DNA of 64,000 bases from Arenicellales bacterium (GTDB lineage: Bacteria > Pseudomonadota > Gammaproteobacteria > Arenicellales > JAJDZL01): positions 738,149-802,148 of the forward strand of contig OX638343.1 in assembly GCA_951813075.1 (NCBI GenBank), in the 5' to 3' direction. Each line of letters opens with the position of its first letter. Within the stretch, counting starts at the first letter, position 1. This document shows positions 1-64,000 of this stretch, one piece after another. The translations under genes were made by a program, and so were the position numbers. The notes below the pieces were generated by a model that was not told the DNA's origin, did not search any database, and saw only the letters and a program-made list of their open reading frames with translations.

Positions 1-134
1 TTTCCCATTGTGTGGCCGAATCCCCTGGCGAGTGGCTCAAGAAAAATTTCGGCTCGCTTGTCAGAGATTTCCTTCACCTTGATCGTCCGGGGAGCCAAGG
101 TCAAGAATTCAGAAACGTCGTAGTTTTGTTCCAT
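1..134 (-). CDS. rpoA: RNA polymerase alpha subunit, 5' end only
   Basis: Only the first 44 codons, read from 134 downward, lie in the window. The frame starts [19 protein letters not shown] and continues to [12 protein letters not shown], the conserved block of the alpha N-terminal domain that dimerises and nucleates core RNA polymerase assembly. The rest runs off the left edge. The gene follows rpsD by 18 bases, the standard alpha-operon order rpsM-rpsK-rpsD-rpoA. Confidence 0.95.
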
Positions 135-152
135 ATTCAAACTCGTGTCAAA

Positions 153-782
153 TTACTTGGAGTAATAACCAATGACCAATGTTTCATTAATGTCATCAGT
201 AATGTCTTCGCGGTCAGGTAAATTCTTGTAAATGCCTTTGAAGTTGCCGACGTCGACCTCAATCCATGGAGGAAATCCGATGCGTTCGGCGATATCAAGA
301 GAAAATATAACCCGCTCCTGAGTCTGGCTCTTCTCTCGTACCTGCACCACATCACCTGGTTTAACCTCATAGGACGCAATATTAACGCGCTTGTTGTTGA
401 CTTCAATTGCGTTGTGACTGACTAGCTGTCGTGATTCGGCTCTCGTTGAACCAAACCCCATTCGATACACAACATTGTCCAATCGCGATTCAAGAATCTG
501 AAGCAGATTAATTCCAGTAGAACCCTGTCTTCTGGAAGCTTCGGTGAAGTGACGACGAAACTGTTTCTCCATCACACCATAGGTTCTTCTGAGTTTCTGC
601 TTCTCTCTTAAGAGTCGACCAAATACTGTTACTCTGGGGCGCCTGGAGGCAACTTTTTGGCCTGGCAGTTTTTCAAATCGACACTTTTCAGTGATTGATT
701 TGAAATCTCCTCGCCGTTTCAGCCCAAGGTCTACCTGTTCGCGCCGTGCGAGTTTGCATGTCGGTCCCGTATATCTTGCCAT
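153..782 (-). CDS. rpsD: 30S ribosomal protein S4
   Basis: 209 residues, close to the usual 206. S4 is a primary assembly protein that binds the 16S rRNA 5' domain and, in E. coli, represses its own alpha operon. The start MARYTGPTCKLARR is canonical. An S4 RNA-binding fold is visible from about residue 98 (LESRLDNVVYRMGFGSTRAE), followed by SHNAIEVNNKRVN and a VKPGDVV turn. It lies between rpsK (13 bases upstream) and rpoA. The N-terminal cysteines do not form the C-x2-C pairs of zinc-binding S4, so this is the zinc-free form. Confidence 0.98.
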   Translation of the reverse strand: MARYTGPTCKLARREQVDLGLKRRGDFKSITEKCRFEKLPGQKVASRRPRVTVFGRLLREKQKLRRTYGVMEKQFRRHFTEASRRQGSTGINLLQILESRLDNVVYRMGFGSTRAESRQLVSHNAIEVNNKRVNIASYEVKPGDVVQVREKSQTQERVIFSLDIAERIGFPPWIEVDVGNFKGIYKNLPDREDITDDINETLVIGYYSK

Positions 783-795
783 TGTTCAGCTCCGG

Positions 796-1188
796 TCAGG
801 GTCTTCTACGTTTTGGCGGTCGACAACCATTGTGAGGAATCGGTGTCACGTCCGTGATACGGCTCACTTCCAATCCGGCCGCATTGAGTGCCCGAAGAGC
901 TGAGTCTCGCCCGGGTCCGGGGCCGCATACCTCTACCTCGATATATTTCATTCCCATATCAATGGCGCTTTTCGCGCAATCTTCGGAAGCCATCTGAGCC
1001 GCAAATGGTGTGCTTTTTCGCGATCCCTTAAAATCCATTTTCCCCGCAGTCGACCAGCAGAGCACATTGCCCTGTCGATCGGAAATTGTCACGATGGTAT
1101 TGTTGAACGTCGCGTGAATGTGCGCGATTCCCTCACTGACTGTGCGTTTGATTCTCGTCTTGCGCTTTCTGCCCTTTGTTCTTGCCAC
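796..1188 (-). CDS. rpsK: 30S ribosomal protein S11
   Basis: 130 residues, family length about 129. S11 lies on the platform of the small subunit and contacts the mRNA near the E site. Recognised from [20 protein letters not shown] near residue 20, [10 protein letters not shown] in the middle and the basic tail [10 protein letters not shown]. It lies 13 bases after rpsM and 13 before rpsD, consistent with co-transcription. Confidence 0.98.
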
Positions 1189-1201
1189 CTTAATCTACCA
1201 C

Positions 1202-1558
1202 CTATTTGCGAATTGGTCTGCGCGGTCCCTTGCGAGTTCTGGCATTTGTAGAAGTTCTCTGTCCTCTGACAGGAAGTCCGCGTCTATGCCGTAAACCTCG
1301 ATAACAACCAAGGTCCATTAACCGCTTGATATTCATGGAGACTTCTCTTCTCAAATCGCCTTCAATCATATATTTTGCGACTTCCGAACGAAGTTTTTCT
1401 GCCTCTTCATCATTGAGTTCCCGTACTTTCTTGCGACCATCGATCTGTGTATTTTCACAGATTGTGTCTGCGGTTTTAACCCCAATACCGTATATCGCGG
1501 TCAACGCGATACGTATGTGCTTCTGTACGGGTAAATTAATCCCTGCTATACGTGCCAA
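1202..1558 (-). CDS. rpsM: 30S ribosomal protein S13
   Basis: 118 residues. S13 sits in the head of the 30S subunit and bridges to L5 and the P-site tRNA. Diagnostic sequences are the start [15 protein letters not shown], the helix-two-turn-helix region [13 protein letters not shown], and the glycine- and arginine-rich segment [18 protein letters not shown] followed by the basic tail [10 protein letters not shown]. First gene of the classical alpha operon, directly behind rpmJ. Confidence 0.98.
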
Positions 1559-1583
1559 TCTACTTCACCTTTCTCGTGACTGT

Positions 1584-1700
1584 TCAACCCTGTCTTTGCT
1601 TATGACGAGGGTCTGAACTGCAATCAACCCTCAAAACACCATTGCGCTTGTAGATCCTGCAGTTACGGCATAATTTCTTTACTGATGCCCTTACTTTCAT
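1584..1700 (-). CDS. rpmJ: 50S ribosomal protein L36
   Basis: A 38-residue gene, found by translating the gap between secY and rpsM. It begins [20 protein letters not shown] and ends DPRHKQRQG before TGA at 1584-1586. Cys11, Cys14, Cys27 and His33 form the zinc-ribbon set, so this is the zinc-binding (C+) type of L36. The spacing behind secY (17 bases) matches the end of the spc operon. Confidence 0.97.
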
Positions 1701-1717
1701 TTCAAATCTCCTAATTA

Positions 1718-3061
1718 CTATCTGGTGATCCCAAGACCACTGGATATGCTGGATTTTTTCAGCAGGCTCTCATATTGTCTGGACATCAGGTGCGACTGCA
1801 CCTGTGAGATCAGATCAAGCATGACCACCACAATAATCAGCAGTGAAGTTCCGCCAAAATAAAATGGAACACTCCACTGAACTACCAGAAATTCCGGGAT
1901 CAGACAAATCACCACCAGGTATATCGCCCCAGCTAACGTCAATCTTGAAACAACTGTATCAATGTACTTGATCGTTTGTGAGCCAGGTCGAATTCCTGGA
2001 ATGAATGCACCAGATTTCTTCAGGTTATCCGCCATATCCTTCGGGCTGAACACCAGTGCTGTATAGAAGAAGCAGAAAAATGCAATCATTCCTGAATACA
2101 GCAACATGTAAATTGGTTGACCTGGCCCAATTGTGGTTGCGATATCCTGCAGCCAACCCATACCTTCCGTCTGACCAAACCAGCTTCCGAGACTCACTGG
2201 AAACAGTATGATGCTGGATGCAAAAATTGGAGGAATCACACCAGCCATGTTAATCTTCAACGGCATGTGATGAGTCTGTCCAGCCAGCATTTTCCGCCCT
2301 TGCTGCCGTTGCGCGTAGTTCACAGTGATTCTTCGTTGACCTCGCTCGAAGAAAACCACACATCCTGTTACAAAAATCGCACCGACAAACAGAACGAGAA
2401 CTCCGATCGGAGTAAACGCACCGGTTCTGGCAAGTTCAAGCGTGCCAGCGACAGCCGACGGTAATCCTGCGACAATACTGGCAAAAATCAACAACGAAAT
2501 ACCATTCCCGATGCCGCGCTCAGTCGTCTGCTCGCCAAGCCAGACAAGAAACATGGTACCGGTTACCAGACTCATCACAGTGGTTAACTTGAATCCTATT
2601 CCCGGTGTGAGCACAACCGCACTCCCACCTGCAACCTGGCCTTCAATCGCAATTGCAATACCCAGACCCTGAAATGTCGCCAGCAAAACGGTTCCATAGC
2701 GAGTGTATTCGGTGATTTTCCTACGCCCAGCTTCGCCTTCCTTCTTCAACTGCTCGAGCTGCGGAATAACCGCACTCATCATCTGCATGATGATCGAAGC
2801 CGAAATGTATGGCATAACGCCCAGCGCAAACACGGACAGTCGAGAGAGCGCTCCACCTGAAAACACATTGAAAATGTCGACAATTGAGCCTCGTGTCTGC
2901 TCGAACAGTGCCGCCACTGCAACAGGGTCAACACCGGGAACCGGCACATGCGTACCCATTCGAAATACTACCATGGCGCCAATTACAAACAGAATCCGCA
3001 TCCGCAACTCACTAAGAGTGCCGAGATTCGGTAGTCGTCTTGATGCTTTTGGAGCTGCCAT
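1718..3061 (-). CDS. secY: Preprotein translocase channel subunit SecY
   Basis: 447 residues, about ten hydrophobic segments, inner membrane. SecY is the protein-conducting channel that works with SecE (28463-28822 here) and SecA. The plug and pore region [14 protein letters not shown] lies near residue 35. The cytoplasmic loop [20 protein letters not shown], a SecA and ribosome contact region, lies near residue 250. [13 protein letters not shown] is the next conserved loop. It starts 4 bases after rplO in the spc operon and is followed by rpmJ. Confidence 0.98.
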
Positions 3062-3065
3062 CCGG

Positions 3066-3503
3066 CTATTCCTCTATCGTTCCGTTAGCGGCTTCGATTG
3101 CACTTCGAGCACCCGCTGTTACCATCAGTCCCTTAAGATGAACACTGGAATCTATAGATCCCGACACAATTACCTTGGCTTTCATCGCTTTTCGCGGGAC
3201 GATACGTAGACGCTTCAGACGTTCAACATCAATAACCGCATCTCCAAGTTTTGCGATCTCACTCAGCCTTACTTCCGCAACTTTACCAGAATTGAGCGAG
3301 GTGAACCCACGTTTGGGCAACCGACGTTTGATAGGCATCTGTCCACCCTCGAACCCTGCTCTGACACCGCCGCCGGAGCGCGAGTTCTGTCCTTTGTCTC
3401 CACGACCGCATGTACTGCCATGTGTGGAACCCGCACCGCGACCTACTCGCTTGGCTTTCTTTCTTGCACCGGGTGGACTCTGGAGCACGATTCGGTTTTC
3501 CAT
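3066..3503 (-). CDS. rplO: 50S ribosomal protein L15
   Basis: L15 is a late assembly protein of the large subunit. The first part is the very basic, glycine-rich tail [18 protein letters not shown] followed by [22 protein letters not shown], both highly diagnostic. I start it at ATG 3503 (145 residues) rather than at the in-frame TTG 3506: GGAG lies about seven bases ahead of this ATG, and the ATG shares one base with the rpmD stop (TGATG), typical of translational coupling. Confidence 0.95.
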
Positions 3504-3700
3504 CAATTGATCTCCTCACATTCAACCATATATGAGACCTTGCGTATCATGCCGCGAACCTGCGGTGTATCGTTAAGCTCTCTTGTGTGGTTTATTCGAC
3601 GAAGTCCGAGTCCGCGCACACACGCCTTATGGCTTTTCAATCGGCCATTGATGCTACGAACCAGTCTGACCCGTACTTTCGGTGTTTGTTTATCGCTCAT
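3503..3700 (-). CDS. rpmD: 50S ribosomal protein L30
   Basis: 65 residues; the bacterial short L30 is about 60. The core [30 protein letters not shown] is the family's single beta-alpha-beta unit that lies on 23S rRNA; it is followed by [17 protein letters not shown]. Stop codon and rplO start overlap, and rpsE is 28 bases upstream. Confidence 0.96.
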
Positions 3701-3728
3701 TATTCAGTCGCCCATCCAAGTATCTAAC

Positions 3729-4235
3729 TCAGAAAATCGCATAAACATTCTTTGATCGCTTGTCAGCAATTTCCTGCGGACTGCGAATTGATGTCAATCC
3801 ATCAATTGTCGCTCGTGCAACGTTGATCGCATTTGTAGTTCCAACAACTTTCGCAAGCACGTCTCGTACACCAGCCAATTCAAAAATCAATCTCATGGTA
3901 TCACCGGCAATGATTCCTGTTCCCGCGGAAGCCGGTCGCATCACAACCTTGGCAGCACCATGTCTGCCAATTATCGGATACTGCAGCGTGCCGTTTTTCA
4001 GATGAATTCGAACCATGTTTCGTCTCGCATTCTCAAACGACTTCTGTGCTGCGACAGGCACTTCGCGTGCCTTGCCAATGCCGACCCCGACGCGGCCCGC
4101 ACCGTCGCCCACAACAGTCAATGCAGAAAAGCCGAAAATACGCCCACCTTTGACCACTTTGGCGACGCGGCGCACATTGATCAACTGCTCCTTGATCTCA
4201 TCGCGATTCTTGCTGTCTTGCTCAGAAATAGCCAT
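3729..4235 (-). CDS. rpsE: 30S ribosomal protein S5
   Basis: 168 residues. S5 lies at the mRNA entry channel and affects decoding accuracy. The N-terminal double-stranded RNA-binding domain carries [20 protein letters not shown], followed by [18 protein letters not shown]. The C-terminal half has [12 protein letters not shown] and [21 protein letters not shown]. The usual spectinomycin-site loop VVKGGR is intact, with no sign of known resistance changes. Confidence 0.98.
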
Positions 4236-4252
4236 CTATCAAATTTCCTCTA

Positions 4253-4609
4253 CTAAATTGCCAGCCCTGCTTCGCGTGCAGCATCCGCAAGTGCCTTAAT
4301 TCTTCCATGGTAACGGTGACCCGAGCGATCAAAACCAATCTCCTCAATTTTTGATTCCTTTGCTCGTTCAGCGATTCTTGTTCCGACGAGTTTTGCCGCT
4401 TCAATATTACCGCCAAACTTCAACGCGGCACGCAATTCTGCTTCACTGGTTGAAGCACTGACCAGAGTCTTCTCACCATCTGGCGATATGATCTGCGCAT
4501 AAATATGTTTCGAAGAGCGCGTCACACAAAGCCGATTCTTACGGTGCAGTCTCAGCCTCGCACGTGCTTTTCGCGCCCGGCGCAGTCTCTTTGATTTCTT
4601 CTCACTCAT
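4253..4609 (-). CDS. rplR: 50S ribosomal protein L18
   Basis: 118 residues. L18 binds 5S rRNA together with L5 in the central protuberance. The arginine- and lysine-rich N-terminus [17 protein letters not shown] precedes the conserved core [20 protein letters not shown] and the C-terminal [11 protein letters not shown]. It lies between rplF (3 bases upstream) and rpsE (17 bases downstream). Confidence 0.98.
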
Positions 4610-4612
4610 TGC

Positions 4613-5164
4613 TTAGCCACTTACACTCTTGGCCTGTTTTCGGCGAATTCTTTCGTCGGAATACCGCACGCCCTTGCCTTTGTAGGGTTCAGGTGGACGC
4701 ATTCTGCGAATATCAGCCGCAACTTGACCGACTACCTGCTTGTCAACGCCTTTGATTACCAGTTCAACCTGCGAACTGCTTTCTGATTTAACTTCGAAAG
4801 TCACGCCTTCAGGCGCTTCATATGCAATCGGATGTGAATACCCAAGTGAGAGATTCACATTTGACCCATTTGCCTGGGCTCTATAACCGGTACCAACCAG
4901 AGTCATCTCTCTGTGGAAGCCCTTACTGACTCCAACAACCATGTTATTGATCAACGAACGCATTGTTCCCGACATTGCCCGCGAATTCACGCTTGAATTT
5001 CGTGCCTGAACGACGATAGTACTATCCTCGTTCGAGACTTTCACCAATTGATGCACCGGCATCTGCAGACTTCCTTCGGGTCCATCAGCCTTGATGACGC
5101 CACCCGACATCTCGACTTTCACGCCGTCAGGAATTACGATCGGTTCTTTGGCTATTCTTGACAA
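4613..5164 (-). CDS. rplF: 50S ribosomal protein L6
   Basis: L6 is a two-domain protein near the factor-binding site. The frame is open to an ATG at 5212, which would give 199 residues and overlap rpsH by 35 bases. I place the start at TTG 5164, giving 183 residues beginning (M)SRIAKEPIVIPDGVKV, which aligns with the family start. GCGAGG lies about ten bases upstream and the rpsH stop 13 bases upstream. The C-terminal signature PEPYKGKGVRYSDERIRRKQ is present. Confidence 0.93.
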   Translation of the reverse strand: MSRIAKEPIVIPDGVKVEMSGGVIKADGPEGSLQMPVHQLVKVSNEDSTIVVQARNSSVNSRAMSGTMRSLINNMVVGVSKGFHREMTLVGTGYRAQANGSNVNLSLGYSHPIAYEAPEGVTFEVKSESSSQVELVIKGVDKQVVGQVAADIRRMRPPEPYKGKGVRYSDERIRRKQAKSVSG

Positions 5165-5177
5165 ACTCAGGCCTCGC

Positions 5178-5573
5178 TTAACATACCGTACAGATGATTT
5201 CACCACCCACATGGGATTCCTGCGCTTTTTTTGCAGTCATTACACCCTGGGATGTCGACACAATTGCTATACCCAATCCTCCGCTGACTGACGGAAGGTC
5301 GTCACGACCTCGATAGACCCGGCATCCTGGGCTGCTCACCCGATCAATTTTTTCGATAACAGGTTTACCTTTGTAGTACTTTAACTTGACTGTCAACTGT
5401 CGTCGGGACGCTTCGCCATTCTCGCTGTAATCGACAATGTATCCCTCTTCCTTCAGCACTCGCGCGATCTCGCGCTTCATTCCGGAACCCGGCATCGAGA
5501 CCTCAACCCGCTCGGCTTTTCCGCCATTGCGAAGCCGAGTCAGCATATCTGCAATTGGATCAGTCATTGACAT
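5178..5573 (-). CDS. rpsH: 30S ribosomal protein S8
   Basis: 131 residues, the normal size. S8 binds the 16S central domain and in E. coli is the translational repressor of the spc operon. The start [20 protein letters not shown], the middle [20 protein letters not shown] and the end [12 protein letters not shown] all fit. It lies between rpsN and rplF. I did not identify an S8-binding repressor hairpin in the rplE leader with confidence. Confidence 0.98.
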
Positions 5574-5611
5574 GAATCATATACTCCGATTAATGAATCC
5601 CGCTGTAACCT

Positions 5612-5917
5612 TTACCAACTGGATTTCGTGACGCCGGGGGCTTCTCCCTGCATGATGATCTCACGCAGTTTGTTTCGTCCCAAGCCAAATCTTCGATAAT
5701 ACCCACGTGGTCGACCTGTCAGACCGCAACGATTACGCTGCCGGCATCGACTGCTATCTCGTGGCAGCTTCTGCAACTGCATTGTCGCTTCCATCCGCTC
5801 GTCCAACGACAAGCCTTGTTCGATCACCCGCTTTTTGAGAGCCGCTCGTCGTCTCGCATATCTCTGCACCATTTTTTCTCGTTTGACTTCACGAGCCAAT
5901 AAGGACTTCTTTGCCAT
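5612..5917 (-). CDS. rpsN: 30S ribosomal protein S14 (zinc-free long form)
   Basis: 101 residues, the long form of S14 that lacks the C-x2-C zinc pairs. It is located in the 30S head. Recognisable parts are [40 protein letters not shown] and the C-terminus [19 protein letters not shown]. It starts 2 bases after rplE ends. Confidence 0.98.
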
Positions 5918-5919
5918 GG

Positions 5920-6477
5920 TCAGTTCTGCCTCAAAGGAAAATGAAAGCCGCGCAAAAGCGCATCGGCTTCTTCGTTTGTCTGAGCGGTGGTCGTTATCGT
6001 AACATTCAACCCGCGAATCACATCAACATTGTCATAGTTGATCTCAGGAAAGACGATCTGTTCCTTGATCCCAAACGAGTAATTGCCGCGGCCATCAAAT
6101 GACTTTGCCGGCAACCCGCGGAAATCCCGAATTCTGGGAATCGCAATGGAAATCAATCTATCCAGAAACTCATACATTCTGGTTCGACGCAGTGTAACCA
6201 TACAACCGATCTCGTACCCCTCTCGGATTTTGAACGCGGCAACAGCGCGTCTTGCCTTCGTTACCACCGGCTTTTGGCCGGCAATCAATTCAAGATCACT
6301 GCAGGCATTTGTGATGAGATTCTTGTCCCGCTTACTGATCGCATCGCCCACACCCATGTTCAAAGTGATTTTCGTTACCTTGGGGACCTGCATCAAGTTG
6401 TCGTAATTGAATCGCTTTGTCAAGCTGGAAACCAGCTCATCCCGATACAACGTCTCCAGTCTTGCCAGTTCCGTCAT
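5920..6477 (-). CDS. rplE: 50S ribosomal protein L5
   Basis: 185 residues. L5 binds 5S rRNA and contacts the P-site tRNA and S13. Conserved parts are [14 protein letters not shown] near residue 35, [20 protein letters not shown], and [10 protein letters not shown] followed by [15 protein letters not shown]. Its ATG overlaps the rplX stop by four bases (ATGA). Confidence 0.98.
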
Positions 6478-6791
6478 GTCAAAACCTCATCATTGGATTT
6501 GAAATAGCGGACTTTGGTTCCATCTTCCAAAAATCTGTATCCTATCCGATCGCCCTTACCGGTTGCTGGATTGTAAAGCGCCAGATTCGATAACTGAATC
6601 GGCGCCTCCTTCGAAATAATTCCACCAGTCTGATTGGCATTCGGATTCGGCCGCGTATGTTTCTTGATGACATTGACATCGTTGACAAGCGCGCGTCGTC
6701 CGTCGGCAGATATACCCAATACCGTTCCGCGTTTCCCGCGATCGCGTCCAGCAAGCACGATTACATCATCTCCTTTTCTGATTCGGTTCAT
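6474..6791 (-). CDS. rplX: 50S ribosomal protein L24
   Basis: 105 residues. L24 initiates large-subunit assembly. The KOW motif is visible as [20 protein letters not shown] at residues 5-24, followed by [20 protein letters not shown], the family signature. It overlaps rplE by four bases and follows rplN by 15. Confidence 0.98.
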
Positions 6792-6806
6792 TCTGTCTTT
6801 CCTGCT

Positions 6807-7175
6807 TCAGATCACCTCAGGGGCCAGCGAGACAATTCGCATGAATTTTTCCCTTCTCAGCTCGCGGGTAACAGGTCCGAATATTCGCGTACCGACTGGC
6901 TGATGCTGCGCATTGAGCAATACGACAGCATTGCGGTCGAATCTAATCAGCGAACCATCCGGACGTCTCACACCCTTCTTGGTTCGGACCACAACTGCAA
7001 AGAACACGTCACCTTTTCGAACCCGACTGTTTGGAATCGCTTCCTTGATGGTGATTCGAATTACATCACCGATACCAGCGTATCGGCGTTTGGAACCACC
7101 TAGCACTTTGATGCACTGGACACGTTTTGCGCCACTGTTGTCAGCAACATCAAGCATGGTCTGCATCTGAATCAT
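6807..7175 (-). CDS. rplN: 50S ribosomal protein L14
   Basis: 122 residues, the standard length. L14 lies at the subunit interface and is the docking site of silencing factor RsfS. Start [20 protein letters not shown], middle [20 protein letters not shown], and [20 protein letters not shown] then FGPVTRELR are all conserved. It heads the L14-L24-L5 block of the spc region. Confidence 0.98.
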
Positions 7176-7192
7176 AGTCTATACACTCCCGT

Positions 7193-7468
7193 TCAGCTCG
7201 AACCGTTTTCGAGTATCTCCACCAGTCGCCAACTTTTCGTTTTCGAAAGCGGTCGACATTGCTCGATAACCACCCGGTCGTTCTCACTGCAGTTGTTGTT
7301 CTCATCATGCGCGTACAACTTGGTAAACCGCTTCACATATTTCCGATATAGAGGATGCGGGATCTTGCGCTCAATCTGAACGGCAATAGTCTTATCCATC
7401 CGGGCACTGACAACCACACCCGTGACGGTTCGAGAAATTTTTGTTTGCTCTTCGCTCATTTCACTCAC
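7193..7468 (-). CDS. rpsQ: 30S ribosomal protein S17
   Basis: 91 residues. S17 is a primary 16S-binding OB-fold protein. Recognised from [38 protein letters not shown] and [20 protein letters not shown]. Start overlaps the rpmC stop by four bases; it is the last gene of the S10 block. Confidence 0.97.
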
Positions 7469-7659
7469 TTGTGCGCCATCTCGTTTAGAACCGTCTTGAT
7501 TCTTGCTATATCTTTTCGAATTTCCATGAATTTTGCAGTATTCGCGAACTGTCCGGTACTTTGCTGAATACGTGTCTCCAACTGTTGGCGTCGCAGCTCG
7601 ATGACTTCATTGCGAAGTTCCGCTTCTGTCTTGCCGCGTAATTCCTTGGCCGTGTTCAT
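7465..7659 (-). CDS. rpmC: 50S ribosomal protein L29
   Basis: 64 residues in two helices. L29 lies at the nascent-chain exit tunnel. The sequence has the pattern [38 protein letters not shown] and [14 protein letters not shown]. Four-base overlaps with both rplP and rpsQ suggest translational coupling. Confidence 0.97.
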
Positions 7660-8072
7660 AGCACTCCTTGCCGCTTGGCGAATGTCGTCTGAACCGACAG
7701 TTTTGCACCGGCACGTCTGAATGCCTCTCGCGCCATATCTTCTGTTACACCCTCTATTTCATACAGCATGTGACCGGGTTTGACTACGAACACCCAGAAC
7801 TCGGGGTTTCCCTTACCTTTTCCCATTCTCACTTCCAATGGCTTTTTCGATACCGGCTTGTCAGGAAATATGCGTATCCAGACTTTTCCGCCACGTTTGA
7901 TATATCGGTTGATTGCGCGTCGCCCCGCCTCGATCTCTCTGGAAGTAATGCGACCGCGCACTGTCGATTTCAGACCAAAATCTCCAAAACTGACCTGGTT
8001 ACCTCTGTTCGCCAGACCTCGGTTACGACCCTTCTGTTGTTTGCGATATTTTGTACGTTTCGGTTGTAACAT
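7656..8072 (-). CDS. rplP: 50S ribosomal protein L16
   Basis: 138 residues. L16 organises the A-site region of the large subunit. Conserved parts are [39 protein letters not shown], the [17 protein letters not shown] loop and the C-terminal [16 protein letters not shown]. The [17 protein letters not shown] segment holds the arginine and methionine region that is often post-translationally modified in other species. Confidence 0.98.
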
Positions 8073-8086
8073 TTGCTCACGTCCGG

Positions 8087-8761
8087 TTATGCGTCTGACT
8101 TGGTCGCACCAACGCCAGTCTTATCACCTTTCTCCTGAAAAACCTCACCGGTAAATATCCATACTTTGACACCCAGCACTCCATATGTAGTATGCGCTTC
8201 CGCCAGACCGTAGTCCACTTTGGCACGGAACGTATGCAAAGGCACGCGACCTTCGCGATACCACTCGGTTCGCGCAATTTCGGCACCATTCAGTCGTCCG
8301 GAAATCATCACTTTGACTCCCAATGCACCGACCCTCATGGAGTTTTGAACAGCGCGCTTCATGGCACGTCTGAACATCATACGCTTTTCGAGTTGCTGGC
8401 AGATGTTCTCTGCGACCAGTCTGGCATCGAGATCGGGCTTGCGAATCTCTTCAACTGAGACAGCAACCGGTGCGCCATTGATCTCGGTCAGCTCGCGTCG
8501 CAGAGTACCGATATCCTCACCTTTCTTGCCGATGACAGTTCCAGGTCGGGCGGTATGGATGACAACTTTCATGTTCTGCGCCGGCCGCTCAATCGTAATA
8601 TCGCTGATCGCGGAATTGGCAAGTTTTTTGCGAATGAAATTACGCACCTTAGCGTCTTCCTTTAAATACTTTGCGTAATCCCGGCCTGTTGCAAACCAAC
8701 GGGACGTCCACTCGGAAGTGATGCCCAGCCTGATACCAACAGGTTGTACTTTTTGACCCAT
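8087..8761 (-). CDS. rpsC: 30S ribosomal protein S3
   Basis: 224 residues. S3 forms the mRNA entry tunnel with S4 and S5. The start [18 protein letters not shown] is diagnostic. The KH domain shows [20 protein letters not shown] near residue 70. The C-terminal half has [20 protein letters not shown] and [20 protein letters not shown], then [15 protein letters not shown]. It lies between rplV and rplP. Confidence 0.98.
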
Positions 8762-8772
8762 AGCCTATCTCT

Positions 8773-9114
8773 TCATGCTTCGTCGGACACGACGATCGTT
8801 ATATGACTGCTTCTTTTGAAAATTCGATTCACCCGACCACGCGCTCTTGCTCGCCAACGCTTCAGCGTCGGCGCCTCATCAACATAAGCGTAACGCACAA
8901 CCAGATCATCAATGTTCGCGCCTTCGTTCACTTCCGCGTTTGCGATCGCCGAATCCAAGGTTTTCAAAACAAGTCTGGCAGCCTTCTTGGTGCTGTAACC
9001 CAATACGTCTCTTGCGCGCTCGACTGGAAGAGTCCGAATCTGGTCAACTACCAGACGACACTTCAACGGCGAGATTCGCACGTATTTTGACACTGCTCGA
9101 ACCTGCATACTCAT
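8773..9114 (-). CDS. rplV: 50S ribosomal protein L22
   Basis: 113 residues. L22's long beta hairpin lines the peptide exit tunnel. Visible parts are [20 protein letters not shown] at the start, [20 protein letters not shown], and the hairpin segment [20 protein letters not shown], which is the classical signature. No insertion of the macrolide-resistance kind is seen in the hairpin tip. Confidence 0.98.
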
Positions 9115-9124
9115 TTCTCTTCCT

Positions 9125-9397
9125 TTATCTCACCTTGCGGTCTGCAGCGTGACCTCTGAACGTCCTAGTCGGCGCAAATTCACCCAATTTGTGCCCGACC
9201 ATGTTCTCCGTAATCAAAACCGGCACATGATGACGTCCGTTATGCACGGCAATCGTCAAACCGATAAAATCCGGAATGATTGTCGATCGCCTCGACCAAG
9301 TCCGTATCGGCTGTCGACGATTTTGCTCCCGGGATTCTTTCACCTTATTCCAGAGAAAATGGTCGACAAACGGTCCTTTCTTGATTGATCTGCCCAC
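9125..9397 (-). CDS. rpsS: 30S ribosomal protein S19
   Basis: 90 residues. S19 is in the 30S head with S13. Diagnostic segments are [39 protein letters not shown], and [17 protein letters not shown]. It lies directly behind rplB with a 32-base gap that contains no further gene. Confidence 0.98.
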
Positions 9398-9429
9398 GAT
9401 ATACCCTTTTCAATTAACTGATAACTTAC

Positions 9430-10263
9430 TTATCTTCTGCGTTTTGTCGCACGTCGTACAATCATGTTCCGGGTGCGTCGATTGCGACGAGTTCGATAAC
9501 CTTTGGTCGGCACACCCCATGGAGACACCGGATCACGCCCACCTGATGTTCTTCCTTCACCACCGCCGTGCGGATGGTCGACCGGATTCATTGCGACACC
9601 GCGAACGGTCGGCCTGACACCTCGCCAGCGCTTGGCACCCGCTTTGCCAAGTTTACGCAATCCATGCTCCTCATTGCCGACTTCACCAATGGTTGCGCGA
9701 CATTCAAGAATAATTTTCCTCACCTCACCTGATCGCATACGAATGAGAGCATATTTGCCCTCGCGACCCAGGAACTGTGCAGACGTACCAGCTGAGCGAG
9801 CGATCTGAGCACCTTTGCCCGGTTTCATTTCGATGCAGTGAACGATCGTGCCCTGCGGAATCTGCTTCAGAGGAAGTGTATTTCCACGAGCGATTGGAGC
9901 CGAAAGACCTGATTGCAGCGTATCGCCAACCTTCAAACCTCTGGGCGAGATTATATAGCGTCTTTCACCATCCGCATACAGCAACAAGGCTATATTCGAG
10001 CTTCGATTCGGGTCATATTCAATCCTTTCGACTTTCGCTGGAATTTCATCTTTATTCCGTTTGAAATCGATGATTCGATACTGCCTCTTGTGGCCACCTC
10101 CGCGATGACGAACGGTTATACGTCCGTGATTGTTACGACCGTTCGTTTTACGTACCGGCTCAACCAGCGCACGATGGGGTGCACCATCATGCAATTCGGA
10201 GTTGACGACCTTCACCATGCCTCGTCGGCTTGGTGTCGTTGGATTTTGCTTGACAAGTGTCAT
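9430..10263 (-). CDS. rplB: 50S ribosomal protein L2
   Basis: 277 residues. L2 is needed for subunit joining and the peptidyl-transferase centre. Conserved parts are [20 protein letters not shown] near residue 44, [20 protein letters not shown], the acidic-basic linkers, and the C-terminal [19 protein letters not shown], which holds the essential histidine loop. Confidence 0.98.
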
Positions 10264-10275
10264 TCCGAGAAGATC

Positions 10276-10578
10276 CTAGGATTCCAGTGACTGAGTAAAA
10301 TCAATGTCGTCGTCCGCATGCAATCTGACAAATGCCTTGCGATGGTCCGACTGTTTTCCGATAGTTCGGCCAAATCGTTTTTTCTTGCCTTTGGAATTGG
10401 AGATTTGAACACCCTTTACCCGAACTTTGAATAATTGCTCGACCGCCTGCCGCACTTCGGTTTTTGTCGCGTCGCGCGCAACCTCAAACACAATTTGATT
10501 GTGTCGGTCAGCAACCATGCTGCTCTTTTCCGAAATAATCGGCGAGCGGATTACTTCATACAAGCGTTCCCGCATCAT
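10276..10578 (-). CDS. rplW: 50S ribosomal protein L23
   Basis: L23 is the docking site for trigger factor and SRP at the tunnel exit. I start it at ATG 10578 (100 residues, MMRERLYEVIRSPIISEKSS); the frame extends to a GTG at 10587, but the ATG overlaps the rplD stop as ATGA and AGGTGG lies five bases ahead. ATG 10575 is an equal alternative. The core DATKTEVRQAVEQLFKVRV and the loop KGKKKRFGRTIGKQSDHRKA are typical. Confidence 0.95.
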   Translation of the reverse strand: MMRERLYEVIRSPIISEKSSMVADRHNQIVFEVARDATKTEVRQAVEQLFKVRVKGVQISNSKGKKKRFGRTIGKQSDHRKAFVRLHADDDIDFTQSLES

Positions 10579-11192
10579 GTCAACCACCTGTCAACAAACT
10601 CTAGAGCGCTTGTAGTCATCACGACTCTGCCACAATCAATCACATTGGCTGGATTCAGCATACTGGGAGCGACAACGAATACATTCGGAATATTACGTGT
10701 GGCAAGATTCAAGTTGTCACTGACATTATCATCCACAATAAGCGCTGAACTACAGTTGAGGCTCTTGAGACAATTCACCACATCGCGTGTTTTTGGAGAC
10801 GTCATTTGCATTTCGTTCACGACCACCAGGTTGCCTCGACGCAGGGTTTCCGACAGCACCGACCGCATTGCAGTCCGGAAAGAGTTACGGTTCACCTTCT
10901 GTGAATAATCCCGCGGTGAATTTGGAAATGCCCGTCCACCACCGCGAAACAGGTTGCTGTTCTTGGTACCTGCTCTTGCCCGACCGGTACCTTTCTGTCG
11001 ATGGGGTTTGGCACCGCCACCTCTGACTGCGGATCGATTTTTCTGTGCATGCGTGCCCGCACGACCAGCGGCCCGACATGCAACACTGACCTGATGCACC
11101 AATGCACTATTGAATTCCGCGTCGAAGTTCGCTTCGGAGACTTCGATGGATTTATCAACGTTACCCTGGTGATCCAAAACTTCCAATTGCAT
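10575..11192 (-). CDS. rplD: 50S ribosomal protein L4
   Basis: 205 residues. L4 lines the exit tunnel and in E. coli represses the S10 operon by transcription attenuation and translation block. The tunnel loop region KPHRQKGTGRARAGTKNSNL and FRGGGRAFPNSPRDYSQKVN is intact near residues 60-95. There is no free-standing S10 leader here because rpsJ follows tufA at once, so the classical L4 attenuator is probably not used. Confidence 0.97.
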   Translation of the reverse strand: MQLEVLDHQGNVDKSIEVSEANFDAEFNSALVHQVSVACRAAGRAGTHAQKNRSAVRGGGAKPHRQKGTGRARAGTKNSNLFRGGGRAFPNSPRDYSQKVNRNSFRTAMRSVLSETLRRGNLVVVNEMQMTSPKTRDVVNCLKSLNCSSALIVDDNVSDNLNLATRNIPNVFVVAPSMLNPANVIDCGRVVMTTSALEFVDRWLT

Positions 11193-11202
11193 CAGCTGAT
11201 CC

Positions 11203-11865
11203 TCACTGTTCGACCGCGGCAGATTTCTTTGCCTTCACAGCGGATGTCACGACAATAACCGATTGTCTGCTTCCAGGGACAGCACCCTTGATCAGCAGCA
11301 AGGATCGCTCCTCGTCGATGCGAACGATCTCCAAATTCTGCTGAACCTTTGTTTCGCTTCCCATATGACCTGCCATTTTCTTGCCAGGGAACACGCGGCT
11401 CGGTGTCTGGTTCTGCCCGATCGAGCCCGGTTTCCGATGTGCTTTGGAGTTTCCGTGCGTTGCACGTCCACCACCAAAATTGTGGCGTTTCATGACACCC
11501 GCAAACCCCCGTCCGATCGAGATCCCCTTGACATCGACTTTCTGGCCCTGTTTGAAAACATCGACCCCGAAACTGGTGCCTGCGCTAATTTCCGATACCG
11601 ACTGCGAATCCATTCGAAACTCCCATAGACCCAAACCGGGATCTACCTCGGCCTTCGCAAAAACTCCACGATCGGTTGCACGCAGTTTCTTGTCCGCGAT
11701 ACTACCAGTAGTAACCTGAACGGCACTGTATCCATCCGTCGCGTCGGTTTTAACCTGAGTGACGACATTCGGCTTCACCTCGACTACTGTAACCGGAACC
11801 GAAGCACCGCTCTCAGTGAAGACACGAGTCATTCCGATTTTTGTTCCGATCAATCCCAATGACAT
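11203..11865 (-). CDS. rplC: 50S ribosomal protein L3
   Basis: 220 residues. L3 reaches into the peptidyl-transferase centre. The start MSLGLIGTKIGMTRVFTESG is canonical. The long loop FGGGRATHGNSKAHRKPGSI followed by GQNQTPSRVFPGKKMAGHMG contains the glutamine that PrmB methylates in E. coli. Ten bases separate it from rplD. Confidence 0.98.
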   Translation of the reverse strand: MSLGLIGTKIGMTRVFTESGASVPVTVVEVKPNVVTQVKTDATDGYSAVQVTTGSIADKKLRATDRGVFAKAEVDPGLGLWEFRMDSQSVSEISAGTSFGVDVFKQGQKVDVKGISIGRGFAGVMKRHNFGGGRATHGNSKAHRKPGSIGQNQTPSRVFPGKKMAGHMGSETKVQQNLEIVRIDEERSLLLIKGAVPGSRQSVIVVTSAVKAKKSAAVEQ

Positions 11866-11886
11866 GAATTCAATTCCTGCAACTTA

Positions 11887-12222
11887 TTAGCGAAGCTTGA
11901 TCTCAACATCGACGCCGGACGGCAAGTCCAGTTTCATCAATGCGTCAATCGTCTTGTCAGTCGGGTCTACGATGTCCATAATTCGCTTGTGTGTGCGAAT
12001 CTCAAACTGATCGCGTGATTTCTTGTCCGCATTCGGCGACCTCAGCAATGTGTATTTCTCGATTCTTGTTGGTAATGGAATCGGTCCCCGCACGATTGCG
12101 CCACTTCGTTTTGCGGTCTCGACAATCTGCGAAGCAGAATGATCAATCGATCGGTGATCGAATGCTTTCAATCGAATACGGACTTTCTGTCCGTCGATTG
12201 TTCTTGCTGAAGGTGTTGCCAT
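11887..12222 (-). CDS. rpsJ: 30S ribosomal protein S10 (NusE)
   Basis: 111 residues, slightly longer than the usual 103 at the N-terminus ([12 protein letters not shown]). S10 is a 30S head protein and, as NusE, links NusG to the ribosome and to antitermination. The core [20 protein letters not shown], then [20 protein letters not shown] and [20 protein letters not shown] is strongly conserved. It begins 16 bases after tufA, so the str and S10 blocks are contiguous. Confidence 0.97.
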
Positions 12223-12238
12223 TAATCTGTATTCCCGA

Positions 12239-13429
<1,191 letters not shown>

Positions 13430-13468
13430 TTTAATTCACTCGTCAAAATAAAATTATCGAAATTTCTA

Positions 13469-15568
13469 TCAACTCGCCAGTTTCAGGGAGACACCAGCGT
13501 CTCTCGCAGATACTGGCATGTAAGTGTCGAATTCCATCGAATATGTTGCCCGCCCTGATGTCAGTGAGCGAAGCGACGACACATAGCCGAACATTTCAAC
13601 CAGCGGAACACGCACATTAATGACTTTTCCGCTGCTGACATCCTCAACCTGATCAATGATGCCCTTGCGCGAATTCAGGTCACCGGTGACCGAACCAAGA
13701 TACTCTCTGGGTGTAACAACCTCGACCGACATAAACGGTTGCAGCAGTTGCGGGCGAGCACGCACTGCGCCATCCCGGAATGCCTGAGTGCCAGCAATTC
13801 TGAATGCCTGTTCCGAAGAATCGACATCGTGAAATGATCCATCAAACAGCGTCGCTCTGACATCAACCACCGGATAGCCCGCAAGAACTCCGGATCCCAT
13901 GGCATCCTCAATACCCTTTCTGACTGCGGGGATATACTCCTTCGGTATCGCACCGCCGACGATTTTGTCGACAAACTCGAAACCGCCACCGCGTTTCAAT
14001 GGCTCAAATTTGACATAAATATGTGCAAACTGACCCCTTCCTCCAGTCTGACGTACGTGGCGGGTCTCCTGTTCGATACTTGCCGTGATGGTTTCACGGT
14101 AAGCAACCTGTGGCTGCCCGATGTTCGCATCAACCTTGAACTCCCTGCGCAGGCGATCGATGATGATCTCAAGATGCAGTTCACCCATTCCGGATATGAT
14201 TGTCTGACCCGACTCCGAATCGGTACGAACTTTGAATGATGGGTCTTCTTTCGACAGCTTGCCGAGTGCTATAGACAGTCGATCTTCATCTGCCTTGGTT
14301 CTCGGCTCCACCGCCTGTGAGACGACTGGGTCTGGAAACTCCATGCGTTCCAGCGCGATTTCTCCACCACGTTCGCAGATCGTATCGCCGGTTGTTACGT
14401 TTTTCAGTCCAACCGCGGCAGCGATATCCCCGGTGCGTACTTCCTTGATCTCTACACGATCATTGGCGTGCATCTGCAATATTCGACCAATCCGTTCTTT
14501 ACGACCGTTGGAGACGTTAATCACGGTGTCTCCCGATTTCAATGTTCCCGAATACGATCTCAAAAACACCAGCTGACCGACAAATGGATCTGTCATGATC
14601 TTGAATGCCAGTGCAGCGAACTTCTCATTGTCTTGCGGCAATCGTTTCTCGGTGGTTCCACTCTGGGAATCAGTAACGCCCTCAACTGGCGGTACATCAG
14701 TGGGATTTGGCAGATAGTCGATCACAGCGTCCAGCAACAACTGAACGCCTTTGTTCTTGAATGCAGAACCACAAAATACCGGAACGATCTTGTTGCCGAT
14801 AGTCAGAATGCGAATTCCTTGCCGAATCTGAGATTCTGTCAGAGTTCCGGTTTCCAGCCAGATGCCGGTCAGATCGTCTGAAGCTTCCGCTGCGATCTCA
14901 ATCAGAAACTCCCTCATTGACGTTGCCTGCTTAATCAGATTGTCTGGTACATCCTCCACCTGAAACCGCGCACCCATTGTTGAATCATCCCAGTACCACG
15001 CTTTCATGGTCACCAGGTCAACGATACCGGTAAATTTCTCTTCGGCACCGATCGGTAATTGCATTGGTACTGACGTGGCACCGAGATATTTCTGAATCTG
15101 TCCGTTCACAACTTCAAAATCGGCGCCTGCACGGTCCATCTTGTTGATGAAAATCACCCGAGGAACACCGTAACGATCGGCTTGGCGCCAAACTGTCTCC
15201 GTCTGGGGTTCCACGCCCCCAACCGCGCAAAGTACGGTAACCGCACCATCCAATACACGCAAAGACCGTTCGACCTCGATCGTAAAATCAACATGACCCG
15301 GTGTATCGATGATGTTGATTCTGTGTTCGCGGATGTCCTCGCGCGCACCTTTCCAGAAACAAGTGGTCGCAGCGGACGTTATGGTGATCCCTCGCTCCTG
15401 TTCCTGTTCCATCCAGTCCATGACCGCGTTGCCGTCGTGCACCTCACCAATCTTGTGGGAGATGCCCGCATAGAACAGAATTCTCTCTGTAGTGGTCGTC
15501 TTACCGGCATCAATATGAGCCATGATGCCGATATTCCGGTAATGTTTGAGTGGCGTTTGCCGAGCCAT
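13469..15568 (-). CDS. fusA: Elongation factor G
   Basis: EF-G is the GTPase that drives translocation and, with RRF, ribosome recycling. I start at ATG 15568 (699 residues, [20 protein letters not shown]); a GTG one codon earlier is also possible. G1 [19 protein letters not shown], switch [17 protein letters not shown] and G4 [10 protein letters not shown] are present, as is the domain IV region [15 protein letters not shown]. It lies between rpsG and tufA. Its only visible paralogue is EF-Tu; the length is normal. Confidence 0.98.
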
Positions 15569-15601
15569 CACTAAACCTTTAATCTGACTGTAAGATCAAT
15601 T

Positions 15602-16126
<525 letters not shown>

Positions 16127-16131
16127 TCATT

Positions 16132-16503
16132 TCATTTCGGGCGCTTGGCGCCATATTTCGATCGTCCCTGTCGCCGCTGTTCCACACCGGAAGCATCCAG
16201 TGCACCGCGAACAGTGTGATATCGCACGCCAGGCAGATCCTTGACTCGCCCACCGCGTATGAGGACCACCGAATGTTCCTGTAGATTATGTCCCTCACCG
16301 CCGATGTAGGTAGTGACTTCATAACCGTTGGTCAGTCTCACCCTGGCAATCTTGCGCAATGCGGAATTTGGCTTTTTCGGTGTCGTCGTATAGACCCGAG
16401 TGCAAACTCCCCGCTTTTGAGGACAAGCCTCCAGCGCCGGAACGTTGGATTTTTTCTTTTGCCGTTTTCTGGGCGTGTTGACCAGTTGATTGATCGTTGG
16501 CAT
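16132..16503 (-). CDS. rpsL: 30S ribosomal protein S12
   Basis: 123 residues. S12 monitors decoding at the A site. The start [20 protein letters not shown] is canonical. The loops [18 protein letters not shown] and [19 protein letters not shown] carry the wild-type lysines at which streptomycin-resistance changes occur, so a sensitive S12 is predicted. The bases just before ATG 16503 are very AT-rich and show no clear Shine-Dalgarno sequence, which is odd for a ribosomal protein gene. Confidence 0.98.
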
Positions 16504-16530
16504 ATCAAATATTTAATAAAGATTTATATT

Positions 16531-16561
16531 GAAGAAAAAGACAGATCAATTACGATCTGCC
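16531..16561 (-). terminator. Hairpin plus T-run in the rpsL leader
   Basis: On the minus strand GGCAGATC (16561-16554), a six-base loop and GATCTGTC (16547-16540) form an eight-base-pair stem with one G-T pair, followed by TTTTTCTTC. This has the form of a Rho-independent terminator. It lies 28 bases before the rpsL start and downstream of a good promoter at 16605-16633. It may therefore end rpoBC read-through, attenuate rpsL, or both. Confidence 0.75.
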
Positions 16562-16604
16562 TTTCGCCTCACTGTTGTTCGAACGGTGAACCAATAACTA
16601 TTCA

Positions 16605-16633
16605 ATATTAGCGTACTTTGCTCAAAAATTCAA
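16605..16633 (-). promoter_or_regulatory. Sigma-70 type promoter for the rpsL operon
   Basis: Minus strand TTGAAT (16633-16628), 17-base spacer, TAATAT (16610-16605). It lies in the 189-base gap between rpoC and rpsL. Predicted transcription starts near 16598 and gives a leader of roughly 95 bases that contains the hairpin at 16531-16561. Confidence 0.7.
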
Positions 16634-16692
16634 TGCATTTCGGAAATTATTGCTCAAATTTCCACAAATTGAAACAATAGTTCAACAAATTA

Positions 16693-19600
16693 CTAGTTCT
16701 TGGCCAACCCCATACCGAAAGCATCACTGACGATGGCATCCGCCATCTCTTCTGTCAGCTCCCGATCTGGTTGTTCGCCAGTGCCATCATCGTCGAACAT
16801 TCTGGAAAATTCTTCGGCTTGCCGTCGTTCCATATAACGTTGCCGTTTGCGTTCCTCATGGTGGACCAATCCGGTTCCGGCAGGAATCAGCCGACCGACG
16901 ATAACATTTTCCTTCAAACCGCGCAGACTATCAACTTTACCGCTGACAGATGCATCAGTCAGTACACGGATTGTCTCCTGAAATGATGCAGCGGAAATGA
17001 ACGATTCGGTGAGGAGTGAAGCCTTGGTAATACCCAGTAACACCCGGACCGCCTGCGCCTCTCGCTGTTGCGGGTCGGCTCCGTCTTCGTTGCTAACGCG
17101 AATTTGCTCGTTCACATCAAGGAATCGGGAACGCTCCACTATTTCGCCTGGCAGGAACTTGGTGGAGCCCGGCTCCTCGATCCTGACCTTTCGCAGCATC
17201 TGCCTGACAATCACCTCGATGTGCTTGTCATTGATGATAACGCCCTGAAGGCGATAGACTTCCTGGACTTCATGCACAATATACTGCGTGAGCTCCTCAA
17301 CCCCCTTGAGTTCCAGAATATCAGCAGACACCGGAGCGCCTTCCACGATCTGCTCTCCGCGTTCAACAGTCTCTCCATCAAACACCATCAACGAGCGGCC
17401 TTTGGCAATTAATTCCTTGTGTTCCTCACCTTCGGTGTCGGTGATCACCAGCCGAACCTTCCCCTTGGTTTCCTCGCCAAAACTGACCACCCCGGAGTAT
17501 TTGGCATACAGTGCGGGATCTTTCGGACGACGTGCCTCAAACAATTCAGCAACTCTCGGCAATCCACCGGTAATGTCCCGAGTTGAGTCGTATTCATGCG
17601 GAATTCTCGCCAGCACATCGCCAACCGATACCACCGTATCATTCTGCACCAATATCTGTGCACCGGGCTGCAGCAGATATCGGACTTCGCGGTTGGTATT
17701 CGGCAACATGAGCGTCTCACCCTCATCGTCGACCAACCGGATTGCAGGTCGATTCTCGATCGTCCCACTCTTGGATTCGACAACTGTGTAAAGCGGATGC
17801 TTGCCGCTGATTGTGTCGTCGTCGCTTTCTTGCGACTGCGAAACAGTCAGACCTTCAACAACATTGTCAAGTCTTACGATACCCTCGATTTCATTGATGA
17901 TTGGATGCACGTGCGGATCCCATCTTGCAACCTCCTGATCTGGAACTATCGTTGCATCATCCTTGACAAAGAGCTCGGCGCCGTAGGGCACCTGGTATCG
18001 TTCTGCAACGATGCCATTTTCGTCGAGAATCTTTACCTCACCGGAGCGAGTATTAACGATGTACGTGCCGCGCGAGTTCTCAAGATAGGAAATTCGATCG
18101 AACTCGATGGTGCCATGCGTCTTTGCGATAATCCCGGTGGCGGTCTGCTCACGTTCAGCAACACCACCCATATGAAATGTCCGCATGGTAAGCTGGGTAC
18201 CCGGTTCGCCGATGCTCTGTGCTGCGATCACGCCAATCGCCTCTCCCCGATTGACCAGATGTCCCCGTCCGAGATCTCGACCATAACAACTACTGCAGAT
18301 TCCATACTTCGTCTCACAGGTCACAGCAGAACGCACTTTCACCCGATGGACACCGTACGACTCGATTGTCTTGGCGATTTTTTCTGTAATCATTTCACCA
18401 GCCGGCACGATGACTTTTCCTGATCCCGGAGACTTGACATCCATTGCGGTGACGCGTCCCAGAATCCTGCTGGAGAGCGCGACAACGGTATCTCCGCCCT
18501 GCACCAGAGCCTCCAGCCAGATGCCTTCGGCTGTCCCGCAATCCCCTTCAGTGATCACAAGGTCCTGACAGACATCGATCAGCCGCCTGGTAAGATAACC
18601 GGAGTTTGCGGTTTTGAGCGCGGTATCCGCCAGACCCTTACGAGCGCCGTGTGTCGATATGAAATATTGCAGCACGTCGAGACCTTCGCGGAAATTCGCC
18701 TTGATCGGCGTTTCAATAATGGTTCCATCGGGCTTTGACATAAGACCTCTCATGGCGGCCAGTTGGCGAATCTGTGCGTGCGATCCTCGTGCGCCAGAGT
18801 CTGCCATCACATGAACGGGATTGAAGGAGGCTTGCTGCACTTCGTTTCCGTCCGAGTCCGTAACCGTTTCAATACTCAGTTTAGCCATCATTGAACTGGC
18901 GACTAGGTCACTCGCGCGTCCCCAAATGTCCACTACCTTGTTATAACGCTCGCCATCTGTGAGATAGCCCGCAGCGGCGTCACTTTGAACTGATTCGACC
19001 TCCCGGTCAGCATCCTCAAGAATGGCTCTTTTGTCTTCCGGAATTTCAATATCGTTCACACAAATTGAGATACCGCCCTTGGCCGCGTAGTCGAAGCCCA
19101 GATACATCAGCTGATCTGCCAGAACCACCGTCTCTTTCAAGCCAACATGGCGATAGCATTCATTCACGATTTCCGATATTGCACGCTTGTTCAACACCCT
19201 GTTGATCAGTTCAAACGACATGCCGTCCGGAACGATTTCCGACAGCAGTGCCCGTCCCACAGTTGTGTCAAAAAACTTTTCAGATGCGCGTAATTCGCCG
19301 TTTTCACGCAGCACTTCGGTAATGCGCACACGGATTTGCGCATGAAGCGAAACACCACCGACCTCATAAGCCCTTCGAACTTCGGCGACATCCGAAAAAA
19401 CCTTTCCCGAGCCTTTTGCATTTACTGCTTCGCGAGTCAGATAGTACAAGCCCAGAACGATATCCTGCGACGGTACGATGATCGGCTCGCCGTTTGCCGG
19501 TGACAGAATGTTGTTCGTCGACATCATCAGTGTCCGTGCTTCGATCTGTGATTCGATTGTAAGTGGCACATGCACCGCCATCTGATCGCCGTCAAAGTCG

Positions 19601-20982
19601 GCGTTATACGGTGTGCAAACCAGCGGATGCAACTGAATCGCTTTGCCCTCGACAAGCATCGGTTCGAAAGACTGGATGCCGAGACGGTGAAGAGTCGGCG
19701 CCCGATTCAGCAATACCGGATGTTCCCGAATCACTTCTTCCAGCACGTCCCAGACTTCTGAACTTTCCTGCTCGATTGTCTTTTTCGCACTCTTGATGTT
19801 GAATCGTTCAGGATTGCGTCTGATCAGCTCATAGACCACAAAGGGTTTGAACAGTTCCAATGCCATGCGCTTCGGGATCCCGCACTGGTGCAATTTCAGC
19901 GTCGGTCCCACCACGATGACAGACCTACCGGAATAGTCCACCCGCTTGCCGAGCAGGTTCTGTCGGAACCTGCCCTGTTTACCTTTGATCATGTCCGCCA
20001 GCGATTTGAGTTTTTGCTTGTTGGCGCCAGTTATCATCTTGCCTCGGCGGCCATTGTCCAGCAACGCATCCACGGCTTCCTGCAACATGCGTTTTTCGTT
20101 TCTCACGATAATCTCTGGCGCATTCAGTTCAAGCAGACGCTTGAGACGATTGTTCCGGTTGATCACACGTCGGTAAAGATCGTTCAGATCGGAGGTCGCG
20201 AAACGACCCGCATCCAATGGAACCAGAGGTCTGAGTTCTGGTGGAAGAATAGGAAGCACCTCGAGAATCATCCACTCCGGTTTGTTACCGGATTCCAGAA
20301 ACGACTCGATCAGTTTCAAACGTTTGGTCAGTTTCTTGATCTTGGTTTCAGACCGAGTATCATCCAACTCCGCTCGAAGCGTTGTGGCTTCCTCTTCAAA
20401 GTCTATGGTCTTAACAAGATCCCTGATCGCTTCAGCACCCATCCTGGCTTCAAATTCGCCTCCATGGGATTCCATTGACTCGTAGTATTTTTCCTCACTG
20501 AGGACATCACCGCGCTCCAGGGTTGTTTCGTAACCAGGTTCTATCACCACATAGGCTTCGAAGTACATGACCTGTTCGATCTGCCGGACGGTCATGTCGA
20601 GCAACGTTCCCAAGCGAGAGGGCAGACTTTTCAGGAACCAAATGTGAGCGACCGGGCTGGCCAGCTCAATATGGCCCATCCTCTCGCGCCGAACCTTTGA
20701 TAGCGTGACCTCGACTCCGCACTTCTCACAGACAACACCCTGGTGCTTGAGGCGTTTGTATTTGCCACACTGACATTCGTTGTCTTTGGTCGGTCCGAAT
20801 AGTTTCGCACAGAACAGTCCATCACGTTCTGGCTTGAACGTGCGGTAGTTGATCGTTTCTGGCTTGCGAACCTCTCCGAAAGACCAGCTGCGAATTTTCT
20901 CAGGCGAAGCCAGTCCTATGCGGATTTCATCGAAATCCTCCATCTTTCCTGATCGTCTCATCAGGTTGCCAATATCTTTCAT
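16693..20982 (-). CDS. rpoC: RNA polymerase beta' subunit
   Basis: 1429 residues, slightly longer than the E. coli 1407. It forms the active centre and clamp of RNA polymerase with RpoB. The first zinc site uses Cys70, Cys72, Cys85 and Cys88. The catalytic magnesium loop [12 protein letters not shown] is at residues 460-471. The second zinc site is [15 protein letters not shown] near residue 890. The [16 protein letters not shown] trigger-loop region is intact. The gene starts 40 bases after rpoB and ends 131 bases before the terminator-like hairpin in the rpsL leader. Confidence 0.99.
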
Positions 20983-21022
20983 CTGATCACCTCGGAAATT
21001 GATTTTCCAATTCTGTGTTCTG

Positions 21023-24000
21023 TCAATTCGACCACTTTGACGGTCGCATTTCTACATTCAATCCCAACGATCGAATTTCCTTCACAAGCACGTTGAACGA
21101 TTCCGGAATGTTTGCCTCCATCCGGTGGCTGCCGTTGGTAATGTTCTCATATATCTTTGCACGGCCGAACATATCATCTGATTTGACTGTCAGCATTTCC
21201 TGCAATGTGTACGCCGCTCCATATGCCTCCAGCGCCCAGACCTCCATCTCACCGAAGCGCTGTCCGCCGCCCATGGCCTTGCCTCCGAGAGGCTGTTGGG
21301 TGATCAGACTGTACGGCCCGGTGGAGCGGGCGTGCATCTTGTCATCCACCAAGTGAGTGAGTTTGAGCATATACATGTAGCCAACGGTGATTGGTCGGTC
21401 AAATGCATCACCGGTGCGCCCGTCATACAGGATCGCCTGTCCACTTTCGGGCAGGCCTGCCACCTTCAGCATCTCTTTCACTTCATCTTCCGTCGCACCG
21501 TCGAATACCGGTGTGGCAATCGGCAATCCATTCCTGAGATTACCCGAAAGCTCCATAACCTGCGCAGCCGTCAGCTTGTTCATGAGCGCTTTCTCAGAAT
21601 CTGAGCTGTAAAATTTGCGCAAATAGCTTTTCATTTCAGGTGCCTTCACCCCTCGATCAATCATTGCCCCGATCTGCTTGCCGATTTCATGTGAAGCCCA
21701 ACCGAGATGGGTTTCCAGTACCTGACCAATGTTCATACGAGACGGAACGCCAAGCGGGTTCAGGATGATATCGACAGTGGTACCATCTTCCAGATGCGGC
21801 ATATCCTCAACAGGAACGATTTTGGAGATGACACCCTTGTTTCCATGCCGTCCAGCCATCTTGTCGCCCGGCTGAAGCCGACGCTTGACCGCAACGAACA
21901 CCTTGACACGTTTCTGAACACCCGGTTTCAGATCGTCACCTTCTTCAAGTTTGTCTTTCTTGTCCTTGAACTCACCATCGTAATGCTCTTTTTTCTCGTC
22001 GATTTGCTCACGGATCATCTCGAAGCGATGTGCCACGTCGTTATCTCGCACCCGTACCTTGAAATACTCGCTATCCGATAGTCTCTCAAGATACTCTAGC
22101 GTAATGACATCGCCTTTTTTCAGCCCGTCAGGACCACCTTCGGCGACTTGTCCGACGAGTAGTACGTTAATTCGATCAAAAGCGGCCTGCTTCTCGATTC
22201 TATACTTCTCATTCAGATCTTTTCGGATACGCCTGATTTCGGAATCGATATTCTTTTCAGCGCGCGCATCACGCTCGATGCCTTCCCGCGTGAATACCTG
22301 CACATCGATCACGGTTCCTGAAACACCCGACGGCATCCGCAAAGAAGTGTCTTTCGTCTCCGATGCCTTTTCACCGAAAATCGCAAACATCAGTTTCTGT
22401 TCCGGTGATGGCTGAACATCCCCTTTGGGTGATACCTTGCCTACCAGAATGTCGCCTGACTTGACTTCTGCTCCGGTTCGAATTATTCCGGAATCATCAA
22501 GCTGGGCCAGTGCTGATTCACCGATATTCGGAATGTCACACGTGATTTCCTCCATACCGAGTTTGGTATCCCGGGCCTCGATGCTGTATTCCTCGATATG
22601 AACCGTGGTATACACCTCATCCTGCACCAGACGCTCAGAGATGACGATAGAGTCCTCAAAGTTGTAACCACTCCAAGCCATAAACGCGACCAGAATGTTA
22701 CGCCCAAGGGCAAGTTCTCCGAGACTTGTTGCCGGCCCGTCGGCGATTGTGTCGCCTCTCTCGATACGATCCTTGACATTGACCAAGGGTCTCTGATTGA
22801 TAGTCGTGCTCTGGTTCGATCGTCGGTATTTGATCAGACTGTAGATATCTACCCCTGACTCCTGCGTGCCAATCTCCTCTTCGTTAACTCGGATAACGAT
22901 CCGACTTGCATCAACCGACTCGACAATTCCGCCACGTCGGGCAGTGACCGTCACACCCGATTCCACACCGACTGTCCGCTCTGTTCCAGTGCCTATCAGC
23001 GGAGTTTCAGGTTGAATCGTCGGAACCGCCTGGCGCTGCATGTTGGACCCCATCAATGCACGGTTGGCATCGTCGTGCTCCAAAAATGGAATGCAAGCCG
23101 TTGCGATAGACACAATCTGTGCAGGTGCCACATCCACATAATCGATATTGTCGGGACGAGACAACGTGAATTCGTTACCCTTGCGACAAGGTACCAGTTC
23201 CTCTCTCGATTTACCGTTGGTACCACTCGAAACCGTTGTCGGTGCGATGAAGAATTCACCTTCCTCAATCGCTGACAGATAGGAGACATCCTTCTGGGAC
23301 GTCGATACTTTTCCATTTCTCACCTTGCGATACGGCGTTTCCAGAAAACCGTAATCGTTGATCCGGGCGTACATCGCAAGTGAATTGATCAATCCGATAT
23401 TCGGACCTTCGGGGGTCTCAATCGGACATACGCGACCATAGTGTGTCGGGTGCACATCGCGCACCTCGAAACCGGCTCGTTCGCGCGAAAGACCGCCTGG
23501 CCCCAGGGCTGTCACCCTGCGTTTGTGGGTCACCTCTGACAGCGGATTGGTCTGGTCCATGAATTGCGAAAGCTGACTGGACCGGAAGAATTCCCGAACC
23601 ACTGCAGTAACCGGCTTGGCGTTGATCAGATCCTGCGGTGTCAACCCCTCTACATCCGGTTGACTCAAACGCTCCCGCACCGCGCGCTCGACGCGGTTGA
23701 GTCCCATCCTAAACTGGTTTTCCACCAGTTCACCGACCGAACGCACACGACGATTCCCCAAATTGTCGATATCATCAACGTCGCCCTTCCCATCTTTCAG
23801 ATCAATCAGCAGTTTGACGACATCAAGAATGTCGCGATTATCCAGAACTTTGGAACCGGATTCATCAGGGCGTTTCAGCCTGCGATTGAGTTTCATTCGC
23901 CCCACAGTGGACAGGTTGTACCTGCTCTCGTTGAAAAATAGATTGTTGAACAACCCGTCTGCTGCCTCATTAGTCGGCGGGTCGCCCGGTCGCATCATTC

Positions 24001-25525
24001 GATAAATTCGCTTTCGGGCTTCCTGTGCGCTGATTCCGCTGTCAAGCCGCATGGTATCCGAGATATAGGAACCACAATCAAGTTCGTTGGTGTAGATCAT
24101 CTGAAATTCACTGATACCGCCCGCTTTCAGCCGCTGTAGCAGTACTCGTCCGTCTTCAATGATCTCATTGGCCTTCAGAAGCAACGAGTCTTTTTCAAAT
24201 CTCTGAATCTTACTCAGAATCGTCAGTTGTGAGATCCCGGCATCGCGCAGAGCCCGGAGCATGTCACCTTCCGGATCAAACACGTTATCCGCCTGCATTA
24301 ACACCTCTCCGGTCGACGGGTCGGACACCGGCAAACCTGCCTTGCGATTTTCCAGATAGGTTTCAGGAACCATGACGCGCTTTACTTTGGAATTCTTCAG
24401 CGCTTCAATCTCTTTCGCGGTGATTTCGACACCCGCGCTGACGATTTCAGTTCCATCGAGACCGATCAGCGGGAATTCATAGGACATTCCTTCGATATTC
24501 TCCAATCTGTCGAGTGCCATCGTAATACGGCCGTCCTTTCGGAGCATGAACGTCTCGGTGTCGACGCTGTCGCCTTCATACTGGATATTTTTTGCAGAAA
24601 CCCGTCCATTCAGGAACGTGTGCTCCACCTTCAGACGTCGCAATTTCGCTTCGCGCAGCTTACGAACACCAGCCTGGTTGATACGCTTTCCTTTCTCCAC
24701 GAGAAGATTACCGTTGCGATCCGTGATGTCAAAATCCAGCGTCAACCCATGAAGTTTCCTGGGGTCGTCCAGCATCAGAGTCAGCGAACCATCTCGCGCA
24801 ATTCTGAATGTATCGAACTCAAAAAACTCTTCCAGAATCTGCTCATCGGTGTATTCCATCGCTCTGAACAGTACACTTGCTGGCTCCTTTTTTCTGCGAT
24901 CAATTCGCATATAGAGCAAATCCTTGCTGTCAAACTCAAAATCAAGCCACGAACCCCAATATGGGATCACCCGACAGTTGAACAGAAACTTGCCGGAAGA
25001 ATGTGACTTGCCTTTGTCATGATCGAAGAAAACACCCGGGGAGCGGTGCAGTTGTGATACGACGACACGCTCGGTACCATTGATGATGAATGAGCCGCTT
25101 TCGGTCATGAGCGGAATCTCACCGATATAGACCGCTGAGCTTTCAATCACATCTTTGACGACTCGCTCTGCGTTATCGGACTTGGAGGTTCCTCGCTCGT
25201 AGTTGACCAGGTTCAGAGTCGCCTTGAGCGGCGAGGTATAGGTAAGACCACGCTGTCGGCATTCGACCTCGTCAAACTTGGGTTGCTCAAGCATGTACTT
25301 GACAAATCGAAGTTCTCCCTCACCGCTGTGACTTGCAATGGGGAACGCAGAATTGAACGCAGCCTGCAGACCGACGTTCTTGCGTTTTTCGGGAGCGACT
25401 TCCGCTTGCAGAAACCGCTGGTATGAACTTTTCTGGATCTCGAGAAGATAAGGCACCGGCAACACATCCTTGCGCTTGCCAAAATTCTTTCGGATCCGTT
25501 TCTTTTCAGTAAAACTGTATTTCAT
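21023..25525 (-). CDS. rpoB: RNA polymerase beta subunit with enlarged insert
   Basis: 1500 residues against 1342 in E. coli. Catalytic and structural regions are normal: the rifampicin pocket [20 protein letters not shown], then [20 protein letters not shown], and the C-terminal [15 protein letters not shown] and [19 protein letters not shown]. The extra length lies mainly at residues 238-483, where the surface insert (the region called SI1 in E. coli) contains one unit of about 80 residues twice (238-317 and 324-402), then one of about 37 residues twice (404-440 and 446-483). Residue 672, equivalent to E. coli Ser531, is threonine. The gene follows rplL by 140 bases that contain two hairpins. 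Confidence 0.99.
24077..24814 (-). repeat. Internal duplications in the RpoB surface insert
   Basis: This is the DNA for RpoB residues 238-483. Unit A occurs twice and is aligned by [17 protein letters not shown] with [17 protein letters not shown], and by [14 protein letters not shown] with [14 protein letters not shown]. Unit B occurs twice, with [14 protein letters not shown] matched to [15 protein letters not shown]. coli RpoB carries one A and one B unit in the same place. The similarity is clear in protein and not evident in DNA, so the duplications are old. Confidence 0.75.
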
Positions 25526-25578
25526 GTCAATCGGGGACCCACAGGGTCAGGTATGATTCGAACGTACAAGTGCGTGCG

Positions 25579-25630
25579 GGTTCCATCTGCAATGGAACCG
25601 CCAACAGGCAAAAAGCCAGATATTGTCTGG
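25579..25630 (-). terminator. rplL-rpoB intercistronic hairpins
   Basis: Two hairpins occupy the rplL-rpoB gap. CCAGA-TATTG-TCTGG (25616-25630) is followed on the minus strand by CTTTTTG, the form of a weak terminator. GGTTCCAT-CTGCA-ATGGAACC (25579-25599) is a perfect eight-base-pair stem. In E. coli this gap has an attenuator and an RNase III site that set the ratio of L7/L12 to polymerase; the arrangement here is similar. Confidence 0.6.
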
Positions 25631-25665
25631 AAGTTGGAAATGCGAACGACGAGCTCGACAAGCGC

Positions 25666-26058
25666 TTACTTGATCTCCGCTGAGCCGCCGGCTTCCTCAA
25701 GTTCTTTTTTGAGTGCCTCTGCGTCTTCTTTCGTCATCCCTTCCATAATGGTTGCAGGTGCGCTTTCCGTCAGATCCTTCGACTCTTTCAGTCCAAGTCC
25801 TGCTGCCGCGCGCACGACTTTGATGACACCCACCTTTTTGTCGCCAATTGCGGTCAGGATTACTGAAAACTCTGTTTGTTCCTCTTCGGCTTCCTCAGCG
25901 GAATCAGCAGTTGCACCCGCCATACCCGGCATGGCCATTACCGGTGCGGCTGCAGCCGTAACACCAAATTTCTCTTCCATCTCCTTGATCATTTCAGACA
26001 GGTCAAGCACCGACATTTCTGAAATTGCGTCAATAATTTCTTGCCTCGACAAAGACAT
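25666..26058 (-). CDS. rplL: 50S ribosomal protein L7/L12
   Basis: 130 residues. L7/L12 dimers form the stalk that recruits translation GTPases. The N-terminal dimerisation helix pair [20 protein letters not shown] leads into an Ala/Met/Pro hinge and an acidic stretch [20 protein letters not shown]. The C-terminal domain has [20 protein letters not shown], the factor-binding helix. It is slightly longer than the usual 120-125 residues because of the acidic hinge. Confidence 0.98.
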
Positions 26059-26141
26059 TAAAAATTCCCCCGTAACGTGAGTTGATGTAGTTCAGTAGTT
26101 CAATAAATTCGTTGTTCAATGAGAATCGGCAATTCAAGTCA

Positions 26142-26684
26142 TCAATCGTCCGATTTGGATTCCGAAGAATCTTCAGAATCCCTGATTGCTGCCAGCACGC
26201 GTACGAATCCGCTTGGGATCTCGTTGAGTGTGCTGACAAATTTCTGAATTGGCGCTGCCATCGTGCCAATCAGTGTTGACAAGAGTTCATCACGACTCGG
26301 AAGTTTCGCAATCTGCTCCAACTGCTCGACCGATACCAACTGACCGTTCATTGCCCCGGTCTGCATTTTGAATGCATCATTTTTGCCGGAAAAATCCGAC
26401 AGAGTTTTTGCGACAGCAACCGGGTCATCTGAAATCGCAAGTGCCAAAGGTCCATTAAAGTGGTCTTTCAGACACTCGAATTCGGTGTCCTCAACCGCGC
26501 GTCTGGCAAGGGTGTTCTTCACCACCTGAATGCGGACATTGGCTTCGCGTGCCATCCTTCGCAGATCGCCCATGCCTGCCACGTCAACACCGCGGTACTC
26601 TGACAAAACCGCCAAAGTCGCGGATTCGAACTGTTTGTGCACCGAATCTACGATCTGGTGCTTGCGTTCAAGATTCTCGTTCAT
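26142..26684 (-). CDS. rplJ: 50S ribosomal protein L10
   Basis: 180 residues from ATG 26684 (MNENLERKHQIVDSVHKQF); the frame reaches a TTG at 26702, but the family start fits the ATG. L10 anchors L7/L12 to 23S rRNA. ATLAVLSEYRGVDVAGMGDL and RIQVVKNTLARRAVEDTEFE, then GPLALAISDDPVAVAK are characteristic. The C-terminal helix that binds L7/L12 is followed by an acidic and serine tail (DSEDSSESKSDD). Confidence 0.96.
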   Translation of the reverse strand: MNENLERKHQIVDSVHKQFESATLAVLSEYRGVDVAGMGDLRRMAREANVRIQVVKNTLARRAVEDTEFECLKDHFNGPLALAISDDPVAVAKTLSDFSGKNDAFKMQTGAMNGQLVSVEQLEQIAKLPSRDELLSTLIGTMAAPIQKFVSTLNEIPSGFVRVLAAIRDSEDSSESKSDD

Positions 26685-26726
26685 ATCCAACCTAACTCGC
26701 AATTTTCAAATAATCTGATAGAAACG

Positions 26727-27425
26727 TTACATTTTCGCCAGATCGGTTGCGTCCACACGGACACCCGGTCCCATCGTGGTCGACAAGGACAACTTCCTGA
26801 AATACTGACCTTTGGCTGCCGGTGGTTGGGCTCGTTTGAGTGCCCGCAGCAACTCGAGAAGATTTTCGGTCAGCGCCTGCTCCTCGAACGACGCTTTGCC
26901 AATACCGCAGTGAACGATGCCGGCCCGATCTATCCTGAAGTTCACTTTACCCGCCTTGGCTTCCTTTACTGCTTGTGCAATATCAGTGCGCACGGTGCCT
27001 GTTTTCGGATTCGGCATCAAACCCTTGGGCCCAAGAATCCTTCCCACAGTCGCCACTTTTTTCATCGCATCCGGTTCCGCAATGCATGAATCGAATTCGA
27101 TATCGCCCTTCTTGACCGATTCCACCAAATCCTCAAAGCCTACGACATCTGCACCTGCATCCTTCGCCGCTTCAGCATTCGCTCCAGTCGCAAATACCGC
27201 CACGCGAGTCGTTTTACCGATGCCACGGGGCAAAATAGCGGTTCCCCGCACGTTCTGATCTGATTTTCGAGCATCGATTCCCAATTGCACGGCCACCTCA
27301 ACTGTTTCATCAAATTTAGTGGAGGCAGTCTTTTTTACCAGATCCATCGCCTCATTCAACGGGTAGATTTTGTTTCTATCGACCTGCTCCTGCAAATTCC
27401 TGAATCTCTTTCCTGACTTCGACAT
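26727..27425 (-). CDS. rplA: 50S ribosomal protein L1
   Basis: 232 residues from ATG 27425 ([20 protein letters not shown]). GTG 27434 and ATG 27431 are in frame too, but GAGGGG lies seven bases ahead of 27425. L1 forms the mobile stalk that moves deacylated tRNA and represses the L11 operon in E. coli. Conserved parts are [38 protein letters not shown] and [18 protein letters not shown]. Confidence 0.96.
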
Positions 27426-27430
27426 TCTCA

Positions 27431-27859
27431 TCACCCCTCGACTTCCAGACCCATGCTGACAGCCGTGCCAGCGATAATACGAACGGAATTGTCCATGTCG
27501 TAACTGTTCAAATCCGGATTTTTCAGCATGACAATCTCCTCCAGCTGGGCACGAGTGACCTTGCCGACTTTTTCCCGATTAGGTTCGGAACTGCCTTTTT
27601 CAACACCTGCGGCTTTTTTCAGAAGATAAGAAGCCGGGGGTGTCTTGGTTTCAAAACTGAATGACCGGTCCGCATAGACCGTGATCACGACAGGAATCGG
27701 CATTCCATTCTCCATCGGCTGCGTCTTGGCGTTGAACGCTTTGCAGAATTCCATAATGTTCAATCCATGCTGGCCCAGGGCTGGACCGACGGGCGGACCT
27801 GGCATCGCTTCCTTGGCTGGCACCTGCAGTTTGATATAGGCGGTTATCTTTTTTGCCAT
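27431..27859 (-). CDS. rplK: 50S ribosomal protein L11
   Basis: 142 residues, exactly the E. coli length, from ATG 27859 with AGGGAA ahead of it. The open frame extends to 27913, overlapping nusG, but that part is not L11. L11 forms the GTPase-associated centre. [20 protein letters not shown], then [20 protein letters not shown] and the flexible [20 protein letters not shown] are present. Proline residues of the thiostrepton-binding region are intact. Confidence 0.97.
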
Positions 27860-27884
27860 TGAATTTCCCTTACAGTATTTTGAA

Positions 27885-28466
27885 TCAGCTCTTTGTGACC
27901 TGACTGAAATCAAGTTCTACCGGTGTTGAACGACCGAATATGGTCACAGAGACCCGAAGTTTGCTTTTTTCGTAATTGACATCCTCAACGGTGCCGTTGA
28001 ATTCCTCAAACGGTCCGTCAATCACTCGCACCAGCTCACCCGGAGCAAAATAGAATTTGGGTCTCGGATTATTGACACCCGCCTCGACCTGCTCAATGAT
28101 GGAATTTGCCTCGTTCTGTGAGATTGCGGTCGGTTCCTTGCCACCGATGAAACTGCATACATGTGGAATGCTGTTGACCAGATGCCAGGTTTCAGGCGTC
28201 ATATCCATATTGATAAAGACATAGCCAGGATAGAAATTCCGCTCGGTAGTTCGGCGCTGCCCGCCTCGCATTTCCACAACTTCTTCTGTCGGTACCAGAA
28301 TTTCGCCGAAATAATCGCCAAATTCCTCGCGTGCGATATATTCCTCCAAGGATCTTCTGACACGTTTCTCGTGTCCTGAATAAGTATGCAGAACGTACCA
28401 GCGTTTGTTGTCGGTATCGGACTTGCTCAAATCCATATCCGTGGAATCGTTATCTGTCATTGTCAT
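27885..28466 (-). CDS. nusG: Transcription elongation factor NusG
   Basis: 193 residues, longer than E. coli (181) because of an acidic N-terminal extension [20 protein letters not shown]. NusG binds the polymerase clamp and links it to Rho or to S10. The NGN domain begins [20 protein letters not shown] and has [11 protein letters not shown]. The C-terminal KOW domain has [20 protein letters not shown]. Start overlaps the secE stop by four bases. Confidence 0.98.
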
Positions 28467-28822
28467 TCACCGATTTGCAGAAAAAGATCATAAATGACCC
28501 AGAATGAAATCGTATCCAGCATCCAAAGAAACAGCCCGATCAAAATCACCATAATGATGACAATCAGTGTGCTCTGTACGGTGTCCTTGCGTCCTGGCCA
28601 TACGATTTTTCGGAATTCTCCCCTAGCGCCTTTTGCAAACTCCCATGCCTGCTGGCCTGGCTCCGACATCAGCGCGACAGCCGCAGCCAGTATGATGCTT
28701 CCAACCAGCAACCCGACGCGAATCAGATCCGATGAGTCATCCAGAACATAAAACGCCGCGACGCCGGCGACCAGCACAAAGACAGCGCCGATAATTTTGA
28801 CTTTGTCGATTATTTCTGACAT
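28463..28822 (-). CDS. secE: Preprotein translocase subunit SecE
   Basis: 119 residues with three hydrophobic segments, the E. coli-like long form. SecE clamps the SecY channel. The conserved amphipathic helix and third membrane segment are [20 protein letters not shown] and then [20 protein letters not shown]. It lies between tRNA-Trp and nusG. Confidence 0.97.
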
Positions 28823-28843
28823 ATCCGCGCTACCTGATCAATC

Positions 28844-28920
<77 letters not shown>

Positions 28921-28945
28921 TCGTTCAATCCCAACGAATTCCCGA

Positions 28946-30136
<1,191 letters not shown>

Positions 30137-30202
30137 TTTGAGTATCCTCGCTAATAATTCAACAATGACAGTTCAAAAAATCTATAACCTAAAATTCAAC
30201 AT

Positions 30203-30278
<76 letters not shown>

Positions 30279-30421
30279 AATCGGTCCGCTCTTCGCTTCG
30301 TTCGGATTCGAATACAGCTTCCATTCCAAAAATCCACATTCATCGGACATATTCCGCATTCGCGCATATCGCTGACAATCATCAAGCATAATAAATATTG
30401 TCTGGCACCAATCAACACTGA

Positions 30422-30495
<74 letters not shown>

Positions 30496-30547
30496 GCAAA
30501 TTGCAGATGTCTACCCGTGTCCGGTTCTCGGTTCAACTTCCTAACGG

Positions 30548-30629
30548 TGGAGGGGGGAGGATTCGAACCTCCGAAGGCTGAGCCAGCAGATTTACAGTCT
30601 GCCCCCTTTGGCCGCTCGGGAACCCCTCC
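30548..30629 (-). tRNA. tRNA-Tyr (anticodon GUA)
   Basis: A class II tRNA with a long variable arm. Acceptor GGAGGGG pairs with CCCCTCC; anticodon stem CAGAC/ATCTG region with loop containing GTA; T arm CCTTCGGAGGTTCGAATCCT. The genomic 3' end reads A CCG, so the full CCA is not encoded, unlike its two neighbours. Confidence 0.96.
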
Positions 30630-30654
30630 GGAGCAAATCCAATGTAAACGTCTT

Positions 30655-30682
30655 ATGGTACCACATAACCTCATTTTGTCAA
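30655..30682 (-). promoter_or_regulatory. Promoter of the tRNA-Tyr-Gly-Thr-tufB unit
   Basis: Minus strand TTGACA (30682-30677), 16-base spacer, TACCAT (30660-30655). It ends 26 bases ahead of tRNA-Tyr, so the tRNA transcript would start within that gap. A perfect -35 box fits a strong stable-RNA promoter. Confidence 0.75.
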
Positions 30683-30794
30683 ATTATTTGGAAATCCTGG
30701 AATCCGAGATAGCGAAGACGAAAAGGAGGAAAACGCTACCAGTATTACGGGCTGAACCATTAAGAATTTTCATGCATTGGGTGAAACGTAACCA

Positions 30795-31490
30795 TCAAAT
30801 GATACGGCTGATCAATATTACATCACACAGACGCGAATCCATCGACGCAAATTTCACCTCGCGGGCTGGATTTGCCGCACTTGCGTATTCTACCAATAAC
30901 TGCGGATCATGCACGTTAAAGCCCCGCAACACCTGACTGACCACAGCGCTCATGCTGTCGTAGATGCCACGTTCGCTCGAACCGCCGAACCAGTCTAACG
31001 CCCGATTGTGCGCATCGAACACCATCTCGAATGTTTCGCGCTGATAAGCCCTATCAAACCCCTGGCGATTGAAGTACAGCATCATGTGCACCACCTGAAC
31101 CTTGCTCGAGTTGCCATCGACGAGGAAGTGTTCGGTGCTCCAGTCGAACAGATTCCCTTCCACCGGCCTGAAACTCGAAGGAACATACACCTTCAAGGGC
31201 GCCACCCCGCGCTCCCAGCGCTGCGCATAATGATAAACCGTACCGTAACTGCCGTCGAATCCGGCTTGTTGCAGCGCGTCATGAATCTGCGCCACCATCC
31301 ATCGCTCGCGGTGCGATAGTCCGGCATTGTCCCGGCTGCTCGCAATACCCACAAGCTTCGGCCGCGGTTGCTCGGATCGGACATATTTGTCGGACTGGCA
31401 CTCGCCACGCAACGCCTCGCGTACCTTGTCATGCAACAAATTGTTCTCCCGTGAAATCGGTCGGATGCCCTTTGAGCACCCGGTGGTCAC
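30795..31490 (-). pseudogene. IS21-family transposase (IstA) remnant
   Basis: The frame resembles the middle of IstA. KVREALRGECQSDKYVRSEQ and QPRPKL follow where the helix-turn-helix would be; then come FDGSYGTVYHYAQRWERG and the start of the DDE domain with FLVDGNSSKVQVVHMMLYFN, FEMVFDAHNRALDWFGG and RGIYDSM. The true N-terminal HTH is replaced by unrelated sequence, and the frame loses IstA likeness after about residue 190. No IstB partner and no terminal repeats are seen. It is a fragment truncated at both ends. Confidence 0.75.
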
Positions 31491-31828
31491 TTAAAACCTT
31501 CGCTATCGTTTCCATGATCACCATTTCTTTGTCATTCCGTGCAAATTCTGTGTCTGCAGGAAAGTTTAACATCGTCGCCAGACACTCAATGTACCTGTGC
31601 GCGACATCCTTGAAAATCCTGTTCAAAAGCTCGTCATCCAGGCTACGGAGGTAGGTTAATTTCGGATTGAAATCAACATTGGAGCGCTGATCGTGCAGAC
31701 GAGATAGTGGTGTTGCGAAATTGTATCCTGAGTCATCGTTTCGAAGATTACTGGTACGTCAGGACCGCCAATTGGTGAAACTTTTCAAATTTCTGACGTG
31801 CACCCGTAGAATACGCATTGGCAACGGT

Positions 31829-32239
31829 CTAATTCATGTAGTTACTGAGAACTGTCGCAACGGCTTGCGAGCCGCGATGCATCGCAATTGCGAGCGGCGT
31901 CTCGCCATTATTGTCCTTCGCATTGACGTCGGCACCGACGGCAATGAGGGCCAAGACAAACTCGGCGTTGTCTGCCAAAACTGCACTGTGCAGCGGTGTG
32001 GAGCCATCAATTTCCATCGCGTTGACGTTGGCACCAGTAGCAATGAGGATCGAGGTAGTCTCGGCGGCGTCCATTGTAACTGCAATGCGCAGCGGTGTGC
32101 TGCCAAGTATGTCCTTCGCATCGACATCGGCACCGGCGGCAATGAGAACCGAGGCAGTCTCAGCGGCACATGCCTCAGCTGCAACGCAAACCAATAACGA
32201 CCCCGCCAGCGCTAGTTTGGATGACCTGTTCCTGTTCAT
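31829..32239 (-). CDS. Small exported ankyrin-repeat protein
   Basis: 136 residues from ATG 32239 (MNRNRSSKLALAGSLLVCVA); the frame is open further to 32287. Residues 1-27 look like a signal peptide (basic start, hydrophobic core, Ala-rich end). The rest is about three ankyrin repeats: ETASVLIAAGADVDAKDILG, STPLRIAV; ETTSILIATGANVNAMEIDG, STPLHSAV; EFVLALIAVGADVNAKDNNG, ETPLAIAM. Ankyrin arrays bind proteins; the target is unknown. The signal peptide runs directly into the first repeat helix, so an older longer array may have been trimmed. Flanked by an IS21 remnant and a broken Sel1 gene. Confidence 0.7.
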   Translation of the reverse strand: MNRNRSSKLALAGSLLVCVAAEACAAETASVLIAAGADVDAKDILGSTPLRIAVTMDAAETTSILIATGANVNAMEIDGSTPLHSAVLADNAEFVLALIAVGADVNAKDNNGETPLAIAMHRGSQAVATVLSNYMN

Positions 32240-32670
32240 TACCTCTTCAGGTGTGTTTCGGTGTAGTGCAAATCCGCAGTATTGCAAAAAGAGAAAACCA
32301 ATAATGATCGCAAATCACATTTCTAACTGCAAGAATTCCAAATAATTTTCAATGGCTCGTTTCTCAGACAACAATAACTCCTTATCCTACTGCCGCCTTC
32401 ACTGTTTTTCCAACACTACTGAATGCTACATGGTACAAGTCGGTCTGTGGCCGAAACTTGTCGTTGGAAACGATTTTTCCTAGCATGGCTCTTTCATTCC
32501 GGTCAATAATCAGGATAGATAAATCATTGCCAGCCGCAACTTTGGTTTTAGCTGAATTCCAACATCGAGCGTGCATTATTTCTCGTGCCATGCCAGTCAT
32601 ATTGAATGACTCAGTCACAGTCTTCCGACATTTCGCCCAGACGGAATAGGGCTTGAAATATCTCTGTTGA

Positions 32671-32999
32671 TCATTGCTGATTTTTGAATCCAATTCCGAG
32701 TTCGTACAACTCACCCAGTTTAAATTGGGCATCGGTGTATTCCCGCTGTGCCGCATGGGTGTACCACCTCAACGCACTTTCAATATCTTGTTGAGTGCCG
32801 GATCCGTTTTCATACATCTTACCCAGCCTGAATTGGGATTCGGGATAACCGAGTTCTGCAAGTAATTTGTTCCATTTAGAGTTATTAAAATTTCGCTGTC
32901 TTCAAGTACTACTGTATCTCTGAGGTCGTCAAAACATTGAACAACTCCGTAAAACAAACAGCTCAGAAATGTTGTCAAAGTAAGAATTGAATCTTTCAT
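32671..32999 (-). pseudogene. Frameshifted Sel1-repeat secreted protein
   Basis: ATG 32999 opens a frame with a signal-like start MKDSILTLTTFLSCLFYGVV. Near 32860-32890 the sense moves to another frame that reads WNKLLAELGYPESQFRLGKM, then YENGSGTQQDIESALRWYTH and AAQREYTDAQFKLGELYELG before TGA at 32671-32673. These are typical Sel1/TPR-like repeats. A further partial repeat (FQALFRLGEMSEDCD) follows in a third frame near 32600-32660. So at least two frameshifts break a gene for an exported Sel1-repeat protein. Confidence 0.7.
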
Positions 33000-33719
33000 A
33001 TCAAGAATCTCACAATTTTCGCGTCGAATCAGGTAGGGTCAAAATTAAATAATCGATTAATTTAGAAACAAAAGGCGTCGGCGTTCCAGCAGTTGCTAAT
33101 GTATAGATAGTTTTGGTTCCAATTTATTAATTTCAGTAGGGTAAATTAGTCCCGGATTTAGTAACAATGGCGTAACAATTACCGGAGGAAAACACCATTT
33201 CAAATTACTGGGACGCGATGAACACAATACAAAATGTTTTCGATTGGAGCTGAAAAATGGATTTGTGACCTCGGTTTGTGTTCAAGAAATTAATCGAGTA
33301 AATGTTCTAAATATTTGACGGTTCTACGAATCTTATGCTACATAAACTCTTCGGGTTGAAACCTTTAGTTGTTTTGCTGGGCATCCGTACATTCTTTTGA
33401 CGTTTCTGTGACGTAATTTCGCAGCACTGCGTTGTCCCCGCATGTCTACCTAACTTGACTGTTGGTTTGATCAGTTGCACCAGATAAATCAACTTTCCTA
33501 AGGAGACTATCACGCAGATTTGCGTCACTAAAGATTACTTCTAACGTAAATTAGCGCAAGGAAAGGGTTTCCAAGTATGCAACATTCAAGCAATGGGTTT
33601 TAAATTTGATATTCGCCGACGAAACTTGGAAAAATCCTCTTTACTGTTGTTTTCACAGACACAATAAAATTATCGTCATCAAACGCAATCGGAAAATTAC
33701 TCACTCCATTTATATTCAA
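33000..33719. other. Noncoding, AT-rich stretch
   Basis: 720 bases with no frame that resembles a protein. I see no tRNA, CRISPR array or clear terminator. It separates the broken Sel1 gene from the MORN/SH3 gene and is probably eroded accessory DNA. Confidence 0.5.
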
Positions 33720-34757
33720 TCAATCAAGCAAGTTTTCAAGGATCCAACGCTTGATTTCTTCCTTAGTCATATGTTCAATCCCTGTGTCAACGTTTGTGTC
33801 GGATTCAACGTTTGTGTCGGACTCAATTTCGGTCAATAGTGCTATTGGAATGAATCCCGAACGTCCATTTGTTGCCCTGCCCCAAACCCATTCATTGTTC
33901 ATATGGGTTACTTCAACGCGAGTTCCAGTGGTTAAGAAATTGCCTGTAAATCCAAACTCCTTGCCAGGGCCATATCGCAACGCCACGGTACTTTTCAATT
34001 TTCGTGTGATTGCAGCATTCGCCTCTTGAATGCAATTATCGAGACGCATCCGTCTACCAAATTGCCGACAATCAGCAATAAGATTTAAGTCCTGATCGGA
34101 TTCACGCATTATCCAAAGACCGTGGGGTTCACCGCTATCATAAATTCCTTCCCAAATTTCCCCGGAGAGATTTTTGAAAACAAAGTGTCCCTGCTCTCTG
34201 CCTTCCCTGTAGTGTCCCGCCTGCCAAGATAACATCTCGCGACCGTCACGGAAAAAACGCCAAATTAAGCTCCCCTGACCCGACACTAGTCCGTTAACGC
34301 AGTAACCGTCCCATGACACTGTTTCCTCTAATTGCGGACTAGGATTCCACACCCAGCAGTCTGACCTCCCTTCGGCAGCAAGCCAGCAGCCTCTCTGTGA
34401 ATAAGGTGAGTCATTTGTGCATTTCGGTCTCAATGTCGTCCCGAGTGGCTCAAGCGAAGGCATATAGTTCACTCCATCCTGGGTGAACCCTGTCGATTCA
34501 GTCAGGTGAATGAACTCGTCTTTTATTCCATCCCAGCTAACAATTAAGTTACCGCTTTCTTCAAAACGGTCGAAAGCATCGGCACTTGAGATTGAATTCC
34601 AACCGTAGTTCAGTTCGTATACTGCATCACTGGCTTGTAAATCCAAATTTTCATTAAATTCAAATGTCAATACAGGTGAAGAATAAATCCATGGAATTAG
34701 TCCAGAAAACGCGAGAATCAATCGTTTGTTCAGTCTTTGTCGAATTCTTTCGGGCAC
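33720..34757 (-). CDS. Exported protein with MORN-like repeats and an SH3 domain
   Basis: 345 residues from GTG 34757, chosen because TAGGAG lies seven bases ahead; the open frame goes on to 35003 without family support. The N-terminus (PERIRQRLNKRLILAFSGLI) is a likely signal peptide. Residues about 150-250 contain MORN-like glycine/tyrosine segments: GYCVNGLVSGQGSLIWRFF, GHYREGREQGHFVF and WEGIYDSGEPHGLWIM. A bacterial SH3 domain near residues 265-320 reads VALRYGPGKEFGFTGNFLTT and VWGRATNGRSGFIPIALLT. The tail has a short duplicated SDTNV. Likely envelope-associated; no known function. Confidence 0.7.
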   Translation of the reverse strand: MPERIRQRLNKRLILAFSGLIPWIYSSPVLTFEFNENLDLQASDAVYELNYGWNSISSADAFDRFEESGNLIVSWDGIKDEFIHLTESTGFTQDGVNYMPSLEPLGTTLRPKCTNDSPYSQRGCWLAAEGRSDCWVWNPSPQLEETVSWDGYCVNGLVSGQGSLIWRFFRDGREMLSWQAGHYREGREQGHFVFKNLSGEIWEGIYDSGEPHGLWIMRESDQDLNLIADCRQFGRRMRLDNCIQEANAAITRKLKSTVALRYGPGKEFGFTGNFLTTGTRVEVTHMNNEWVWGRATNGRSGFIPIALLTEIESDTNVESDTNVDTGIEHMTKEEIKRWILENLLD

Positions 34758-35146
34758 TTTTTTTCTCCTAAATTTCTTGCCGACTTGTGAGCGAACCCGT
34801 TCAACTCGTTCGTGATTACGGGACAAGTATCCTCTCCGTGCAAGACTGCTTGAACTGCCGAGACACACTCGCAATCGAACGACAAGCAAATTTGTCAACT
34901 GCACGGAGTACCTACTGGAATCAATCCACCATCGAGCAAAACATCTGAGGTGTTTCACAAATATCAATCCAGCGGATTCAATCAAACGGCTCGGATAATC
35001 CATTCAACACCTCCTTTATAAATTTTTTCTGCTTCCAATTTCATACTGCTTTCCAGAATTTCATTGTCAATTCCATGGTCATGCAGTCCATATTCCGCTA
35101 TTGACTTCATATGGTTTCTTAATTACCACTGAGCGTAAGCCGTGTT
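34758..35146. other. Noncoding leader and IS flank
   Basis: 389 bases between the chosen start of the MORN/SH3 gene and the IS1595 remnant. The frame of the former is open here, but the sequence (many Arg, Ser and Leu, no motif) does not look like protein. I see no promoter I would defend. Confidence 0.4.
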
Positions 35147-36064
35147 TCAAGAGTTTTCAGACATGGGCAACGTTCTCAAAGTAACATAGGCGAGTCTTTG
35201 AATCCGGTCTAGCAGGCTGTATCGGCGATTGAAGCGATATTCGAATTCCGCCAGATAGCGCTGCATAAATTTCGGATCAACAGAGTGATAGCTGCGCAGG
35301 GCTGTCGAGAGATTGCACAGCACCGTTTGCTGCCCAATAAAACTCCGATTTTTGCAATGCGGCACAACCGCCACCGCTGATGGACACCCAATGCGCACAT
35401 TCGGATTCTCCAACAGTATCGAACCATTTCAGGTCATCCGGGTCGCACATGTGTCGACGGCTAGATACTGCCCGGCCCATCGGGCAATGTCCAGTTTGCG
35501 GAAACCGTCGACCACGAAAAACTTGATGCGTTGTGGAAGACCTTCATCATTGGTCTGTACGGTGGTTACGAAGGGTGTATTGCCAATGGCTCCGCGTCCG
35601 CATTTGCCGCCAACTCGCTCGCCACCCAGATAGGCAATATACATCTGTTCCAGACCCAACAGACGCTGATTCTCACCGCAATTTAGCATCACCTGCATCA
35701 GTTTGTGCTTCATCCGCCAAGTTGCATTGTAGGGGATACCCAACTGTCAATGCAACTGCATCAACGTGATGCCACTCTTAGTCTGGGTCAGAAGGCAGAT
35801 CACCTGGAACCAGATTGTCAGCGGTAGTTTGCTGGATTTGAAGATGGTGCCGGCGATGACCGAGATCTGTCCATGACACCCATAGCACTGACGTAGTTTA
35901 CGGGAATTGAGGTGGCAGGTCTTTTCATGGCCGCAGTTAGGACAGATGAAGCCGTCCGGCCAACGCAATCTGAACAAGGCTTCGAAGCATTTCTCTTCGT
36001 CGCCATATTGTTTCAGTAAAGCACTGAGATTGAGGTTTTTCTCAAACTGGACAGGATATTCCAA
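35147..36064 (-). pseudogene. IS1595-family transposase, broken
   Basis: Reading down from 36064, the N-terminal part has RLRWPDGFICPNCGHEKTCH and LRQCYGCHGQISVIAGTIF, the Zn-ribbon typical of IS1595. After a stop at 35747, a second segment (35743-35429) carries IPYNATWRMKHKLMQVML and YIAYLGGERVGGKCGRGAIG. The last segment (35413-35147) carries SYHSVDPKFMQRYLAEFEYR and FNRRYS, the usual C-terminus. At least three frames are needed, so the element is dead. I could not find terminal inverted repeats. Confidence 0.85.
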
Positions 36065-36317
36065 TGCGACTCCTGCAGGCCGCCGTCGACACCAGACCGT
36101 TGCATGCTATCCTGAATTAAGTGCAGAGGCAATTTTATCAATACTGTTACTACAATATTAGATCTGACATCACTGGTAAGTTAGAAGTAGTAGAGTAAGG
36201 CCTACTGATTACACTTAGACGCGATACGCTGTTAGAGAAAAGTTCCCATTTTGGCAAGCAGGAAAATTCAGCAACAATTTCATTGTTAAATCCAATTTAC
36301 AAAAAGTTTTCGTAATT

Positions 36318-37088
36318 CTATAGACCACTCTGTTTTTGTAACATGCCCTTCTGCCAGCCAGCAGCAGCCGCAGCAACTCTTTGTTCCGAAGGAGGATGTG
36401 TCGCCCCTCCACTTCCCATAAGATAGAAAACCGCCACAGCTTCATTTTGCGGAACGTTAACTCTTGCCAGATGAAATCCGGCGAAACTATCGGCCCACAA
36501 TTCTCTATCTGGTCCCGTTTGGATGCTTATGTCAGAATTTACGTGATGTCCCAATTCGTGAAGTAGAATAGCTATAGCGGCATTAGATGTTCCTGCTTGT
36601 TGCGACAACTGCCATAGGAACTGTGGGTCCCAATCAATTGCTTTTTTTCTATGTCCTCCGACGCCACAAAAATAAGCAGTAGCATTTTGGGAACCCGGTT
36701 TAGGCCCAACCACATAATGATCCGGCCGATGATGAAGGTAATCAATAGCCTGTCTCAATATTTGACCATATTGATCGTTCCAATCGCTTCGAGGACATGC
36801 AGGTAGTCCAGTCATAATATTTTCTAACAATATGCTAGTATTAAAACTGCACAAATAATGTTTTGTTTCATTTAAACCAGAATTAACGTCATCGTTGACG
36901 CTATCGGACATATTCGATTCTGACGGTATCACGAGTTCGCCGCTAGGAAACATGGAACTACCATTGCTAATCTCATTTTCACTCTGACCAGGAAACATTC
37001 CTCCAAAGGCTGCTCGAGCAGAAACAGAAAGCACTGCAGTGGTCGCCAAACCAGATGTGAAATTACTTAGGAATTCGCGTCGATTCAT
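36318..37088 (-). CDS. Tat-exported zinc metalloprotease (HExxH)
   Basis: 256 residues from ATG 37088; AGGAGG lies seven bases ahead, while ATG 37094 would sit too close to it. The N-terminus MNRREFLSNFTSGLATTAVL has a twin-arginine signal and ends near ARAAFG. The catalytic motif HELGHHV is at residues 177-183, and RELWADSFAGFHLAR (Glu at 196) supplies a likely third zinc ligand. ATHPPSEQRVAAAAAGW near residue 230 resembles the C-terminal block of YpfJ-type neutral zinc metallopeptidases. It follows a coiled-coil secreted protein by 11 bases, and the upstream stop codon overlaps the ribosome-binding site, so the two are one operon. Substrate unknown. Confidence 0.75.
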   Translation of the reverse strand: MNRREFLSNFTSGLATTAVLSVSARAAFGGMFPGQSENEISNGSSMFPSGELVIPSESNMSDSVNDDVNSGLNETKHYLCSFNTSILLENIMTGLPACPRSDWNDQYGQILRQAIDYLHHRPDHYVVGPKPGSQNATAYFCGVGGHRKKAIDWDPQFLWQLSQQAGTSNAAIAILLHELGHHVNSDISIQTGPDRELWADSFAGFHLARVNVPQNEAVAVFYLMGSGGATHPPSEQRVAAAAAGWQKGMLQKQSGL

Positions 37089-37099
37089 GAACATTCCTC

Positions 37100-37924
37100 C
37101 TACTGGACCTGATAGCTAGGATTAGGACAGGAGATATAAAGAGTTGGACCTGAGTCACTAATACCGACAAAGCAGTCATTTTCTAAATTCCATTCCTTTC
37201 GTTGCGAGTCAACCTGGTACGCATAATTACCGATAGCGCCACTGGAGATACACTCGTATAAACCAGTGTAGAGGGCGTCTGCTTGCTGATTTGCCATAAT
37301 CTCAAGGTTTTTTTCTAAAGCTTCAGTCTCTTGTATCTTATCTTCGCTCTCTTTTATTTTGGCATCATATTTAGCCAATAACTCATCGTGCTCCCGATCT
37401 AACGCCTGCGCGTTGTTTTGAGCACTTTGTGCCTGTCGTTGTAATTGTTGAATTTCAGATTGCCATTCCATTAGTCGTGCTTGTTGAGCTTGTGTTGTTA
37501 TAACAATATTACTAATCGCGTAGTTATAGGTTTGGATCAATTCGTTTGCCTCTAGTTGCAACGCTTCCGCCTTCTCCCAAGCATACAAGCCACCATCATG
37601 CTCAATCCAAGCCTCAAAAAGTTCGCCCCTTGCATCAGAAAGTTCGTCCCTCTCATTTTTGAGTTCATCTAATTTAGAGTAATAATCTGCGTTCCATTCA
37701 CAGGAGTAGAAATTTCGTTTAGAATCTCGGTCACCTATATCAGTCCAGCAATCGGCATTGGGAAGGTTCAGTCCGGCAACCGCAGCAAATGGATATTGGC
37801 GGTTCATGCCGGAATCGATAATCTGTTTAATTTGTGCACATTCTTCGTTCGCTTTTGCATTTACCAAAACAGTCGCACAACCAACAAATACACCCGCAAC
37901 AATCGTAAATTTGAAGAATTTCAT
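37100..37924 (-). CDS. Secreted coiled-coil protein, metalloprotease partner
   Basis: 274 residues. Residues 1-25 (MKFFKFTIVAGVFVGCATVL) form a signal peptide. An N-terminal segment has cysteines (NEECAQIK, NADCWTD, FYSCEW). The middle, about residues 80-220, is rich in Glu, Gln, Ala and Lys in heptad-like order (LMEWQSEIQQLQRQAQSAQN and LDREHDELLAKYDAKIKESE), a long coiled coil. The C-terminus again has cysteines (YECISSG, ENDCFVG, YISCPNP), so disulfides between the ends are possible. I recognise no family. AGAGG lies ahead of the start, and it is the first gene of the operon with the metalloprotease. Confidence 0.7.
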   Translation of the reverse strand: MKFFKFTIVAGVFVGCATVLVNAKANEECAQIKQIIDSGMNRQYPFAAVAGLNLPNADCWTDIGDRDSKRNFYSCEWNADYYSKLDELKNERDELSDARGELFEAWIEHDGGLYAWEKAEALQLEANELIQTYNYAISNIVITTQAQQARLMEWQSEIQQLQRQAQSAQNNAQALDREHDELLAKYDAKIKESEDKIQETEALEKNLEIMANQQADALYTGLYECISSGAIGNYAYQVDSQRKEWNLENDCFVGISDSGPTLYISCPNPSYQVQ

Positions 37925-38220
37925 ATATTAATCCTCTATTCCTCCATGTTCGCTTAAGTGTCAAATTCATTTTAACATCCCTTAAATTCAATGTCAGAAT
38001 ATATACCCATTCTGAGGCATTTTCGTTGGGCCTTAATTCGGATTATCTGTGTGGCGGCAATCCAGCCCGACAGTATCAATCATCCTGCAATACGATGGTT
38101 TTCTTTTCGATTTGAGTATATTCAACTCGCAATGTCTACAAGACTCGTTCAGTTCCTGTGTCGCGCCGAATTTCACGCGCGGCAAAATTCCAAACCTTCA
38201 CTCATCTCAGGTGAGGAATT

Positions 38221-38648
38221 TCAAACGTAACTTTTGGGGAGTTTCAACCGTAACTGAAACCCGGACTTGTCCTCAAACTCCATCAGCACCCGACGGAATC
38301 GGCTGAAGGCCGCAGCTGATGGCACCGGGTAGGAAAATAAGGTTTCGAATCGCGCCGCCCGCCCGCATTCGACCTGAGCCTGAAACCCAGTGCCATCATC
38401 AAGGTGGGGTTGCGCATCAGCTCTCGCCGGAATGACTCGGTGCTGAGATGCTGCAATACACTCATGGCAAACACCGAACGCAGTATCGCTTCGATCGGCC
38501 AGTCCAATTTTCCACTGAAATTGCGCTGTGTCCGAATCGCAACAACCGTGTCGGAAAAATCCAATTGTCGTAGAATGCCTTCGAGGCGTTGCAGTTCGCA
38601 ATGGTCGAGATAGTGCGACCAAAATAGATCATAATTCATGGTTGCCAT
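38221..38648 (-). pseudogene. Transposase N-terminal remnant (DUF772 type)
   Basis: From 38648 the frame reads MATMNYDLFWSHYLDHCELQ and then LDWPIEAILRSVFAMSVLQH, STESFRRELMRNPTLMMALG. Near 38370 the sense shifts to another frame with ARFETLFSYPVPSAAAFSRF. This order (initial helices, a helical bundle, then VPSAAAFSRFRR) is the N-terminal DUF772 domain of IS5/IS1182-like transposases. No catalytic DDE part follows, so it is a frameshifted and truncated copy. Confidence 0.65.
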
Positions 38649-38975
38649 GAGTCAGTTTCTTTTCTTTATCAAAGACTTGTGGTTATACACAAGTGGCGAT
38701 GGCTCATGCCATTATTTATCAATTAAAACAATAGTACATACCCATATCGGTAAACACGCCAAGGACCTGCGCAGCGGCTGGGAAGGTGTATTTGCAGTGA
38801 GGTGGAATTTCGCGAATTTTGCCTCAGACCGGGCAAAATTGCTCACATCAGGCCAATTCGTAGGTTAATAAATTTCTTCGAACCATGCTTTCGTGAAAAA
38901 CCTCAATGGTTTAGAACCTTCGAAAACACCTCCTCGATTGATCACGACAATTCTACGACTAGTTGTTCGACATAC
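38649..38975. other. Noncoding stretch upstream of the IS remnant
   Basis: 327 bases with no credible reading frame between the transposase remnant and the end of the aminotransferase gene. I see no promoter or terminator that I can support. Confidence 0.4.
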
Positions 38976-40352
38976 TCACTCAATTTGGTCTGAATTTTCG
39001 AGAGCATCCTCAACGCAAAAAAGCACCCACGACATTTCTTCTTGAGTAACAACCAATGGCGGTACGATCCAAATTCCGAACTTGTCACCCGGGGTGTAAA
39101 TGTTGTGTTGATCGAGAAGATACCTTGAAATCGAAGCCACAATATTTTCCTGATATTTTTCTGTGGCACGCCGAACAGGCTTATTCTTGTCTTTGCCTGC
39201 GATATGCACCATCCAGAATAGCCCGATGCCTTGAATATGGGACACATTCGCGTGTTTTTCGGCAATTTCAAGTAACCGTCTCCCAACCCAGTCACCCATC
39301 GCCTGGGTATGTTCCAATAACTTGTCCTCGATTAGAGTATCAATCGAAGCCAAGGCTGCAGCGGCAGCCAAAGCATGCCCGGAATAACTTTGGCCATGCC
39401 CGAAGTAGTTTGTATCAAATGATTGCGCCACCTTTTCGGAAAAGATGACCGCTGCAAGAGGGCAATACGCACCGAGTGCTTTTCCCATGATCAAAATGTC
39501 CGGTTCGACCCCATAGTGCTCGCATGCAAACATTTTTCCTGTACGACCCATTGCGGTCATCGTTTCGTCTACGATGAGAAGAAGATCCCATTTGTCACAT
39601 AATTCCCGCAGTTTTCCCAAATAACCCGAGGGTGGCAGCATGATGCCGTTACTTCCGACTATCGGCTTTATCAGTACTCCCACGACAGCGTTACTTCCGC
39701 CTTCCTGTTCAATGATGTAATCAATGTATGCAATATTTTCGTCAACGCTTTCAGTATCAAATGGCGAGTGCGGCCCACCAGCATCAGGCGCAAATATGAA
39801 TCCCGGTGCGGTCAAAGGTTCAGTAAACCAGCGTCGAGGGTCACCACTCGCTGAAGTTGCGACATTTGTAGCACCATGCCACGAACGATAACGGCTGATA
39901 ATCTTGTACGGATACGGATATTGCTGAGGTGCATCGGGTGTGTAACGTTCGTTCTGAAGCACTTGGTTGTATTTGTACAATCTGGCTCCGTGAATCGCGG
40001 CTTCAACGGCCGCCGCACCGCTCTGACAAAAATACACTTTCTTGTTCTCATTGCCAGGAGAGATGTGGGCAAGTTTCTGTGCAAGCTTTGCTGTGGGCGG
40101 TGATGCAAAGTCATCGGTGACATACACCACACTCTGCATTTGCTCTTGAATCGCCTGCAACACCCGAGGATGACGAAATCCAATATTGATACATTCATGA
40201 GCACTGCGCAGGTCGAAAATCTTTCGACCATCCGTTGTGTAAATCCAGCAGCCGTCTGTACTACTCACCTCGATGGGCTTGTAGTTTTGTTGCTTCGCCC
40301 AGCATTGCAGCATATATCGCGCTTGGATTTCTGAATAATCTTGGTGAGTCAT
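38976..40352 (-). CDS. Class III PLP-dependent aminotransferase
   Basis: 458 residues, full length for the omega-amino acid aminotransferase group (class III). PLP features: FCQSGAAAVEAAIHGARLYK near 108-127, WHGATNVATSASG near 158, the aspartate of IVDETMTAMGRTGKMFACEH (Asp262) and the Schiff-base lysine Lys291 in ILIMGKALGAYCPLAAVIF. The family includes taurine-pyruvate, beta-alanine-pyruvate and diaminobutyrate transaminases; sequence alone does not fix the substrate, although the N-terminal half recalls taurine-pyruvate enzymes. There is no partner gene, such as sulfoacetaldehyde acetyltransferase, in the window. Confidence 0.88.
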   Translation of the reverse strand: MTHQDYSEIQARYMLQCWAKQQNYKPIEVSSTDGCWIYTTDGRKIFDLRSAHECINIGFRHPRVLQAIQEQMQSVVYVTDDFASPPTAKLAQKLAHISPGNENKKVYFCQSGAAAVEAAIHGARLYKYNQVLQNERYTPDAPQQYPYPYKIISRYRSWHGATNVATSASGDPRRWFTEPLTAPGFIFAPDAGGPHSPFDTESVDENIAYIDYIIEQEGGSNAVVGVLIKPIVGSNGIMLPPSGYLGKLRELCDKWDLLLIVDETMTAMGRTGKMFACEHYGVEPDILIMGKALGAYCPLAAVIFSEKVAQSFDTNYFGHGQSYSGHALAAAAALASIDTLIEDKLLEHTQAMGDWVGRRLLEIAEKHANVSHIQGIGLFWMVHIAGKDKNKPVRRATEKYQENIVASISRYLLDQHNIYTPGDKFGIWIVPPLVVTQEEMSWVLFCVEDALENSDQIE

Positions 40353-40878
40353 AGGTAGAGAAATAGTACTAGGATGCCTGAGGATTTTCGAACGAAGTTA
40401 ACGCGTAATGCCAGTTTATATTTATAGACTTGGAAAAACGGTCGCTCGCCTTGATGCGGTCAATGAACAAACCCAGATCAATCTCTCGCCAGAACAGCAA
40501 GGAGTCAAGAAAACCTACGATTGAGCACCTGAGTTTCTGTTATTTGTTTGGCTTGCTCTCCATCAATAAGTATATATCGCAACAACAGAAGAAGATTTTT
40601 TTCGTAGACCGAGTTACACTGCTGCAGACAAAACAAATCTACTTCATTGTTTTAGGTGGCGCTTTTCAGCGTGCTTGTTAATTCTCCCTACCGGGTCGCC
40701 GGGGCACCCTGTTACTCAAGGTATTCTCGAGTAGTGGTAACCACCACCAGGGGCTAGTTATCACGATCCAAAATGTTCAATTCTTGATCTGACAGGTGTA
40801 GAAATTTCCTGGATGTTCCGGTAAATTTGAATTCTTCAAAAGGATTTGAGCGCAAATTGCGGCTTCCTGTCGATATGA
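40353..40878. other. Noncoding gap with a row of small hairpins
   Basis: 526 bases without a credible gene between the aminotransferase and the transglutaminase stop. A run of four small inverted repeats lies at 40660-40744: CGCT/AGCG around TTTC (40660-40671), GGGT/ACCC (40693-40709), TACTC/GAGTA (40713-40733) and GTGG/CCAC (40734-40744). They could fold in RNA of either strand. They might be a transcript end for the transglutaminase operon or a leader of the aminotransferase gene. I recognise no known riboswitch. Confidence 0.4.
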
Positions 40879-41778
40879 TCACTGCTCGACTTGATAGGGA
40901 AAATTTGTACTTTTCTGCTCCACAACCACTTGCACATCCACTGATGACTGCCCTGCCCCAAAGACGATACCCTTGGTCGGTGGTACGTCGGCATAGTCGC
41001 GCCCCACTGCCACACGAACATAGCGATCATCAGCAAGTGTTTTATTCGTAGGGTCAATTCCTATCCAACCATGTCGCGGCTGCAGAAATTCCACCCAACA
41101 ATGGCTCTCACCAACCGGTGTTTGAAAATCATCCGAACCGTCGAGTCTGAGATAGCCCGATACGTATCGGCTCGGAATACCCCAATGCCGACCAATCGCT
41201 AATAAGACGTGAGTGTAATCCTGACAAACGCCACGACGAGTTTGCAAGATCGCCTCAGCCGATGAATTTACGTCCGTGCTACCGCGTTCGTAACTGAAAT
41301 GGTGAAATAACGAATAAGCCGCTTCAATCATTGACGAAACAGGTCCGACTCCTTTTTGTATACCGCAGGAATTCATGAATTTCTCGAGTGTCGAACTTTG
41401 GCGTACATATTTACTTTCACCCAGATAATCCCAGTGCCATACCAGGTTAACTTCCGTGGCAAGCATGTCCCAGGTGTCAAATTCGGGATCAATTCTGAAC
41501 GCAGGTTGCACCACAAGCTCCAACTCGGCACTGGACTGAACGACGAGCTCGTCGTGGCACTGAAGAATGTCGAGAAGATGGCAAATGTTGCCGAAAGAAT
41601 CAACGTAACTCACGCAACTTGACACAGGTTCGGTCTGCAAGAAAAAATCCTGCACACACTGACCTTTATCCTGCCTCGGATGAAGGCGGACCGACATGGT
41701 GCTGCTTCGTGCTGTTTGCTGGTACGAGAACCGAGATATATGCTCGACTTTGAACTTAATTGACCTGGAACTGTTCAT
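40879..41778 (-). CDS. Transglutaminase-like cysteine protein
   Basis: 299 residues. An N-terminal beta domain (FKVEHISRFSYQQTARSSTM) is followed by the transglutaminase core with Cys185 in ILQTRRGVCQDYTHVLLAIG, His226 in GESHCWVEFLQPRHGWIGI and Asp242 in IDPTN, the papain-like triad. This family (transglutaminase with N-terminal bacterial region) is the usual third member of clusters with alpha-E and circularly permuted ATP-grasp proteins, where it is thought to act as a peptidase or amide-bond hydrolase on a peptide product. It overlaps the alpha-E gene by four bases. Confidence 0.92.
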   Translation of the reverse strand: MNSSRSIKFKVEHISRFSYQQTARSSTMSVRLHPRQDKGQCVQDFFLQTEPVSSCVSYVDSFGNICHLLDILQCHDELVVQSSAELELVVQPAFRIDPEFDTWDMLATEVNLVWHWDYLGESKYVRQSSTLEKFMNSCGIQKGVGPVSSMIEAAYSLFHHFSYERGSTDVNSSAEAILQTRRGVCQDYTHVLLAIGRHWGIPSRYVSGYLRLDGSDDFQTPVGESHCWVEFLQPRHGWIGIDPTNKTLADDRYVRVAVGRDYADVPPTKGIVFGAGQSSVDVQVVVEQKSTNFPYQVEQ

Positions 41779-42758
41779 GCTCCGAGATAGCTGGCGACAT
41801 CATAATTAAAGTACGCCTGATCAATATCATTGCTGAGCTGGCGTGCGGAATCCAGAATATCCTGAAGTGTTGCCGACACGTCACCGCTGGTCGAACCGTC
41901 AGACAACATCACCCCATCCGCCTGCTTGATCAGCTGCTCCACCCCATCGTTGATTTCGAGTACAGTGGCGTGTCTCTGATCCTCCGAGACTGCGTCCAAA
42001 GACTGCTTGATCAATAACAGTGCATACTCAACTGAATGTGACAGCCGGGCATCACTGATCAGAAACGCCGCAATCTTGTCAGGGTAATGGGCACCCGATC
42101 TCACTCGTCGAAATGCCAACCCCGCCTCACACACTTGCAGAACAAAATACCAGTCCTGAACAAAATCCTGTTTGCGACTGGATTTAATCTCAAATTGTGC
42201 CTGAACAAGCGAACATACCAGTTGAACACGTTCTACATATCGGCCCAACTGGGCAAAATGCCATCCGTGATCGCGGTACATTGTGCCGTGCATCACGCCA
42301 AACAGCCTTCGGATGCCGGATCCAATATCCAGATAAAATCTACGCGGCTCATCGTTCCAGACATTTTCAATTTCAACTTCTTTCAAATCCAGATAAGTTG
42401 CATTCAACAGTGACCAGATCTGCTTACCTACGACGAACCGAACCTGGCGCGCATTTTCTCTCGCGTTTTCGATGCAATTTCTCATCGAGTTCGAATTTGT
42501 CTTCTCAAAAGTCAGTTCATCGGCAAGCGTGTACGAATCAGTCAGCATGAAGTCGTCATCGTCGAAATCGGAGTACAGAAAACCTGAGGTCGGAGTACTG
42601 TTCAAGGCTGCGAAAATTCGTCGCCAGCTTTGATCGATCTCGCTCACCGGACGATCTTCAATCGCCTCGAACTGGGTTGCGAGCAAGCGACTGATGTAAT
42701 CCGCCCGCTCGAGATAGCGGCTCATCCAGAAAAGACCTAGTGCACTTCGTGACAGCAT
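41775..42758 (-). CDS. Alpha-E domain protein (DUF403)
   Basis: 327 residues from ATG 42758 (MLSRSALGLFWMSRYLERAD), the family start; the frame extends to 42803, inside the ATP-grasp gene. The protein is almost entirely alpha-helical, with RNCIENARENARQVRFVVGK near residue 110 and the motif FAQLGRYVERVQLVCSLVQA near residue 190. Alpha-E proteins have no known activity. They almost always sit beside a circularly permuted ATP-grasp and a transglutaminase, as here, and may help ligate or carry peptides. Confidence 0.9.
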   Translation of the reverse strand: MLSRSALGLFWMSRYLERADYISRLLATQFEAIEDRPVSEIDQSWRRIFAALNSTPTSGFLYSDFDDDDFMLTDSYTLADELTFEKTNSNSMRNCIENARENARQVRFVVGKQIWSLLNATYLDLKEVEIENVWNDEPRRFYLDIGSGIRRLFGVMHGTMYRDHGWHFAQLGRYVERVQLVCSLVQAQFEIKSSRKQDFVQDWYFVLQVCEAGLAFRRVRSGAHYPDKIAAFLISDARLSHSVEYALLLIKQSLDAVSEDQRHATVLEINDGVEQLIKQADGVMLSDGSTSGDVSATLQDILDSARQLSNDIDQAYFNYDVASYLGA

Positions 42759-42765
42759 GTCGACG

Positions 42766-44211
42766 CTATTTTGCCAATACCCACATGTCCTTGCCACCAC
42801 CACCTTGACTTGAATTCACGACCAGTGAGCCTTCCTTCAGCGCCACGCGACAGAAAGCACCAGGTGGCAGCCTTGTCGTGCTGCCCTGCAGTACAAATGT
42901 TCTCAAATCAACATGGCGCGGCGCGGCGCCATCGTCAGTCAGACATGGAGAACACGAAAGCGCAAGTGTAGGCTGTGCGATGTAATTTGCTGGATCCTTT
43001 CGCATTTCCTTGGCATAGGCATCTCGCTCTGAAGATGTTGCATGTGGTCCTACCAGCATGCCATATCCTCCAGAACCTCCGACTACCTTGACGACCAGCT
43101 TGTCAAGATTGTCCAGCGTAAATTCAAGATCTTCACGATTGCGGCAGAGATAGGTTTCGACATTGGCAAGAATTGGATCTTCTGAAAGGTAATATCGAAC
43201 CATATCCGGTACATAGGTATAGATGCTCTTGTCATCTGCAACGCCAGTTCCAGGTGCATTCGCGATTGTAACGTTTCCAAGTTGATGTGCGTGAAAAAGC
43301 CCTGGTACACCGAGAATCGAGTCTTCACGAAATACCAGAGGATCAATAAAATCATCATCGATACGGCGATAAATAACGTCAACCTTGCGCAGTCCGCTCG
43401 TGGTTCGCATATATACAATTCCATTGTGGACCAGCATGTCGTTTCCCTGCACCAGTTCAACCCCCATTTCCCGGGCAAGAAACATATGCTCATAGAATGC
43501 GGAATTGTAGACACCGGGTGTCATCAGGACGATGCAGGGGTCGGTTACTCCGGGCGGTGCCATTTCGGCAAGCGTTTCGCGCAGGAGTTCACCATAAGTT
43601 TCAATCGGATGCACACGATGCTTGCGATAAATGTCGCGCAGGCTGGTTTTTACTGCCTGTCGATTTGCCAACATATAGGAGACACCGGAAGGAACCCGGA
43701 GATTGTCTTCCAGAACCATGAAACCCTCATTTGTACGGATCATGTCTGTACCGCAGATCGATACATAGGAACCGTGTGGGGATTGCACACCTCGCATTTG
43801 AATGCGATATTGAGGGCAACCCAGAACCAGATCGGTCGGGATTACACCATCGGACAGTATCTTGCAAGCACTATAAATATCAGCAAGAAAAAGATTCAGC
43901 GCAGCCAGTCGTTGTTTCAGTCCTTGTTCCAGAAACGCCCACTCGCGTGCGGAGATGATTCTGGGCAGGAAATCAATGGGAATGATTCGTTCCTGAGCGC
44001 CTTCCTCACCATAAACCGCAAATGTAATGCCCTCATGAAGAAACGAACGCTCAGCTCTTTCCTGCATCGATGCAATCTCAGCAGGACTGAAACCATCAAG
44101 TGCTTTGAACAGACGACGACAGTGTTCACGCACGTTTCCGTTATCGTAAAACATCTCATCGTAAATAGTCTCGTTGACTTCATAGTTTGCGAAAAGTGAG
44201 CCTTCCTGCAT
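42766..44211 (-). CDS. Circularly permuted ATP-grasp protein (type 2)
   Basis: 481 residues. The family is predicted to make an amide bond using ATP (ADP-forming carboxylate-amine ligase). Characteristic segments: LPRIISAREWAFLEQGLKQR, NLFLADIYSACKILSDG, MVLEDNLRVPSGVSYMLANR (ATP-grasp core placed early because of the permutation), VYNSAFYEHMFLAREMGVEL, and the C-terminal LVVKVVGGSGGYGMLVGPHA. It ends with NSSQGGGGKDMWVL. First gene of a three-gene unit with alpha-E and transglutaminase; the proteasome-like Anbu gene often found with them is absent. Confidence 0.92.
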   Translation of the reverse strand: MQEGSLFANYEVNETIYDEMFYDNGNVREHCRRLFKALDGFSPAEIASMQERAERSFLHEGITFAVYGEEGAQERIIPIDFLPRIISAREWAFLEQGLKQRLAALNLFLADIYSACKILSDGVIPTDLVLGCPQYRIQMRGVQSPHGSYVSICGTDMIRTNEGFMVLEDNLRVPSGVSYMLANRQAVKTSLRDIYRKHRVHPIETYGELLRETLAEMAPPGVTDPCIVLMTPGVYNSAFYEHMFLAREMGVELVQGNDMLVHNGIVYMRTTSGLRKVDVIYRRIDDDFIDPLVFREDSILGVPGLFHAHQLGNVTIANAPGTGVADDKSIYTYVPDMVRYYLSEDPILANVETYLCRNREDLEFTLDNLDKLVVKVVGGSGGYGMLVGPHATSSERDAYAKEMRKDPANYIAQPTLALSCSPCLTDDGAAPRHVDLRTFVLQGSTTRLPPGAFCRVALKEGSLVVNSSQGGGGKDMWVLAK

Positions 44212-44313
44212 TGCGCCCTACCTCTTATCGTATTTGTTTCAATCCCGCTTTCGTGCCATCTGCGCTGATAGCATTCATGGTCGTCTGGTTTAAGCGGCTG
44301 AGACTGGAATTCG

Positions 44314-44338
44314 ATTATATTAGCCAGCACCGGGCTGG
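44314..44338 (-). promoter_or_regulatory. Candidate -10 box with inverted repeat ahead of the ATP-grasp unit
   Basis: In the gap between the ATP-grasp gene and the divergent WYL gene, the minus strand reads CCAGC-CCGGT-GCTGG (44338-44324), a perfect five-base-pair inverted repeat, then CTAA and TATAAT (44319-44314). A palindrome overlapping the spacer region of a promoter is the expected layout for an operator. The WYL protein encoded next door is the obvious candidate to bind it. No good -35 box is present. Confidence 0.35.
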
Positions 44339-44503
44339 ATTACGAAATGTTGAATCCAAGCAATTGGTCGCAAACTCTTCAATGGTTGAATCGTGCAATG
44401 GATTAGAATGTAAGGTATCAAGATTCTATGAGACGAATCCCCGAATTCTCCCTGAATTTGCGGCGATCGCTTAATACCGCACACAAACCACAATTAGAAG
44501 AAT

Positions 44504-45481
44504 ATGGACCGAACAGAGCGCTTCGTCAAAATAAATCAACTCCTGCAAACACGAAAATCTACCCCTATTGACATACTCATCGAATCTCTGAGTGTGTCGC
44601 GAGCGACTATCAAGCGCGATATTTGCTACATGCGCGATCGTTTGTTTGCACCGATTGTCTGGGATAGGCATCTTCGCGGTTATCGTTTTGAGAATGCTGA
44701 TCCGGATTTCCCGCAGTACACCCTACCCGGTGTCTGGTTCAACAGTAGCGAGGCTCATGCACTGCTCACAATGGAATTCATGCTGAGGCGAATTCAGCCT
44801 GGTCTGCTGGACCCTCACATCCACCACCTGCAAAAGAAGATACACGGAATTTTGGAACACAGCAGCGAGCATTCGCTAAAGGAACTGAAACGAAGGATAA
44901 GAATCATTCATGGAGGCGCACCGAACGTAGACTCACATACATTTCGGACGGTTTCCGCGGCTGTATTGAGCAGGTTACAGTTACATGTTCATTACCGAAA
45001 CCGCAGAACAGACGAGATCACCCCGAGGGTCTTGTCACCGCAGAGACTGGTTTACTATAACGACGTCTGGTATCTTGACAGCTGGTGTCACCTGCGAAAT
45101 AGCCTACGCACATTCCGCCTGGACAATCTCTCAAATGTCGAACTGACGACCCAAATAGCCAAAGATTTGGAAGACAGCCAACTGAATTCCGTGCTGGCCA
45201 GTGGATTTGGAATTTTCTCAGGCGAAAAAACCAAACTGGCTGTTTTGCGATTCTCAAAAAACATCTCGTCTTGGGTTGAAAGAGAGCATTGGCACTCGAA
45301 CCAGAAGGTTGACTACGACGACCAGGGTCGGTTGATTATGATTTTGCCCTATTCCGTTGACAGTGAACTTGTCCGACAGATTCTCAAATATGGACCGGAA
45401 TTGGAAGTTCTTAAACCGACAAAACTTCGAAGGAAAATAAAATCCATGCTTTCCACTACCAATCAGATTTACGAGGAGTAA
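44504..45481 (+). CDS. WYL-domain transcriptional regulator
   Basis: 325 residues. An N-terminal DeoR-type winged helix (RFVKINQLLQTRKSTPIDIL, SLSVSRATIKRDICYMRDRL, LRGYRF) at residues 5-65 is followed by helices and a WYL domain near 140-220. The WYL part shows VHYRNRRTDEITPRVLSPQR, LVYYNDVWYLDSWCHLRNSL and RTFRLDNLSNVE. A WCX-like C-terminus ends near LRRKIKSML. Such proteins often control stress or defence genes in response to small ligands or nucleic acid ends. It is divergent from the ATP-grasp unit and 180 bases ahead of the ARPP-1-like gene. Confidence 0.9.
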   Translation: MDRTERFVKINQLLQTRKSTPIDILIESLSVSRATIKRDICYMRDRLFAPIVWDRHLRGYRFENADPDFPQYTLPGVWFNSSEAHALLTMEFMLRRIQPGLLDPHIHHLQKKIHGILEHSSEHSLKELKRRIRIIHGGAPNVDSHTFRTVSAAVLSRLQLHVHYRNRRTDEITPRVLSPQRLVYYNDVWYLDSWCHLRNSLRTFRLDNLSNVELTTQIAKDLEDSQLNSVLASGFGIFSGEKTKLAVLRFSKNISSWVEREHWHSNQKVDYDDQGRLIMILPYSVDSELVRQILKYGPELEVLKPTKLRRKIKSMLSTTNQIYEE

Positions 45482-45661
45482 CGAACGCACAAAAGTTAAT
45501 TGACCCCATCTTTGGTTGAACCGGAATTTCAAAATTCAGACGGACGTTGAGTTTCAGCTTGTTCACTCCCATCGACTAAAAAATATTTGCAGGCTCACAC
45601 TATGAGCCACTGGCAGATTTACCATTCCACGCTAACCGAAAAACAAACAAGGAGAAGACTA

Positions 45662-46642
45662 ATGAAAACCCTTTCACCACTATTGAGCGATGTCGTAATC
45701 GACCGATCTCAAACGTTCAAGAATCTATCGATTTATCCGCTGCTTTCCGCCTCTGGTCGGCGGGATGTCAACTACGCATTGTTCTCTACCGACGGCGATA
45801 GGAATCATGTCAATATATCTGATCAATCCAATTCCCATGAGGTATCCAATCTGAATATTGAGTTCCAAAGCGACTGTCGCTATTTGATATTGGATGGCGA
45901 TGAACTGCAAACCCGCAAGGATACCTATATCTCTAAAGTAACTGCCATGATTCCCGCTGGTGAAACCATCACCATACCGGTCTATGATCTGACACAGGGT
46001 CGCTGGATACATGAGTCGGACACGATTCAGCATTCTGCCAGGAAACATTTCTCGAAGGGAACAGTCCAAGAATCGAAAAGAAGTCAAAAGGCCCAGCAAG
46101 CGCAGATCCCCACATCCGATTTTCTTGAGGTTGTCGTTGTAAGGGACCCCAGCGCAATGAAGGAATCTGAAACCGATGACGGAAGCGCGGTATACCTGCC
46201 AAACAAGACCAAACTTCAAAAATATTTGGACAGCTTCACCGTCCTACCTTCACACATCGGTGCGATCTTCGTCGTCAATGGCGAAGTCGCTGGAGCCCAC
46301 TTATTTGAAAGTGAAAAAATATTCGCATCAAAACTGGCATCTTTGATTGATTGCTACGCAGCCGAACCGATCAGAATTCGATCGAATATCAGTAAGAGAA
46401 AGACCAAAAAAGCAGCAAAACGCTTCTTGTCTGATATCCTAGAATCCGAAGTCAAGTCCACTCCGACACCGGGCGAAGGAGACGAATTGCGCTTTAGCAA
46501 CAAGAAAGTAATTGGTGGCACATTGATCATCAGTGACCGTATAGCCTATCTTTGCGCCATACCGGAATCCGCCACTTTCAACACAACTGAATTTCGCGCA
46601 CTAAAAGAACGTGCGCTTAACACGTTAACGATCGTTAGATGA
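45662..46642 (+). CDS. ARPP-1/DUF6569-like protein
   Basis: 326 residues from ATG 45662, chosen because AAGGAG lies about eight bases ahead; the frame is open to 45587. The first 130 residues resemble the ARPP-1 (DUF6569) domain: SQTFKNLSIYPLLSASGRRD near residue 17, then NIEFQSDCRYLILDGDELQT, MIPAGETITIPVYDLTQGRW. The domain is named for its association with ADP-ribosylglycohydrolase and rhodanese-phosphatase proteins; its chemistry is unknown. The C-terminal half has GAIFVVNGEVAGAHLFESE, which resembles the later ARPP-1 segment. It follows the WYL gene on the same strand. No signal peptide, so probably cytoplasmic. Confidence 0.65.
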   Translation: MKTLSPLLSDVVIDRSQTFKNLSIYPLLSASGRRDVNYALFSTDGDRNHVNISDQSNSHEVSNLNIEFQSDCRYLILDGDELQTRKDTYISKVTAMIPAGETITIPVYDLTQGRWIHESDTIQHSARKHFSKGTVQESKRSQKAQQAQIPTSDFLEVVVVRDPSAMKESETDDGSAVYLPNKTKLQKYLDSFTVLPSHIGAIFVVNGEVAGAHLFESEKIFASKLASLIDCYAAEPIRIRSNISKRKTKKAAKRFLSDILESEVKSTPTPGEGDELRFSNKKVIGGTLIISDRIAYLCAIPESATFNTTEFRALKERALNTLTIVR

Positions 46643-46760
46643 GATGAATCCCCGAGGCAACCTGGTGTGTTGTGCGGGTGGAATTACTATCCGTCAACGT
46701 GCCAAAACCTTACCAATTCGTCAGTTTTGATGCCAAATTTTTTATGATCTTGCAGTGAAC

Positions 46761-46835
<75 letters not shown>

Positions 46836-47786
46836 GCCAAATGACGTTATTGACAAGAGCAGGCCAAAGCAAGTAAAGAAAATTAACCTGATCCGCCAAG
46901 GAATCGCGAAAGAAGTTCGCATTGCAACTCGACAAAACGAATCTCCCGTGTTAGCGGCTGTTCGGTGCAACAAGAAAACAAATGTGAAAACCACTATCTG
47001 CTGCACTACCAAGGGCAGAGTTAGAAAAACAACTCTACCTGCTAATCTGTCTCGTATTTTAGCAGAAGATTATATCGGTGCTTACAGAAGAAGGACGTGT
47101 GTTAATGCACGGTTCCGACCCGCAACCGTCACTCATCTTTTTTTACTCGCCCCACCACATTCGCAGCTAACCCACCGGTGAGCTGGAGTACCGCCTGACG
47201 AAAATTGCTGACGGGCGACTCAGGATGTTTCTTACGCGTCGATCAGCGAGGGTATCCAGGGATTTTATAGTTTACGATTTATAGCAGGGACCATCCCCCC
47301 TAGCGCCAAAATCCCCCGTAAGGCTTCAAGCTCATATTCGCTGCATAAGGCGGTGGGTGCTGAAACAGAATCGGAAAGAACCCTACAATTATCACCACCC
47401 GAAGCGGGATAGCATCACCTTGCAGGGGCGTTGCAAACGTGACTGACACGCCGATCATTCGGGAGCAGAAATGGATACTGATTGTCGCCGAGTGTGGTTT
47501 GATGCAGGAGATCAGGTTGTCGGGATATTTAGCCGTCGCGCTTGAAAGCGATCATCTCAACGAACCGAGGATCATCGTCGACAGGTGATTCAGATATCGG
47601 AAGCACTAATATCTCACCAGGGATACCTATTTCTCCTTGCCATTTGAGGTGCTGTACGCGGCAGGTCTGAGCGCTCTGCTCCGAACCCACGAAGAAACAG
47701 GCTTCAAAACCCTCAAATTTGCGTTTTCGGGTCGTTCACTCGTTTTCCTGGTTCTCAGTATGCAGTGTGATGTGCTACGCAAGCAA
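46836..47786. other. Gene-poor, probably eroded stretch
   Basis: 950 bases. Short frames exist on both strands, such as one of 117 codons at 46828-47181, but they have no domain, start site or coding bias, and the first begins inside the tRNA. No CRISPR array, terminator or origin-like iterons seen. Confidence 0.45.
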
Positions 47787-48026
47787 CTACTGCAGTTCGT
47801 CCAACCTGTTCTCAAGACCGTCTAACCGGTGAACGATATGGCTCTCTAATTTGTCTAACCGGTGAACGATTTTACTCTCTAATCCGTCGATTTTACTGTT
47901 GATAAACAATACACCACTCATGAAAGCTGCTGTCAGCAAAATTATCCAGTAAATTGTTGATTTCACGAACGAACGAATCATCTCGTTTCTCGCTTCCAAA
48001 ACAATCAAACGTGTAGATGTGTCCAT
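47787..48026 (-). CDS. Small membrane protein with 11-residue repeats
   Basis: 79 residues. One membrane segment lies at about residues 25-46 (TIYWIILLTAAFMSGVLFIN). The C-terminus is a coiled coil made of the unit LESKIVHRLDK, LESHIVHRLDG, LENRLDEL. The layout is the mirror of phage XhlA-type hemolysin-activation proteins (coiled coil plus membrane anchor), but no phage genes surround it. Upstream of ATG 48026 there is no strong ribosome site, only AGAGAAAA. It may be a real stand-alone gene or a remnant. Confidence 0.5.
   Translation of the reverse strand: MDTSTRLIVLEARNEMIRSFVKSTIYWIILLTAAFMSGVLFINSKIDGLESKIVHRLDKLESHIVHRLDGLENRLDELQ
47820..47885. repeat. 33-base tandem repeat, two copies
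   Basis: The block beginning GTCTAACCGGTGAACGAT occurs at 47820 and again at 47853, a period of 33 bases. A few bases differ between copies after the first 18. It encodes the 11-residue coiled-coil unit of the small membrane protein, so each copy adds one unit in frame. Confidence 0.85.
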
Positions 48027-48676
48027 TTTCTCTCGTTTTTGTTGGACTCAGCTGGAGAAATCTCTCCCTCTAAGGGATAGAATTTGATCTGGCATTCCGT
48101 AAGCACCGTTCCTTTGGAGTGTCATGGCCGGTGGCGCGAAATTTACGAAACCTCCGGAATGTCACCACCGAATTATAGTCCCTACATATTGTTTGTCAGG
48201 CGGTCAATCGTGATTATACGACATCTCTTTTTTTTTGTAGATTGGCGCGACCGTAGGGACATTCAAGTCAACGGGTAATCATTTCAGAAGCAGTTCCTGC
48301 ACCCGCAACTGGCGCTTTCACAGTCGCGACGCACAACGACGCGGCGGTCAAAATGTGACCGCGCTTGAAGTCAAACAAAAGGTGTGATCAGGATCGGTCG
48401 AACACGATGGCTTCGAATCGGAATTGCGGTTGTGGAACTGCGGATTGAGGGGATAAACAATACCGAAGAAATTCAGTCACGACATTGGGCGGCAATGCCC
48501 AAGTTTCTGGCTGATTACTCCCATTCTTTCAGTCTGGGTGAATCCGAGTTGACAAATCTGTTTCAGCACAGGCCCAAACATTGCAATTAGCAATTCGCTG
48601 GAATATCTACTATAAAGGATGCATGAAATCGCACGATAGCCGTGTGAGCGAATCCCACGGCAATTAGGAGGAAATT
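48027..48676. other. No supported gene
   Basis: 650 bases. A 68-codon frame at 48384-48590 on the plus strand has no ribosome site or recognisable feature and I do not call it. The last bases contain TAGGAGGAAA, the ribosome site of the interrupted ORF that follows. Confidence 0.4.
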
Positions 48677-48928
48677 ATGGACACTCCAAAATTGACATCC
48701 TTGCAAAGGTTACCCTACCTAATTCTCTGAGGTGCAGCAACATTAGCCTTAGCGCCATTGGCATCTGTACTTGTCGATTTGAATTTCGATATGCATTCGA
48801 ACCCGACGGAATATAAATTCGCCACCTTTTGTGGGCTCGTAGGGTCGGTTGTGTTTGGTTATATTGGCGCGCATTTTTATTTCATAGTTTCAAAGCTGCA
48901 ACAGAAAATTCAACGTCGACACAGGTGA
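48677..48928 (+). pseudogene. Small two-segment membrane protein interrupted by TGA
   Basis: ATG 48677 has an excellent ribosome site (TAGGAGG, six bases ahead). The frame reads MDTPKLTSLQRLPYLIL, then TGA at 48728-48730, and continues in the same frame as GAATLALAPLASVLVDLNFD and FATFCGLVGSVVFGYIGAHF, YFIVSKLQQKIQRRHR before a TGA at 48926. Both hydrophobic stretches are good membrane segments, so the frame was coding. A TGG (Trp) to TGA change would explain it. Unknown family; total would be 83 residues. Confidence 0.55.
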
Positions 48929-49291
48929 AAATAAGTATTTAAGAACTCTTCTGGGTGCTTAAAATGATTCTCGCCAGACAAATTCGACCGCAAGAACGAA
49001 GCGATTGATCTAAATATGGATATTCTGAAAAATTCGCTGTTGAAGCATGTTCTGCTACATCCTGATAGACAGGAGACAGTATCAATCCAGCGGCCCAATA
49101 CTTAATTCCAACCACGAACCGGATTATCGCAACCGAAATGTGTCCATGAATCGGTAAATGCTTGCTGTGTGCAGTTTACAAAGAACATTGCGGTAAACAT
49201 GGAAAAACCGTTTTGCGCTTTCGCAACGGTGTAATTATTGCTAATGCAATTCGACACACTTCGGAGTTTGCGGGAGTTCTGATTACGAGCG

Positions 49292-50223
49292 TTAAGGACA
49301 ATCTTCTTCACAGAGACTAAGCCAGATGTCGTCGGCCCACGCAGGGTTGTCAATGAAAGGATTGCGGTTTCCCTGCAGTTGCTCGACTCTTTTGTTGCGG
49401 CGTATTTCGAACTCCGTCGGCGGATACCGTCTATTCCATTCAAGCAACTTGCATAGATGACCAATCCACGGTTTTTTTTCTTACTATCATACTTGACATT
49501 CTCGGCTTTCAGCGAAAGGTCGGGCATTCTCTTGGATGAAGAATCATAGCGGACGTCCATGTAGAACAGCATACGTGCAACTTGACCTTTGGCGCGGATT
49601 GGAGGATCGAATGATTCTTTGTTGCTGTCTAGTCGGGCGCTAAGTGTTCGATTAGGGCAGTGTTCAGACTTGTCGTACACCAATTCGATCCCGCCAGAGT
49701 TGTAACCATAGTTGCCACGCTTGTTATTGATTTCACTATCGGCTGGGCGAATATGGTGGAGATCCGTGTAGCCAGCATATCTATCACCCTTGAAGTCACC
49801 ACGGGAGGTCGGCCAAACGTGCTCGCGTTGCCAGAAATCCTGACAACCCCATGGACCTCCCTTGTTGTGTGCCTGCGCTAGATCGCGGGTTTCATCGAGA
49901 TAGAGAAGACTGACCTTACCGCAATGGCGAAATTCATCGGAGCAAGCGGAGTCAGTGTAAGCCAACGCCTCCCAGACATCCCTATCTTCGCCATCAAACC
50001 AATTCTTGTTTTTGGGGTTTGTATACGGCAATTGCTTGTGACCATCAATGATTTCGTGGAGGGCATCTTTCAACGCAGCACCGGACTTGTTTACCGCTTT
50101 GGCGTAGTAGTCGCTTGAGGGTTCCGCCCACAACTGGTTGAGAACACCGCTTACGACAAACACAATTACAGCCACGACGGACATGATCAAGAATGGCCAT
50201 TTTGAATTCGAGTTCGTTGCCAT
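49292..50223 (-). pseudogene. Endonuclease I (EndA/Dns family), frameshifted at A8
   Basis: Secreted or periplasmic DNase of the His-Me finger type. A membrane or signal segment at residues 8-32 (WPFLIMSVVAVIVFVVSGVL) leads to the catalytic region CQDFWQREHVWPTSRG and TDLHHIRPADSEINNKRGN near residues 128-170. At a run of eight A on the minus strand (49479-49472) the sense passes to the -1 frame, which continues WIGHLCKLLEWNRRYPPTEF, EIRRNKRVEQLQGNRNPF and IDNPAWADDIWL to TAA at 49292. The zero frame instead runs on to 49102 as nonsense. Restored length 310 residues. The shift site reads A AAA AAC in the zero frame. It is a mutation, slippage, or a base-calling error. Confidence 0.8.
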
Positions 50224-51235
50224 GTTGCACTCTTGTGTTAAATTAGAGACCCTGATTTGACGCCTGACGAAGGTTTGCCTGTTTGAAAATTACGGCAAAC
50301 ATCACGGTCAAACGCAATAATATCCAAATAGATAGAGAATTGCGAAACAAGAATGAACGGCCTAAATGTATAGAGAAAAGAGGTTACCGTCCTCCACTTT
50401 TCGAAAAATTTGAACCTCAGCGCCGATATTCGGTTATGAAATCGGCACGAAAATTTTCAAGTTCCTCGCTAATTACACGCATTCATTCCGCTCGCGTAAA
50501 ACCTAGTCTGAGCAGTTGCGACATGCGGTTCTGCGCACCACCGTGTCTCAGTCTATGCACTCCATTGGACTAATCAAGCATAGCATTTATTGGTTTTTAC
50601 TAAATCTGAAGATAAATAGACGCCGCCGGTGAAGTCATAGTGCTGACGGCATTTAATGCTCCTGTCCACGATGGTTCTCGATTTGATGAGACAAGCATTT
50701 TCTATTGCGTGTGCAAGGTGGCGAGGCAACCTGATTTCCCGAATTGATCCAACCTTACCAATGACGGTGTATCACTACCGAGCTCCGCAAATCTCTTGTT
50801 TTACCACTTTCGGTTACTGCTCGCTGGCTGTTCGGCCATGCGCCGGATCATTAGCAATTCATGTGCAAACATCCCTGCCGCATACGCGATACGAGTTGCC
50901 AGCCCAGTGCGAGCTGAATGTTTTCTAATATCAGCACCTTATGTGCTCGCGCCGCTATGTAATGATTCTAAATGGCGGGGACGCGCCGATGCGCCGTTCA
51001 GAGCAAACATGATGTTTGCCGGTGTGAACAGATACTGCTATTGATTGGTGAAAAGAATTTCACACAAACCCCACTCCTCATTCACCAAATTTTACTTGCA
51101 GAAAGATAGGTATTCGGATCTGATCGGTGCGACTATTGCTCTAATTCTTTCTAAAAAATTTTTTACTTGCACAATTTTTCAAAGTAGTCCAAAATTTATT
51201 TGTTTGATTCAGAATCATAAAAGGTAAGGTCCGTT
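50224..51235. other. About 1 kb without a supported gene
   Basis: Short frames (up to 96 codons) on the plus strand show no domain or ribosome site. A minus-strand stretch near 50495-50575 (HRLRHGGAQNRMSQLLRLGF) faintly recalls a recombinase C-terminus but is too short and broken to call. The last 100 bases are AT-rich and probably hold the promoter of the dioxygenase gene. Confidence 0.4.
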
Positions 51236-52039
51236 ATGAAATTAACAGATACGCAGTTAGAACAGTTTCACACGGATGGCTATATTTTGCTACCAAACCT
51301 GTTTGACGACACGGAAATCAAAGTCTTACAGGATGCTGCTGAAACGGTCTATGCGCTGGATCGCGAAGAAGTTTTCCGCGAAAGTGATGGGAAAACTGCG
51401 CGAACTGCATTTGCGGCTCACGAGTATAACGAAGCGTTTCGACGACTCGGACGCCACCCTCGCTTGATTCGGCCAGTTCAGCAGATTCTAGACGGCGATG
51501 TCTACATGCATCAGTACAAAGTCAATGCGAAAGCCGCCTTTACTGGGGATGTGTGGCAGTGGCATCAAGATTTCGGAACCTGGTCGCGCGATGATCATAT
51601 GCCGGAAGCACGCGCAATGAATATCGCGCTTTACGTTAACGATGCGGTCGAGTTCAACGGTCCTCTATGGATGATCCCCAAATCACACACGCAAGGCGTT
51701 TTCGAGGCGGGACACGACCTACAGACGACAAGTTACCCATTGTGGACGTTAGACAGGGAAACAATTACCCGCCTGGTGGATGATGGTGGTATCGTCTCCG
51801 CACACGGCAAAGCTGGAAGTGTCCTCATGTTTCACAGCACATTGGTGCACTGCTCGCCACCTAATTTGTCACCTTGGCCGCGAACCGTCGTATATCTGTC
51901 ATTGTGTCATGTCGACAACCACATCAGACGCTTCAAGCGACCGGCGTGGGTTGCACATCGGGACTTCTCGCCGATAGAATGCATGTCGGATGATTGCCTG
52001 CGGCAACTGTCCGAACATACCGTAGACTCTGCTGCCTGA
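51236..52039 (+). CDS. PhyH/EctD-like Fe(II)/2-oxoglutarate dioxygenase
   Basis: 267 residues. The iron-binding pair is His110 and Asp112 in DVWQWHQDFGTWSRDDHMPE, with the distal His205 in FHSTLVHCSPPNLSPWPR and Arg216 for 2-oxoglutarate. The segment EARAMNIALYVNDAVEFNGP and LWMIPKSHTQGVF resembles ectoine hydroxylase (EctD) more than phytanoyl-CoA hydroxylase, but it is shorter than EctD and no ectABC genes are near. Substrate unknown. AAGGT lies ahead of ATG 51236. It converges on birA. Confidence 0.85.
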   Translation: MKLTDTQLEQFHTDGYILLPNLFDDTEIKVLQDAAETVYALDREEVFRESDGKTARTAFAAHEYNEAFRRLGRHPRLIRPVQQILDGDVYMHQYKVNAKAAFTGDVWQWHQDFGTWSRDDHMPEARAMNIALYVNDAVEFNGPLWMIPKSHTQGVFEAGHDLQTTSYPLWTLDRETITRLVDDGGIVSAHGKAGSVLMFHSTLVHCSPPNLSPWPRTVVYLSLCHVDNHIRRFKRPAWVAHRDFSPIECMSDDCLRQLSEHTVDSAA

Positions 52040-52071
52040 GACAGGTTTCGGGTTCCGGCAATATTGTTTGG

Positions 52072-53067
52072 TCAGTCGACTGGTCTGACGTCGCCTGCAA
52101 ATACCGGAATAATACGGCTATCACGCAATTTGAGCAGAAATGCTCCCGAATCGTTGATTCCCAAAGCAACGCCGGTGATTTCCTGATCCCCTGCTCGCAT
52201 GTTTCTCCCGTGATAGGCATGAAAGTCCATCCATTCATCTTTGAACGGCATTAATCCCTCTCGGAAAAACAGCGCCAGACCTTTGCTCAATTCGATGATC
52301 AAGTTGCCTGCGAGTTCACTTCGTTTGGGCGTGATGTCATAAAACTCTGCTAAGTCGACAGCTGGCTGATCAATTGACTGCCTATCACTTTCTGACAATC
52401 TGCAGTTGATACCAACGCCGACGACAACGGTGGAATTCCTGATTTCGACTAATATGCCAGCAATCTTTCTATTCTCCCAAAGAACATCGTTAGGCCATTT
52501 GACTTGAAATTCTTGTTGAGTCATTCGAGTGAGGCTGTGAACAACCATCACTGCAACTGCCAGACTCAACCCCGAAACGTTTCTAACTTCGTCATGAAAT
52601 TCCCAGCCGATAGATAACATAATATTTTCGAATGCACCCGCTACCCACCTCCGATTCCTGCTACCCCGTCCATGAGACATGTGCTCCGCAATGCACACTA
52701 GTCTGTGAATGGAGCAAATACCAGACCGTTCGAGCAGATATTCGTTCGTTGAGTTGACTGAATCCTGGATGTTGATCATACTCGATTGGACATTATCATA
52801 TTTTGAGACGATTTCTTTCACATAATCAATATCTAATGGAATAATTCTACGGTAAAGTCTTACTATACCTTCATGATCCAATTCCAAGGGAAGTCCGACA
52901 TCAGTCATGAACTGAATCGCATCGTCAACCAATTGCACGTCAAGCCCGGTGTCCAACGCAATCGTCGCTTTACTCGTAGGCATCAATTTCTGAATTGATT
53001 TCAGAATGATGCCACAGGAATTGGCCGTACCGTCAACTCGCTCAGATTTCACATCGCTTGTTCTCAT
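52072..53067 (-). CDS. birA: Biotin-protein ligase BirA
   Basis: 331 residues from ATG 53067; a TTG at 53076 is also in frame. BirA makes biotinoyl-AMP, biotinylates the acetyl-CoA carboxylase carrier and, with an N-terminal winged helix (residues about 15-65 here), represses biotin genes. The catalytic domain has DSVNSTNEYLLERSG, the biotin loop HGRGSRNRRWVAG at 132-144 and the lysine of FQVKWPNDVLWENRKIAGI, VGVGINC. In E. coli the loop is GRGRRG; here the residue matching Arg118 is Ser136 and that matching Gly120 is Asn138. Confidence 0.92.
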   Translation of the reverse strand: MRTSDVKSERVDGTANSCGIILKSIQKLMPTSKATIALDTGLDVQLVDDAIQFMTDVGLPLELDHEGIVRLYRRIIPLDIDYVKEIVSKYDNVQSSMINIQDSVNSTNEYLLERSGICSIHRLVCIAEHMSHGRGSRNRRWVAGAFENIMLSIGWEFHDEVRNVSGLSLAVAVMVVHSLTRMTQQEFQVKWPNDVLWENRKIAGILVEIRNSTVVVGVGINCRLSESDRQSIDQPAVDLAEFYDITPKRSELAGNLIIELSKGLALFFREGLMPFKDEWMDFHAYHGRNMRAGDQEITGVALGINDSGAFLLKLRDSRIIPVFAGDVRPVD

Positions 53068-53172
53068 ATAAATCAATTCCGAATTTTATTAATTTCGTTC
53101 GCTTCTGATAACTCGGAGCGTTTGTTCAAATATAATCGTTCAAACTAACCCGCAACAAAGAGTCTGGAATAC

Positions 53173-54318
53173 GTGCCTATCAAACGAAATTCTACTCGAA
53201 CTGTTTCAATCGGTTCGACTGTAATCGGCGGAGGAAACCCGCTCATCGTCCAAAGTATGTGCACAGCGCATACTCGTGACGCAGAAGCAACTGCAAAGCA
53301 AGCAACAGAACTGAGCAAGGCAGGTGCCGGAATCGTCAGAATTGCTGTTGATAGCAAAAAAGACGCTCAGGCATTGGAAGCAATACGCGACAACTGCGAT
53401 GCGAACCTCAGTGTTGACTTGCAGGAAAACTACAGGTTGGCCGCATCAGTCGCCAAATACGTTGACAAGATCAGATATAACCCGGGGCACTTGTACCATC
53501 ACGAACGGAGCAAACCAGTTGAGGACAAAGTTCGATTTTTAACGGATATTGCAGCCGAGAATGACTGTGCAATGCGCGTCGGTGTCAATTCCGGCTCTGT
53601 AGATCCGGAGATGAAAGCGAAATTTAGCGCGGACGACGCAGTATCACCGATGGTTTCAAGCGCATTAGCCCATTGTGAGATGCTTGATCGAATTGGATTC
53701 GACCGGTTTTGCGTTTCACTAAAGAGTTCCCATCCCGACCGAGTGATCGAAGCAAATAAAATGTTTGCTACACAGCGTCCTGAAATCCCGATTCATCTGG
53801 GCGTAACCGAAGCAGGTATGCCGCCTGATGGAATCATCAAAACCAGAATCGCTTTTGAGCAGCTGTTCGCTGCTGGAATTGGTGACACCGTCAGAGTCTC
53901 ACTGACACTGCCGGAAGCCGAAAAATATAAGGAAGTCTTGGCAGGTCACGAAATTATCGACGATTTCCTTGCCGGGAGAGTCCGCACCGTTGTCAAATTC
54001 AACCCGGACGCCCTCAATATTATTTCCTGTCCGAGTTGCTCTCGTGTTGAAAACGAGGCTTTTATCGATCTGGCTAGACAAGTAAAAGACATCACCGAGG
54101 ACCTCAAGGATGAAGCCATCACCATCGCCATAATGGGATGTCGGGTGAACGGGCCTGGAGAAACCGATGATGCAGATCTCGGTCTTTGGTGTGGACCAAA
54201 TTACGTTAATCTCAAAAGAGGTGAAGAAAAAGTCGGAGCATATCGTTATAACGAAATTCTCGATCACCTCCAGATTGAAATTGCAAAATTGCTTGACGAT
54301 CGAAACGAAGCAGCTTGA
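53173..54318 (+). CDS. ispG: 4-hydroxy-3-methylbut-2-enyl diphosphate synthase
   Basis: 381 residues, GTG start at 53173 ([20 protein letters not shown]). IspG is the [4Fe-4S] enzyme that converts MEcPP to HMBPP in the non-mevalonate isoprenoid pathway. Iron-sulfur ligands are Cys286 and Cys289 in [15 protein letters not shown] and Cys323 in [18 protein letters not shown], with Glu330 as the fourth ligand. The TIM-barrel part has [15 protein letters not shown], and VRINPGHL-type [13 protein letters not shown]. It is the direct (E. coli) length without the plant-type insert. Confidence 0.98.
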
Positions 54319-54335
54319 CGCATTTTCAATAACCT

Positions 54336-56012
54336 TTATTCGTCAGTGACGCATCCCTCACTGGCTGTTTTCACAGTTTTGATGTAGCGGTACAATGTAC
54401 CTCTTTTCGCCTTGTAATCCGGCATAGTCCAATTTGATCTTCGGTCAGCAAGTTCCTGATCACTCAGGTGAACGTCAATTGTGTTGGAAATCGCATCTAT
54501 GGTGATCTTGTCGCCGCTCTCTACCAAAGCAATCGGCCCACCATTTTGAGCTTCCGGAACTATGTGACCAACAATAAAACCATGTGATCCACCAGAAAAT
54601 CGACCATCCGTTATTAACGCGACATCGGAACCTAATCCAGCACCAATGACAGCCGAAGTCGGAGTCAGCATTTCCGGCATACCCGGGCCACCTGTAGGCC
54701 CTTCGTACCGAATGACAATCACATCGCCTTTTTTGATTTCACCTTGCTCCAAGGCTTTCAACATAGCCTCCTCGCCATCAAAGACCCGGGCAGTACCTGA
54801 AAACACTTCTCCCTCTTTACCAGTAATTTTCGCGACAGCGCCTTCCGGTGCTAGATTCCCTTTTAATATTTGTATGTGTCCAGTTGTTTTAATTGGATTA
54901 TTCACCGACTGAATAATCTTCTGTCCTTCGTTTAATGCTGGCAGACTTGCCAGATTCTCGGCGACAGTCTTACCGGTTACAGTCATGCAATCCCCGTCAA
55001 GAAATCCTTCGGCAAGCAGAAATTTCATTACCGCTGGTATGCCGCCCACATCATGTAAATCTTCCATCACATACTGACCGCTGGGTTTGAGGTCAGCAAG
55101 AAACGGTACTCTATCGCTGACAGTCTGAAAATCATCGATTGTGAGTTTGATTTCGACAGACTTTGCCATAGCGATCAAGTGCAGTACCGCGTTCGTGGAA
55201 CCACCCAAACAACTGACAATAACCATCGCATTCTCAAAAGCTTCCCTAGTCATAATGTCTTTGGGAAGCAGATTCAGTTTCATCAGATTCAGAACTGCTT
55301 CACCGGCTCGGATACATTCTTGAATCTTACCATCGTCATTGGCCGGTGTCGAAGCACTGTATGGCAGTGACATGCCCATCGCCTCAATGGCGCTGGCCAT
55401 GGTATTTGCGGTATACATACCACCACAAGCACCTGCACCAGGGCATGCATTACGGACTATTTCCATACGCTCACTTTCATCAATTCTTCCAGCAATGAAT
55501 TCGCCGTAACTTTGGAAGGCAGAAACGATATCCACTTTTTGTGAAGCCGTTCTGCCCGCGCGAATGGTACCCCCGTAGATCATCAAAGATGGTCTGTTCA
55601 AGCGACCCATAGCCATCAGGCATCCAGGCATATTTTTGTCACAACCGGGAATGGTGATCAGTCCATCGTACCATTGCCCTGCTACCACAGTCTCAATCGA
55701 ATCAGCGATCAGATCGCGGGACTGCAGCGAATAGCTCATGCCTTCCGTACCCATTGAGATGCCGTCACTTACACCGATGGTATTGAATCGCATACCGAGC
55801 AGTCCAGCTTCTTCAACACCCAGTTTTGACTGTTCAGCCAAGTCGTTCAGATGCATATTACAGGTGTTCCCTTCCCACCAAATGCTTGCGATGCCGACCT
55901 GTGCCTTGTTCATATCCTCATCTGTCATTCCAGTACCGTAAAGCATCGCTTGTGATGCCCCTTGTGCTTTTGACTGAGTCAGACGCGAACTGATCTTGTT
56001 CAACTGCTCCAT
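54336..56012 (-). CDS. ilvD: Dihydroxy-acid dehydratase
   Basis: 558 residues, the shorter IlvD form (E. coli is 616). It performs the third step of valine and isoleucine synthesis. Iron-sulfur and magnesium residues: Cys in [40 protein letters not shown] and [18 protein letters not shown], with [12 protein letters not shown] after. The C-terminal half has [20 protein letters not shown] and [20 protein letters not shown]. Convergent with ispG, 17 bases apart. No other ilv gene is near. Confidence 0.98.
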
Positions 56013-56050
56013 TCCTGTGTCCTCTTGCTGTTAATCAAATCTTGTGAATT

Positions 56051-57073
56051 TTAATTATCTTCAACGGGTTCAATCAGATCCTCAAACCGACTGCTGATCG
56101 TCTCCGTGCGCTGATCCGACAATTTATATACCCAACCTTCGAATTTTGCGTTCAACATGGTTGTCTGGTTCAAAATTTCTTCACTTGAGGGATCATCAAC
56201 CTCTGCTGAGAAATTATAGTAACCTTCAAAATCACCGCTTCCCGCCCGTGCATTCAGCTTAAGTCCACTGAATGTGAAAGCCGTCACCGATACGCCGCTA
56301 CTGGTCCAGTCATCTGCTGACCTGACGTCGATGAAATTCAGGCGTCGGAAAAGATCGGCGATATCGTTAATTAAATACTGATGACGTACCTTATGTCCCT
56401 GTGGAATCCCTTCTAGTTGAAAATCGCCGCTTTCAATACTCGACTGGTAAACTCGGATCGGCGCAGCGTCACTTCGCATGATGGCAATTTCCTTTACCTG
56501 AGAATTGTCGAGGTCAGATATTTCCGAATCTATCCAGTCGAAAGGAATTGTCGTCACCTCAAGACCACTTTCCGTCAACCATGTCTGGCTCTGCCCAGGG
56601 TCGCGTACATAGTACTCTTTCAAACTCGGATTCTTCACTGAAATTCTCGACGTTCCGACAAATATCTGTGCGATGGGTTCACTTTGCGAGACGATCAATT
56701 CAACCAATATCGTCGACGAACCCTCAATGCCCACACCTAAAAGATTCAAAACAGAATGTTTGTCGGAGTCATTGGTCTTCGGTTCGAGTTTTCGCAGTTG
56801 ACTCATCCCGATCAGAAAGTTTCGGACGAGATCAAATCGAACCGGATAATCGTCTGCGCCGTCCAATATCCATTTTTCATCCCTGTTTCGAATCGAAAAT
56901 TTTCCCTCATTTGTTGTGATTCTGATTTCGGTCACATCATTAATCTGATCGACAAGCCCCGGGAAATAAAGACCGTAGTCAGAAACTGTTGGTGATTGAC
57001 GGTCCTGAAGAACGAAATAGCCTGTGGTTACCGCGCAAACGATCAAAATCGCCACAAAGACAATTTTTCTCAT
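56051..57073 (-). CDS. DUF4340 domain protein of a Gld-type cluster
   Basis: 340 residues. One N-terminal membrane helix (KIVFVAILIVCAVTTGYFVL) anchors a periplasmic beta-rich domain. DUF4340 signatures are VTEIRITTNEGKFSIRNRDE and KWILDGADDYPVRFDLVRNF and later WIDSEISDLDNSQVKEIAIM. The family is almost always found behind GldF/GldG-type ABC genes, as here: it overlaps the GldG-like gene by four bases. Exact role unknown; likely a structural part of the export complex or its cargo. Confidence 0.85.
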   Translation of the reverse strand: MRKIVFVAILIVCAVTTGYFVLQDRQSPTVSDYGLYFPGLVDQINDVTEIRITTNEGKFSIRNRDEKWILDGADDYPVRFDLVRNFLIGMSQLRKLEPKTNDSDKHSVLNLLGVGIEGSSTILVELIVSQSEPIAQIFVGTSRISVKNPSLKEYYVRDPGQSQTWLTESGLEVTTIPFDWIDSEISDLDNSQVKEIAIMRSDAAPIRVYQSSIESGDFQLEGIPQGHKVRHQYLINDIADLFRRLNFIDVRSADDWTSSGVSVTAFTFSGLKLNARAGSGDFEGYYNFSAEVDDPSSEEILNQTTMLNAKFEGWVYKLSDQRTETISSRFEDLIEPVEDN

Positions 57074-59004
57074 TGTGAGTCCGCGATCTCTTGAACTTGC
57101 AGTAACAACCTGCGACCGCGCAGCTTGCGGCCGAAAAATCCCATATACAACGCAACCAACGCCACTACCAGTGGAACAGCCATTACATTCAGTACGGTAA
57201 TGGTGGTTTCAAGCTGATCGATATCTTTGCCTAACCTGTGCTGTACATCCCGCAATTTTTTTCTGATTTCAATCTGATTTTCGCGCATTTGTTTGAGTTC
57301 ATCGCGTTGCGCGTCTGTCACGATCAGTTGTGCATCTTCGTTCTGATTATCTGACTGAAGATTTAACATCAGCGATTCGACGCTTTCCAGTTCCTCGAGT
57401 AACTTGGTTTCATTAGCCAGATATTGTTGCTCAGCAGCCTGTCTGATCTTCTGAAATCTATGGAATGGCCGAAAGTAACTCCCGCGACTACGAACCCCAA
57501 TCAGACTGTTGTCTCCCGATAAATTGTCAACCGCATTGTGAACCAATTCACCGTTAGACGCAGTCGCAAATGCAACTGTCTGGTTGAAAACCTGCTGTTG
57601 TTGGATCCAAAATCTGTCGTGCAAAAGATCTGTATCCGCGACGACCACCGCATTGATCGTACCTTCCGTCAATTGGGATACTGCGGTTTCTGACTCACTT
57701 TTACCTTCTTCTGATTTTGGGGGGCCATCAGGAAATGCCGTGGTTGCCGTACCACTGACGCGTGCAGCCATCGTTAACTGCTCACCGCCTTCCTGATAAC
57801 CCTCGAGTAATTGTCGAATATCAGTAATCGTAGAGAATTGTCCGTAATCGTACAGTTTTGCAGACGATGAGGTAGAAATCAGAGTTTCGATTTCGAGTCC
57901 GGGTTTTGGTTCAATTTCCAAAATTCCCGCGGTTGCCAATATGACGTTTCCCAACTGAGCCGTAATCGGATCTTTGGAATTCAACTGCTCCGGTTGGATA
58001 TTCATCCAGACTGGGTAGTCTATGACCTTGCCGGATGAACCATCACCTTCCAAAACGCGAGCGGCAATCGGTAAATCACCGACAAGTTTCCGATCTTGGA
58101 GGGTGACTCCCCAGTTGCTGGTGAGTCGGTTCAAATCCGAACCAGTGTTAATTGGTACTACCTGTACCTGACCACTCAGCATGGATGAAAGAATTTCCGA
58201 AAACGGGTCGACAAATATCAGAACGCTTCTTCCACCAAGGGCAAATTGGTCAATCTCATACAACAGCCGGTCAGATAACCCTTTTGGATGGATCAGCAAA
58301 ATCATGTCCAAGTCGTCGGGTAACTCGTCATCTGATGGCAACAACAGTTGAAGATCAAAGAAGCTGTCGAGACGAATCAAGAACGACCATGGCGGTTGTT
58401 GCGTTACAGAGCTCTGACCAAATTCGCCACCGAATCCTTGAATGGGTAACGTACTGATCACACCGACTACCTTGCGCGGCCTTCCGGCCAGCTGATAGAT
58501 CATTTTCGTGAGATCGTACTCCAGGAGTTCCTCGCGCTCGGGAAGAAACAAACTGATGGTACGGATTTCATCGACGCTATTGGTACCAACCAAACCTAGA
58601 TATGCTGAATTCCCATTTTGCAACGAAATACGGCTTAACCCGTGCCCGACGGCCAGATCTTCCGCTTCCGAAAATGGTTCCGGATCAATACTATTTACTG
58701 AAATCCTGCCACCGGAAAGGCGTGCGTATTCCTTAAGGAATTCTTCAATGCGACCGATATATGCATTGAATCCTGGAGTTTGCAGTAATTCTGACCGAGA
58801 AACGAAAAAGTTCAATTTGATCGGTTCTTCCAATCGCTCCAAGATAATCTCGGTGCCTTGTGACAGCGTGTAGAGCCCGTGTTCAGTCAGATCAATGCGG
58901 TATTTGGACAATATTTGCTGTCCAGTCAGGTTCAGCACAAGAAACACCAGTATTGCGACAACAACCGAACCGACCCCAGTCGAATTGAATTTTACCGAAC
59001 GCAT
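57070..59004 (-). CDS. GldG-like ABC transporter accessory protein
   Basis: 644 residues. First membrane helix at residues 10-31 (VGSVVVAILVFLVLNLTGQQ), a last one near 610-630 (VMAVPLVVALVALYMGFFGR), and a large periplasmic part between. RIDLTEHGLYTLSQGTEIIL near residue 36 and ARLSGGRISVNSIDPEPFSE are diagnostic for the GldG/IFT52-like family; GRSVLIFVDPFSEILS lies near residue 270. A coiled coil near 540-605 (QMRENQIEIRKKLRDVQHRL). In Bacteroidetes GldG serves gliding; here the function is unknown. It starts 1 base after the permease ends. Confidence 0.9.
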   Translation of the reverse strand: MRSVKFNSTGVGSVVVAILVFLVLNLTGQQILSKYRIDLTEHGLYTLSQGTEIILERLEEPIKLNFFVSRSELLQTPGFNAYIGRIEEFLKEYARLSGGRISVNSIDPEPFSEAEDLAVGHGLSRISLQNGNSAYLGLVGTNSVDEIRTISLFLPEREELLEYDLTKMIYQLAGRPRKVVGVISTLPIQGFGGEFGQSSVTQQPPWSFLIRLDSFFDLQLLLPSDDELPDDLDMILLIHPKGLSDRLLYEIDQFALGGRSVLIFVDPFSEILSSMLSGQVQVVPINTGSDLNRLTSNWGVTLQDRKLVGDLPIAARVLEGDGSSGKVIDYPVWMNIQPEQLNSKDPITAQLGNVILATAGILEIEPKPGLEIETLISTSSSAKLYDYGQFSTITDIRQLLEGYQEGGEQLTMAARVSGTATTAFPDGPPKSEEGKSESETAVSQLTEGTINAVVVADTDLLHDRFWIQQQQVFNQTVAFATASNGELVHNAVDNLSGDNSLIGVRSRGSYFRPFHRFQKIRQAAEQQYLANETKLLEELESVESLMLNLQSDNQNEDAQLIVTDAQRDELKQMRENQIEIRKKLRDVQHRLGKDIDQLETTITVLNVMAVPLVVALVALYMGFFGRKLRGRRLLLQVQEIADSQ

Positions 59005-59005
59005 A

Positions 59006-59740
59006 TCAACTATTCTTCTTCAAATCGACAGCGACTACGCTGAGATATGTAAACAACACTAAAACCGACAAAAAGAACACTATATTGTCGAGTGAAATAA
59101 CACCTTTCATCATTTCGTTAAAGTGTGTGAGATAACTCAGATTGACAATAGTCTCGATCAGGACATCGGGCAAAACAGGCGATAAAAAGTCCTTGACGAT
59201 GACAAATTCCCCTAAAATCAGAAACAGGTTGACCACAACTCCGAGTACGAATGCGACAACCTGATTCTGTGTCAAAGCTGACATGCACGAGCTTACCGCG
59301 AGGAATCCACCCACCATTAGAATGCTCCCCAGATAACTCGCACAGATTACGCCGTTGTCTGGATTTCCCAGAAAATTCACCGTCAACCAGATCGGAAAGG
59401 TCAGTACGAGTGCGCATCCTGCAAATACCCAGGATGCAAGGAATTTGCCACATACGGCCGAAAGCGTGCTCACAGGTAAAGTGAGCAGCGTCTGAATGGT
59501 ACCTGTCTTACGCTCCTCCGCCCACAAACGCATACCAAGCGCTGGAGCGAGCACCAGATAGAGCCAGGGATGAAAACTGAAAAAAGATACCAGATCTGCT
59601 TGTTCTCGTTCCAGTAGTCCTCCCACATATATAGTGAGCACACTGCTTGAAACCAGAAATATGAACAGAAAAACGTATGCGATCGGCGTGTAGAAATAAT
59701 CCGCTAACTCGCGACGGAAAATGGTGAGCCAATTTGGCAT
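59006..59740 (-). CDS. ABC-2 type permease (GldF-like)
   Basis: 244 residues, six likely membrane helices. The opening MPNWLTIFRRELADYFYTPI, then AYVFLFIFLVSSSVLTIYV and LVLAPALGMRLWAEERKTGT and IQTLLTLPVS are the hallmarks of GldF-type permeases. It would need an ATPase (GldA/NatA-like), normally encoded just upstream, but none is present within the window. It is the first gene of the three-gene set with the GldG-like and DUF4340 proteins. Confidence 0.9.
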   Translation of the reverse strand: MPNWLTIFRRELADYFYTPIAYVFLFIFLVSSSVLTIYVGGLLEREQADLVSFFSFHPWLYLVLAPALGMRLWAEERKTGTIQTLLTLPVSTLSAVCGKFLASWVFAGCALVLTFPIWLTVNFLGNPDNGVICASYLGSILMVGGFLAVSSCMSALTQNQVVAFVLGVVVNLFLILGEFVIVKDFLSPVLPDVLIETIVNLSYLTHFNEMMKGVISLDNIVFFLSVLVLFTYLSVVAVDLKKNS

Positions 59741-60133
59741 TGGTTGCCAGACCTATCTTGTTTTCAAAGTGGTTTAGGGAGATTGTGTTAACGGACAATC
59801 CGCCAGGTGAATCAAGTTGACAAATTATAAATCTTGTATGTAATGTTCCAACATTCGTTTGATTTTTCACCGAAAGATTCATCTGCAACCCATAATATGG
59901 GTGATTCGATGTCTCGCGACTTCATAAAGATAATATTCCTGATTCAATCATCTGTAAAATAATCCGAACCTGACACTTTAGCCGCAACTCGCGATCGAAT
60001 ATCAGTTCTCAATTTAAGTCAGCGTAATCAACCATCCGTCCCTATCACATTGTGAAGATGTGCGTCTACCCGATGTACATCTTAATATTTTTTACAACGA
60101 GCTAACAGCGATTCAGCGCGATAAAAACGGCAA
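59741..60133. other. Divergent intergenic region
   Basis: 393 bases between the permease gene (minus) and gshA (plus). It must hold both promoters, but I see no -35/-10 pair good enough to call. No fragment of the missing ABC ATPase (no Walker A or signature motif) can be translated here in any frame. The 37-codon frame starting at 59932 on the minus strand has no features and is not called. Confidence 0.45.
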
Positions 60134-61687
60134 ATGACATTTGAACAGCAACTTGATCGAGTCCGTAGCGATGCGGAAGAAATCTTCCCGAACATTCGAC
60201 GGGGAATCGAAAAAGAAAGTCTCCGAATTACACCCGACGGCCATCTTTCACAAAAACCACACCCTTCAGCCCTGGGTTCGGCACTGACGCATCCGTATAT
60301 CACGACCGATTATTCTGAAGCGTTGATCGAGCTAGTAACACCAACGTTTGATACACTGAATCAGGTTTTCGATCACTTAAGCCTGTTGCACAGCGTCGTA
60401 TACCATCACATCGGCGAGGAATTGCTCTGGGTCAATTCATTGCCATGCCTGCTCGGCGATGAAAGTGCGATTCCAATTGCTGAATTCGGCACATCGAATA
60501 TCGGTAGAATGAAAAACATCTACCGTCGCGGTCTGGACCTGAGATATGGACGAAGAATGCAGATCATCGCGGGCATTCACTACAACATTTCAGTTCCTGA
60601 TTCATTTTGGAAAGCACTCGGAATCTCTGAATCAGGCACCGGCGAAAAGCAGATCTCAAATGCCTATATGGCAGCCATTCGAAACTTTCACCGCTACTGC
60701 TGGATTCTTTTCTACCTTTTTGGCGCGTCACCGGCCGCGTGTCGGTCCTTTTTTGCAGGTTCAGATACCTACGGGCTAAATGAACTGGGGTCCCACACTG
60801 TCTATGCGCAACACGGAACCTCTCTGAGAATGAGTAATTATGGATACCGCAACCCCGTCCAATCAGAGATTTGCATCAATCAGAATTCCGTCGACGATTA
60901 CATCGAATCGCTTGGCAAAACAATCACCACGCCGTTTCCCATGTACGAAAATTATGGAGTCAAGTCGAACGGGAAATACATTCAGCTGAACACAAACCTG
61001 CTACAGATTGAAAACGAATACTACTCTGTCATTCGTCCTAAACGACGTATCAATCCGATGGAGAAACCTACGCACGCACTGCGCGATCGAGGAGTCGAAT
61101 ATCTCGAAGTGAGATGCATTGATTTGGATCCTTATGATCCGATTGGAATTTCGCAGGCGCAAGCGCAATTTCTTGATTTGTTGATCACTTTCTGTTTGTT
61201 GCATCCCAGCCCATCAATGACCGACGAACACTACCCCATCATCTCTGAAAGTAAAGATGCCACTGTACTGAACGGTCGAAATCCTGATCTGCTATTGATT
61301 CAAAATGGCGAACGCGTCAAACTCAAGCCCTGGGGATTGGACATTCTAGAAAAACTGGAATCAATTGCCGAGTTGTATGACCGATCCCTCGGCATCGACG
61401 ACTATACGAAATGCGTTCGGGCACAAAGAGACAAACTGGAAAATCCGGATCAAACACCATCTGCGAGAATCCTGAACGAACTGATCACAAATGATGAACC
61501 ATTTTTTGAATTTGCAATGCGAAAGGCGGAAGAAGCAAAAAGAGCCATTACCAGCAGTCCGTTGGACTCAGCAACTATCGATAAATTTGCTGGCGTTGCG
61601 ATCGAGTCCATTCGAAAGCAGAAAGATATGGAACAAAACGATGAACTGGAGTTCGATAAATTCCTGGATTGGTATTTCTCGCAATGA
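60134..61687 (+). CDS. gshA: Glutamate-cysteine ligase (E. coli type)
   Basis: 517 residues, the size of E. coli GshA (518). It makes gamma-glutamylcysteine, the first step of glutathione synthesis. Start MTFEQQLDRVRSDAEEIFPN; signature segments RRGIEKESLRITPDGHLSQK, ALTHPYITTDYSEALIELVT, HIGEELLWVNSLPCLLGDE and RGLDLRYGRRMQIIAGIHYN, FAGSDTYGLNELGSHTVYAQ. VEYLEVRCIDLDPYDPIGI is near residue 325. gshB is not in the window. Confidence 0.98.
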   Translation: MTFEQQLDRVRSDAEEIFPNIRRGIEKESLRITPDGHLSQKPHPSALGSALTHPYITTDYSEALIELVTPTFDTLNQVFDHLSLLHSVVYHHIGEELLWVNSLPCLLGDESAIPIAEFGTSNIGRMKNIYRRGLDLRYGRRMQIIAGIHYNISVPDSFWKALGISESGTGEKQISNAYMAAIRNFHRYCWILFYLFGASPAACRSFFAGSDTYGLNELGSHTVYAQHGTSLRMSNYGYRNPVQSEICINQNSVDDYIESLGKTITTPFPMYENYGVKSNGKYIQLNTNLLQIENEYYSVIRPKRRINPMEKPTHALRDRGVEYLEVRCIDLDPYDPIGISQAQAQFLDLLITFCLLHPSPSMTDEHYPIISESKDATVLNGRNPDLLLIQNGERVKLKPWGLDILEKLESIAELYDRSLGIDDYTKCVRAQRDKLENPDQTPSARILNELITNDEPFFEFAMRKAEEAKRAITSSPLDSATIDKFAGVAIESIRKQKDMEQNDELEFDKFLDWYFSQ

Positions 61688-61739
61688 GAGATATTCGTGT
61701 GAAAGAGTGGTCACCTCACAACATCAGGTGATGTGACTG

Positions 61740-62669
61740 TCAGTAGTTTCGGTTGCGATCTACGATACCTTCAACCGGTTCTCCCCGTTTCATTTTCTGA
61801 ATCTTTTCAAGGATGACCACGCTCGCAGAGGCCGGGTCCGGTTTGCTCGCACAATGGGGCGTCACCGTCACATTGGGCTCATCCCAATATGGGTGTTCGT
61901 CGGGTAGCGGCTCGGTGCGAAAAACATCCAATACCGCACCAGCAATATGTCCTGATTGAACCGCCGCTAGCAAAGCATCGTCGTCAATCGACTCGCCTCG
62001 ACCGGCATTGATGATGTGTGCACCACGCGGCAATTGGGCAAGCGTCTGCCGATTCAAGAAATTATCCGTTGCAGGTGTTCTAGGTAGCAAATCGACCAGA
62101 ATATCCGTCCGTCCAAGAAACTGTCCAAGTTCATCCGGCCCGGCAAATGATTCTACGTTGGGAAGCTGCTTCCTGCCAGCACTGTAACCGATTACTTGAA
62201 AGCCAAGTTGGACGAGTGCCGCAGCGCACGCCTTACCGAGTACACCAAGGCCCAGTATGCCAACACAGGTTGTGCGCGGCGCTTTGTAATTGCTGTGAAA
62301 TGGATGCTCCCATTTTCGACTCTGATAACAGGAGACATGCATATGAATTCCTATTACATGATGAGCGACATAGACAACAATTCCATCGGTCAGTCCGGGC
62401 TCTGTCATTCGGACAATCGGCAGGTGATTGAGCTGCGAATCAGACAGAAGATCTTCTACACCGGCCCACATCGAGAATATGGCTTTCAGATTTGGATATC
62501 GAGCCAACTCACCTGCTGGCGGTCGAGCGACTATCGCATAGGTGATATCGTCGACCAGACCGACATCCGGCCATATCCGCAGGTCCAAGTCCGGAGCGTT
62601 GCGTCGAAGTTCAGCTGTCCAGCGTTCGGTATTCTCCTCAGTTGTAACAAACAGGACTGCGTCGCCCAT
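61740..62669 (-). CDS. D-isomer 2-hydroxyacid dehydrogenase, GhrA-like
   Basis: 309 residues from ATG 62669. The family reduces glyoxylate or hydroxypyruvate with NAD(P)H. The Rossmann motif is GILGLGVLGKACAAALVQLG near residue 140; catalytic residues are Arg in INAGRGESIDDDALLAAVQ, Glu in VLDVFRTEPLPDEHPYWDEP and His in VTPHCAS. MTEPGLTDGIVVYVAHHVIG is the usual substrate-side segment. It converges on gshA; the 52-base gap has a hairpin (TCACCT...AGGTGA) without a T-run. Confidence 0.92.
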   Translation of the reverse strand: MGDAVLFVTTEENTERWTAELRRNAPDLDLRIWPDVGLVDDITYAIVARPPAGELARYPNLKAIFSMWAGVEDLLSDSQLNHLPIVRMTEPGLTDGIVVYVAHHVIGIHMHVSCYQSRKWEHPFHSNYKAPRTTCVGILGLGVLGKACAAALVQLGFQVIGYSAGRKQLPNVESFAGPDELGQFLGRTDILVDLLPRTPATDNFLNRQTLAQLPRGAHIINAGRGESIDDDALLAAVQSGHIAGAVLDVFRTEPLPDEHPYWDEPNVTVTPHCASKPDPASASVVILEKIQKMKRGEPVEGIVDRNRNY

Positions 62670-62699
62670 CACCAAATTCCCTGACGGTCACAATGAATT

Positions 62700-63395
62700 C
62701 TATTCTATGGCAAGCAACTCTATCTCAAAAACCAATGTCGCTGACGGTGGAATAACCGGAGGGCTTCCCTGCTCGCCATACCCGAGTTCCGGCGGAATGA
62801 CAATTTGATATTTTGCACCCACACTCATCAATTGAAGCGCTTCAACCCAGCCGGGAATAATCCCAGCCAGAGAGAATGTCGTGGGCTCGTCTCTGCTATA
62901 GGAACTGTCAAATTCAGAACCATCTGTCAATGTCCCGCGATAGTGTACTGTCACGGTACTGTCAGGTCCGGGTTTAGCACCCTCACCCTCTACAAAAACT
63001 TTATAAAGAAGGCCGCTGCCCGTAGATTGCACGCCATCCTGCGCTGCAAAGTCGGCGCGGAACTCCTCACCGGAAGCTTTCACCATTTCAACCATCTCCT
63101 GTTGCATTTTCGCCTGTTCAGCAGTGAATTCCTGCACCGCCGCTTGCATTTGTTCGTCAGACAATTTCAACTCTTTTGACATTAGCACATCAGCAATTGC
63201 CTGCGCCAACACTTCTCCACTCAGCGGTACGCCTATGTTTTGCAACTGTTCGCTGATCTGAATCGCAAACTGAACTCCGAACGTATAACTGAGCGCTCCT
63301 CCAGGAACATTCAAGTCCACGTCGTGAGCGTTCGCGGCTGTAGCGACCGTCATAGACATAGCAGTCGCCAAAATTATGGCTTTCATTCTCTTCAT
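62700..63395 (-). CDS. Periplasmic FKBP-type prolyl isomerase (FkpA-like)
   Basis: 231 residues from ATG 63395; the open frame reaches 63596, but only this start gives a signal peptide (MKRMKAIILATAMSMTVATA, cleavage after ANA). The N-terminal part (LSYTFGVQFAIQISEQLQNI and KLSDEQMQAAVQEFTAEQAK) is the helical dimerisation domain. The FKBP domain runs from about residue 125: GSGLLYKVFVEGEGAKPGPD, TVTVHYRGTLTDGSEFDSSY, IPGWVEALQLMSVGAKYQIV, IPPELGYGEQGSPPVIPPSA. It helps fold proteins in the periplasm. Confidence 0.95.
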   Translation of the reverse strand: MKRMKAIILATAMSMTVATAANAHDVDLNVPGGALSYTFGVQFAIQISEQLQNIGVPLSGEVLAQAIADVLMSKELKLSDEQMQAAVQEFTAEQAKMQQEMVEMVKASGEEFRADFAAQDGVQSTGSGLLYKVFVEGEGAKPGPDSTVTVHYRGTLTDGSEFDSSYSRDEPTTFSLAGIIPGWVEALQLMSVGAKYQIVIPPELGYGEQGSPPVIPPSATLVFEIELLAIE

Positions 63396-63786
63396 AAATC
63401 TGCACCTAAACCACTTGTTTTGTACCGTTTTCCCCGTGAAATCATATTGTGTTATTCCTAACATGTCTAAGGTAGAATCAATCGCGCATAACGGATGTGT
63501 CGATGCAATTTCTTGAAGCCGAACCAGATGAGAAGAACAATTCCAATAAGAATTACGGCAAGAATGATACTTTATTTGACAAATCGTAGCGGACACAATA
63601 ATCAGAATTTTACCTGGCGCTCAGTGAATCCGTGCCAACTTTCGACCAGCCGTTTGGCAATACCACGTACAAGCGTGAACGGGTTATTTCATAAATCGGT
63701 ACAATACACTGACCAATACAGAATGCTGGTTGACGAATAAGGTCACTCAGATAGGAGAAAAGAATATCACCCATCAGGAATACAAG

Positions 63787-64000
63787 ATGCCAGTCGACTC
63801 AAAGTTGTTAGAAATTCTCCGCTGTCCTGTAACCAAACAGCCGCTTTCGGTTCTCACCGAAGAAAGAATTGCTCAGATTAATGAACAGGTTTCTGCCGGT
63901 CAAGTACGCTACGCCGACGGGTCAAATGTCGAAAAAGAGCTGGAGGAAGCGCTGATCACTGAAAATGGCCGTGTTATCTACCGGGTGGACGACGATATAC
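63787..64000 (+). CDS. Trm112-family protein, 5' part
   Basis: 71 codons are in the window before the right edge. The start MPVDSKLLEILRCPVTKQPL and the later GRVIYRVDDDI match the Trm112/UPF0434 (YcaR-like) pattern, a small zinc-ribbon-like activator or partner protein. An insert of about 25 residues (LTEERIAQINEQVSAGQVRY) lies between these parts, which makes it longer than the 60-residue E. coli protein. An AGGA box lies ahead of ATG 63787. Confidence 0.8.
   Translation, partial: MPVDSKLLEILRCPVTKQPLSVLTEERIAQINEQVSAGQVRYADGSNVEKELEEALITENGRVIYRVDDDI

Follow-up and report, generated by a model that had tools for sequence, protein, structure and literature searches.

An endonuclease I gene divided between two reading frames at a run of eight A, among relics of integrase and ParA-like genes

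In the window, the 64,000-nucleotide stretch of DNA analysed here, a gene of the endonuclease I family (PF04231) changes reading frame at a run of eight A, and the conserved parts on the two sides of the run are both intact. The reading we prefer, to which we give about an even chance, is a recent indel by replication slippage in a cargo nuclease that was once under selection and is dispensable, perhaps bypassed in a leaky way. For now, the case amounts to a single uncertain base count from one genome.

The gene lies on the minus strand. Its zero frame is an ATG open reading frame at 50223-49102 that encodes 373 amino acids, and codons 1-248 (49480..50223) hold the endonuclease core: residues 48-234 match positions 2-179 of the 235 in PF04231 (E 1.4e-19, 71.2 bits), a homologue in another genome (G199) supports the same assignment, and this part aligns with the earlier portion of 1oup and 1ouo, solved chains of Endonuclease I/Nuclease. 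The N-terminal segment appears hydrophobic by eye. The conserved C-terminus is in the -1 frame, at 49292..49474 of the same strand, where 60 codons lead to a TAA; this open reading frame matches positions 200-234 of 235 in PF04231 (E 8.5e-12, 45.8 bits), is likewise found in the G199 homologue, and aligns with the C-terminal end of 1oup and 1ouo. Both halves exceed the curated cut-off of the family, 25 bits. The run itself is at 49472..49479 (T8 on the plus strand) and is one of the two longest homopolymers in the window. On the gene strand it is followed by CC, and the zero frame here reads A AAA AAC, a heptamer of the -1 frameshifting form X XXY YYZ that ends at 49471. A sequence-only reading had proposed that the zero and -1 frames join exactly at this run, that the run has an A AAA AAC context and that the -1 frame restores the C-terminus; direct inspection bears out the join, in place, frame and length, as well as the heptamer, and the PF04231 match bears out the C-terminus. 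The homologous loci described below have core and C-terminus in one continuous frame, and here the two are split at 49472-49479, with the lesion, as in a pseudogene, putting the conserved C-terminal stretch out of frame. There is no stop in 308 codons of the endonuclease, and the frame change is its sole lesion.

Past the heptamer the zero frame remains open for a further 122 codons before its stop (49102..49470, minus strand), beyond the TAA of the -1 frame. Pfam gives no match to this tail at any E value up to 1, for which reason we rejected it as a second domain. When the codon order of the C-part was shuffled, the wrong frame was open for at least 58 codons in 638 of 5,000 cases, and the following 62 codons were open in 116 of 5,000 shuffles of that stretch. 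An open tail of this length, examined only after being seen, is uncommon but a minor matter; we count it against a recent indel, as rather long for a random break. An alternative genetic code was rejected, TGA being the commonest stop of long open reading frames (131 of 236), and a scan for promoters and terminators gave three and three sites, against 2.5 and 1.7 in shuffles.

The split is peculiar to this gene among the homologues we examined. Counting loci that have a match to the N-part at E 1e-3 or better, and leaving out those that match the C-part only, there are 51, two genes being counted double (L003/L072 and L004/L071); 50 of them have the C-part nearby and the 51st has no C-part match at E 0.01. 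The halves are in a single frame with no stop between them in all 50 loci that have both, so that the split arrangement is conserved in none of them, and A runs near their junctions reach six at most. In the translations, the junction appears by eye to be a loop variable in length and sequence. The closest homologue found, an intact gene in G199, a genome of the same class, is read in one frame and has no homopolymer at the junction; its identity to the gene here is 54% in the N-part (226 residues) and 61% in the C-part (56 residues).

The endonuclease family is absent from all five other genomes of the genus that were searched, one of which is 87% complete. In G001 and G003, the BirA and PhyH genes adjoin as they do here, without the endonuclease; the G001 contig ends soon past PhyH, and G003 has an 802-residue open reading frame there. 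The BirA and WYL homologues in L059 (G001) and L105 (G004) have one in-frame TGA each. Among mobile elements, compared by identity and not by run length, we found one phage record (37.7% identity to the endonuclease), 13 plasmid records, all below 60% identity, and two stretches of viral contigs that fit a pattern, neither of them a relative. One plasmid of Bacillus subtilis (NZ_CP035227.1:10917-11433) carries, in two pieces and without annotation, a match resembling endonuclease I, possibly another broken copy. Among the titles that our literature search listed, none concerns the endonuclease I family.

The C-terminal part shows no mark of the time that it would have spent out of frame in an old break. 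Its bit score relative to that of the N-part is larger here than for the G199 gene in 13 of 29 outgroup homologues, and the mean bits of the two parts against outgroups are 52.8 and 90.9 here and 56.7 and 95.1 for the G199 gene. With C/N conservation like that of the intact gene, the C-part is, by this measure of similarity, not visibly decayed, and neither this ratio nor the stop count gives any sign of relaxed selection.

The surroundings are in a different state. The endonuclease is located between a tRNA-Thr gene (46761-46835) and a PhyH gene (51236), among integrase and ParA-like relics. An integrase relic flanks it at 50420..50923 on the minus strand (six stops in 168 residues); a second is at 47430..47645 on the plus strand (two stops in 72 residues) and a third, of 27 residues, at 48486..48566 on the minus strand. 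All three were found by tblastn with an integrase-like open reading frame of the same genome (L081:7808-8797), which matches Phage_int_SAM_1 above its cut-off and reaches no better than E 0.095 with Phage_integrase, the model of the catalytic domain. A ParA-like ATPase gene has left a relic in two frames at 46999..47230 on the plus strand; this relic was found by tblastn with L118:7255-8154, an open reading frame beside a tRNA-Lys gene that matches AAA_31 (E 1.4e-24) and CbiA (E 2.2e-15). Together the relics have nine stops in 342 aligned residues, a count that omits a membrane-protein relic at 47748-48026 (two stops in 93 residues) because the open reading frame of the window ends at the first stop, whereas the 308 codons of the endonuclease have none. 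A gene so free of other lesions among decayed neighbours argues against old decay, which we rejected on the undecayed C-part and the absence of stops; the break is probably young, unless the DNA does not have it. The suggestion of the sequence-only reading that this is something other than plain decay stands as regards the undecayed C-terminus and the lack of any further lesion; the phase variation or productive slippage offered in its place found no support.

Several other features of this region may be recorded. In its first part, 46836-51235 is similar to the ParA-like open reading frame and tRNA-Lys that this genome has near 58 kb. The tRNA-Thr(TGT) gene at 46761-46835 has a D-loop one base shorter and an altered T-loop compared with G001 and G004; a search of its own genome with it otherwise returned only tRNA-Lys and tRNA-Thr(GGT), and it may be the sole such gene. 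At 48677-48928, a small open reading frame that looks by eye like a membrane protein follows AGGAGG and has an in-frame TGA at 48728-48730, being otherwise open to 48928. About 160 bases at 48296-48457 have five more copies in the genome, partly shorter and 74-82% identical.

A recent indel is our preferred reading because the gene has one frame change, in a long homopolymer, and no stop; because its homologous loci are all in one frame and its genus-mates lack the gene; because the relics around it have decayed and its C/N conservation has remained like that of G199; and because indels in an 8A repeat are documented in M.HaeIII (PMC3812077, extract). The gene would probably have arrived by horizontal transfer, either as cargo of an integrative element, now decayed, or next to it; the nuclease would have been retained under selection after the death of the element and would now be at the first step of loss. 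We infer this order of events and also the reality of the run in the cell, where a single recent change in its length, by slipped-strand mispairing in replication, would have put the C-terminal part out of frame. Should the assembled sequence be correct, the cell would chiefly make the protein of 373 amino acids, with the core kept and the conserved C-terminal stretch missing, and this protein would probably be inactive. Slippage of RNA polymerase or ribosome at A8 could plausibly, on physical grounds, still yield a little full-length enzyme, as an accidental leak and not as a programmed event.

A close rival, somewhat less probable in our judgement but a serious possibility, is that the assembly has miscounted the run, which would really be of another length in an intact and ordinary gene. 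The sequence-only reading had named this alternative, and it stays live: the break is exactly within a homopolymer, the classical place for miscounts, and the halves are as conserved as in the intact homologue, neither with a stop. Moreover, the authors of GeneTack, in the part of their paper available to us, expect that singleton frame transitions with BLAST support stem from sequencing errors and not from genuine indels (PMC3711429), an expectation that favours a miscount here and counts against a genuine recent indel. Against a miscount, no further homopolymer frame break turned up among the 93 A/T runs of at least eight that were located, and these other runs appear to be in frame. The 8-A word is not rare in this genome, with 131 occurrences on both strands of 3.14 Mb, overlaps counted; the 93 runs, which comprise 89 distinct runs among the matches listed and four others, cover 105 of these 131 matches. 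Fifty-six of the 93 sit in open frames of at least 150 amino acids with at least five codons on either side, and in 55 of the 56 a codon model scores the same frame better downstream, the exception (L083:2393-2400) being the boundary of Fe-ADH and ChaC genes. The power of this test is limited, as the endonuclease (EndA) run is itself among the 55, scored as frame-keeping by the smallest positive margin (+0.98; the next is +5.8); the model misses a break that homology calls, and a break in another foreign gene could escape likewise. An earlier scan with the codon model and 150-base flanks, which called EndA 'not both coding', had too little power. Twelve further runs, read frame by frame with EndA as control, show no convincing break, and in the remaining 25 no pair of different frames is open for 40 codons on both sides, which was the sole criterion applied to them. 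When 210 open reading frames of genus-mates were used as queries, they aligned to some 41 kb of a 464-kb sample and pointed to one candidate break, which is where FKBP and 2-hydroxyacid dehydrogenase genes meet. Neither the survey nor these alignments support gross homopolymer errors, and systematic miscounting is unlikely; a single miscount in some 100 runs may nevertheless have occurred.

That the frame break is put to use, RNA polymerase or ribosome slipping at A8 or A AAA AAC to make a useful full-length nuclease, perhaps under regulation, seems to us unlikely, although the undecayed C-part and several published cases speak for it. The run has just the length below which slippage by E. coli RNA polymerase is undetectable (PMC6260861, as excerpted), but the same extract reports that this polymerase gave little or almost no signal on the A runs examined. 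Use of slippage is suspected for IS elements with 8A in two bacteria (PMC1088944, in the text available), and 8A indels of M.HaeIII, which are frequent, are partly bypassed to give functional enzyme (PMC3812077, extract); in the transcriptomes of E. coli and Buchnera, as described in the accessible part of PMC5574713, insertions rise with run length, with no restored frame. The same study of 108 genomes that noted the IS elements finds, in the portion seen, that A/T runs of about nine and longer are selected against in a large share of them (PMC1088944). Within 309 sampled genes of the present genome, sense-strand A8 occurs six times, EndA included, against 8.2 expected from 200 synonymous-codon shuffles, and sense-strand A runs of at least nine occur not at all against 4.1 expected, a zero that two of the 200 shuffles reach; the two are among ten run classes examined. 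Runs of nine or more A may thus be avoided in these genes, and A8 is not clearly avoided, which casts doubt on strong slippage at A8 in this organism.

The ribosomal signals are similarly mixed. The heptamer, called a classical -1 site by the sequence-only reading, is indeed in the zero frame and serves one archaeal virus gene as its shift site, and the base that follows it is a C, with which shifting in E. coli is favoured relative to U; in E. coli, however, A_AAA_AAC is much less shift-prone than A_AAA_AAG (all from the available part of PMC5009743). A stem-loop after the run, for which that reading proposed to check, is also predicted, at 49420..49469 on the minus strand (-16.6 kcal/mol), but its spacer is a single nucleotide, where the extract of PMC5009743 gives 5-9 in most studies and quotes a range of 3-14, and its energy is unexceptional: z is -2.97 for 51 nt (two of 200 shuffles as good) and -0.87 and +0.37 with wider cuts, among 884 folds along the gene the 51-nt one is 15th, the fold of a 40-nt cut is average, and 80 of 1,500 random 51-nt pieces of the window fold equally well. 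Direct reading of the 20 bases before the run finds neither GGAG nor AGGA. Given this heptamer, a spacer of 1 nt and an arrangement shared by 0 of 50 homologous loci, productive slippage and phase variation both have little in their favour. Phase variation, in which the length of the run would change often enough for an exported nuclease to be turned on and off in the population, is the least probable of the readings we weighed. A homopolymer in a gene whose hydrophobic N-terminus suggests export would suit it, since most phase-variable genes make environment-exposed products (PMC3711429, in part); against it, this is one run of eight in one genome, with no conserved run in homologues and no gene in the five genus-mates, and a run of at least eight is nothing special where 56 of 93 are in open frames of at least 150 amino acids. 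Barely more probable is a leaky device kept by selection, with slippage yielding little full-length DNase and mostly the 373-residue form with its unrelated tail of 122 residues; if true, an exported nuclease would be kept at a low or noisy level after the island around its gene had decayed.

Set beside known systems, the gene is recognisable as an Endonuclease I of PF04231 (1oup, 1ouo, 2ivk, 2g7e, 2vnd, 2pu3) by its core and its conserved C-terminal stretch, and differs from the family in having the two in different frames. With the singletons of GeneTack it shares occurrence in one genome, homology on both sides and a single lesion, and we found no difference from the part of that work available (PMC3711429). 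It resembles dnaX-type frameshifting and transcriptional slippage, as far as the extracts of PMC5009743 and PMC1088944 describe them, in its A-rich shift site, but has A_AAA_AAC and not the A_AAA_AAG of E. coli, eight A and not the nine of T. thermophilus, a very short spacer and an arrangement that is not conserved. The case serves mainly as a caution that finding a heptamer together with a homopolymer where a frame breaks is not enough to point to recoding. A further parallel is with the 8A indels of M.HaeIII, which, in the accessible text of PMC3812077, agree with it in run length, kind of lesion and position between conserved parts, with the difference that function and full-length protein were demonstrated there in the laboratory. 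If the run is real and leaky, the endonuclease would be a natural counterpart of those laboratory indels, a gene between function and loss.
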